Shown here one piece after another: positions 1-35,224 of a DNA stretch of 35,224 nt. The notes beneath the pieces were generated by a model. It ran no database searches. It was not told the origin of the DNA and was given only the letters and a program-made list of their open reading frames with translations. The translations under genes and the position numbers were made by a program. Source of the DNA: Bacteroidota bacterium (GTDB lineage Bacteria; Bacteroidota; Rhodothermia; Rhodothermales; UBA10348). Location of the stretch: the NCBI GenBank assembly GCA_027622005.1, contig JAQBZH010000023.1, forward strand, positions 1 to 35,224. The letters run 5' to 3'. How positions within the stretch are numbered: the stretch's first letter is position 1; every line of letters starts with the position of its first letter.

Positions 1-786
1 CGTCACCTCGACTGCACGTGAAAATTCTTCGGCCTGCCTAATCGCATTTTGACCGGTCGACGCGTCCAACACCAGCAATACCTCGTGTGGAGCGTTCGGA
101 ATGATCTTTTCCATTACGCGCTTAACCTTTGACAATTCGTCCATTAGGCCTCCCTTCGTATGCAAGCGGCCAGCGGTATCTAACAGGACGACGTCTACTT
201 TTTTCGCTTTGGCTGCCGCTAAGGTATCGTACGCTACGGCAGCTGGATCGGCCCCGTGGCCCTGTTTCACAATCGGCACACCGGCCCGCTCCGCCCAAAT
301 TTCGAGTTGTTCGGTGGCAGCGGCTCTAAACGTGTCGCCTGCCCCCATTAACACCGATTTTCCCGCCTCTTTGTAGCTGGCTGCCAATTTCCCGATAGTT
401 GTCGTTTTTCCAACTCCATTGACTCCAACGACCATAATTACGTGGGGTGAATTCGGCAGCGGTGCCTCAAATTCGAGGGGGCGATCAGGACTACCGCCCA
501 GCAACAAACCCGTTATCTCGTCCCTGATCAATGCGTTGAGATCGGAAGTGGAAACAAATCTATCCCGCGATACCCTTTTTTCGACTCTCTTGATGATATC
601 AAGCGTAGTCGCAACGCCCACATCGCTCGTTACCAAGAGTTCTTCGAGGCCGTCCAAAAAAGATTCATCGACTTGATCCCGTCCCCGAACCAGATTGTTC
701 AATTTTCCAAAAAATGACGTGCGGGTTTTCTCCAGGCCAGTCTCAAGCGACTCCTGTTGAACTTTTTTTCGATTAAACAGACCCAT
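1..786 (-). CDS. ftsY: Signal recognition particle receptor FtsY, 3' end cut by window edge
   Basis: GTPase that docks SRP-ribosome complexes at the inner membrane during co-translational insertion of membrane proteins. The first 262 codons are in the window, read on the minus strand from ATG at 786; the C-terminus lies beyond base 1. A short charged N-terminal helix is followed by the NG domain. The P-loop GVNGVGKTT is at residues 121-129, the G2-region motif DTFRAAA at about 151-157, and the G3 motif DTAGR at 203-207. The long acidic A-domain of enterobacterial FtsY is absent, which is common outside Proteobacteria. It lies 45 bases downstream of the CDP-alcohol phosphatidyltransferase on the same strand, so the two may be co-transcribed. 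No Shine-Dalgarno sequence precedes the start. Family identity is essentially certain from the motifs. Confidence 0.97.
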   Translation of the reverse strand, partial: MGLFNRKKVQQESLETGLEKTRTSFFGKLNNLVRGRDQVDESFLDGLEELLVTSDVGVATTLDIIKRVEKRVSRDRFVSTSDLNALIRDEITGLLLGGSPDRPLEFEAPLPNSPHVIMVVGVNGVGKTTTIGKLAASYKEAGKSVLMGAGDTFRAAATEQLEIWAERAGVPIVKQGHGADPAAVAYDTLAAAKAKKVDVVLLDTAGRLHTKGGLMDELSKVKRVMEKIIPNAPHEVLLVLDASTGQNAIRQAEEFSRAVEVT

Positions 787-831
787 CTAACTACATCCAA
801 TTAAAGAAAAACAATTAAATCTCGCCTACAA

Positions 832-1506
832 TTAAGCTTGTGGCAAAATACGGTCGTCAGGATTACCGGTGTCGGTATTTAATTCCGTCGACGGGTCCAA
901 ATTTGAATTACTGGCCGGAGGGCCTTCAGCATGCCCCTTGGTTGGACCGGCTTTCAGCAAAGAAAAAAACCGAAGGAAATAACGGAAAAACGAGTAGGCC
1001 AATAGGAAGACCGTAGCCCAGATACAAAATTCGAGTACAGGATGGTCGGCCTTCAACAATGCGGCCAACGATGTAACGGCCACCCCAGTCACAGCCACTT
1101 TGCCTGCCCACAAACTGAGCACAATGCGGCCGGTTTTGTGTTTTAGAACCGCGCCACCACCCAGAATACATAAATCTCGCGTTGCTAAAAGTAACAAAAA
1201 CCACATCGGCAAAGCACCTTTGAACGCTAGCGCGGCCACAACCATTCCTCCGCCAATTTTATCCGCAAGCGGGTCCAATACCTTTCCCCAATCCGAAACT
1301 GAATGGGACCACCTCGCGACTCTCCCGTCGAAATAGTCCGTGGCGATTGCGAGGAGTACCAACATCATGATCCACCACAGCGGGCCATCAATCATAATCA
1401 ACCAGAAAACGGGTAAAATTATGACCAATCGCGCCATGCTCAGCACATTTGGTACAGTCCAAAAAAGGCCAAGGTCTGACCAGGATTTATTCTGAAGAGG
1501 GGTCAT
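832..1506 (-). CDS. CDP-alcohol phosphatidyltransferase (PgsA-like)
   Basis: Integral membrane enzyme that transfers a phosphatidyl group from CDP-diacylglycerol to an alcohol in phospholipid head-group synthesis. The full family signature is visible: D57, D60-G61, A64-R65, G74, D78 and D82, matching D-x2-DG-x2-AR-x8-G-x3-D-x3-D. Several hydrophobic segments follow, and the last 30 or so residues form a polar, Pro/Asn/Asp-rich cytoplasmic tail. The length (224 residues) fits the family. Glycerol-3-phosphate (PgsA) is the most likely acceptor, but the sequence alone does not settle it. It lies upstream of ftsY and diverges from the glycosyltransferase across a 178-base gap. Its ATG start has no Shine-Dalgarno sequence. 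Confidence 0.9.
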   Translation of the reverse strand: MTPLQNKSWSDLGLFWTVPNVLSMARLVIILPVFWLIMIDGPLWWIMMLVLLAIATDYFDGRVARWSHSVSDWGKVLDPLADKIGGGMVVAALAFKGALPMWFLLLLATRDLCILGGGAVLKHKTGRIVLSLWAGKVAVTGVAVTSLAALLKADHPVLEFCIWATVFLLAYSFFRYFLRFFSLLKAGPTKGHAEGPPASNSNLDPSTELNTDTGNPDDRILPQA

Positions 1507-1561
1507 TCAAGACGATGGGTGAAAGGAAATGCAACCTCATACGCAGTAGTTGGATTCGCGT

Positions 1562-1577
1562 TCACCATTTTTGGTGA
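1562..1577. repeat. Perfect short inverted repeat between divergent genes
   Basis: TCACCA-TTTT-TGGTGA is a perfect 6-base-pair hairpin with a four-base loop, lying in the 178-base gap between the divergent phosphatidyltransferase and glycosyltransferase genes. It has no adjoining T-tract on either strand, so a terminator role is unlikely. It could be an operator half-site pair or chance. Confidence 0.3.
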
Positions 1578-1684
1578 TCTAATCGTGCATATTGAAACAT
1601 GAAATCAACCCAAATTAAGAACTGGGAATTAGATGAAGCCTTCCATTTCCGGAAACAACCTACTAAGCCCGCGTTTCAACCCGC

Positions 1685-2809
1685 ATGGCAACCACGGATA
1701 TAGCCTTTGTCCTCACCGGCGATCTCCACCGGAATATTCGCGCCCTTAAGCAAATCAGGTCGCTTTCTGACGGTGGCTTCTCGGTAAAGGTGTTTCATTT
1801 GGGTGGAAATGCTGCAAAGACAGCCCTGCCAAAGCTTGTTTCGGAACAGGTCGTTAGGGTTCCATCCGGTCGCGGTCCCCTCTACTTCCGCCGCATTCAC
1901 CAAGCCTTTCATTTAGCCCTCCAAGGTGTAAATGCCCGGTTATATCACGCTTCGGATTTATATGTGCTAAAAACCTGCGCAAAGAGCGCAAAGCGTGCCA
2001 ACGCGAAGTACTCATTTGATTCTCGAGAATTGTACGCACACGTTGCCGCCACGGCAGGACGACCTTGGGTCCGATGGTACTGGTCGAGGTTGGAACGAAG
2101 ATTACTACCCGGGTCCGCGGGCTTGTTCACAGTAAGCGATAGCATTGCCGATTTTTTGGCTCGAACTTACGGGGTTTCGCGGCCTATCGTGATCCACAAT
2201 GTGCCCGAGATGACCAACGAAGGGGCATTGACCCACGAAATATCTGGTGTTTTTCCGGGTGATGGCCTACCTGTTTTCGTGCACCTCGGCCAAATGAAAA
2301 TCGACCGGGGGTGCGAGCAATTGGTTGAGGCTATGACTTTGGTTGATGACGCGCATCTGGTATTTTTAGGTTTTGGTCCTATTCAGCCCAAACTCGAAGC
2401 GCTGGTGGCGGCAAAAATGCTGCAATCCCGCGTGCATTTTGTGCCACCCGTCGGGCCACGAGAGGTTCAGGCAGCGCTTCGAGGAGCTACGGTTGGAGTT
2501 ACCATGCTCGAAGACACCTGTTTGAATCATCGATTTGCACTGCCAAACAAACTTTTCGACTATATCCGCGCGGGACTTCCAATACTCGGTTCCAACCTGG
2601 TTGAGGTAGCACAAGTCGTTCAACAGAACACTCTTGGTAGAACCGCCGATCCATCTGACCACCGCGCCATTGCTCCCGTCATGAATGAAATGAAAAGATC
2701 ACCAGATTTACCGATTTGGTCCAAAAACGCTTCCGCCCTGTCTGAAACTTTTTCTTGGGAAAACGCTTCTCAAGCCTTTATGCAGGAAATGAACAGGATT
2801 TTATCTTAA
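1685..2809 (+). CDS. GT4-type glycosyltransferase
   Basis: Predicted soluble or membrane-associated GT-B glycosyltransferase of 374 residues, transferring a sugar from a nucleotide sugar in envelope or extracellular polysaccharide synthesis. The N-terminal half has a Rossmann start (AFVLTGDLHRN) and a mid-protein SFDSRELYAHVA segment typical of GT4 acceptor domains. The C-terminal half has the donor-binding pattern: VFLGFGP near residue 225, then NKLFDYIRAGLPIL around 297-310, equivalent to the GT4 nucleotide-sugar motif region. Substrate and linkage cannot be told from sequence. The thioredoxin-fold gene follows closely, with its start 15 bases after this stop. No Shine-Dalgarno sequence precedes the ATG. 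Confidence 0.85.
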   Translation: MATTDIAFVLTGDLHRNIRALKQIRSLSDGGFSVKVFHLGGNAAKTALPKLVSEQVVRVPSGRGPLYFRRIHQAFHLALQGVNARLYHASDLYVLKTCAKSAKRANAKYSFDSRELYAHVAATAGRPWVRWYWSRLERRLLPGSAGLFTVSDSIADFLARTYGVSRPIVIHNVPEMTNEGALTHEISGVFPGDGLPVFVHLGQMKIDRGCEQLVEAMTLVDDAHLVFLGFGPIQPKLEALVAAKMLQSRVHFVPPVGPREVQAALRGATVGVTMLEDTCLNHRFALPNKLFDYIRAGLPILGSNLVEVAQVVQQNTLGRTADPSDHRAIAPVMNEMKRSPDLPIWSKNASALSETFSWENASQAFMQEMNRILS

Positions 2810-2823
2810 ACCTCCTCCCTTCG

Positions 2824-3357
2824 ATGAACGGCAATCCGAAACCCCTCTTTCGTTCTTTTCTGTGTTTGTCGATGACGCTTTTTGTTTTGGGCGCCAATGT
2901 CTCCACAGGACAAGCCACCACGAATCTCGCGCCACAGATCGAATGGCCTAAGTTCAATGATGCGTTCGCGGCCGCAAAAAAGAGCAAGAAAATCGTTTTA
3001 ATAGACGTCTGGTCGGCCACCTGTGGTTGGTGCAGAAAGCAGCAGACAGAGGTTTACACGCAACCCGATCTGCAAAAATTTCTTTTCGACAAGTTTGAAC
3101 TGGGAAGATTAAACCTCGACGTCACCGACGATACCCTTTCATTTCGAGGCTATACGCTAAGCTCTCAGATGCTAGCGGGCGGATTGGGTGCAACGGGTAC
3201 CCCGACGACGGTGTTTATGGAGGCCGATGGAGCTTACATCACCCGATTACAGGGTTTTCATGCGTACGACGACTTTTACGATGTGCTCCGATTCATTGGG
3301 ACAGAGTCGTTTCGTGAAATGTCCTTCGAGGAATTTATGGCGGCACCTAAAAAATAA
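2824..3357 (+). CDS. Exported thioredoxin-fold protein with CGWC active site
   Basis: Probable periplasmic thiol-disulfide oxidoreductase, 177 residues from ATG 2824. I prefer this start over the in-frame upstream ATG at 2755 because the longer form would overlap the glycosyltransferase gene, while the shorter form begins with a good signal peptide (hydrophobic core about residues 9-24, polar region near 28). The mature part is a thioredoxin fold: the strand KIVLIDVW, then C67-G-W-C70 within SATCGWC, then a GTPTTVF segment carrying the cis-proline. This resembles the thioredoxin-related (SoxW/Thioredoxin_2) proteins common in Bacteroidota. The physiological partner is unknown. Confidence 0.85.
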   Translation: MNGNPKPLFRSFLCLSMTLFVLGANVSTGQATTNLAPQIEWPKFNDAFAAAKKSKKIVLIDVWSATCGWCRKQQTEVYTQPDLQKFLFDKFELGRLNLDVTDDTLSFRGYTLSSQMLAGGLGATGTPTTVFMEADGAYITRLQGFHAYDDFYDVLRFIGTESFREMSFEEFMAAPKK

Positions 3358-3382
3358 CCGCCTGCCCCTTCCAGTAGCCCAA

Positions 3383-3880
3383 TCAGTCTTTTTGCGGCCG
3401 ATCCTGAGCAAACGCCGTCTTTACCTTATAGGAAGATTCCCGGACGGACGGGGTGATTTTTGAAGCGCTTTCAGGTTGGTCTAATTCCCGGACAGACACC
3501 GAAAGCTGGGTCGCGTTTAGATTGGGAATGGGCAGATCTTGAATCGTTGATCCAGATGCTTGAGAATCCCCCCCCTTTTCAACGAGTGGAATGACCGAGT
3601 CAGTGAGATTGCACCGTGATTGAAGCTCATATTTCCACAGCGCGGCGCTCTGAATAATCATTTCCAATTCTTCTCCGCCGATCAGTCCGAAAACAATGAT
3701 ATTCGAAGACCAACGTACTTCTTGGATTTCAGACAGCAAGATCACCCGCTTGTAAAACAAACCCTTCAGTACGATCCGATCGGGCATTAATCTGGCCACA
3801 CCGAAAAATACGCGATGAAATTCTAAATCGAATTTTGACTTTAGAATGACCACGTTTTCAATATTTTGATTCTTCCTCAT
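3383..3880 (-). CDS. Unknown 165-residue protein, possible PH-like N-terminal domain
   Basis: Not recognised. The first 85 residues alternate hydrophobic and charged stretches (FHRVFFGVARLMPDRIVLKG, then a VILLSEIQEVRW segment) in a pattern that could be the beta strands of a PH- or GRAM-like domain. The remaining 80 residues are low-complexity, Ser/Pro/Gln-rich and probably disordered. There is no signal peptide or membrane helix. Its ATG begins immediately after the stop codon of the nitrilase-family gene (stop 3881-3883, start 3878-3880), so translational coupling and a shared function are likely. It converges on the thioredoxin gene with a 25-base gap. Codon use looks like that of its neighbours. 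Confidence 0.7.
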   Translation of the reverse strand: MRKNQNIENVVILKSKFDLEFHRVFFGVARLMPDRIVLKGLFYKRVILLSEIQEVRWSSNIIVFGLIGGEELEMIIQSAALWKYELQSRCNLTDSVIPLVEKGGDSQASGSTIQDLPIPNLNATQLSVSVRELDQPESASKITPSVRESSYKVKTAFAQDRPQKD

Positions 3881-4732
3881 CTACCGCTCGATAACCCCAA
3901 TTTCCCTACTACCAACAACCGTATCTGAATACGTTCCTGGCCGTCTGTGTTTCATGAAAAGTGTTCTGGCGGGTGAATTTTCGACCTGATCGAAATCAAG
4001 GTCAGCATATAAAATAGCATCTACATCGGCGGGAGCCTGGGCCACTATTTGACCCATTGGGTCCGTGACAAAGGACTCCCCGGCAAACGTTAATACTTCT
4101 TCACGACCGACCCGATTGGACAAGGCCATATAATATCCATTCTGAAAAGATCCAGCCTGAAGCTCAGCCTCGAAAACGCCTTTTGGCCATTCCCCGGATG
4201 CTCCCGCTTGTGGTATAACAACGAGCTGAGCATCCTGAAGGGTTAGCGCCCTTAGGTATTCAGGAAAATGACGGTCATAGCAAATACAAACGCCAATGCG
4301 ACCATATGCCGTGTCGTATACCGGAGCACCCGTGTCGCCCTCATCATAATAATCTTGCTCATAAAACGATTCATACTGGGTGATATGCATCATTCGAGTC
4401 GTTCCTACTATCGATCCATCGGCGTCAATAACCGGGGATGAGTCGAACGCTTTTGCGCCGTCTCTTTCGTATAGGTTGAGGACGATAACCACGTTGTGCT
4501 TTGCCGCAAGATCGCAAAAAACATTTGTAGTCGGACCTGGAATGGGCTCGGAATGCTCCATTCTATTGCCCTTAAGCGGCAACTGAGGAAAAAACCGAGT
4601 AAATGCCAACTCGGGGAAAACCAGTATTTGAGCGCCATTCTGGATGGCGATTTTCGCGTTTTCTATACCTTTTTTCAGGTTCGCAGCGTGATCCTTAGAA
4701 GCAGACTGCTGAATTAAAGCGATACGTGGCAT
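3881..4732 (-). CDS. Nitrilase-superfamily C-N hydrolase with Lys-to-Met change
   Basis: Member of the carbon-nitrogen hydrolase (nitrilase/N-carbamoylputrescine amidase-like) superfamily, 283 residues, cytoplasmic. The Glu of the triad is in LVFPELAF (E41) and the nucleophile is in CICYDRHFPE (C151). Further family blocks are the GD after FYEQDYY and the AGESFVTDPMG strand region. Where family members usually read Y-R-K-x-H-I, this protein reads T-R-M-M-H-I (residues 112-117), so the catalytic Lys position appears to be Met114, codon ATG at 4393-4391. All else is intact, so it is either a subfamily with altered chemistry or a non-hydrolytic member. It is directly abutted by the 165-residue unknown gene. 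Substrate unknown. Confidence 0.88.
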   Translation of the reverse strand: MPRIALIQQSASKDHAANLKKGIENAKIAIQNGAQILVFPELAFTRFFPQLPLKGNRMEHSEPIPGPTTNVFCDLAAKHNVVIVLNLYERDGAKAFDSSPVIDADGSIVGTTRMMHITQYESFYEQDYYDEGDTGAPVYDTAYGRIGVCICYDRHFPEYLRALTLQDAQLVVIPQAGASGEWPKGVFEAELQAGSFQNGYYMALSNRVGREEVLTFAGESFVTDPMGQIVAQAPADVDAILYADLDFDQVENSPARTLFMKHRRPGTYSDTVVGSREIGVIER

Positions 4733-4794
4733 TCCGAAGTCCTAATAAATCGAAGTCGTCCTATCGTGTTGTACGCCAACGGTTCCCAATATGA

Positions 4795-5469
4795 CTAATT
4801 TGCGCTTGGTACGTTTGAAGTCGGCCCGAAGGCTCCTGCCGCCAATGTCACCGCGAATAATACGGCAAGCAGAATCCCACCTACTTTAATAGCCCCGCGA
4901 AGTCCCGTATTATTTTTATTTTTTTGAACGGTTTGTTCTTCTTTCACTAGCTGGGCATAAGTCGAGTCAGTGAGTTGATGAACAAATGGGGCTTCCACTT
5001 TTTCGGCCATTTGATGGGTAAGCTGTTCCAACCAGTACAGGCCAATCAGATTGTCCGATGCCTTTGGATTTCCGTTTACCCGTTGAAAAGTCCCCTTCAC
5101 CTGTACAAAAACGGCGTTATTGCTAGCCTGGGTATTAACGGAGACCTTCATTAGCAAATTGGCCAGATCTTTGACTGGCTCGAGACTGTCCGCCAAGGCT
5201 TGCTGAATAGTCTGAAGACTCTGGTAATCCGTTTGGATAAGTCCGAGCCTATCGTTGGCAAGCGTGATGGAGAAGTTGCTCTCGATTAGCTTCGATAATG
5301 CGTGGTCGACAATAGCTTCACGATCTTTCATCGACGTAAAAGCCACTGATTCAACCAGACTTCGAACCGGCGCGGGGTTCGTGGCATAGCGCGCCTGTGA
5401 ACAGCCGGTAAAAACCAAACTGAACGACAGTAGGGAAGCAATCCAGGCCGTTTTTCTCTTACTAACCAC
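4795..5469 (-). CDS. Predicted lipoprotein with C-terminal membrane segment, unknown function
   Basis: 224 residues from a GTG start. The N-terminus is a lipoprotein signal: KRK, a hydrophobic core, then FTGC with Cys23 as the lipidation site. The mature part (about 40-185) is mixed alpha/beta, with a plausible small domain containing repeated S/T-rich strands and a LIGLYWLEQLTHQ helix. Residues about 196-215 are a strongly hydrophobic Ala/Leu/Val segment close to the C-terminus, preceded by basic residues, which looks like a transmembrane helix. I do not recognise the family. It sits between prmC and the nitrilase-family gene on the same strand with gaps of 95 and 62 bases. Confidence 0.7.
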   Translation of the reverse strand: MVSKRKTAWIASLLSFSLVFTGCSQARYATNPAPVRSLVESVAFTSMKDREAIVDHALSKLIESNFSITLANDRLGLIQTDYQSLQTIQQALADSLEPVKDLANLLMKVSVNTQASNNAVFVQVKGTFQRVNGNPKASDNLIGLYWLEQLTHQMAEKVEAPFVHQLTDSTYAQLVKEEQTVQKNKNNTGLRGAIKVGGILLAVLFAVTLAAGAFGPTSNVPSAN

Positions 5470-5564
5470 GTTCTACGATATCTATAAAGGTTGCGTATTA
5501 ATGATCGGCCTACCAAAGGTTCTCTTAAACGAAATAAGAAACCTCGAGAGGCTTAGCGCTGCTA

Positions 5565-6425
5565 TCAATCAACGCTGGCTACCACAAATCGGTCCAGCTT
5601 CGACAGGTCCTTTTGAATAGAGACCTGAAAAAAACCGTGACCTTCAAATATTTGACTCACCTCGAGCCCGTAGTTGGAATGAATTTCGACACAGACCAGT
5701 CCACCTGGAGCGAGTAAACCGGGTGATATTGCTGCTATTCTCCGGTAGAAAATCAAAGGATCCTCCCCGGCAAATAGAGCCAGATGCGGTTCGTACTGAA
5801 CGACTTCGCGCTGAAGAGTTGCCCTTTCTGAAAGGGGAACGTAGGGCGGGTTGGATATGATTAAATCGAAAGGGCCTCCGGAAATCGTGTCCGTAAGAAT
5901 ATTGAGGGCTTCAAAATGGACAGTCGCTCCCAGCCGGACAGCATTTTTCGCAGCCAAAACCAGCGCCTCTTCGGAAATGTCTAACGCTGAAACCTGACTA
6001 TTAGGCCGCTCAAGTGCCAGAGTGACCGCCAAGCACCCCGAACCAGTTCCAATATCGAGGATTCGTGGAGCTGCAGACTTCCCTGTGTTCGAAAGTGCCC
6101 ACTCTACGATTAACTCAGTTTCCGGACGGGGAATCAACACACTAGGGCCGACTTCAAAATCCCGACCATAAAAAGCGCCAACACCTAAAATGTATTGCAG
6201 AGGCTCTCCACAGAGCCGGCGTTCAACCATATCGTGAAACGTGTCGAGCCATCGGGTAGGAATTTCCTCAACTGAACCGATCATCCACTGAATCCGCGTG
6301 GCACCCGTTGCGGATTCCATCATCCATTCCCATTCTCGTTTGCTTACATCGATTCCGGCTTCGATACCCCTACGCATCGAATCTTCCAGGGCTTGAAGTA
6401 AAAGGGGGGTGATTTCGGATGACAC
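5565..6425 (-). CDS. prmC: Peptide chain release factor glutamine methyltransferase PrmC
   Basis: Methylates the Gln of the GGQ motif in release factors 1 and 2, using S-adenosylmethionine. 286 residues, the usual length. An N-terminal helical domain (1-about 95) carries LCGEPLQYILG, a hallmark of the family. The SAM motif DIGTGSG is at 124-130 and the catalytic NPPY motif at 192-195, followed by VPLSE. The start is GTG at 6425. In many genomes prmC sits beside prfA; here no release factor gene is near. It is divergent from the glucan phosphorylase gene across 190 bases. Confidence 0.95.
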   Translation of the reverse strand: MSSEITPLLLQALEDSMRRGIEAGIDVSKREWEWMMESATGATRIQWMIGSVEEIPTRWLDTFHDMVERRLCGEPLQYILGVGAFYGRDFEVGPSVLIPRPETELIVEWALSNTGKSAAPRILDIGTGSGCLAVTLALERPNSQVSALDISEEALVLAAKNAVRLGATVHFEALNILTDTISGGPFDLIISNPPYVPLSERATLQREVVQYEPHLALFAGEDPLIFYRRIAAISPGLLAPGGLVCVEIHSNYGLEVSQIFEGHGFFQVSIQKDLSKLDRFVVASVD

Positions 6426-6615
6426 AGAATGAAAGCGTTAGACGTGGGGCATAATATACCCCATACCTGACGAACCGCGCACAAGCCCTCCGCCGCTGAG
6501 AAAGAGTAGGTTTTAAGCATCATTTCATCGTTGGGCTAGGCCGTCTGGTGTATCTTGCCGGCTCGTAATCCGGAAATACTTAGCGGCCACCGCACTCTTC
6601 AATCCTCACCCATTT

Positions 6616-8673
6616 ATGACCACTCGCGAACAGCTCCACGAAATAAGCCGAAATCTCTGGTGGAGTTGGCATCCTGAAGCCCTTTCCCTTTTTAAGCGCT
6701 TAAATCGCGATGCGTTCAAGGCCTCTGGAAATAATCCCATTGTGGCGTTCAATCTGGCTAAAGCAGATGTCTTGAGCGATGCTCAGGTTCAGGCGGATGT
6801 CGACACCGTGTATCGCCAGTTTCGCGATTACATGGAATCACCCGGTGGGAAGGAAAACGCTCCCAAAACGGCCTACTTCTGTATGGAATATGGTCTCCAC
6901 GAGAGTTTGCCTCTGTATTCCGGTGGCCTGGGCATATTAGCCGGGGATCACACCAAGGCCGCCAGCGATGTTGGGCTACCGCTGACGGCTGTTGGATTGT
7001 TTTTGAGAGATGGCTATTTCAGGCAATATTTCGACCAAGCAGGCGGTCAGCACGACGATTATCCGGCCATCGACTCAACCCAACACGCCGTAGAATTAGT
7101 TACTGACGCAAATGGCAAACAGATAACCGTAACGGTTCACGTCGGAACCCGAGAAGTCTTTCTTCGGGCATGGAAAGTGTGCGTGGGAAAAACGGATCTG
7201 TATTTATTGGATACCGATTTTGCAGCCAATGCATTCGATATTCGATTTCTGACCCGCCGACTCTATCAGGGCGATCGATCAACTCGGATCCAGCAGGAAG
7301 TCATCCTGGGTATTGGTGGAATTCGGCTTTTACGCGCCGTTGGAAAGTCCTTTGACGTTCACCACATGAACGAGGGCCATTGCGCATTTTTGACGTTAGA
7401 ATTGTTACGAGAACGCCTGCTTCAAGGCGAATCGAGGCATGACGCGGAGCAGAACGTACGTCAAATGTGTGTTTTTACCACGCATACCCCTGTCATTGCC
7501 GGCCATGATCGCTTTGATGCAGGACTGTTTAATTTCTCTATGCAATCCATGCGGGAGTCGCTTCAGATGTCGGAGTTTGACCTGTTGTCCTTTGGCAGAG
7601 TCAACCCCGGCGACCACCATGAAGAGTTCACCATGACCGTATTGGGTTTAAAGCTTTCTCGAAAAGCCAACGGGGTTTCCAAGCTTCATGGGCAGGTGGC
7701 TCGCCACCAGTGGAATCATCTGTATCCTCATCTTGCTCCCGACGATGTGCCCATTTCGCACATCACCAACGGTGTTCATCTTCCCACCTGGGCCGCACCG
7801 GCCTCGAGATCCTTCCTAGATGTATATCTCGGGTCATGGGAAAAAGACCGGGAGCGACAAGAAACGTGGGATCGTTTGGCCAATGTGCCAGACAAAGCAA
7901 TTTGGGAGTACCGGACGCGCCTGCGGGCAGGGTTGATTTCGTTTGTCAACGATCACATTCGAACCCAGACTATGCCACAGGATGCAAGGCTAGATCGCGA
8001 AGCACTTACGATTGGCTTTGCGCGTCGTTTTGCCACCTACAAACGGGCTCCGTTGCTGTTTAGCGACCTCGAACGCATTACGCGTCTGTTTAAAAACACC
8101 GATCATCCCATCCAGATAATTTATGCCGGGAAGGCGCATCCGCAGGATGATGGTGGCAAGGCGTTCATCCAACAGATTTTTGAGCTATCGCATCGACCCG
8201 AATTCAATGGCCGACTGATCTTTCTTGAAAACTATAATATGGAAGTGGGCCGCAAGCTCATTTCAGGGTGTGATGTTTGGTTAAACAATCCCCGGCGTCC
8301 TATGGAAGCCAGTGGAACGAGCGGCCAAAAAGTGGCCATTCACGGAGGACTCAATCTTTCGATCCCAGATGGTTGGTGGCCAGAAGGGTTCGATGGGACC
8401 AATGGGTGGTCGATTGGAGATAATGCCTCTCACGAATACGAGGACCCCTCAGTTCAAGACCCTAGGGATGCCATGTTGCTTTATGAAAAGCTGGAAAACG
8501 AAGTCATTCCCTTGTTTTACAAAAGAAATGGATCGGGTAGACCCGAAAAGTGGATCCAGATGGTGCGTTCAGCCATGACCGGCCTTACGTATTCCTTCAG
8601 CGCACATCGTATGATCAAGGACTACATCGCCCAGATATATACCAAAGACGCACAGGCAAAGGCCTCACTTTAA
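6616..8673 (+). CDS. glgP: Alpha-glucan (glycogen/maltodextrin) phosphorylase
   Basis: GT35 enzyme that phosphorolyses alpha-1,4-glucans to glucose-1-phosphate with pyridoxal phosphate. 685 residues, belonging to the short alpha-glucan phosphorylase group that lacks most of the animal/E. coli N-terminal extension. The N-terminus has the ISRNLWWSWHPEA block characteristic of that group, then YFCMEYGL and YSGGLGILAGDH (substrate cleft). The PLP-lysine region is EASGTSGQKVAIHGG, with Lys572 the Schiff-base residue. Its stop overlaps the stop of the convergent phenylalanine hydroxylase gene by 4 bases. No other glycogen gene is in the window, so whether it acts on storage glycogen or imported maltodextrin is open. 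No Shine-Dalgarno sequence. Confidence 0.95.
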   Translation: MTTREQLHEISRNLWWSWHPEALSLFKRLNRDAFKASGNNPIVAFNLAKADVLSDAQVQADVDTVYRQFRDYMESPGGKENAPKTAYFCMEYGLHESLPLYSGGLGILAGDHTKAASDVGLPLTAVGLFLRDGYFRQYFDQAGGQHDDYPAIDSTQHAVELVTDANGKQITVTVHVGTREVFLRAWKVCVGKTDLYLLDTDFAANAFDIRFLTRRLYQGDRSTRIQQEVILGIGGIRLLRAVGKSFDVHHMNEGHCAFLTLELLRERLLQGESRHDAEQNVRQMCVFTTHTPVIAGHDRFDAGLFNFSMQSMRESLQMSEFDLLSFGRVNPGDHHEEFTMTVLGLKLSRKANGVSKLHGQVARHQWNHLYPHLAPDDVPISHITNGVHLPTWAAPASRSFLDVYLGSWEKDRERQETWDRLANVPDKAIWEYRTRLRAGLISFVNDHIRTQTMPQDARLDREALTIGFARRFATYKRAPLLFSDLERITRLFKNTDHPIQIIYAGKAHPQDDGGKAFIQQIFELSHRPEFNGRLIFLENYNMEVGRKLISGCDVWLNNPRRPMEASGTSGQKVAIHGGLNLSIPDGWWPEGFDGTNGWSIGDNASHEYEDPSVQDPRDAMLLYEKLENEVIPLFYKRNGSGRPEKWIQMVRSAMTGLTYSFSAHRMIKDYIAQIYTKDAQAKASL

Positions 8674-9494
8674 GCCAGCAATCCTTCCTTTTCGGCCCAA
8701 GCACGGAATTCCCTGACCAATTGGTCGAAAGTATCGAGGGCGAAAAGCCGTGGCTGCAAGTGCCAGACTTCGTAGTCTTGTTCGATGACTTTCTCTAGCG
8801 AAAATGGGATCACTTCCACTTCGTCAGACAACGCGTGAACCACTTCGTTTTTAGAGGACATTGTGCCTGCCCCGAACACCCGCAGTCCATCAACTTGATG
8901 AATCAAACCAAACTCGATCGTAAACCAGTGAAGACGCTCCAAACAGGTGCGTTGGTTGCCGGTCGCATTGAGGGCTGACTTTCCAAAAAGGTGGTAAAAA
9001 TCGGCTACGGCTGGCTCCGTGAGCATGGGCATGTGCCCAAAAATGTCGTGGAAGCAGTCCGGTGCCGGTGTGTAGTCGAGTTCATTCTTTTCCCGGACAT
9101 AGTCCGTAGACGGGAAAATGCGCTGGGCAATCAATTCAAAAAATTCGCGCTCGTGCAATAGACCTGGAATTCGAGCGATTTTCCAACCAGTCGCCGTCTC
9201 CAGCGCCACGCTCAAATCGGCCAATCCAGGAATACCTTTATCGTTCAACCCAAGAATGCGAACACCGTCTAGAAAAGCCTGCCCGGCCCGGCCCTGCAGT
9301 AAGCTCTTCTGGCGGTTCAATAAAAATCGCCAATTATCGTTGTGTTCATCTGAATAAACGGGCTTGACGATTTCGCTTCCAATCGGTGGTACCCCGTCCA
9401 AATATTGCGGGGTGCAGCGGGGGTCATGGCCTTCAATAGCCGCCTTTTCATAAGCGGAAAGGGGCTCCTTCGATGCGGAGTGAGTGTCTTTCAT
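8670..9494 (-). CDS. phhA: Phenylalanine 4-monooxygenase
   Basis: Non-haem iron, pterin-dependent enzyme converting phenylalanine to tyrosine. Numbered from ATG 9494 (274 residues), the iron ligands are H149 and H154 in CFHDIFGH and E194 in FTIEFGL, all present. GHDPRCTPQYL near the N-terminus matches single-domain bacterial enzymes with no ACT regulatory domain. A TTG at 9530 would add 12 poorly conserved residues; I chose the ATG because bacterial homologues start close to this point. The gene lies 90 bases downstream of the NhaC-family antiporter on the same strand and converges on glgP. A pterin recycling gene (phhB) is not in the window. Confidence 0.94.
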   Translation of the reverse strand: MKDTHSASKEPLSAYEKAAIEGHDPRCTPQYLDGVPPIGSEIVKPVYSDEHNDNWRFLLNRQKSLLQGRAGQAFLDGVRILGLNDKGIPGLADLSVALETATGWKIARIPGLLHEREFFELIAQRIFPSTDYVREKNELDYTPAPDCFHDIFGHMPMLTEPAVADFYHLFGKSALNATGNQRTCLERLHWFTIEFGLIHQVDGLRVFGAGTMSSKNEVVHALSDEVEVIPFSLEKVIEQDYEVWHLQPRLFALDTFDQLVREFRAWAEKEGLLA

Positions 9495-9584
9495 AGATTT
9501 CAACTTAACACCGTTATCTGATTGTTGCAAAGAGCCTTGCCACCAGAAACTGGATCCCTCAAATTTTTCATTAACCGGACGCGA

Positions 9585-11015
9585 CTACATCAACAACCCA
9601 GCAATTAAGAACGCTACCGTAGCTGCGCCGGCCAACGTCAGTGCGTACGGAAGCTGTGTATTGATGTGATCCACATGATCACTGGCTGCCGACATACTCG
9701 CAATCAACGAGGTGTCCGAAAGGGGCGAAGCGTGGTCGCCAAAAACCCCACCAGACAGCACGGCCCCTAGCATGAGTGGCATGGATAGCCCGAGTCCTTC
9801 AGCCAGCGGTAGGGCGATGGGAATTAATATTGCAAATGCCGTCCAAGAAGACCCTAACGTGAAGGAAACGAAGCAGCCTACCAGAAAAATGATGGCCGGA
9901 AGCCACCAAGTAGGCCATCCGGTCCCGACGACTTCGATAATGTAGGGCCCCATTTCAAGTTCGCGGGAAACCTGCCCCAGCGCGAACGCCAGAGCCACCA
10001 AAACTACCATCCCTACCAATCCACCCGAGCCTTTCAAGACCAGCGCCATCGAATCGCGAGGATTCATCAACGCCTTACCATCTTTTCCTGAGCCGGGTAC
10101 CGCGTACATAATCATCGCTATGCCGACAGCGGCAATTACGGCCCAAAGAACCGAAGTAGACCCACTCCCTTGCATAATTGCCCCATTTCCAGTCACATAG
10201 AGGCCAAAAAAGATCGTAGATACCATCACACCAATCGGAATGAGCAAATGTCGGGCTTTCAAGGAAGAATCTGCGACCGGCCCCAGTTCAACAATTTCTG
10301 CGGCCACGAGGGGTACAGCTCCCGGACGCAAGAGCGCTCCCGTCGTTTCCGCCCGGATTTCTGCCGTTTTCATGCTGCCGTAGCGCCAACCCGTTAAAGC
10401 CAATACCAGCGCAAACAGGATCGCAAACAAAGAATAAAAATTGAGTAACAAAGAGGTGGCCAAAAGATTTACAGCTCCGTCGGTAACGCCTTGTACTGCA
10501 AGCAGTCCCAGCACCATCGCTCCCCACCCATTGAGCGGTATACTCATGCAGACCGGTGCACTGGTCGAATCGCAATAAAAGGCCAGCTTTTCGCGCGGAA
10601 TTTTAAGGCGGTCAAACAAGGGCCGATTGATGGCGCCGACAATTAAACAAGTAATAGAGGACTCCACAAAAATAACCATTCCGACCGACCAGGCTAACAA
10701 TTCAGCACCTCGTCGAGTCTGCCCCCAACCCTTTTTCATTGTCCACAAAATAAACCCCTGAACACCACCCGACGCCTGTACTAAGGCAATTAACCCACCA
10801 ACTAGGAGGCTGAAAAGTAAAATGCGGGTGTTGCCAGGGTCCTCGAAAACGGCTACCAGCTGATCAATTAATTCCCTGAGTCCAAGAATCGGATTTCCTC
10901 CGACAATTATGGTCGTTCCAAGCCAAAGTCCCGCGAGCAACGAGAGGTACACCTCTTTGGTCCATAGCGCCAATCCAATAGCCAAAACGGGGGGCAGAAG
11001 TACGATCCAATCCAT
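9585..11015 (-). CDS. NhaC-family Na+/H+ (or organic-solute/cation) antiporter
   Basis: Inner-membrane secondary transporter of 476 residues with about 11-12 hydrophobic segments. The N-terminus (WIVLLPPVLAIGLAL, then KEVYLSLLAGLWLG) and the C-terminal block GGVFGDHASPLSDTSLIAS are typical of the NhaC family; the GDHxSPxSDT motif lies in the conserved transport core. Members exchange Na+ for H+, and some relatives move malate/lactate or other solutes, so the substrate is not certain. It precedes phenylalanine hydroxylase on the same strand, which may be simple adjacency. The ATG start has no Shine-Dalgarno sequence. It diverges from the PP2C gene across 175 bases. Confidence 0.9.
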   Translation of the reverse strand: MDWIVLLPPVLAIGLALWTKEVYLSLLAGLWLGTTIIVGGNPILGLRELIDQLVAVFEDPGNTRILLFSLLVGGLIALVQASGGVQGFILWTMKKGWGQTRRGAELLAWSVGMVIFVESSITCLIVGAINRPLFDRLKIPREKLAFYCDSTSAPVCMSIPLNGWGAMVLGLLAVQGVTDGAVNLLATSLLLNFYSLFAILFALVLALTGWRYGSMKTAEIRAETTGALLRPGAVPLVAAEIVELGPVADSSLKARHLLIPIGVMVSTIFFGLYVTGNGAIMQGSGSTSVLWAVIAAVGIAMIMYAVPGSGKDGKALMNPRDSMALVLKGSGGLVGMVVLVALAFALGQVSRELEMGPYIIEVVGTGWPTWWLPAIIFLVGCFVSFTLGSSWTAFAILIPIALPLAEGLGLSMPLMLGAVLSGGVFGDHASPLSDTSLIASMSAASDHVDHINTQLPYALTLAGAATVAFLIAGLLM

Positions 11016-11190
11016 GATATTTCGAAGTTGAATTCAAGTCGACGTGCAATCTACGAGAATTGTAGGTGATCCGTGTATTCAATTTAATTCGCACCAAAAA
11101 CTCCGGGAACGCGTACGACCTTTTGCGTATTCTCTATACGTACTACGATAAGCCCACTTAGCTTCCTGGTCCAACGAGACTATCATCAGA

Positions 11191-12300
11191 ATGAGCTCAA
11201 CAAAAGATCCTATTAGGGATTCGGTCCAAAACGTATCCCGTTTCACCCGATCCGTTTTTGATAATATTAAAGGTAGCGAGCTACCTATGGAGCTCCGTCG
11301 GGACTTAAAGGAATCGTATCATTTTTACTTAGACGAAGCCGAAAAAGCTCATTTGTCCGAATTAGGAAAGGTTAAGAGAGCATTTTATGCAGCCTATTAC
11401 TTGTCGAAAAACCTCATATTAAAGCTGACTCCGGTTCGAAGACTCATCGTGCTGGTAGGCGTCGTGGTGGCGTACGGCGGTATGCCCGACGATACCGACG
11501 AGGTCCTTTTCGGCTTTCTTCTTGTCCTTTTTGTTCTAGGTCTTGAATTAAAAGACAAGTTGACCGCTCACGACGAATTGGAAGCCGGTCGGGCTGTGCA
11601 GCTGGCCATCATGCCAGAAACAACACCCGTCTTACAAGGATGGGAGATTTGGATGCAATCGACTCCAGCGAAGGAAGTTGGAGGTGATTTGATTGATCAC
11701 ATGTCCCTCGAAGAAAACACCATTGCGTTGACTTTGGGCGATGTCGCCGGGAAAGGCCTTCCAGCCGCACTGATGGCTGCCAAAATTCAAGCTACGCTAA
11801 GGGCCATCGCTCCTGATTACCGCGATTTGACCGCCCGAGCCGAAAAACTCAATAATATTGTCATTCGCGACGGCTTGCCGGACAAATTTGCCTCGATGAT
11901 CCACTGCAGATTGACCACCGCTTCCGGCGAAGTGTGTCTGGTTAATGCTGGTCATCACCCACCAATTCTTGTTAAAGATGGTAAAATTGTAGAATTGGGG
12001 AAGGGCGGACCGGCCATTGGCTTGAGCAAAAGCTCGACGTACCCTACCGAGACCTGTTCCATGGAAGATGGAGACCTACTCGTACTTTACTCAGACGGTA
12101 TTACGGAGGCGCGCAACGAAGTTGGTCAGTTTTATTCGGAGGACCGATTCAAAGACCTACTCCATTACACTCACGGGATGGATGCGGTATCATTAGGCAG
12201 CCGGATTTTACGATCGGTTGAAGATTTTGTCCGGACAGCTCGGCCCAGCGACGATCTTTCGCTGATTATAATTCGGCGCCAATCAGGTCTACACAGTTAG
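11191..12300 (+). CDS. Membrane-associated PP2C-family (SpoIIE/RsbU-type) serine phosphatase
   Basis: 369 residues. The N-terminal 80 residues are helical and charged. Two hydrophobic segments follow (about 84-98 and 105-120), suggesting a membrane hairpin. Residues about 130-365 form a SpoIIE-type PP2C phosphatase domain: an amphipathic switch-like helix with VQLAIMPE, KEVGGDLID (metal Asp166), GDVAGKGLPAALMAA (Asp184), a LVNAGHHPP block, LYSDGITEA, and the terminal RPSDDLSLIII metal-binding DD. Such phosphatases usually dephosphorylate anti-sigma-factor antagonists (STAS proteins). No STAS or RsbW-like gene is in the window, so its target is elsewhere. No extracytoplasmic sensor domain is visible; the signal may enter through the membrane hairpin or N-terminal helices. 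Confidence 0.9.
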   Translation: MSSTKDPIRDSVQNVSRFTRSVFDNIKGSELPMELRRDLKESYHFYLDEAEKAHLSELGKVKRAFYAAYYLSKNLILKLTPVRRLIVLVGVVVAYGGMPDDTDEVLFGFLLVLFVLGLELKDKLTAHDELEAGRAVQLAIMPETTPVLQGWEIWMQSTPAKEVGGDLIDHMSLEENTIALTLGDVAGKGLPAALMAAKIQATLRAIAPDYRDLTARAEKLNNIVIRDGLPDKFASMIHCRLTTASGEVCLVNAGHHPPILVKDGKIVELGKGGPAIGLSKSSTYPTETCSMEDGDLLVLYSDGITEARNEVGQFYSEDRFKDLLHYTHGMDAVSLGSRILRSVEDFVRTARPSDDLSLIIIRRQSGLHS

Positions 12301-12480
12301 TCCAAGCGCGCCACACGAGCTAAAATCCACTATAAATCGGAGGAATATGGCCGCGCCCATGGCGAGTTTTTTGGAGATATTCGGCCTGCATCGTCCATGG
12401 TCGAGGTTTCTGCCCTGATTCACCCGGATATGTTGATTGAGATTGAAGCTGATGCCCTGGATCCCACCTCCGAGGCTTGA
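12301..12480 (+). pseudogene. C-terminal remnant of a RidA-family (YjgF/Rid) gene
   Basis: Reading codons from 12301 to the TGA at 12478-12480 gives a 59-residue stretch. From about codon 15 it is clearly the C-terminal third of a RidA-family protein: EYGRAHGEFFGDIRPASS, then MVEVSALI, then MLIEIEADAL. RidA proteins are about 130 residues; the first 75 or so, including the conserved N-terminal strand and SG motif, are missing. The frame begins right after the TAG stop of the PP2C gene, in the same frame, with no start codon before the homologous part. The first in-frame ATG comes after the GEFFGD block. I therefore call it a truncated remnant, not a working gene. Confidence 0.82.
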
Positions 12481-12524
12481 CGAACGAATTCACAAAGATT
12501 GAAAGACTTATAGGCTTGTCCGGG

Positions 12525-12553
12525 TTGACCCGCTTGCTTAGTGCTACTATCTT
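12525..12553 (+). promoter_or_regulatory. Predicted sigma-70-like promoter for the M23 peptidase gene
   Basis: TTGACC (12525-12530), a 17-base spacer, then TATCTT (12548-12553), ending about 46 bases before the ATG at 12600. Spacing is ideal for a housekeeping promoter, and the -10 fits the TAnnTT pattern of Bacteroidota. It lies inside the longer alternative reading frame beginning at TTG 12477, which supports the downstream ATG as the true start. Confidence 0.55.
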
Positions 12554-12599
12554 CTTCCTCCCCCGGGACCTATTTCGATTGCCCCCACTACTGTTTAGT

Positions 12600-13577
12600 A
12601 TGTCCTTAAAAAAGATCTACCAGTTTAACGACGAGTCATGTTCATTCGTCGAAGTACAAAAGTCACGCAAACGACTATTTGTTCACATGGGGTATATGTC
12701 CCTTTTTGCCCTTGCTTTAGCAACGTTGATCACGTTTGGACTTGACTCCATCGTGAAAACTCCGGAAGAAGTAGCTCTTCTTGATGAAAATCAAGCCTTG
12801 CAACGCCAGTTGCGTTCTGTTAGCAAACGCATCGACACCGTCGCCGAGGAGCTAACAAAGCTTCAAACGACCGACCAGGAGTTTTACCGCACGCTTCTCA
12901 ATGCCAATGAAACGTCTGAGGATGTCCTACAGGCTGGGGTTGGAGGCTCGGATCCGTATCCTGAATTTAGTCGATTTAGCACCTCTACCTCGACCATTTT
13001 GACCCGAACGGCGTCCAAAATTGACCAATTGGAGCGCCAAATTCTACTGCAGAACGAAAGCTATCGGGAGCTCGCATCCCTTGCGGAAGCACACAAGGTC
13101 CAGTTTGAAGAAATGCCGGCCATTGTCCCGGTCAACGGAGCCGTAACCTCCGGCTATGGAACCCGTTTTCATCCAGTGCTAAAAATTAGCCGCCAACATC
13201 CTGGGCTCGACTTCCACGCCGCCGTCGGTACCCCGATTTACGCTACCGGAAACGGCCAAATTGAAGAAGCCACGTCGGGTAGCGGTCTCGGCCGATACAT
13301 CAAGATTAAGCATGCTACCGCCGGATACGTTACGGTTTATGCGCATTTGTCTCGAATCGCCCCCAACATTCATGTAGGAAAACCCGTTAAGCGGGGCGAA
13401 TTAATCGGATACAGCGGAAATACAGGTCTCACCCAATCGCCACACTTGCATTACGAAATTAGAGACCTTGAGGGTCGTTCGTTAAATCCTTTGTTCTTCC
13501 TTGCACCTTCTATGACACCGGCTGCGTATCAAAGATTATTGAAGGAAGCTGAGAACACAACTCTGCTTTTCGACTAA
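12600..13577 (+). CDS. M23-family (LytM) murein metallopeptidase, membrane-anchored
   Basis: 325 residues from ATG 12600. The N-terminus LKKIYQFNDESCSFVEVQ is the usual beginning of Bacteroidota M23 peptidases, followed by a single transmembrane segment (about 31-48), a coiled coil (about 55-95) and the LytM domain (about 175-300). Zinc and catalytic residues are complete: H200 and D204 in QHPGLDFH, H249 in YAHL, H282 and H284 in PHLHYEI. The protein should cut peptidoglycan cross-links in the periplasm, or regulate division if autoinhibited by the coiled coil. An in-frame TTG at 12477 would add 41 residues with no family resemblance and would include the promoter, so I reject it. Confidence 0.92.
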   Translation: MSLKKIYQFNDESCSFVEVQKSRKRLFVHMGYMSLFALALATLITFGLDSIVKTPEEVALLDENQALQRQLRSVSKRIDTVAEELTKLQTTDQEFYRTLLNANETSEDVLQAGVGGSDPYPEFSRFSTSTSTILTRTASKIDQLERQILLQNESYRELASLAEAHKVQFEEMPAIVPVNGAVTSGYGTRFHPVLKISRQHPGLDFHAAVGTPIYATGNGQIEEATSGSGLGRYIKIKHATAGYVTVYAHLSRIAPNIHVGKPVKRGELIGYSGNTGLTQSPHLHYEIRDLEGRSLNPLFFLAPSMTPAAYQRLLKEAENTTLLFD

Positions 13578-13593
13578 AAGCTTAAAAGGCCAT

Positions 13594-13617
13594 TTAATCG
13601 ACTTTTGGAACGATTAA
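13594..13617 (+). repeat. Inverted repeat downstream of the M23 gene
   Basis: TTAATCG, a 10-base loop, CGATTAA: a perfect 7-base-pair stem 16 bases after the M23 stop. It is A+T-rich and has no following T-tract, so it would be a weak terminator at best. Confidence 0.3.
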
Positions 13618-13749
13618 GTCCTGAACCAAGTAGGCTTTGAAACGAATTTAGCTGGCGGGATACTAATTCAACTGCTCCTTATTGCTATTCTCAGGCAGAC
13701 TACTTATCGTCCTGCCATTGGTCACATTCTGAACAGTTTTTGTTAATCG

Positions 13750-13968
13750 ATGTATTGGACACTAGAACTTGCTACTCATCTTGAAGATGCCCCTTGGCCT
13801 GCCACTAGGCTGGAACTAATTGATTTCGCCGATCGGACGGGTGCGCCATCGGAGGTAGTGGCCAACCTCAAGGCCATGGAAGACGATGGTGAGCCGTACG
13901 AAAGTATAGAAGAAGTATGGCCAGATTTCCCTACCCAAGACGACGACTTCTACTTCGAGGAGGACTAG
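13750..13968 (+). CDS. DUF2795 small acidic protein
   Basis: 72 residues, strongly acidic, ending in a DDDFYFEED tail. The MYWTLELATHLEDAPWPATR start, the LIDFADRTGAP helix and the YESIEEVWPDFP block match DUF2795 proteins found widely in Bacteroidota and relatives. Function is unknown; the fold is a small helical domain. The gene is complete, with ATG at 13750, and its TAG stop shares one base with the GTG start of the outer membrane protein gene (TAGTG at 13966-13970), so the two are very likely translationally coupled. No Shine-Dalgarno sequence precedes it. Confidence 0.87.
   Translation: MYWTLELATHLEDAPWPATRLELIDFADRTGAPSEVVANLKAMEDDGEPYESIEEVWPDFPTQDDDFYFEED
13957..13964 (+). promoter_or_regulatory. 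Strong Shine-Dalgarno-like GAGGAGGA before the outer membrane protein gene
   Basis: GAGGAGGA lies 3 bases upstream of the GTG at 13968 and also encodes the Glu-Glu-Asp end of the DUF2795 protein. It supports the GTG start, but spacing is short and the acidic codons may produce it by chance. Confidence 0.45.
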
Positions 13969-16418
13969 TGTCTCGTAGCGCTGTATGTGTCTTCGCTTAT
14001 ACGCTTTTCGGCTTATTAATTGCATGGTGTCCCCGAACTACGCATGGGCAAGAAGTCTCACAGATAGACAGCTTGCTCGTGACGAATGTATCGTTTCTGG
14101 GAGATACCTTCTTTCCAAAGGACCAGCTTAAACTATACGTTCGCACGCGGGGAAACAGGCGTCTTGCTGGTATTCCGGGCGCGTATTGGTGGCGATGGTT
14201 ATACTCTTTTGGTCAAAACACGCTCGGTGGAGGCGCTGTTGGTCGCGTATTTATGGCCACCGGCGAGCCCCCGTCGCTCCTCGACTCGTCTGTCTTAGAG
14301 GCTGATGTAGAGCAACTCAGGCTCTTTTTCGAGCGTGAAGGATTCCGTTCCGCAGAGGTTACCTCAGAAGTTCAGCTCTCTCGGAGCTCCAAATCGGCAG
14401 AGGTCATTTTTCACGTCGATTCAGGGCGCCCAACCTACATTCGTAATTTGATGTTTTCGGGCCTCGAAGCCCTTACAGATGCAGAAAAGACCGCTTTGGT
14501 ACTGGAATCGTTTCTTGGACCGAGCACGGCGAGCAACTCGACCGATTTAAAGTGGAAACCAGATGGACTAAGGTATTCTGCGCCCCTCCTTTTGGAAGAA
14601 CGTAGGCGACTCATTACCTATTTGAAAGTTCAGGGCTTTGCCGTAGTAGGACGCGACTCAATCCACGCCGTGGTGTACCCCATCAGTGACGATTCGCTGG
14701 ACGTGACAATAGTCGTACGGCCCGGCCCCCGATTTCAGTCTGGCAATTTGACCTTTCAGGTAACGGGCCCATTTGGGGATGCTCCCAGCCGAAGAGACAG
14801 TATTTACGTGCCCGCTTCCAGTTTAGAAGATGAGGGAGGAACTATAAAGGCCGGCTTTAGCGGCGAACCCCACCTCGATTTTAGTTTGCTTACTCGAACC
14901 GTTCAGTTCAGGCCCGGAGATCAGTACAACCAAGACCGAATGTTAGCCACCAAACGCCGTTTGGATGCCAGCGGCGTCTTTTCGTTTACCGATATCGCGA
15001 TTCCAGTAACCGAATTTCCGGATGGTCAGAAGCCGCGCATCTCTCATCAGATAAACGTGCGAACCCGGGTCAAACACCAGGTCCGATTTGAAACGTTTAT
15101 GCAGCAACGAAACGGAGCGCTAGCAGACACCGACAACGAGCTCGGGGCAGGACTTGGAATTACTTATTCAAATCTGAACCTGTTCGGGGGAGGCGAATCT
15201 TTTAGACTCCGTTCCACAGGAAGCCTTTCCGCCGATTTAGGGGGTGCGGGTGGTTTTACTTCAGCACAATGGGAATCGAGCGCCAGCCTCTCCTACCCCT
15301 ACCTGACCTTCCCCCTCGGGAAATTCGACCGTCTGGCAACCTTGTACGAAGCCCGAAGCGAACTTTCCGTTTCCTTACTTGCTGCTCGTAGAGATGCCCT
15401 CAAACTCACTCTAAGGGGTCGCGGAGGGATGCGCTATCGATTTGAAATGCGCCACAGCGAATCCCTGACGTCTATTTTAGACATGGTTGAAATTACCGTC
15501 TCCAATCCCGACACGTTGTCGGGGTTCAAGGAGATCTTTCTGGATGATGTCTTAAGCGCGGTGGACGACCCCGTTCAACGCGCGCAGATCATCGAAGACT
15601 ACACCAGACCCCAGTTTAACGACGCGTTACGCTATTCCTTGCGCTCTGCCACTTCCGATCCATTCCGAAGAGAAACGGGGCATCACCGGGAAGTGACGGC
15701 GGAAATAGGAGGAAATTTGGGCCGTATCCTGGATGGATTGGTTTTCACCCCCGGAAGCATTGAAGGATCGATTCCAGGACTCGGTGTTTTTGACGGAAGC
15801 GGAGCGGCGGGGCGTATGATCTACCGGCCCTATGTTCGTTTTTCGGCCGATTTGAGGAAATATCGATCGCTCAATAGCCGAAATGTCTTGGCCCTCAAAT
15901 TTGTCGCTGGATTTGCCCATCCAACCGGAGAATCGGATGTCGTACCCTTCGACAGACGATTCTACTCCGGCGGCGCGTCCTCAGTCCGGGCTTGGCGGCT
16001 CAGAGAATTGGGGCCTGGGAGGGCAAAATTTACCTCCGATACCGACTCCTTGGTCTCTGCAACCGATGGTTCGAATATTTTAGGTGGGGACGTCAAACTT
16101 GAAATGTCCGCCGAATTGCGAACTACCGTCATCCGAAACCTTATTGCCGCCAATTGGATTTTTGCCTTGTTCGTTGATGCCGGCAACGTCTGGCTCGGTC
16201 CTCGCAACCCCGGAAATGCCGATGGACGGTTTCAGTTTGATCAATTTGTCGGGGATTTGGGTGTTGGAGCCGGATTCGGGTTACGTCTTGGCTGGGATTA
16301 TCTTATCGTTCGGTTAGATGCGGCGTACAAGGTTCACGATCCTGAACGGCGGGGAGACTTTTTCCCTGACGCGATGAGAAAACCAGTGCTGCAATTCGGT
16401 ATCGGACACACTTTTTAA
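13968..16418 (+). CDS. D15/BamA-TamA superfamily outer membrane protein (TamL-like)
   Basis: 816 residues from GTG 13968. I prefer this start to an ATG at 13917 because the latter overlaps the DUF2795 gene and lacks a signal peptide, whereas the GTG product begins with a hydrophobic signal (about 4-20) and a processing region near THGQE. Residues about 30-370 contain POTRA-like beta-alpha-beta repeats (for example VTNVSFLGDTFFPKDQL and VRPGPRFQSGNLTF). The C-terminal half is a 16-strand-type barrel with the Omp85 surface-antigen motif RRFYSGGASSVRAWR and a final aromatic strand ending LQFGIGHTF. Related Bacteroidota proteins (TamL) work with TamB in envelope assembly; no lipobox or tamB gene is seen here. 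Confidence 0.88.
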   Translation: MSRSAVCVFAYTLFGLLIAWCPRTTHGQEVSQIDSLLVTNVSFLGDTFFPKDQLKLYVRTRGNRRLAGIPGAYWWRWLYSFGQNTLGGGAVGRVFMATGEPPSLLDSSVLEADVEQLRLFFEREGFRSAEVTSEVQLSRSSKSAEVIFHVDSGRPTYIRNLMFSGLEALTDAEKTALVLESFLGPSTASNSTDLKWKPDGLRYSAPLLLEERRRLITYLKVQGFAVVGRDSIHAVVYPISDDSLDVTIVVRPGPRFQSGNLTFQVTGPFGDAPSRRDSIYVPASSLEDEGGTIKAGFSGEPHLDFSLLTRTVQFRPGDQYNQDRMLATKRRLDASGVFSFTDIAIPVTEFPDGQKPRISHQINVRTRVKHQVRFETFMQQRNGALADTDNELGAGLGITYSNLNLFGGGESFRLRSTGSLSADLGGAGGFTSAQWESSASLSYPYLTFPLGKFDRLATLYEARSELSVSLLAARRDALKLTLRGRGGMRYRFEMRHSESLTSILDMVEITVSNPDTLSGFKEIFLDDVLSAVDDPVQRAQIIEDYTRPQFNDALRYSLRSATSDPFRRETGHHREVTAEIGGNLGRILDGLVFTPGSIEGSIPGLGVFDGSGAAGRMIYRPYVRFSADLRKYRSLNSRNVLALKFVAGFAHPTGESDVVPFDRRFYSGGASSVRAWRLRELGPGRAKFTSDTDSLVSATDGSNILGGDVKLEMSAELRTTVIRNLIAANWIFALFVDAGNVWLGPRNPGNADGRFQFDQFVGDLGVGAGFGLRLGWDYLIVRLDAAYKVHDPERRGDFFPDAMRKPVLQFGIGHTF

Positions 16419-16478
16419 GATGAATGGCTTTCTGGGATCTCTGTCCCGTTCGTCGAAATGATTTAATAGGCAGTTGCG

Positions 16479-17876
16479 TTGAAAAAAGGATCGATTGTTA
16501 CTCTGGAAATGGAAAAATTCGCCGACCGTGGTAAGTCACTTACCAAGCTCGATGGATATGTGGTTTTCGTGGCTGGTGCCGTTCCAGGAGACGTTATTAA
16601 GGCCCGCGTTTTTAAAAAGCGGAAAAAGTTTGCCGAAGCGACCTTGCTGGAAGTGGTTACGCCGAGTCCCCTTAGAACCGAGGCCAAATGCTCCTATTTC
16701 TTGACGTGTGGGGGCTGCAAGTGGCAGCACGTCAATTATGACAGCCAGTTAGAAGCCAAAACACAATCGGTCAAGGACGCTTTTGAGCATCACGGGGGAT
16801 TCGATTCGGTTGATGTATCGCCGACGCTGGGCACGAAAGAGACCTATTACTATCGCAACAAGATGGAATTCAGTTTCAGTTCGGGTCGTTGGCTAACCCC
16901 TTCTGAAATATCATCCGGAGAAGACTTCGATACCTCGTTTGCACTCGGTTTGCACGTTCCCGGCAACTGGGCCAAAGTGCTGGACCTGACCGAATGCCAT
17001 CTTCAATCCGAACTAAGTTCTCAAATTGTCAACGCCATCCGCTCCGTCGCGCTGGAAAATGGGTGGAAACCCTGGGACACGCGCAGACACGTTGGTTACT
17101 TAAGGCACCTCGTCATTAGACAATCGGCCAAAATCGACGAAATGATGATTAACATGGTTACCAATTACGTGGATTCCGAGAGAATGGCCTTCCTGTCCGA
17201 GTATCTCCAAACGAATTTCCCACAGGTTACCACGCTCGTCAACACCATTAATTCGACCCAGGCGCAAACGGCTTTTGGGGAGGAGGCGCACGTCATTTTT
17301 GGAAGCGGAGTCGTTCACGATAAAATTGGTGATTGCACTTTCGAAATCGCCTCCAATGCCTTTTTTCAGACGAACACGGTTCAGGCGCAGGCTCTCTATG
17401 AGGTAGCTCTACAGTTTGCCGAATTGAAGCCAACCGATCTTGTTTACGATTTGTACTGCGGGGCGGGCACGATTTCGTGCTTTATTGCGCCTCACGTTAA
17501 GCGGGTTGTGGGCGTGGAATTGATTTCAGAAGCGGTCAAAAACGCCCGTCGCAACGCGAAGGCCAATGGCATCGACAATATCACCTTTGTCACTGGAGAT
17601 ATGATGCGTCTGTTCAACGCAGCGTTTGTGAAAAAGCACGGTCGTCCGGATGTCTTGATTGTGGATCCGCCAAGAGCTGGACTTCACCCCAAAGTTGTCG
17701 ACCAGATCCGCGAATTAGCTCCTGACCGGTTTGTATATGTTTCGTGTAATCCCATGACGCAAGCCCGGGATTTAGCGCTGCTTTCAGATATCTATGAAGT
17801 GGATCATATCCAGCCGGTAGATCTCTTCCCACACACCCACCACATCGAATCGGTCGCTCGCCTAAAGAAAAAGTGA
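16479..17876 (+). CDS. rlmD: 23S rRNA (uracil-5-)-methyltransferase, RlmD/RumA family
   Basis: SAM-dependent enzyme forming 5-methyluridine in rRNA (RlmD methylates U1939 in E. coli). 465 residues from TTG 16479. An N-terminal TRAM domain (1-60) is followed by three Fe-S cysteines, C71, C77 and C80, in a CSYFLTCGGC pattern, with a likely fourth in the DLTECHL region. The methyltransferase domain has YDLYCGAGTISCF (SAM), DPPRAGLHPK, and the catalytic Cys in YVSCNPMTQARDL. RlmCD-type dual specificity is possible in organisms with a single copy, so RlmD is the best label but not proven. Its stop overlaps the start of the SDR gene (GTGA). Confidence 0.88.
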   Translation: MKKGSIVTLEMEKFADRGKSLTKLDGYVVFVAGAVPGDVIKARVFKKRKKFAEATLLEVVTPSPLRTEAKCSYFLTCGGCKWQHVNYDSQLEAKTQSVKDAFEHHGGFDSVDVSPTLGTKETYYYRNKMEFSFSSGRWLTPSEISSGEDFDTSFALGLHVPGNWAKVLDLTECHLQSELSSQIVNAIRSVALENGWKPWDTRRHVGYLRHLVIRQSAKIDEMMINMVTNYVDSERMAFLSEYLQTNFPQVTTLVNTINSTQAQTAFGEEAHVIFGSGVVHDKIGDCTFEIASNAFFQTNTVQAQALYEVALQFAELKPTDLVYDLYCGAGTISCFIAPHVKRVVGVELISEAVKNARRNAKANGIDNITFVTGDMMRLFNAAFVKKHGRPDVLIVDPPRAGLHPKVVDQIRELAPDRFVYVSCNPMTQARDLALLSDIYEVDHIQPVDLFPHTHHIESVARLKKK

Positions 17877-18946
17877 GCGTTATCGTTCCGCCATATAGTG
17901 AATCCTTTTCCGGTACCTCGGCCTTTGTAACCGGCGGTACGGGTTTTGTCGGCAGCCATTTGGTTGAATACCTGTTAAATGCGGGGTGTACAGATGTTCG
18001 ATGTTTGGTCCGAAAGGATCAAAAATGGTTGACAGGACTCCCTGTTACCTACATTGAAGGCACCTTGGATGACATGGCAGTCCTGGAAAAGGGCTTAAAA
18101 GGGGTCGACTATGTCTTTCACGTCGCCGCACTGACCCGGTCGGTCCATTGGGATGATTTTCTCCAGGCAAATGTTCAAGGCACGGTGAATCTGCTACGAG
18201 CCGCGAAGAATGAATTGAATTCGGGTGATATGGAGCGCCCTGCTACGGTCGAAGGCCAAAAACTTACCCATCAATCTAGGTTGAAAAGGATCGTTTTGGT
18301 GAGCAGTTTGGCCGCCATCGGCACCTCCGGCTTCGACGTGGTGGACGAAAACGCTCCGTTTGCGCCCGTCAGTATGTATGGTCGAAGTAAAGCGGAAATG
18401 GAGCGGGTCGCACTCGACTTCGACCTGCCTATAACCATTGTTCGCCCTCCTGCCGTTTATGGCCCTCGAGAAACCGATATTTTCACCTTTTTTAAAACTG
18501 TTTCAATGGGCCTGTGCCCTGTTGTAGGTTCTCCTTCCAAGCCTGCTTTGAGCTTGGTTTACGTCAAGGACCTGGTCGCCGGAATCGCCCAGTCGGCTTT
18601 GAGCCCGGCTGCCATTAACGAAACGTTTTTTCTAGGCAGCATCGAACCACTGTCTTGGGGTCAAATTCGGGACGCGGCGTCCAAGGCGCTTAATCGCAGG
18701 GTTTTGACCTTGCCTATTTCACCTAAGTTGATCCCTACCGTGGGAAGTGTCGTCGAGCTTTTTGGCAAACTTTTTGGGTTTTATCCACCATTGAACAAAG
18801 AAAAAGCTTTCGAAATTGTGAACGCCACCCTCATGTGCGACAGTTCAAAGGCGGCTAGCACTTTCGGATATGCCCCTTCCACCCCGCTCAACGCGGGCGT
18901 AAAAGAGACCATCGAGTGGTATAAAGACCAACAATGGCTGAAATAA
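17873..18946 (+). CDS. Extended short-chain dehydrogenase / NAD-dependent epimerase-dehydratase
   Basis: 357 residues from GTG 17873, whose codon overlaps the rlmD stop as GTGA. The Rossmann dinucleotide motif TGGTGFVG is at 20-27, the catalytic Ser in LVSSLAA (144-145), and YGRSK with Y169 and K173. Such enzymes act on nucleotide sugars, sterol-like alcohols or other NAD(P)-linked carbonyls. The sequence resembles the dihydroflavonol-4-reductase/3-beta-HSD-like branch, with conserved VRPPAVYGPRETD. Substrate is unknown. Coupling to rlmD suggests shared transcription rather than shared pathway. Confidence 0.88.
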   Translation: MSVIVPPYSESFSGTSAFVTGGTGFVGSHLVEYLLNAGCTDVRCLVRKDQKWLTGLPVTYIEGTLDDMAVLEKGLKGVDYVFHVAALTRSVHWDDFLQANVQGTVNLLRAAKNELNSGDMERPATVEGQKLTHQSRLKRIVLVSSLAAIGTSGFDVVDENAPFAPVSMYGRSKAEMERVALDFDLPITIVRPPAVYGPRETDIFTFFKTVSMGLCPVVGSPSKPALSLVYVKDLVAGIAQSALSPAAINETFFLGSIEPLSWGQIRDAASKALNRRVLTLPISPKLIPTVGSVVELFGKLFGFYPPLNKEKAFEIVNATLMCDSSKAASTFGYAPSTPLNAGVKETIEWYKDQQWLK

Positions 18947-19015
18947 CTGGCTTTGAATCTTTGCTGAATCTGAATCCTGTTTCGATTTTTACGAATCCGT
19001 CCGAAATCAAATACG

Positions 19016-19045
19016 TTGACGATTTGGCTTTACCTACTCTATTCT
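19016..19045 (+). promoter_or_regulatory. Predicted sigma-70-like promoter for kgd
   Basis: TTGACG (19016-19021), an 18-base spacer, then TATTCT (19040-19045), with the start codon at 19068. The predicted transcript would begin near 19052, giving a leader of about 16 bases without a Shine-Dalgarno sequence. Confidence 0.6.
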
Positions 19046-19067
19046 AACTCAAAAACGCTTTTTCATC

Positions 19068-22000
19068 GTGAGCAATCTCGGCTTCAACACGGGCTACATC
19101 GAAGAACTTTATCGCCAGTATCTGGAAAACCCGGATAGTGTGAGCGAAAGTTGGAAAGAGTTTTTTCTAGACTATCGGCCTGACCAAGGATTTGTAGCGG
19201 GTACGACCACCCGGGCGGCGGCAGAAACCCCATCGCCTAAAACTACCGCGGCGCCTGTCAAAGAAAGTGCAGTGGCCCCGGAAAGGATGCCTGTTTGGGC
19301 CGAAGAGGTACCCATTCGCGGCGCGGGTGCTGCAATTGTTGAGAATATGGTGGCCAGTTTGGGTGTTCCTACGGCCACATCGGTTCGCACGGTACCGGTC
19401 AAGCTTATGGCCGAAAACAGGACGCTAATCAATGATTTTCAGCGGTTGGTAGGAGGTAATAAGGTATCCTTTACCCACATCATTGCGTGGGCCATGGTTA
19501 AAGCGTTAAAAATATATCCTTCGCTAAACACGACGTACCGCTACTCTGAGGATGGTCACCTTCACGTCGTCCCTCATGCCGTCAACCTAGGACTTGCAAT
19601 CGATGTTGAACGACGCGGAAAAAGGACGCTTTTGGTTCCGAATATTAAGTCCGCCGATCAATTGAACTTTGCCCAAATATTGGGCACCTATAACGACCTT
19701 GTACGAAGGGCGCGGGACGGGAAGCTCGAAGTAGCTGATTTTCAGCAAACGACTGCGACCCTGACCAATCCAGGGATGATTGGGACGAATTTGAGCGTTC
19801 CACGGTTAATGGATGGCCAGGGCGTCATAGTTGGGGTGGGAAGCATTGGTTACCCGACCGAATACTATGCCTTTCCTCCTGAGATGATCAGTAAAACGGG
19901 CATCTCCCAGATTATGACCTTGACGTCAACGTACGATCACAGGGTCATTCAAGGCGCTGAAAGCGGCGGGTTTTTAGCTCACATTGAAGAATTGGTCAGG
20001 GGCGAACACGGGTTTTACGATGAAATTTTCAGAGACCTGAAAATCCCGTATCAACCTTGGACTTTAGCGACCGACTCCACGCCCCAGGTTGGTGCGCTGG
20101 GCGCGATCGCCGAATTCGATTTTGTTCAAAAAGAAGCGAGCGTTTTGCAGCTCATTCGGTCTTTCCGGGTTCGCGGGCACTTGCAGGCGGACGTCAATCC
20201 GCTTGGGTACGATTGGGAGTATCATCCCGAACTAGACCCCGCGTCATACGGTTTGACCATTTGGGATTTGGATCGTGAATTTGTTACCGGTGGCTTGGGT
20301 GGAAAAAACCTGTTGCCGCTGCGAACCATTCTAGACATTCTGCGGCGGGCCTACACGCGGCAGATCGGTGTTGAGTTTATGCACATCTCATCACCCGAAG
20401 AAAAGGAATGGATATCCTCGCGGATTGAACCGAATGGAAAGGAATTCACCATCACCGAGGACGAAAAACGGCGCATGTTGGAAAAATTGAACGCTGCTGA
20501 AGCCTTCGAGACTTTCCTACACACCAAATACATTGGCCATAAGCGGTTTTCATTGGAGGGTTCAGAGACCATAATTCCGATGCTCGACCGAATCCTTTCT
20601 GATGCAGCAGAGAAAGGGGTGCACGAAGTAGTTATGGGGATGGCACACAGAGGCCGACTCAACCTCTTGGCCAATATCATGAACAAGCCGTACGAACACA
20701 TTTTTTCGGAGTTCGAGGGCAATATTGATCCCAAAACAACCCAGGGATCGGGTGATGTTAAATATCACCTAGGCGCAAGTAGTACCCACTCGGCTCCGGA
20801 TGGACGGACGGTTGGAATTTCTCTCTCGTCAAACCCTAGCCATTTGGAAGCCGTTAGTCCTGTCGTCGAAGGAATGGTGCGGGCCAAACAGGAAGCTAGA
20901 CGGCATAGCCTGGATAATCCGGACAACGACTACATGGATTCGGTCATTCCGATCTTGATTCACGGAGATGCGGCTTTTGCCGGACAAGGCGTCGTCGCCG
21001 AGACCCTTCATCTCAGTCAACTCCCCGGGTACAGAACAGGCGGAACGATTCATATCGTCATCAACAATCAAATCGGATTCACGACGGGTCGGCTCGATGC
21101 GCGCAGTTCGACGTATGCAACGGATAGCGCTCGGATGATTCAAGCTCCAATTTTTCACGTGAATGGCGATGATCCGGAGGCTTGTATGCAGGTTGCTCGC
21201 CTAGCTCTCGAATACCGACAAGCGTTCAACAAGGACGTGGTAATTGATATGCTGAGCTACCGCGTCCGAGGCCATAACGAAGGCGATGAGCCTACTTACA
21301 CTCAGCCGCTTCTATATCATAAAATTGAGGACAAACGATCTCCGCGCAAGATGTACACGGAATTGTTGCTGCGTCGTGGTCACATGACGCCCGAACATGC
21401 TGAGCATATGCTCGACGACTTTCGGAACCGTCTTCAGGATGCATTTGATCGAACCAAAGAGTTGTCGGAGAAAGCAAAGCCGTCCCCTGATCAATTATTA
21501 AAGCCAAAGGTCCTGCGTTCGCTTCCCAAAGTGGCCACCGCTGCATCAGAGGAGCACCTTGCACAGGTCGTACATGCTCTGAACAAACTGCCAGAATCGT
21601 TTGCCATCCACAAAAAGCTCGAGCGCCAGTTTACGCGGCGGGATAAGCTTTATTTTGAGGAGAAGCGCATCGACTGGGGCTTTGCCGAAGCATTGGCTTT
21701 TGGTACGATTTTGCTGGAAAAAATCAAAGTCCGGGTCAGTGGGCAGGATTCCCGAAGAGGAACGTTTAGTCATCGGCATGCCGTGTTGTATGACCAGGAG
21801 AATGGGAACGAATACATCCCCCTCAACCATATTGAGGCCGGTCAAGAGCATTTGTCGATTTACGACTCGTTGTTGTCCGAATACGCCGTTTGCGGTTTTG
21901 AGTACGGGTATTCGGTTTCCCAACCCGATGCGCTGGTCATTTGGGAGGCCCAGTTTGGTGATTTTGCCAACGGGGCGCAGATCATCTTTGACCAGTTTCT

Positions 22001-22703
22001 CTCTGCAGCCGAAGAAAAGTGGGGACAGAAGAGCAGCCTGGTTCTGTTACTTCCACACGGTTTTGAAGGACAGGGTCCGGAACACTCTTCGGCGAGATTG
22101 GAGCGTTTTCTCCAATTGTGTGCGGAAAACAATATGATTGTTTGCTCCTTCTCTACACCCGCCCAGCTGTTTCACGGTTTGCGCAGACAAGCATCTCCTG
22201 AAATTCGGAAACCTCTCGTAGTAATGGCCCCAAAGAGTCTGCTTCGACATCCCTCGGTCGTTTCTACTCCAGAAGAATTATTTGGAGGAGTGTTTCAGGA
22301 AGTAATTCCGTCGGCCGACGCGCCCACAGCGAAACGTTTGGTCTTTTGTAGTGGCAAGCTTTACTACGACCTAATGCAGGAAATAGAGCAAAATGGACAG
22401 GCGGGGACCGTTGCAGTCTGCCGGTTAGAGCAATTTTACCCGTTTCCTTCCGAACAAGTTGTCGCAGAACTCGATCGCTTTGCGGGGATCACGGACGTGG
22501 TATGGGCCCAGGAGGAGCCCGCCAACATGGGTGCGTGGCAATTCGTTCGGGACTTTTTTGACGCGGCGTTTGCAGCCTCTAAAACAAAGGCCTCAAAGAT
22601 TCGCTATATCGGTCGAGAGGCTTCGGCTAGCACGTCTACGGGTAGCGCTTACGTTCATCAGGCAGAGCAGTCGGCCATTCTGAAGGAACTCGTTTCGCTT
22701 TAG
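19068..22703 (+). CDS. kgd: Multifunctional 2-oxoglutarate dehydrogenase/decarboxylase, E2-E1 fusion (Kgd/OdhA type)
   Basis: 1211 residues from GTG 19068. The first 45 residues (GFNTGYIEELYRQYLENP onward) are the E1o N-terminal segment. After an Ala/Pro/Thr linker (about 46-85) comes a succinyltransferase E2 catalytic domain (about 95-335) with catalytic His291 in TYDHRVIQG, then a complete thiamine-diphosphate E1 domain (about 350-1211). E1 landmarks are GMAHRGRLN, HGDAAFAGQG with INNQIGFTT (ThDP motif), and RRGTFSHRHAV. No lipoyl or subunit-binding domain exists, as in mycobacterial Kgd and corynebacterial OdhA, where the lipoyl group comes from another acyltransferase. It should make succinyl-CoA in the TCA cycle with E3 and a lipoyl partner encoded elsewhere. 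It is monocistronic by layout. Confidence 0.94.
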   Translation: MSNLGFNTGYIEELYRQYLENPDSVSESWKEFFLDYRPDQGFVAGTTTRAAAETPSPKTTAAPVKESAVAPERMPVWAEEVPIRGAGAAIVENMVASLGVPTATSVRTVPVKLMAENRTLINDFQRLVGGNKVSFTHIIAWAMVKALKIYPSLNTTYRYSEDGHLHVVPHAVNLGLAIDVERRGKRTLLVPNIKSADQLNFAQILGTYNDLVRRARDGKLEVADFQQTTATLTNPGMIGTNLSVPRLMDGQGVIVGVGSIGYPTEYYAFPPEMISKTGISQIMTLTSTYDHRVIQGAESGGFLAHIEELVRGEHGFYDEIFRDLKIPYQPWTLATDSTPQVGALGAIAEFDFVQKEASVLQLIRSFRVRGHLQADVNPLGYDWEYHPELDPASYGLTIWDLDREFVTGGLGGKNLLPLRTILDILRRAYTRQIGVEFMHISSPEEKEWISSRIEPNGKEFTITEDEKRRMLEKLNAAEAFETFLHTKYIGHKRFSLEGSETIIPMLDRILSDAAEKGVHEVVMGMAHRGRLNLLANIMNKPYEHIFSEFEGNIDPKTTQGSGDVKYHLGASSTHSAPDGRTVGISLSSNPSHLEAVSPVVEGMVRAKQEARRHSLDNPDNDYMDSVIPILIHGDAAFAGQGVVAETLHLSQLPGYRTGGTIHIVINNQIGFTTGRLDARSSTYATDSARMIQAPIFHVNGDDPEACMQVARLALEYRQAFNKDVVIDMLSYRVRGHNEGDEPTYTQPLLYHKIEDKRSPRKMYTELLLRRGHMTPEHAEHMLDDFRNRLQDAFDRTKELSEKAKPSPDQLLKPKVLRSLPKVATAASEEHLAQVVHALNKLPESFAIHKKLERQFTRRDKLYFEEKRIDWGFAEALAFGTILLEKIKVRVSGQDSRRGTFSHRHAVLYDQENGNEYIPLNHIEAGQEHLSIYDSLLSEYAVCGFEYGYSVSQPDALVIWEAQFGDFANGAQIIFDQFLSAAEEKWGQKSSLVLLLPHGFEGQGPEHSSARLERFLQLCAENNMIVCSFSTPAQLFHGLRRQASPEIRKPLVVMAPKSLLRHPSVVSTPEELFGGVFQEVIPSADAPTAKRLVFCSGKLYYDLMQEIEQNGQAGTVAVCRLEQFYPFPSEQVVAELDRFAGITDVVWAQEEPANMGAWQFVRDFFDAAFAASKTKASKIRYIGREASASTSTGSAYVHQAEQSAILKELVSL

Positions 22704-22744
22704 AATCGGGTGGCTTGGAAAAACTCGCGCACGGCCCAAAACTA

Positions 22745-22779
22745 AGACAGGTGTGACTCTCTAAAGAGCACACCTGTCT
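22745..22779 (-). terminator. Rho-independent terminator, chiefly for rpsU
   Basis: A 15-base-pair stem (AGACAGGTGTG and CTCT arms with one bulged A) and a CTAA loop. On the minus strand it is followed by TAGTTTTG, so it best serves rpsU, whose stop is 18 bases away. The stem may also stop kgd transcription from the other side, although there is no T-tract in that direction. Confidence 0.75.
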
Positions 22780-22796
22780 CGTAATATCTAACGCGT

Positions 22797-22988
22797 CTAG
22801 TACTTCGGGCGACGGCGGGAATTACGTGCAGCCTTCTCACGCGCCAGGCGGCGCTCTTCGGACGGCTTTACAAACGCCATGTTACCACGGAAAATGCGTA
22901 GTATTCTGCTACGGTTTACGGCGCGTTTAAATCTGCGCAGCGCGCGGTCAATGGACTCGTTATCCCTTACTTTAATACCTATTGGCAC
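22797..22988 (-). CDS. rpsU: Small ribosomal subunit protein bS21
   Basis: 63 residues, very basic, starting with GTG at 22988 (PIGIKVRDNES). The IDRALRRFKRAVNRSRILR helix and the basic RRRPKY tail are characteristic of bS21, which sits near the 3' end of 16S rRNA where the anti-Shine-Dalgarno sequence lies. The gene is monocistronic: it has its own promoter on the minus strand and a terminator after it. It is the only gene in the window with a well-placed AGGAG ribosome-binding site not explained by an upstream coding sequence. In Bacteroidota bS21 is reported to help occlude the anti-Shine-Dalgarno, and its own mRNA keeps a strong site, which fits autogenous control. Confidence 0.97.
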   Translation of the reverse strand: MPIGIKVRDNESIDRALRRFKRAVNRSRILRIFRGNMAFVKPSEERRLAREKAARNSRRRPKY

Positions 22989-22997
22989 GTTACATCA

Positions 22998-23002
22998 CTC
23001 CT
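22998..23002 (-). promoter_or_regulatory. Shine-Dalgarno AGGAG of rpsU
   Basis: AGGAG on the minus strand ends 9 bases before the GTG start of rpsU. Nearly all other genes here lack such a site, so it stands out as a possible autoregulatory feature of bS21 expression. Confidence 0.7.
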
Positions 23003-23034
23003 AGAGTGTTAAAAAATTTTGGAAATAGCCTCGT

Positions 23035-23064
23035 AATATACACTACTTCCCACATAGCAAGCAA
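23035..23064 (-). promoter_or_regulatory. Predicted promoter of rpsU
   Basis: On the minus strand, TTGCTT (23064-23059), an 18-base spacer, then TATATT (23040-23035). The -10 matches the sigma-70 consensus at five of six bases; the -35 keeps TTG. The predicted leader is about 40 bases and contains the AGGAG site. The -35 lies within 6 bases of the rdgB start codon on the other strand. Confidence 0.5.
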
Positions 23065-23069
23065 GATTT

Positions 23070-23681
23070 ATGCCTTCAAAGTCTTTGGTGAAATGGGTTA
23101 TTTCGACCCGAAACAAGCACAAAGTTGATGAAATTCACGCGATCCTGACTGAGTTAGGCCCTAATCTTTTATCGCTCGAAGCTTTTCCAGGCGCTCCCGA
23201 CGTAATCGAAGACGCTGAAACCCTAGAAGGCAATGCTGCTAAAAAGTCAGAAACGCTATTCGCTTTTACTGGGTTACCGACCATCGCAGACGATACCGGC
23301 CTCGAGGTCATCTCGCTAGGAGGTGCGCCGGGTGTGCACTCAGCACGATTTGCTGGACCCGTCGCTGACGACGCCGCGAACCGTGCCCGCTTACTTCGGG
23401 ATCTTAGCCACGTCGACGACCGCCGTGCCCAATTCAGAACCGTAATCGCTTTCTCAACAAGCCAAGGAACGCTATTTTTTGAAGGAGTTTGCGAAGGGGT
23501 AATTACTCGTGAGGAGCGTGGCACAGGGGGATTTGGATACGATTCCCTCTTCCAACCGATTGGATTCAATGTCACTTTTGCTGAAATGAACTCCAACCAA
23601 AAGAATGCCATTTCGCACCGGGGGCGGGCGCTCAGACAATTCGCAGACCACTTAAAAATGGCCGATTTGGAAGCCTTATGA
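23070..23681 (+). CDS. rdgB: XTP/dITP diphosphatase (RdgB/HAM1)
   Basis: Nucleotide-pool sanitiser that hydrolyses (d)ITP and XTP to monophosphates, keeping deaminated purines out of DNA and RNA. 203 residues. Family blocks are STRNKHKVDEI near the N-terminus, ADDTGLEV with the metal-binding and catalytic acidic residues, GAPGVHSARFAG, GTGGFGYDSLFQP and a terminal SHRGRALRQ. The TGA stop overlaps the dtd start as ATGA, so the two are translationally coupled. No Shine-Dalgarno sequence precedes it. It diverges from rpsU across an 81-base gap. Confidence 0.95.
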   Translation: MPSKSLVKWVISTRNKHKVDEIHAILTELGPNLLSLEAFPGAPDVIEDAETLEGNAAKKSETLFAFTGLPTIADDTGLEVISLGGAPGVHSARFAGPVADDAANRARLLRDLSHVDDRRAQFRTVIAFSTSQGTLFFEGVCEGVITREERGTGGFGYDSLFQPIGFNVTFAEMNSNQKNAISHRGRALRQFADHLKMADLEAL

Positions 23682-24130
23682 TAGCTCTCGTTCAGCGTGT
23701 AAAATACGCTTCCGTAAAAGTGGGTGACCGCACCACCGGTCGCATTCAAGAGGGATTGTTAATTCTACTCGGAGTCCATACGACGGATACGGAGGACCAG
23801 GGTGAATGGTTGGCCGCTAAATGCGCCAATCTGCGGATTTTCCCTGATGACGAGGAAAAAATGAACCTGTCTGTTAAAGACCACGGTGGCGATATTCTGG
23901 TTGTCTCCCAATTCACCCTTTATGGAAACGCAATAAAGGGAAATCGCCCCTCGTTCATAGAGTCAGCCCGCCCAGAGATTGCCGAGCCGCTCTACGAATC
24001 ATTTTGTCGTACCGTATCCACACACCTGGGAAAGCCGGTCGAACGCGGGGAATTTGGAGCCATGATGGACGTCGAGCTCTGCAATTGGGGCCCTGTTACC
24101 CTTCAGATCGAACAACGAAATGCAAATTGA
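23678..24130 (+). CDS. dtd: D-aminoacyl-tRNA deacylase
   Basis: Removes D-amino acids (and glycine from tRNA-Ala) mischarged on tRNA. 150 residues, normal length. Diagnostic motifs are MIALVQRV at the start, the SQFTLYG block (catalytic Ser-Gln-x-Thr loop) and NWGPVT near the C-terminus, where the cross-subunit Gly-cisPro pair is formed by G-P; most family members read N-x-G-P-V-T. The start overlaps the rdgB stop by 4 bases. Both genes guard fidelity, one of nucleotides and one of aminoacyl-tRNAs. Confidence 0.95.
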   Translation: MIALVQRVKYASVKVGDRTTGRIQEGLLILLGVHTTDTEDQGEWLAAKCANLRIFPDDEEKMNLSVKDHGGDILVVSQFTLYGNAIKGNRPSFIESARPEIAEPLYESFCRTVSTHLGKPVERGEFGAMMDVELCNWGPVTLQIEQRNAN

Positions 24131-24224
24131 CTTCCAGAAGCCGATCTTACCGCTTATTTTCTGACCGGCCAGTTCCTTTCAAAGCACTGAATTCCCGTTT
24201 TTCCGAATTCAAATTTAGCACTCT

Positions 24225-25895
24225 ATGAAATTGTCCTTTATCCCTCGCCTTGCTGTCCTCCTTCTGTTATTTGGTACCGTTGGTTGTTCTACTACCGATC
24301 CAAGCGAGAATTCTTTCGTTTTGGTTGATGCCACGATTTATACAGCAAGTGATTCCCTCGCGATAGCAGAGTCAATGGCGGTTGTAGATGGCAAAGTGGT
24401 TATGATCGGAAACGAAGACGAAGTTCTTGCCGCCTATCCGAACCTGGCTTTGAAGTCAGCGGGCGGGCGGGCAGTCGTTCCCGGATTCACGGACGCGCAC
24501 GCCCATTTTATGGGACTCGGAATCGAGAAATTACAGGTTGATTTGCGGGGAACGAGGGATTTGACAGAAGTGATAGATCGATTGAAGGCTTTTGAAACCA
24601 CGCTACCGGACTCAGCCTGGATCACCGGGCGAGGATGGAATCAAGTATTATGGCCAGGTCGCGAGTTTCCAACCAGACAGGACTTAGATGCCGCTTTTCC
24701 AACTCGACCCGTGTGGCTCGGGCGCGTGGATGGTCACGCAGGGTGGGCCAACACGGCGGCCATGGAATTGGCCGGAATGGACCAAATTCGGGCGGCATCA
24801 GACCCGGAGGGCGGATCTATCCTCAGAGATCGTAACGGAGAGCCAACGGGAGTATTTATAGATACCGCACAGAGATTTGTAGGCGCCATCACACCGGAAG
24901 TCACGGATGCAGACCTAGACCGGGCCCTCGAATTAGCACTCCGGGAAGCGGCTGAAATGGGCCTTACCGGCATTCACGACGCAGGAGTGGGTTCGAAAAC
25001 GATCGATCGGTATAAACGATTTATAGACGAGGATCGATTCACCGTGCGTATGTACGCGATGATTGGGGGCCCCGGAGCGCTTTTTGACCAACTCTGCAAC
25101 AGTCCAATTTTGGATTATGGGGATAAACTAACCGTTCGCTCGGTAAAATTGGTGCTGGACGGTGCTTTGGGCAGTCGCGGCGCGGCACTCCTGGGCGACT
25201 ATTCTGATCATCCGGGAAATAAAGGATTGATTCGCACAACTGTCGAAGAATTTAACGAAACCGTGAAACGCGCCCTCGCTTGCGGCTATCAAGTAAATAC
25301 TCATGCAATCGGAGATCGCGCCAATCGGATGCTTTTGGATGGGTATGAAATGGCCGGAGCGACGCCTGAAGGACGTCACCGCGATGAACATGCCCAAATA
25401 ATTGCCGTGGAAGACATTCCGCGGTTCGTGAAAATGGGCATCATCGCATCAATGCAACCAACCCACGCGACCAGCGATTTGAATATGGCCGAAGATCGCC
25501 TCGGAGCCCATCGGATTAAAGGTGGCTATGCATGGCGCACACTTAAGGATGCCGGCGTCCCCTTAGCTTTTGGATCGGACTTTCCGGTAGAAAAATCGAA
25601 TCCGTTAGAAGGATTTTTTGCTTCGGTAACGCGCCAAACCACGGATTTACTACCCGAAGGCGGTTGGTTTCCGGAAGAACGCCTCACCCGGGAGGAAACG
25701 CTTCAGACGTTCACCAGAGACGCCGCGTTCGCCGCTTTTGACGAGGCCAAGTTGGGCTCCCTCTCACCCGGAAAAATGGCAGATTTTGTGATTCTTTCGG
25801 ATGATATTATGACCATACCGACTCCACAGATCCTGTCAACCAAAGTGGTCGCTACCTTTTTAGGTGGCAAGATCATTTATGGCACCATCGATTAA
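24225..25895 (+). CDS. Exported amidohydrolase-3 family (YtcJ-like) lipoprotein
   Basis: 556-residue metal-dependent hydrolase. The N-terminus is a lipoprotein signal with a Leu-rich core and FGTVGC, so the enzyme is probably lipid-anchored in the periplasm. The amidohydrolase fold is complete: TDAHAHFMG (metal His pair) near residue 90, VDGHAGW, the VKLVLDGALGSRGA block with the bridging Lys region, HAIGDRANR, DEHAQI, and GSDFPVE with the catalytic Asp. This matches Amidohydro_3 proteins whose substrates are mostly unknown (some act on N-substituted formamides). moaA begins 5 bases after its stop, so they likely share a transcript. Confidence 0.88.
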   Translation: MKLSFIPRLAVLLLLFGTVGCSTTDPSENSFVLVDATIYTASDSLAIAESMAVVDGKVVMIGNEDEVLAAYPNLALKSAGGRAVVPGFTDAHAHFMGLGIEKLQVDLRGTRDLTEVIDRLKAFETTLPDSAWITGRGWNQVLWPGREFPTRQDLDAAFPTRPVWLGRVDGHAGWANTAAMELAGMDQIRAASDPEGGSILRDRNGEPTGVFIDTAQRFVGAITPEVTDADLDRALELALREAAEMGLTGIHDAGVGSKTIDRYKRFIDEDRFTVRMYAMIGGPGALFDQLCNSPILDYGDKLTVRSVKLVLDGALGSRGAALLGDYSDHPGNKGLIRTTVEEFNETVKRALACGYQVNTHAIGDRANRMLLDGYEMAGATPEGRHRDEHAQIIAVEDIPRFVKMGIIASMQPTHATSDLNMAEDRLGAHRIKGGYAWRTLKDAGVPLAFGSDFPVEKSNPLEGFFASVTRQTTDLLPEGGWFPEERLTREETLQTFTRDAAFAAFDEAKLGSLSPGKMADFVILSDDIMTIPTPQILSTKVVATFLGGKIIYGTID

Positions 25896-25900
25896 TCGAA

Positions 25901-26920
25901 TTGCAAGCTCCGAATTCCGCGCCCGTTTCTGACGATCTCGTTTTAACCGACACTTTTGGTCGGCGACACACCTATTTGCGCATTTCGTTGACCGAAAGAT
26001 GCAATTTGCGATGTACCTATTGTATGCCAGCTGGGGGAGTAGAGCTCAAGCCCAAAACCCACATATTGACGTACGAGGAAATCGTAAGGCTTTCCCGTCT
26101 GTTTGCGTCGTTGGGGGTCACCAAAATTCGTCTGACCGGTGGCGAACCCCTCATTCGAAAAGAAATTGAAGAGTTGGTGGTTCAGTTATCCTCCATTCCG
26201 GGGATCCGTGAGTTGGCCATCACCACGAATGGGCTGCTCCTATCCAAAAAGCTGGCTGCCCTAAAGGCCGGAGGTGTGACGCTCTTCAATATCTCGCTGG
26301 ACACGCTACAAAAAGATAAATTTCTGAAAGTGACCCGGCGTCAGGGTTTGGACGAAGTGCTTCGGGCCATTCAGGATACGCTGCGTGCCGGCTACAACCC
26401 GGTCAAGGTCAATGCGGTGGTCATGAAAGGGTTTAACGACGATGAATTAGTTGATTTCGTGGCAATGACGCGCCATCAACCGATTGAAATACGTTTCATC
26501 GAGTATATGCCGTTTGGAGGCAATGAGTGGACCGACGGAGAATTCATGTCCTATCAGGATATGCTCGGCATTATTCGGCAAGTCTACCCCGATCTCGAGC
26601 GACTCCAGGATGGACCTGAAGAAACGTCTAAAACTTGGCGCGTACCTGGTTTTTTGGGCCGGATTGGATTCATTTCCTCTATGTCCGATCATTTTTGTTC
26701 GGGCTGCAACCGCATAAGAATGACCGCCGATGGCCAGTTGAAAGTTTGTCTATTCGGCAATCGCGAAGTCAATTTGCGCGATATGATGCGGGAAGGTGCT
26801 TCGGATGATGAATTAAAAGCGGCCATTCACGGAGCCGTAACGAAAAAGAAAGCTGCCCATGCCGGCATGTACGAATTGGCGCATTCCGATAATCGTCCGA
26901 TGATCTTGATCGGGGGTTGA
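25901..26920 (+). CDS. moaA: GTP 3',8-cyclase MoaA
   Basis: Radical-SAM enzyme that starts molybdenum cofactor synthesis, making 3',8-cH2GTP. 339 residues from TTG 25901; no usable start codon lies nearer the conserved region. The N-terminal cluster is C34, C38 and C41 in ERCNLRCTYC. The second cluster ligands are in FCSGCNRIR and VCLF. The LTGGEPLIRKE block binds SAM, and the C-terminus ends in Gly-Gly as needed for activity. It is followed by moaC. Other molybdopterin genes are not in the window. Confidence 0.95.
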   Translation: MQAPNSAPVSDDLVLTDTFGRRHTYLRISLTERCNLRCTYCMPAGGVELKPKTHILTYEEIVRLSRLFASLGVTKIRLTGGEPLIRKEIEELVVQLSSIPGIRELAITTNGLLLSKKLAALKAGGVTLFNISLDTLQKDKFLKVTRRQGLDEVLRAIQDTLRAGYNPVKVNAVVMKGFNDDELVDFVAMTRHQPIEIRFIEYMPFGGNEWTDGEFMSYQDMLGIIRQVYPDLERLQDGPEETSKTWRVPGFLGRIGFISSMSDHFCSGCNRIRMTADGQLKVCLFGNREVNLRDMMREGASDDELKAAIHGAVTKKKAAHAGMYELAHSDNRPMILIGG

Positions 26921-27039
26921 ACCGAGCATCAAAAGAGTCGTATCAGTATTCTTGGCGCGAAAGAGGGCTTAAAAAGCCGTTGCATCTCCTCCAGAAAGGC
27001 CCGTTTGAGTCAAACATTTTACCTAGGTCACACGCAAAT

Positions 27040-27525
27040 ATGTCCTCGTTCACGCATGTAAAACCGGAAGGCGGCGTCCATATGGTGGACGTTTCCGCAA
27101 AGTCCGATTCTATTCGAACGGCGATTGCAGTTGGCAAAGTCATCTTAGGAGAAGAGGCCTTTAACAGAGTAAAAGACAACACCCTACGCAAAGGCGATGT
27201 ATTGTCTGTGGCCCAAATTGCAGGTATCATGGGGGCAAAAGAGACTTCCAGATTGATCCCATTATGCCACACGGTGCAGATTCAACGGGTGGACGTCGAG
27301 CTTACGTTATTGGAATCGGAGTCCGCTATTGAAATTCGGTCTTTTGTCAAAAGCATCGGGCCAACAGGGGTTGAAATGGAGGCGCTCACCGCCGTTTCTA
27401 TCGCAGCACTTACCGTGTATGACATGTGTAAGGCTATTACCAAAGACATTACGATTGATCAGATCCACCTTCTCGCCAAAACAGGCGGTGCAAGCGGAGA
27501 TTATCGAAAACAAGACATCGCATAG
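27040..27525 (+). CDS. moaC: Cyclic pyranopterin monophosphate synthase MoaC
   Basis: Second enzyme of molybdenum cofactor synthesis, converting the MoaA product to cPMP. 161 residues from ATG 27040. A TTG at 26917 overlapping the moaA stop would add 41 residues without family resemblance; MoaC normally begins just before the MVDVS motif, as here ([17 protein letters not shown]). Conserved blocks are [31 protein letters not shown] and [10 protein letters not shown], with the catalytic Lys in the last. Between moaA and moaC lie 119 bases in which I see nothing recognisable. floA starts 2 bases after its stop. Confidence 0.95.
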
Positions 27526-27527
27526 TT

Positions 27528-28520
27528 ATGGAAACTTTACTGACCGCTACGGGCGTCATGTTGATTGGCGTCATCATGCTAAGCATGATCATTTTCATGT
27601 ACTTCATTCCCGTTGGACTATGGGTAACGGCCTATTTTTCAGGGGTCCGCGTAAAGCTTATTCGCGACTTGATGGGGATGAGATTGCGCAAAGTGCCGCC
27701 AGTCATCATTATTCGACCTTTGATCACGGCTCACAAGGCCGGAATTTTTGTAGATGCCCAGCAGTTGGAAGCTCATTATCTCGCGGGCGGTCAGGTCCAA
27801 AAAGTGGTCAATGCGCTGATTTCGGCAGATAAGGCCAATATCGACTTGACTTTCGAGCGGGCGACAGCTATCGATTTGGCAGGACGGGACGTTTTTTTAG
27901 CGGTACAGACGTCTGTAAATCCGAAAGTGATCGAAACTCCGGCCATATCAGCGGTTGCCAAAGATGGCATTCAGGTTCGCGCCATCGCGCGCGTAACGGT
28001 TCGAGCCAATATTGAGCGCTTGGTCGGTGGAGCCGGCGAAGAAACAATTATTGCACGGGTGGGCGAAGGAATTGTGTCGACCATTGGATCCTCCGAAACC
28101 CATAAAGCGGTGTTGGAAAACCCGGACTCCATTTCCAAAGTAGTCCTAGCCAAAGGACTCGATTCTGGAACCGCGTTCGAAATCCTTTCTATCGACATCG
28201 CCGATGTTGACGTTGGCGAAAATATCGGAGCCAAGTTGCAAACCGACCAAGCGGGAGCAGATTTAAAGATTGCCCAGGCCAAAGCTGAGGAGCGCAGAGC
28301 AGCGGCCGTTGCGCATGAGCAAGAAATGTTGGCCCTTGTTCAAGAACAGCGCGCAAGAGTAGTTGCCGCTGAAGCAGAAATCCCGTTGGCCATAGCGGAA
28401 GCTTTCAGGAGCGGGCGCCTTGGAATCATGGACTATTACACCATGCGAAATATCGAGGCGGATACTCACATGAGGCGGTCCATTGGAGGCGCTGAAGACC
28501 AAAGCCACAAAAACGAATAG
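27528..28520 (+). CDS. floA: Flotillin-like protein FloA
   Basis: SPFH-family scaffold of functional membrane microdomains, affecting membrane fluidity and protein complexes. 330 residues. The N-terminus is a membrane hairpin (about 5-36), followed by the family-specific [21 protein letters not shown] block and the SPFH/band-7 region ([20 protein letters not shown]). The C-terminal helix is Ala/Glu-rich (about 240-290, [16 protein letters not shown]), as in flotillins. In Bacillus the gene follows an nfeD gene; here it follows moaC by 2 bases and precedes an unknown 173-residue gene by 40. This is an unusual context. No Shine-Dalgarno sequence. Confidence 0.93.
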
Positions 28521-28560
28521 CCGGCAAACAAGTCGCCGGAAAGGCCTTACTGGATAAGAC

Positions 28561-29082
28561 GTGTCTGCAGCTCAACCAGCCATTTTTTCGACCCTGGGAA
28601 TTCTTTCGGTTTCGCAGGAGATTTCGGGCCTGGCCCTATCCATCATGAATTCGGCGGAAGCGGAGTTGGTGGCAGAGGAATCCATTTGTTTGCTAGCCGT
28701 TGCGTCAGCCCGGACGGTTGAAGCCATCGCACCGGAAGAGGCAGATCTGGCGTCCTCGTTGATGATTGCGCCGTTTCTATACCGGGACTATCTGATCGGC
28801 GCTGCCATGGTCGAAAGTGGGGACCACGGTCGTGGAGAGGAAGGAGTCCGCATTGGAGAGCGCCTGGAACGCAAGATAGCTTTCTATGCCGCGCATCTTC
28901 GGGCCGGTGAATTACCGACAGGATCTGTTCTGAAAAACGCCATGCTGCTTTGGATGGGTCGTATTAGCCCTCCGCGGATGCCTTCTGGCCCTGAAGACCG
29001 GCTTGATGAGATCGAGGCCACGGCTAAAGTATCATGCCACTTGAAGCTCATTGCGGCGCATCTCAAGCAATCGCGCCTTTAA
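28561..29082 (+). CDS. Unknown 173-residue helical protein downstream of floA
   Basis: Not recognised. GTG start at 28561. The protein is Ala/Glu/Leu-rich and almost entirely helical by composition, without signal peptide or transmembrane segment. It contains SVSQEISGLALSIMNSAEAE near the N-terminus, an acidic middle, ERLERKIAFYAAHLRAGELP and a C-terminal ISPPRMPSGPEDRLDEIEA segment. Being 40 bases after floA on the same strand, it could be a flotillin partner, but this rests only on position. It converges on the CorC-family gene with a 31-base gap. Codon use resembles that of its neighbours, so it is likely native. Confidence 0.72.
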   Translation: MSAAQPAIFSTLGILSVSQEISGLALSIMNSAEAELVAEESICLLAVASARTVEAIAPEEADLASSLMIAPFLYRDYLIGAAMVESGDHGRGEEGVRIGERLERKIAFYAAHLRAGELPTGSVLKNAMLLWMGRISPPRMPSGPEDRLDEIEATAKVSCHLKLIAAHLKQSRL

Positions 29083-29113
29083 CCAAACCTGCTGCGTGAA
29101 ATACCCTGCGATG

Positions 29114-30400
29114 CTACTTGACCGGTAGATCTGTTTCCAACTGTTTAACGATTCGAACCAAATCGATCCGATGAGCGGAGGCCCGAAGAATGGTAAACGT
29201 AAATCCGTCCAAGTCATATTCGGCTCTGATTTCAGGTATTACTCCAAGTCTCTCTAGCAAATAACCGGCAATAGTCTCATAATCCCCTTCCGGCAGAACG
29301 ATATCCATTTTCTCCTGAAGCTCATCCATGCGAACGCGGCCACTCGAAACAACCGTAATGTCGTTGATTCTTCGAAGTGTATGGTCCTCGGTATCGAACT
29401 CATCTTGAATATCACCAAAAATCTCTTCCAACAGATCTTCACTGGTAACCAACCCGGCGGTGCCACCATATTCATCGATAACGATGGCAATCGAGGTTTT
29501 TTTGGCGAGAAACTCCTTTAGCAACTCCTTGGACAACTTCGTTTCCGGGACGAATGTAGCCGGACGAACAATTTCCGAAAGCGATGCGGGCTCGTGAAAC
29601 AGATCGTAGGCAAAAGCCATTCCCACAATATTGTCTATGTTTTCCCGGTAGATGGGAATTTTCGAATGTCCCGACTCTACAAACAATTGCCGCGCCTCAG
29701 AAACCGTCACACTTTCTTCCAGGGCTACAATTTCCGTCCGCGGACACATCGATTCTTTGACCAGAATCGTACTCATGGCAAAAACATTGGATAGAAGCGT
29801 GCTTTCTTCTTCGTCCAGATCCAATTCGCCGGTACGCTTGCTCTCTTCAATCATCAACTCAAAATCCCTGCGCATAAACTGAGAGAATGTTTTTGCGTCG
29901 GCTTTAAAAGCTTTCATCAGAAGCAAGGCTGACCACCTCGCTACCACGATCATCGGGAGCAATACGTAGTAGCTAATTCGTAGGGGAATGGCCAGTGCAA
30001 AAACGGCTCGATTGGGAATCTCTCTCAAAATCGACTTGGGAAGGATCTCACCTACGATCAAAACCACGAGAGACGCTATAATGGTCTGGGTAGTGAATGC
30101 CAACGCACTCGCTGCTCCTTGTTGAAGGCCGACCATATCGAGATAAAACGTTAGGAAGGGGCCTTCGAGGTAGAGGGCGATCAATGTCGAGTAGATTACC
30201 AACGCAAAATTGTTACCTACCAGAGTGGTTGTTAACAGGGTTGCCGGGTCCTCCAGAAACCGAGAGACTGTTTTACCGACGACTCCCCCTCGACGGGCGT
30301 ACACTTCCACTCGCAACCGATTGGCCGTCACAAACACAATTTCAGAACCCGAAAAGAATGCGCTGAGCACGAGAGTAACCAGGATTAACGAGAGTTCCAT
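29114..30400 (-). CDS. CNNM/CorC (hemolysin C) family membrane protein with CBS pair
   Basis: 428 residues. N-terminal DUF21/CNNM domain with about four membrane segments (1-about 180), starting with LSAFFSGSEIVFVTANRLR. It is followed by a CBS pair (about 205-335; PRTEIVALEESVTVSEAR and SIAIVIDEYGGTAGLVTSEDLLEEIFGDI are typical, in shorter pieces) and a C-terminal CorC_HlyC domain (about 345-428) with DGFTFTI. Members are Mg2+/Co2+-linked transporters or gliding/envelope proteins (GldE in Bacteroidota); a GldE-like role is possible but unproven. It is the last gene of a minus-strand series beginning at pspA. Confidence 0.9.
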   Translation of the reverse strand: MELSLILVTLVLSAFFSGSEIVFVTANRLRVEVYARRGGVVGKTVSRFLEDPATLLTTTLVGNNFALVIYSTLIALYLEGPFLTFYLDMVGLQQGAASALAFTTQTIIASLVVLIVGEILPKSILREIPNRAVFALAIPLRISYYVLLPMIVVARWSALLLMKAFKADAKTFSQFMRRDFELMIEESKRTGELDLDEEESTLLSNVFAMSTILVKESMCPRTEIVALEESVTVSEARQLFVESGHSKIPIYRENIDNIVGMAFAYDLFHEPASLSEIVRPATFVPETKLSKELLKEFLAKKTSIAIVIDEYGGTAGLVTSEDLLEEIFGDIQDEFDTEDHTLRRINDITVVSSGRVRMDELQEKMDIVLPEGDYETIAGYLLERLGVIPEIRAEYDLDGFTFTILRASAHRIDLVRIVKQLETDLPVK

Positions 30401-30464
30401 GGTTATTGTGTGGCTGGTGTCAGATCCGCGAAGCGTCTGGTCTGGATGTTATGCAAACGAATCA

Positions 30465-31247
30465 TCATCGCCCTTTAAATTCAGGTTTTCGCTTGTTCAA
30501 GAATGCGTCAACCCCTTCGACGAAGTCTTCCGTCGCACAGGCCCGGCCAAACAAGGCGGCCTCATCCCGGAGCCCGTCCGCGAGGGGAAGATCGGATGAT
30601 TGAAGGGCTTCCAACGTCAATTTAATAGCAATCGGTGCTTTTTCAACCATTAAAAGCATCAGTTTTCGAGCGCCATCCATTAATCCTTCGGGCTCAAACA
30701 CATGGTTTACCAGTCCGATGGCGAGTGCTCTATCGGCGTTCACCATGGCACCGGTCAAAACTATTTCAGTTGCCAGGCCTTTGCCGACTACTCTTGGTAG
30801 ACGCTGTGTGCCTCCATAACCCGGAATAATTCCCAAATTAACTTCAGGCTGGCCAAACAACGCGTTGGTGGATGCTACTCTTATATGGCAAGCAAGAGCG
30901 AGCTCGCTCCCTCCACCTAACGCAAATCCGTTTACCGCGGCGATGACAGGCTTACCTAGGTGCTCAATTTTACTAAAAACTTGTTGGCCGTAAGCAGCAA
31001 ATCGTTGCCCTTCCTCGGCACCCAACCCCTTAAAACGTGAAATGTCTGCACCCGCAACGAAGCTTTTAGGACCCGACCCCGTCAAGATGACGCCTTTCAC
31101 CGTTGGGTCCGAAGCGGCCTTGGAGAACCAATCATCCAATTCAGCAATTACTTCGGCGTTTAACGCATTCAGCTTATCTGGTCGATTAATGGTAACAATT
31201 GCGATCCCAGATGAATCGATTTCGACTAGAAGCGAGGAATAAGACAT
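30465..31247 (-). CDS. Enoyl-CoA hydratase/isomerase family protein
   Basis: 260-residue crotonase-fold enzyme that hydrates trans-2-enoyl-CoA in beta-oxidation or related acyl-CoA routes. The oxyanion-hole segment SFVAGADIS (63-70) and the NGFALGGGSELALAC block carry E115. The second catalytic Glu is E135 in FGQPEVNLGIIPGYGG. Both glutamates are present, which supports true hydratase activity rather than isomerase or decarboxylase. It lies between the coiled-coil membrane protein and the CorC-family gene, 64 bases from each, on the same strand. No functional link to them is evident. Confidence 0.92.
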   Translation of the reverse strand: MSYSSLLVEIDSSGIAIVTINRPDKLNALNAEVIAELDDWFSKAASDPTVKGVILTGSGPKSFVAGADISRFKGLGAEEGQRFAAYGQQVFSKIEHLGKPVIAAVNGFALGGGSELALACHIRVASTNALFGQPEVNLGIIPGYGGTQRLPRVVGKGLATEIVLTGAMVNADRALAIGLVNHVFEPEGLMDGARKLMLLMVEKAPIAIKLTLEALQSSDLPLADGLRDEAALFGRACATEDFVEGVDAFLNKRKPEFKGR

Positions 31248-31311
31248 AAAATATATTGGGAGGCCTTGGATGAACTGGGGCTCGTCAATGGCAAAATACG
31301 CTCTAGCCGGA

Positions 31312-32181
31312 TTATTCGCGCACTCTCGATCCCGTTGCCGACGATTCCTCGCTCACAGGCTCTTCAAACGAGTCCATTTCATTTACCATATCGGACGGGT
31401 TACCAAACACTTCTTCCAGCTCTTGAACCGATGCTTGTGTTTCTTCAACTTCAGTTAGCAACGTGTCCAATTGGAACGAAATCTCCTCGGGGTTGCGAAG
31501 CGTCAGTGACTGTTCGTGAATGTATTTGATGACATCTTCGATCGTCGCTAGCTGAGCCTCGATGATTTCCAGGTTTTCCTGGCCTTTTTTCGAGCGTTCC
31601 AGGCGTTGTTCCAGAATTCGAAGCCTGCGAGCCTTGATGGAACGAACTCGGGGCGAATCGTCTTCCATGTCGGTTCGGATTTCGTCAATGGCCCGAATCA
31701 CTTCTCGTTCCGTACCTGACGAAGCCGAGTATTCATAGCGTTCTTTTTGATAGAGTAGCTTGAGGTAGGACTCTAGGAGTCCGTCAATTTTCTTGAGATG
31801 CGAGTCGAGTAGGCCCTGCGAAGCATAGTTGAGCCGCTCATAGTTGCCCCGAATATCTTTTTCAGTTTTTCTCAACTTCGCATAACGCCGACGATGCGGG
31901 GCGGCCAACGTTTGAAAGAGTTCTTTTTGGGAAGGTGGTTTGGCGTGTTCGGCCGCCGCGCGTGAACGAATAGCCTTGCGAAAGCGCTCATTTCTAGGAA
32001 AGGAACCCAGAAACGCCAATTCAGCCCCAGCCGTAAATATCAAGGCCGCGTCAAAAGGCCATGTAGCGCCGGTCATGCTGACGCTAAAGGCCACCAACAT
32101 GGACACAATCAAAAAAGTCATATTCCACGGGTGTAGAAACGCTTCTTTGGTATAATTGATATCCAGGTCTCGATTTTTCAA
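31312..32181 (-). CDS. Membrane-anchored coiled-coil protein of the pspA gene cluster
   Basis: 289 residues from TTG 32181; I do not recognise a family. Two hydrophobic segments near the N-terminus (about 21-39 and 44-60) form a probable membrane hairpin. From about 80 to 250 the protein is charged and helical with heptad-like patterning (RRYAKLRKTEKDIRGNY, LRILEQRLERSKK, ENLEIIEAQLATIEDVIKY), suggesting a long cytoplasmic coiled coil. The C-terminal 40 residues are acidic and Ser-rich. It lies 77 bases downstream of the truncated PspA paralogue on the same strand, so it may anchor or recruit the PspA proteins at the membrane; this is inference from position and topology. Confidence 0.75.
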   Translation of the reverse strand: MKNRDLDINYTKEAFLHPWNMTFLIVSMLVAFSVSMTGATWPFDAALIFTAGAELAFLGSFPRNERFRKAIRSRAAAEHAKPPSQKELFQTLAAPHRRRYAKLRKTEKDIRGNYERLNYASQGLLDSHLKKIDGLLESYLKLLYQKERYEYSASSGTEREVIRAIDEIRTDMEDDSPRVRSIKARRLRILEQRLERSKKGQENLEIIEAQLATIEDVIKYIHEQSLTLRNPEEISFQLDTLLTEVEETQASVQELEEVFGNPSDMVNEMDSFEEPVSEESSATGSRVRE

Positions 32182-32258
32182 AAGTTATGCAGTAGAGCTA
32201 AAAGCTTTAAAGAGAAGAAAATGACACAGCCCGAGCTGTTGTTTAACGGATTTAGTCC

Positions 32259-32804
32259 TTATGGTTTCATCCGACCAATAGTCTTTTCTGGCAAATTCGA
32301 AGACGTGGTTGGTTTTGGTTTCTCTGTTAGAGGCGTTCGGCCACCAGAAGTCGCTTTCGAAGGGCCTTCTGATCCTTCTTTAGCGCGAGATTCTGATGAT
32401 ACCTCTTTGGATAGTAATTCCTCAATCGAAGCACCGCCTTCCACCTTCATCTGCCTGATGAGCGCCTGGGCTCGGGCTCGGCGAATGGCCTCTTCATTGA
32501 CCGCAAGTTCGGCTGCATCTTGAGCTTCTGACGGGCCGTCCAAAGCGTCCAACGAATCAGTCCCACCAATCGCATCCAGCGCCACTTCCATCCGGGCTTC
32601 AGATTGAAGGGTATCCATCTGTAGCCGGTCTACCATTTCGCGATGCTCGTCATACAAGCCCGTCATTCCAGAGGTCATACTATTTACCGCTTGGGTAATT
32701 TTTGCCTTCTGGACTGCTTGGCCGTGAAGCTTTTTTATTTCGCGAAGCTTTCTAAGATGATCCTTTTCGGCCTCTTTAAACCTCTGATATTCTTCAGGAG
32801 TCAT
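32259..32804 (-). CDS. Truncated PspA/IM30 paralogue (C-terminal half only)
   Basis: 181 residues. Residues about 9-123 line up with residues about 125-222 of the neighbouring PspA: DRLQMDTLQSEARMEVALDA against TRLQEQTARNEARMEMALDS, and NEEAIRRARAQALIRQMKVE against EEDAQKIRAAEVVKQFKLEM. The N-terminal membrane-binding helix and the long first coiled-coil arm of PspA are absent. A Ser/Lys/Pro-rich linker (about 130-170) leads to a final KTIGRMKP, matching the KTIGKQRTQN tail of PspA. It starts 9 bases after the pspA stop, with an AGGAAG site in front. It is probably a duplicated, trimmed ESCRT-III-like subunit that modulates PspA assembly; function is inferred. Confidence 0.8.
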   Translation of the reverse strand: MTPEEYQRFKEAEKDHLRKLREIKKLHGQAVQKAKITQAVNSMTSGMTGLYDEHREMVDRLQMDTLQSEARMEVALDAIGGTDSLDALDGPSEAQDAAELAVNEEAIRRARAQALIRQMKVEGGASIEELLSKEVSSESRAKEGSEGPSKATSGGRTPLTEKPKPTTSSNLPEKTIGRMKP

Positions 32805-32813
32805 GAATACTTC

Positions 32814-33581
32814 CTAATTCTGTGTGCGCTGTTTGCCTATCGTTTTACCTGACGATTCGGTTTCGTGGTCAGAAAGATCCATTTGAGGCTCTTCTTTTGA
32901 ACCACCAGAGTCCCCAACGCCCATTTCAAGTTTGAATTGCTTGACCACTTCGGCTGCTCGAATCTTCTGGGCATCCTCTTCGATCTGCAATGCTTCAGTA
33001 TCGACCGAATCTAATGCCATTTCCATTCTGGCTTCGTTTCTAGCCGTTTGTTCTTGCAAACGAGTGATCATTTCGTCGTGGGTCTGATCAATTCCGCCCA
33101 CTTCGAATGATTCAAGCGTATCGGCCACTTTCGCCTGCCATTTGGCCCGCTCGTGCGCGCGCAAAGAATCCTTGGCTTCCGCTATCTTGCGCTCTTTTTC
33201 GCGCATAAACGCTTTCTTTACCTGAAGCGCTTTATCGTATGCAGCCGAGGCGTATTTGAGCTGGTCCTTGGTGGAAGCCAAATTGTCGCGGCCCGACTCC
33301 AAACGCATAGCGTAGCGCTCGGCGATATCGTCACGATTGGCCTGAATACCAGCTCTGATTTTAGCCGTCATGTCGGCTAATTCGATCTCGTACTTGCGGA
33401 CTTCCTTTTGGAGCAACATTACGTTGGCTTTTACCGCTGCAATGTTCTCATTCATTTTCGGGACTTGATCATTCAAATCTCGAATATTTTGCTCTAAAAT
33501 CAGCTTGGGATCTTCGAGTGCAGAGATTGCACCGCCAAAAACTGACTTAACAAATCGTTTGAATCGTGACCACATGGACAT
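32814..33581 (-). CDS. pspA: Phage shock protein A / IM30 family membrane-remodelling protein
   Basis: 255-residue ESCRT-III-superfamily protein that binds stressed membranes and forms oligomeric scaffolds. The amphipathic N-terminal helix (about 1-22, MWSRFKRFVKSVFGG) is followed by EDPKLILEQNIRDLNDQV, a signature of PspA/Vipp1. A long helical hairpin (about 25-150) follows, then the later helices (about 150-222, ending KQFKLEMGV). A variable acidic linker and a C-terminal KTIG tail complete it. No pspF, pspB or pspC is nearby; instead two novel-looking genes follow on the same strand. The 158-base gap upstream should hold the promoter; I saw no sigma-54 -24/-12 element in it. Confidence 0.95.
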   Translation of the reverse strand: MSMWSRFKRFVKSVFGGAISALEDPKLILEQNIRDLNDQVPKMNENIAAVKANVMLLQKEVRKYEIELADMTAKIRAGIQANRDDIAERYAMRLESGRDNLASTKDQLKYASAAYDKALQVKKAFMREKERKIAEAKDSLRAHERAKWQAKVADTLESFEVGGIDQTHDEMITRLQEQTARNEARMEMALDSVDTEALQIEEDAQKIRAAEVVKQFKLEMGVGDSGGSKEEPQMDLSDHETESSGKTIGKQRTQN

Positions 33582-33739
33582 GTCTATCTAAAGTATTTTG
33601 TTAACGGGAGTCGTTATCCCTTCTTTGAATATAATGATGTTGTTGGATCAATCATCTAAATACAGTCAAATAGGACACAAAACAGACTCACAAAGGCTAA
33701 TTTTTGCCACTTTGTTGGGCTTCCTACGAAAGGTATGCC

Positions 33740-35083
33740 CTATGGATTCAACCAGGCTCCATTTGAATAGCGATCTTTTACCCTCGAAATTGGAATTTCA
33801 CACTCTTCTCCAAACTCAAAGGCCGTAGAAAGATACTCCTCTGTCTCCTCCAAACGCTCGTTTTCGGACGCTTGAATACGTGCCAACTTTTCTCCCTTAG
33901 TAACAGTGTGACCGGCCGAGACATATAACGTGATTCCGGCAATCGGGTCCACCACATCGTCTTTTTGCTTTCGTCCTGCGCCGAGATCTACTGCGGCTCG
34001 ACCCACCGTTTTAGCGTCGATTCTAGTCACCATCCCGTCAGAGGGTGCGGTTATAAACGCTTCGTTTCGACCAAGATCACGCTCGGTAGGACGTCGGATA
34101 CTATCGAGGGATCCTCCTTGTCTTTCAACTAGCTGTTCAAATTTTTCCCATGCCCGACCCGATGTTATCGCGTTCTCTGCCATCGAGAGCCCCTCATCGA
34201 GGGAATCGACCGCTCCGCCAGCCATAAGCATTTCGGATGCCAACGCGTAGGTCACATCCATGACGTCTTCTGGTCCATTTCCGTGTAAACAAGCAATCGA
34301 TTCTACAATCTCAGGCCAATTACCCACGCCAAAACCCAATGGTTGGTCCATATCCGTTAAAAGTGCCACCGTATCCGTCCCAAACCGTTCCGCCAAATTG
34401 GTAAGTGTTTCGGCCAGTTTTCGGGCGTCGCTTTCTTCCGACATAAAGGCTCCAGAACCAAACTTTACGTCTAAAACGAGGTTGTTGATACCCTCTGCTA
34501 GCTTCTTAGAAAGGATAGAGGCTGCAATGAACGGAATAAACTCAACCGTACCCGTCACATCTCGTAGGGCATACAGTTTTTTGTCGGCTGGAGCAATTTC
34601 CGCTGTTTGACCGATCATGACAACTCCAATCTCTTTCAATTGGCGTCTGTAATTTTCGATGTTCATCTGGGTTGAAAAACCAGGGATTGACTCCAGCTTA
34701 TCCAGGGTCCCACCCGTGTGCCCGAGACCTCGACCTGAAATCATGGGAATTGGAACCCCACAACTAGCCACAAGGGGAGCCAAAATGATCGACGTTTTGT
34801 CTCCGACGCCCCCGGTCGAATGCTTATCTACTTTGCGCCCTTGAACGTCCGAATGATCGATTACCTGTCCGGAATGCATCATGGAGTAGGTGAGCGCCAT
34901 CATTTCGTCCTCATTCATTCCATTCAGAAAGGAAGCCATGAGAAGCGCCGAGGCTTGATAGTCTGGAATTTGCCCCGAGGTATAGCCCTTTACGAATCCG
35001 GCAATTTCATCCGCGCTGAGCACGCCCTTATCCCGCTTACGCAGAATGAGGTCGACGACGTTAATGGATTTTGTAGATGACAT
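33740..35083 (-). CDS. deoA: Thymidine/pyrimidine-nucleoside phosphorylase
   Basis: Phosphorolyses thymidine (and perhaps uridine/deoxyuridine) to base and (deoxy)ribose-1-phosphate for nucleoside salvage. 447 residues from ATG 35083; an in-frame GTG at 35113 would add ten residues with no family resemblance. Family hallmarks are VDLILRKRDKG at the start, KVDKHSTGGVGDKTS (phosphate and nucleoside binding), SGRGLGHTGGTLDKLE (the family signature), and DVKFGSGAFM. The C-terminal alpha/beta domain has VGRAAVDLGAGR and SAGHTVTKGEKLA. The thymidine versus general pyrimidine specificity cannot be read with certainty. It precedes pspA on the same strand by 158 bases. Confidence 0.93.
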   Translation of the reverse strand: MSSTKSINVVDLILRKRDKGVLSADEIAGFVKGYTSGQIPDYQASALLMASFLNGMNEDEMMALTYSMMHSGQVIDHSDVQGRKVDKHSTGGVGDKTSIILAPLVASCGVPIPMISGRGLGHTGGTLDKLESIPGFSTQMNIENYRRQLKEIGVVMIGQTAEIAPADKKLYALRDVTGTVEFIPFIAASILSKKLAEGINNLVLDVKFGSGAFMSEESDARKLAETLTNLAERFGTDTVALLTDMDQPLGFGVGNWPEIVESIACLHGNGPEDVMDVTYALASEMLMAGGAVDSLDEGLSMAENAITSGRAWEKFEQLVERQGGSLDSIRRPTERDLGRNEAFITAPSDGMVTRIDAKTVGRAAVDLGAGRKQKDDVVDPIAGITLYVSAGHTVTKGEKLARIQASENERLEETEEYLSTAFEFGEECEIPISRVKDRYSNGAWLNP

Positions 35084-35207
35084 GCTTTTGATCTTGAAAA
35101 ACGGGCCGCACACTTACCACGCCGAATCCAGCCGTTTGAAGAGTCTTTTGCGCTATGGCGCCAGTAAAATACGAAGGGCGCGTTCCATTTCTATAAAAAA
35201 GTAGGGC

Positions 35208-35224
35208 GGGCCGCGAAGCGGCCC
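35208..35224 (-). terminator. Probable rho-independent terminator cut by the window edge
   Basis: GGGCCGC-GAA-GCGGCCC is a perfect 7-base-pair hairpin ending at the last base. On the minus strand it is followed, after GCCCTAC, by TTTTTT (complement of 35195-35200). The stem may continue outside the window. It would end a gene lying to the right and transcribed leftwards. Confidence 0.5.

Follow-up and report, generated by a model that had tools for sequence, protein, structure and literature searches.

The replacement of the catalytic lysine of the nitrilase triad by methionine is a real and old trait that arose once and is conserved in a clade of proteins spread over the phylum Bacteroidota. 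The representative studied here is encoded in the window, by which we mean the whole analyzed stretch of 35,224 nucleotides from a Bacteroidota bacterium of the order Rhodothermales. The nitrilase superfamily is recognized by its textbook signature, the Glu-Lys-Cys triad, which also serves to annotate its members. Our best explanation, which we propose tentatively and with rather less than full conviction, is that the members of this clade are likely active although their Lys was replaced by Met, and that the missing positive charge comes most plausibly from the dimer mate in the form of Arg or Lys256. The activity, the role of residue 256 and the substrate are inferences.

Identity of the window gene and its catalytic residues

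The gene (positions 3881-4732, minus strand) encodes a nitrilase-fold (CN_hydrolase) protein of 283 amino acids. The profile PF00795 matches residues 3-252 with an E-value of 9.9e-50 and 169.7 bits (cut-off 23.2), and this significant match over the domain places the protein within the superfamily by descent. An AlphaFold2 model calculated from a 20-row alignment (mean pLDDT 90.0, pTM 0.88) predicts the nitrilase fold; its best match among solved structures is MtCPA from Medicago (PDB 5h8i), with a Foldseek E-value of 5.9e-30 and a VIA Z-score of 37.4 at an rmsd of 2.8 Å over 275 residues.

Two members of the triad, Glu41 and Cys151, can be read in the translated frame, in agreement with an earlier note on this DNA. 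Glu41, the general base (4610-4612, minus strand), lies in the segment FPELAF, corresponds to MtCPA Glu48 and is present in all 65 clade rows with a residue at this position. Cys151, the nucleophile (4280-4282, minus strand), lies in CICYDRHFPEY, corresponds to MtCPA Cys158 and is found in 66 of 67 clade rows, the remaining row, L096, having Ser. The segment TTRMMHITQYESFYEQ holds the second conserved glutamate, Glu125 (4358-4360, minus strand; MtCPA Glu132; 66 of 67 clade rows), together with residue 114 in the column of the catalytic Lys. At 4391-4393 the plus strand reads CAT, which gives ATG on the coding strand and therefore Met114 within the motif T-R-M-M-H-I; the catalytic Lys is missing. 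The earlier note had likewise read T-R-M-M-H-I in place of the usual Y-R-K-x-H-I, and the segment matches Y-R-K-x-H-I gap-free in the five PDB alignments examined and in the Lys-type homologues.

Conservation and origin of Met114

The comparison with the nearest homologues that the earlier note had proposed gave a clear result: among aligned distinct proteins, column 114 contains Met in all 67 members of the clade versus Lys in all 57 other homologues. The clade rows were picked by bit score to the query, independently of column 114, and are 52-100% identical, apart from one decayed member at 41%. The 57 other homologues consist of 53 proteins from the phylum (46 + 7 rows, a part of all non-clade matches) and four from plasmids. 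Two more distant non-clade rows were omitted from the Lys count, namely L040, which carries Lys at this column, and the NAD synthetase L038, for which the automatic alignment shows Met with Lys adjacent (DKM) due to an alignment shift. The clade motif around Met114 is [RK]-M-[MVIC]-H-[IV], and the impression recorded earlier that related sequences share an R-M-x-H variant was right. A single base distinguishes ATG from AAG, and an assembly error had been named as a possible cause of the unusual codon. Since all 67 distinct clade proteins, which come from many independent genomes, have Met, a sequencing or assembly error at 4391-4393 is refuted, and we give it practically no weight.

The clade spans 12 families of the phylum, nine of them within the order (f1, f2, f7, f8, f9, f11, f12, f13 and f15), one at the level of the class (f18) and two at that of the phylum (f26 and f44). 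A close homologue with an E-value of 5.6e-60 or better was present in 31 of 41 genomes, comprising the own genome and 40 relatives. Using a single-sequence search, we detected a clade member in 45 of 394 drawn genomes of the phylum (E 2.2e-68 or better); a profile search of the 394 genomes again found 45, with one match each at E 1e-75 or better. A gap separates these E-values from those of the next matches (about 1e-50). Plasmid records yielded 1143 matches, all below 60% identity (best 37.5%), and the four inspected all have Lys. On viral contigs two weak relatives were found (25-26% identical). At one locus (L069 / L121, G087:C4) the clade gene is split into two open pieces by an in-frame TAA, either as a pseudogene or through an assembly fault.

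In a tree of 82 proteins the 64 Met rows are split from the 18 Lys rows by a branch of length 1.92 with a support of 100/100, and the Met/Lys trait requires one change on this tree. As the root was placed at the midpoint for drawing, we infer the direction of the change, from Lys to Met, from the wider family. Comparison of the query with L041, its nearest relative among the related loci, gave a pN of 0.074 and a pS of 0.770: synonymous sites approach saturation while the protein sequence is preserved, which shows strong purifying selection on the window gene.

Clade-specific positions and the substrate pocket

Met114 belongs to a set of 23 clade-specific positions, defined as residues present in at least 93% of the clade and in at most 10% outside it (67 clade rows without L096 and including one duplicate, compared with 17 others). 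These are positions 44, 47, 49, 86, 97, 99, 100, 112, 114, 118, 120, 129, 175, 177, 181, 182, 183, 185, 189, 197, 204, 255 and 258. According to the MtCPA structure report (PMC4812014), the nucleophile of that enzyme is flanked by Glu48 and Glu132, the oxyanion hole is formed by Nz of Lys121 and the backbone N of Trp159, and Glu187 binds the substrate amine. The pocket is described there as bordered by Tyr54, Pro125, Tyr130, Trp159, Trp162, Ala183 and Ile184 together with Cys276 and Trp277 of the dimer mate. The first seven of these residues align to F47, T118, F123, Y152, H155, A176 and G177 of the window protein, of which 47, 118 and 177 are clade-specific.

Several of the clade-specific residues replace a different pattern in the Lys-type homologues. 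Thr112 (4397-4399, minus strand; 64 of 67 clade rows) is Tyr or Phe in these proteins, and Thr118 (4379-4381, minus strand; 65 of 67) is Pro, as is the pocket residue Pro125 of MtCPA. The motif P-Q-A-G, including Gln175-Ala176-Gly177 (4202-4210, minus strand; Q and G in 66 of 66 rows), stands against P-[ST]-A-[IT]. The pair Glu181-Trp182 (4187-4192, minus strand; 66 of 66 each) lies beside the position aligned with MtCPA Glu187; in the alignment Glu187 faces G180, with the fixed Glu181 next to it. Arg154-His155 (4268-4273, minus strand) is fixed in the 67 clade rows without L096 and is common to the CYDRH Lys-type homologues. The 22 clade-specific positions other than Met114, several of which map to the pocket, suggest that Met arose together with a remodeled pocket.

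Candidates for a substitute positive charge

The earlier note had considered that a different Lys might take the site. In the clade alignment no column contains more than 55% Lys (the highest value, 55%, is reached at residue 3), and a fixed substitute Lys is therefore rejected. Columns 113, 116, 154, 155, 161, 207, 263 and 264 carry basic residues that are invariant or almost so in the clade, but they do not qualify as compensation because all or most non-clade rows have basic residues there too.

A different pattern was found at Arg256-Thr257 (3962-3967, minus strand), which aligns to Cys276-Trp277 of the MtCPA dimer mate. Residue 256 is Arg in 45 and Lys in 18 clade rows, that is in 63 of the 65 with a residue there, compared with 12% basic residues among 17 others; 36 AguB-like rows mostly have His (30). 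At residue 257, Trp occupies the position in 56 of 57 Lys-type proteins, compared with Arg (20), Lys (20), Gln (13) or Thr (11) in the clade. The mapping of 256-257 to MtCPA 276-277 assumes a chain offset of 3, which was derived from the tag and is supported by the Trp at 257 in the Lys-type proteins. At residue 51, too, basic side chains are more frequent in the clade (70% versus 12%). Because MtCPA 276-277 belong to the dimer mate, a charge provided in trans would most plausibly come from residue 256, a clade-specific basic site that could act from the dimer mate.

Gene neighborhood

The upstream neighbor of the gene is prmC (5565-6425, minus strand; TIGR03534, 261 bits, above the cut-off), in an order that is conserved in Rhodothermales. 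In 16 of 19 related loci and in the window, prmC lies upstream of the clade gene; in six of those loci and in the window a single small gene separates the two. In the window this is the gene of a lipoprotein-like protein (4795-5469, minus strand), and directly downstream of the nitrilase gene a protein of 165 amino acids is encoded (3383-3880, minus strand); both lack a Pfam or NCBIfam match and both occur in six of the 19 loci and in the window. Two of the three loci without prmC upstream (L046 and L047) begin near a contig end, and the third (L051) lacks prmC. On the other side, genes for a thioredoxin-like protein (2755-3357, plus strand) and a group 1 glycosyltransferase (1685-2809, plus strand) run convergently toward the nitrilase gene, an arrangement shared by 15 of the 19 loci and the window.

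At the level of class and phylum (L067-L081 and L117-L121) the flanks contain, among others, genes for dCTP deaminase, enoyl-CoA hydratase and GMC oxidoreductase. In none of the flanks inspected beyond the order was prmC found beside the clade gene. As the flanks differ beyond the order, no partner gene shared across the clade was found in those read for order, class and phylum. We therefore read the prmC adjacency as shared gene order and not as a sign of function, and a conserved operon as a functional clue was discarded, the prmC order not being seen in flanks beyond the order. Scans for promoters and terminators gave no more sites than shuffled sequences, and no tandem repeats were detected. 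Elsewhere in the window, an ORF of 1211 amino acids (19068-22703, plus strand) combines the E1 domains of 2-oxoglutarate dehydrogenase with a 2-oxoacid dehydrogenase acyltransferase (E2) domain. This layout is known from actinobacterial Kgd.

Proposed mechanism and alternative explanations

In the mechanism that we tentatively prefer, Cys151 would attack a C-N substrate, proton transfer would fall to Glu41 and Glu125, and one half of the oxyanion hole would persist through the backbone NH of Tyr152. Another source would now supply the positive charge formerly provided by Lys, and the best candidate would be Arg/Lys256, with 257, from the dimer mate. The strict Met/Lys division with its fully supported single change, the purifying selection, the clade-specific positions, three of which align with MtCPA pocket residues, and the altered residues 256 and 257 at dimer-mate positions are all consistent with this proposal. 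So is the behavior of Glu41, Glu125 and Cys151, which are fixed except in one decayed row. This row, L096 (G328:C1:202859-204289), comes from the same order. Its frame is intact and it retains Met114 and Glu41, but it shows the changes Cys151 to Ser, Glu125 to Ala, Phe123 to Ala, Arg154 to Phe, Gly177 to Arg and Glu181 to Arg. As it is the only clade row without Cys151, the joint loss suggests, from a single case, that these residues serve catalysis in the other clade members, and L096 is a candidate natural pseudoenzyme. Lys256 is retained in L096, which speaks against the proposal, since residue 256 did not decay with Cys151. Two further objections come from the MtCPA report (PMC4812014): the role of Lys as oxyanion-hole donor suggests that its loss is costly, and the dimer-mate residues line the middle and the entrance of the pocket and not its bottom. 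Arg256 may therefore be too far away and may only bind the other end of the substrate.

It is also conceivable, though improbable, that the substrate itself carries the missing charge as an amidinium, guanidinium or ammonium group and assists its own turnover. Guanidine-modifying enzymes use Cys and acids without a nitrilase-type Lys, a precedent in favor of substrate assistance. The site, which keeps Glu41 and Glu125 without the neutralizing Lys, is more negative, and Glu181 adds an invariant acid close to where MtCPA has Glu187, its substrate-amine binder (PMC4812014); Arg or Lys256 would, however, offset this negative charge, and outside Rhodothermales no gene neighbor in the flanks read suggests such a substrate. 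We consider it similarly unlikely that hydrolysis was lost and the protein serves binding or regulation. The triad Lys is absent from every clade member read, and L096 with its intact frame has also dispensed with Cys151, Glu125 and Glu181; but a non-catalytic role explains poorly why Cys, both Glu and the pocket stay unchanged in 66 of 67 rows drawn from 12 families, and L096 sits on one of the few long end branches (1.64), as if the constraint had been lost only there. Still less weight is given to the idea that a neutral amide or carbamoyl group is hydrolyzed in the ordinary way, with Arg154/His155 or Thr112, Thr118 and Gln175 replacing Lys. The three latter residues are clade-specific, the clade is invariant at Arg154 and His155 outside L096, and Arg154 was lost with Cys151 in L096. 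Yet Arg154 and His155 are also fixed in 21 CYDRH homologues that keep Lys, and for this reason they are not regarded as compensation.

The earlier note had left the choice between a subfamily in which another residue takes over and a protein that has lost hydrolysis. The single origin of Met and the fixed Glu41, Glu125 and Cys151 make the former the more probable of the two. As the clade has kept the rest of the catalytic center, it probably performs an altered chemistry. A bolder interpretation, which we regard as unlikely, would make it a Lys-free class of the nitrilase fold in which a basic residue of the dimer mate, acting in trans, or else a cationic substrate complements the active site, with a C-N chemistry new for the fold.

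A conserved clade without Lys and under purifying selection represents a natural test of the role of this residue, and it points to a substrate that would be overlooked by present annotation. Arg/Lys256 from the dimer mate is a named candidate that is testable by simple mutants. In the open-licence literature, searched by title and start of abstract and with subscription journals outside its scope, no description of a nitrilase clade lacking Lys was found. An enzyme without catalytic Lys in PMC12421990 was rejected as a precedent, as it belongs to the amidase-signature family.

Comparison with known enzymes and with paralogues of the same genome

The genome of the window contains five CN_hydrolase matches: the window gene, two Lys-type homologues, a copy on contig C68 that is NAD-synthetase-like by sequence, and a copy of 505 amino acids on C44, presumably Lnt. 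The Lys-type copy on C18 (L037) matches AguB best with 277.6 bits (cut-off 410.25, not reached) and adjoins a gene matching agmatine deiminase models with 211.5 to 222 bits, below the cut-offs (483 for the 222-bit model). The Lys-type copy on C47 (L036/L108) is clustered with genes for an aminotransferase, a dihydropyrimidinase and a methylmalonate-semialdehyde dehydrogenase, of which the latter two score above their cut-offs (448.7 and 477.7, respectively). The window protein scores 175 bits with the AguB model TIGR03381, below the cut-off of 410.25. No agmatine deiminase was detected by Pfam or NCBIfam among the ten window ORFs scanned (835-12297), and neighbors from the reductive pyrimidine pathway, as expected for a beta-ureidopropionase, are absent from the Pfam results of the window. 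Given the low AguB score and the neighbors of the two Lys-type copies, the window protein probably acts on another substrate than these paralogues.

Among characterized enzymes, the closest solved fold is that of MtCPA, an N-carbamoylputrescine amidohydrolase (AguB/CPA) whose Glu48, Glu132 and Cys158 match Glu41, Glu125 and Cys151. The two proteins are 28-30% identical; in contrast to the window protein with Met114, MtCPA has Lys121, and its pocket residues Tyr54, Pro125 and Ile184 as well as Cys276 and Trp277 of the dimer mate are all changed in the window protein. The N-carbamoyl-D-amino-acid hydrolases (1erz, 6lei and relatives) share the fold and are the second-best PDB sequence matches with about 27% identity, but show Y-R-K-x-H with Lys in the alignments examined. 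The CYDRH-type homologues, which are beta-ureidopropionase-like and include L036/L108 of the same genome, share with the window protein the C-Y-D-R-H motif at the nucleophile and both Glu residues, whereas all 21 of them keep the Lys that is Met in the window clade.

Follow-up and report, generated by a model that had tools for sequence, protein, structure and literature searches.

The analysed stretch of 35,224 nucleotides (the window) carries three adjacent genes encoding a 255-aa PspA, a 181-aa paralogue that matches its C-terminal part (half-PspA) and a 289-aa protein with a predicted membrane hairpin (CC), and comparison with relatives indicates that this trio is a conserved, lineage-specific unit. 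We propose, with a probability of about 0.42, a lineage-specific Psp module in which PspA and half-PspA would dock on CC, or on a common partner, via their C-terminal KTIG tails, half-PspA tuning the capture of PspA. New here are the class-wide distribution of the trio, the architecture of half-PspA and CC, and the common KTIG tail with its pattern of natural losses. The features of the locus are:

29114-30400, minus strand: CorC-type CBS-domain gene (named by sequence resemblance)
30465-31247, minus strand: enoyl-CoA hydratase gene (named by sequence resemblance)
31312-32181, minus strand: CC protein gene, 289 aa, TTG start (open reading frame; no named family)
32259-32804, minus strand: half-PspA gene, 181 aa, ATG start (open reading frame and homology to the C-terminal part of PspA)
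32262-32288, minus strand: codons for the half-PspA C-terminal tail EKTIGRMKP
32814-33581, minus strand: pspA, 255 aa, ATG start (open reading frame and PF04012 match)
32817-32849, minus strand: codons for the PspA C-terminal tail GKTIGKQRTQN
33582-33739, minus strand: intergenic region upstream of pspA, after deoA; putative promoter region with a TCATTATATT-like box
33740-35113, minus strand: deoA (thymidine-phosphorylase-type; named by sequence resemblance)

The open reading frame coordinates agreed with the sequence-only reading of this DNA, which had placed the three genes on the same (minus) strand with intergenic gaps of 9 nt (pspA/half-PspA) and 77 nt (half-PspA/CC). Comparison with relatives showed that the TCATTATATT-like box 5' of pspA is conserved within the genus and, in part, within the family. 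Sigma-70 promoter sites around the trio showed no excess over shuffled sequences, and no sigma-54 signature was seen by eye upstream of pspA (33582-33739). A terminator-like stem was located between the half-PspA and CC genes at 32239-32226; because it is absent from the nearest relatives, we did not take it to split the operon. The window also holds a FloA/flotillin-like gene (27528-28520, plus strand), about 3 kb away and on the strand opposite to the trio; of 91 long related loci, 36 contain it as well, with 73-95% identity. Links between flotillins and PspA are known in other bacteria.

The 255-aa protein matched PF04012 at 60.9 bits (cut-off 33.9), which places it in the PspA/IM30 family, and its profile residues 1-204 were collinear with residues 1-204 of the solved Vipp1 sll0617 over helices alpha-0 to alpha-5 (E = 1.1e-7). 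It had been called canonical PspA, a term that proved too strong: the protein scored 18.3 bits against the PspA equivalog model TIGR02977, under the cut-off of 242.95, and its PF04012 score lies below those of most other Bacteroidota PspAs listed (about 110-187 bits), the Rhodothermia PspAs scoring about 55-79 bits. These results indicate that the 255-aa protein is a full-length but divergent member of the PspA/Vipp1 (bacterial ESCRT-III-like) family. It is the single PF04012 match in the source genome, and the one match in genome G038 is likewise the PspA of the trio. In a Salinibacter-family genome (G069, locus L231), a second, canonical PspA (172 bits) is encoded apart from the trio; this protein has no KTIG tail.

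Pairwise BLASTP aligned half-PspA with residues 131-221 of PspA (E = 8e-11), and the two profiles aligned over 114 columns, including the C-terminal tail, with a probability of 99.2% (E = 1.1e-19). Starting at PspA residue 131, half-PspA corresponds to distal alpha-3, to alpha-4, to alpha-5 and to the tail, and in the alignment it is without alpha-0 and without the alpha-1/alpha-2 hairpin. Its N-terminus is charged, with a mean hydrophobicity of -0.15 compared to +0.52 in the amphipathic N-terminal helix of PspA. In the AlphaFold2 model of half-PspA, residues 3-86 form a long helix and residues 93-132 another, and the tail is modelled with low confidence. The earlier statement that this protein matches only the C-terminal part of PspA and lacks the membrane-binding helix was therefore upheld by BLASTP, profile alignment and N-terminal hydrophobicity, the match being significant in a profile search, and the results indicate that half-PspA is a true PspA paralogue. 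A Pfam search of the 181-aa protein gave no match; at E ≤ 0.01, PF04012 matched none of 64 half-family members, and Snf7 (PF03357) was not among the matches listed for the half or CC families. A fold search with the half-PspA model found no chain. No named family could be assigned to half-PspA or CC, for which Pfam, NCBIfam, PADLOC and PDB profiles gave weak coiled-coil matches only. When a tree was built from the region that PspA and half-PspA have in common, the halves sampled stood apart from all sampled Rhodothermia PspAs, with a low support of 0.19 for the split, and canonical PspAs from outside Rhodothermia were not cleanly placed. This tree is compatible with, and no proof of, a single old duplication behind half-PspA.

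For CC, AlphaFold2 modelled two TM-hairpin helices (17-34 and 39-62) followed by a helical bundle (mean pLDDT 80.5, pTM 0.61), and a hydrophobic N-terminus followed by charged helices was present in 67 of 67 aligned rows of the family, in agreement with the membrane hairpin and charged helices noted in the sequence-only reading. The model predicts that CC is anchored in the membrane by its N-terminal two-TM hairpin, with the helical bundle in the cytosol; the C-terminus is a disordered acidic tail. Conserved residues cluster around 'QLETIEDVVKYIHEQSLTLxNPEEITFQLDTLL', which forms the turn between the last two long helices. Searches of Pfam and NCBIfam, made with PspC, LiaF/Toastrack and other named Psp partners in view, returned only scattered coiled-coil matches below the cut-offs, no SPFH domain was matched, and together with the PDB profile searches this leaves CC outside named families. 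By sequence, CC does not qualify as a third paralogue of PspA: the hhalign probability was <2% against both PspA and half-PspA. Comparison of the CC bundle with F-BAR/BAR chains gave Z values of 8.6-11.1, under the informative level for helical bundles, and Foldseek E values of at least 0.13; a BAR-like fold is not claimed for CC, as Z of about 11 or less is too low for helical bundles. In one lineage the CC gene is in tandem duplicate (L106:3028-4799 and L170:3028-4799), the second copy being 27-29% identical to the window CC, and in one single-contig genome (L211, G157:C1:2078000-2088000) it is in two frames of 100 and 197 aa, either a pseudogene or a sequencing error.

The gene order PspA-half-CC was found in 107 of 107 distinct half-bearing loci from Rhodothermales and Balneolales, so the order reported for the window is shared by its relatives. 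PspA adjoins CC in 115 distinct loci, and in 29 of the 107 loci with a half the half-PspA gene shares 1 or 4 nt with the CC gene. In an even sample of the phylum Bacteroidota, CC was present in 96 of 98 Rhodothermia genomes compared to 1 of 296 others, PspA (PF04012) was present in 97 of the 98, and half-PspA was present in 90 of the 98 and in 0 of the 296, genomes with two matches being scored as PspA plus half. Of 100 relatives drawn from 15 families of one order, 99 gave a match for PspA, 99 for CC and 97 for half-PspA, the last figure including some matches to PspA itself, so that the loci give the better count. A scan of the genome collection yielded 80 named loci, including Rhodothermus, Salinibacter, Salinivenus, Longimonas and Balneola, and the trio is present in the named isolates Salinibacter altiplanensis (L157), Roseithermus sacchariphilus and Longimonas halophila. 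The system had been described as Bacteroidota/Rhodothermota-specific; its lineage specificity held, and within the phylum sample its scope narrowed from the phylum Bacteroidota to near-confinement to the class Rhodothermia. The putative receptor CC appears essentially limited to this class. One genome of another class (G350, L202:5752-6756) encodes a distant homologue of CC whose TM hairpin is similar and whose gene does not adjoin the PspA of that genome; no second homologue was found in 98 genomes of that class, and the CC family may be wider than Rhodothermia.

At their C-termini, PspA and half-PspA carry the same short tail, KTIG-R/K, after a variable linker. A [KR][ST][ILMV]G tail was present on PspA and/or half-PspA in 116 of 117 distinct CC-bearing loci (both proteins, 96; half-PspA only, 12; PspA only, 8; neither, 1). 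The exception, L182, has neither a half nor a tail, and among the 8 loci with the tail on PspA only, 7 are without half-PspA and the remaining one has KTFG in the half. Half-PspA is missing, with PspA and CC adjacent, in families f14 (L076, L077, L099, L138, L141, L142 and L144) and f16 (L205 and L206) as well as in L182; the PspAs of f14 and f16 retain the KTIG tail without half-PspA, and in several lineages, for example Rubricoccaceae, the tail was lost on PspA and retained on half-PspA. The tail was found in 0 of 11 PspAs without an adjacent CC, including the PspA of G380 and the second PspA of G069, these 11 being mostly canonical proteins from other classes and not independent of phylogeny. 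In the Balneolaceae genome G380, PspA lies between the usual flanking genes and half-PspA, CC and the KTIG tail are all missing, which is the single clear case of joint loss of CC and tail. PspA, half-PspA and CC were all undetected, a joint loss, in G434 (Balneola family, 2.4 Mb, 96% complete). In nearly all loci with CC, the tail has persisted on PspA, on half-PspA or on both, which makes CC the natural candidate for the tail partner; we infer that KTIG serves for docking to a unit-specific partner, most likely CC. The tail common to PspA and half-PspA also lends indirect support to a membrane-receptor role of CC.

In the proposed module, PspA would polymerise on the inner membrane via its ESCRT-III-like core, as its homology suggests, and CC, integral to the membrane by its hairpin, would offer its cytosolic helical bundle as dock or anchor. 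To bind CC, or a common partner, PspA and half-PspA would use their C-terminal KTIG-R/K tails, which are flexible and nearly identical, in a manner likened to ESCRT-III tails offering MIM motifs to a helical partner. Half-PspA, with the tail and part of the C-terminal helices, probably cannot polymerise by itself because it has no hairpin, and it would tune the number of PspA subunits caught by the membrane dock, as adaptor or competitor. We infer all physical interactions among PspA, half-PspA and CC, and an envelope-stress role of the trio is suggested by analogy. A narrower version, in which polymer-forming PspA and a polymer-incompetent PspA fragment would compete, through the common C-terminal motif, for a membrane-integral helical (possibly BAR-like) receptor, as a bacterial counterpart of ESCRT-III tail-motif docking, is rather unlikely.

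Half-PspA might alternatively act as an inhibitor or sensor that sits on the CC dock while the cell is unstressed and is displaced by PspA on stress, in a role akin to the recruitment switches of other Psp membrane partners. The tail common to both proteins, the one conserved membrane partner and the tandem genes in one apparent operon fit such a role, but the unit holds no regulator gene and the half is dispensable in some lineages, and we consider this role unlikely.

In ESCRT-III polymers (Vipp1, CHMP1B), alpha-5 packs on the hairpin of the neighbouring subunit (PMC8281802), and half-PspA might accordingly cap or nucleate PspA polymers by offering alpha-4/alpha-5 to the hairpin of the terminal subunit and thereby setting polymer length, the tail being secondary. 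Half-PspA aligns to alpha-4/alpha-5 of PspA and the window half-PspA retains an alpha-5-like segment, which makes capping possible. However, a simple pattern search did not find the alpha-5 motif in 18 of 64 halves, 13 of them <135 aa, and short halves retain the KTIG tail even though many of them have no alpha-5-like region; families f14 and f16 do without the half and yet keep PspA and CC. Capping or nucleation is weakened by these short halves and by f14 and f16, and is distinctly unlikely. The conserved minimum of half-PspA appears to be one helix plus the tail, which favours the adaptor or competitor role proposed above over an end-cap.

Alternatively, a general factor unrelated to CC, for example a protease adaptor, could read the KTIG tail as a signal for turnover or localisation, since a degron has much the same look: a conserved peptide of a few residues at the C-terminus, preceded by a disordered linker. 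More clients would then be expected, whereas a DNA-level search of three whole genomes found no credible KTIG-ended protein beyond PspA and half-PspA, and the tail tracks the presence of CC. Of 1059 unrelated long open reading frames from the same loci, 1.6% had the relaxed motif within their last 30 residues, and not one had the strict form K[ST][IL]G[RK]. We regard a general-factor signal as quite improbable.

The six-gene block deoA-PspA-half-CC-enoyl-CoA hydratase-CorC (window 29114-35113) is kept from Rhodothermales to Balneolales, and in 71 well-covered loci synteny was retained by deoA in 64, enoyl-CoA hydratase in 45 and CorC in 57. Because this wider block is also old, adjacency within the trio is weaker evidence than it appears and is partly background synteny; the gene overlaps, losses and tail weigh more than adjacency as evidence of a link. 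That PspA-CC adjacency is nothing but inherited block synteny is very improbable, for all that the wider block is conserved, given that PspA and CC are linked in 71 of 71 loci, 7 to 26 of which lack one or another of the flanking genes, that start/stop overlaps are common (half/CC, 29 loci) and that PspA and CC are both missing in G434.

The trio bears on the question of how, outside proteobacteria, firmicutes and actinobacteria, PspA/Vipp1 polymers come to be positioned at membranes and to leave them. It forms a compact module that nearly all members of one class possess, natural deletions have removed either half-PspA or half-PspA together with CC, and its KTIG tail motif leads to one clear binding prediction. 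Half-PspA is a minimal paralogue and a ready-made tool for tests of polymer regulation. Culturable hosts exist, since Salinibacter altiplanensis, Roseithermus sacchariphilus and Longimonas halophila carry the trio.

The sequence-only reading knew of no described locus of this kind, a view that did not survive comparison with the literature. The available text of Ravi et al. 2024 (mSystems, PMC11237479) describes conserved neighbourhoods that bring PspA and Snf7 together, to which those of Bacteroidetes (CBH24266.1) add, as third gene, one for a coiled-coil protein reminiscent of PspA coiled coils. CBH24266.1 is very likely from the Salinibacter ruber M8 genome, because CBH24765 and CBH24767 belong to Salinibacter ruber M8 (PMC3989265). 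The trio locus is thus very probably already on record, in one sentence, and uncharacterised in the literature found. The main text of Popp et al. 2022 (PMC9239133) makes no mention of Bacteroidetes, Salinibacter or Rhodothermus, and a literature search on Salinibacter and phage shock protein found nothing relevant.

The CBH24266.1 neighbourhood resembles the trio in that PspA is accompanied by another gene of PspA/Snf7 type and by one for a coiled-coil protein, whereas the main text of PMC11237479 holds nothing on the missing hairpin, the TM hairpin of CC, the common tail, the class-wide conservation or the losses. Within the PspA/Vipp1/LiaH family, the PspA of the locus is a divergent full-length member, with a lower PF04012 score than most other Bacteroidota PspAs, and it carries the KTIG tail, which is on none of the canonical ones checked. 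The mycobacterial PspA-PspM (Rv2743c) arrangement is similar in that a PspA gene is followed by the gene of a two-TM partner, but there is no ClgR or PspN at the trio, and PspM is reported only in Actinobacteria in the available text of PMC11237479. The SPFH/flotillin-PspA linkers of Bacillus subtilis (PMC8581546) likewise have a membrane partner tying PspA to the membrane, although CC has no SPFH match and the flotillin-like gene lies off the unit on the other strand. The trio has no Vps4-type ATPase and the KTIG sequence is unrelated to MIM, yet the ESCRT-III MIM/Vps4 MIT system offers an analogy in its short C-terminal linear motif, carried on flexible tails and common to paralogues.
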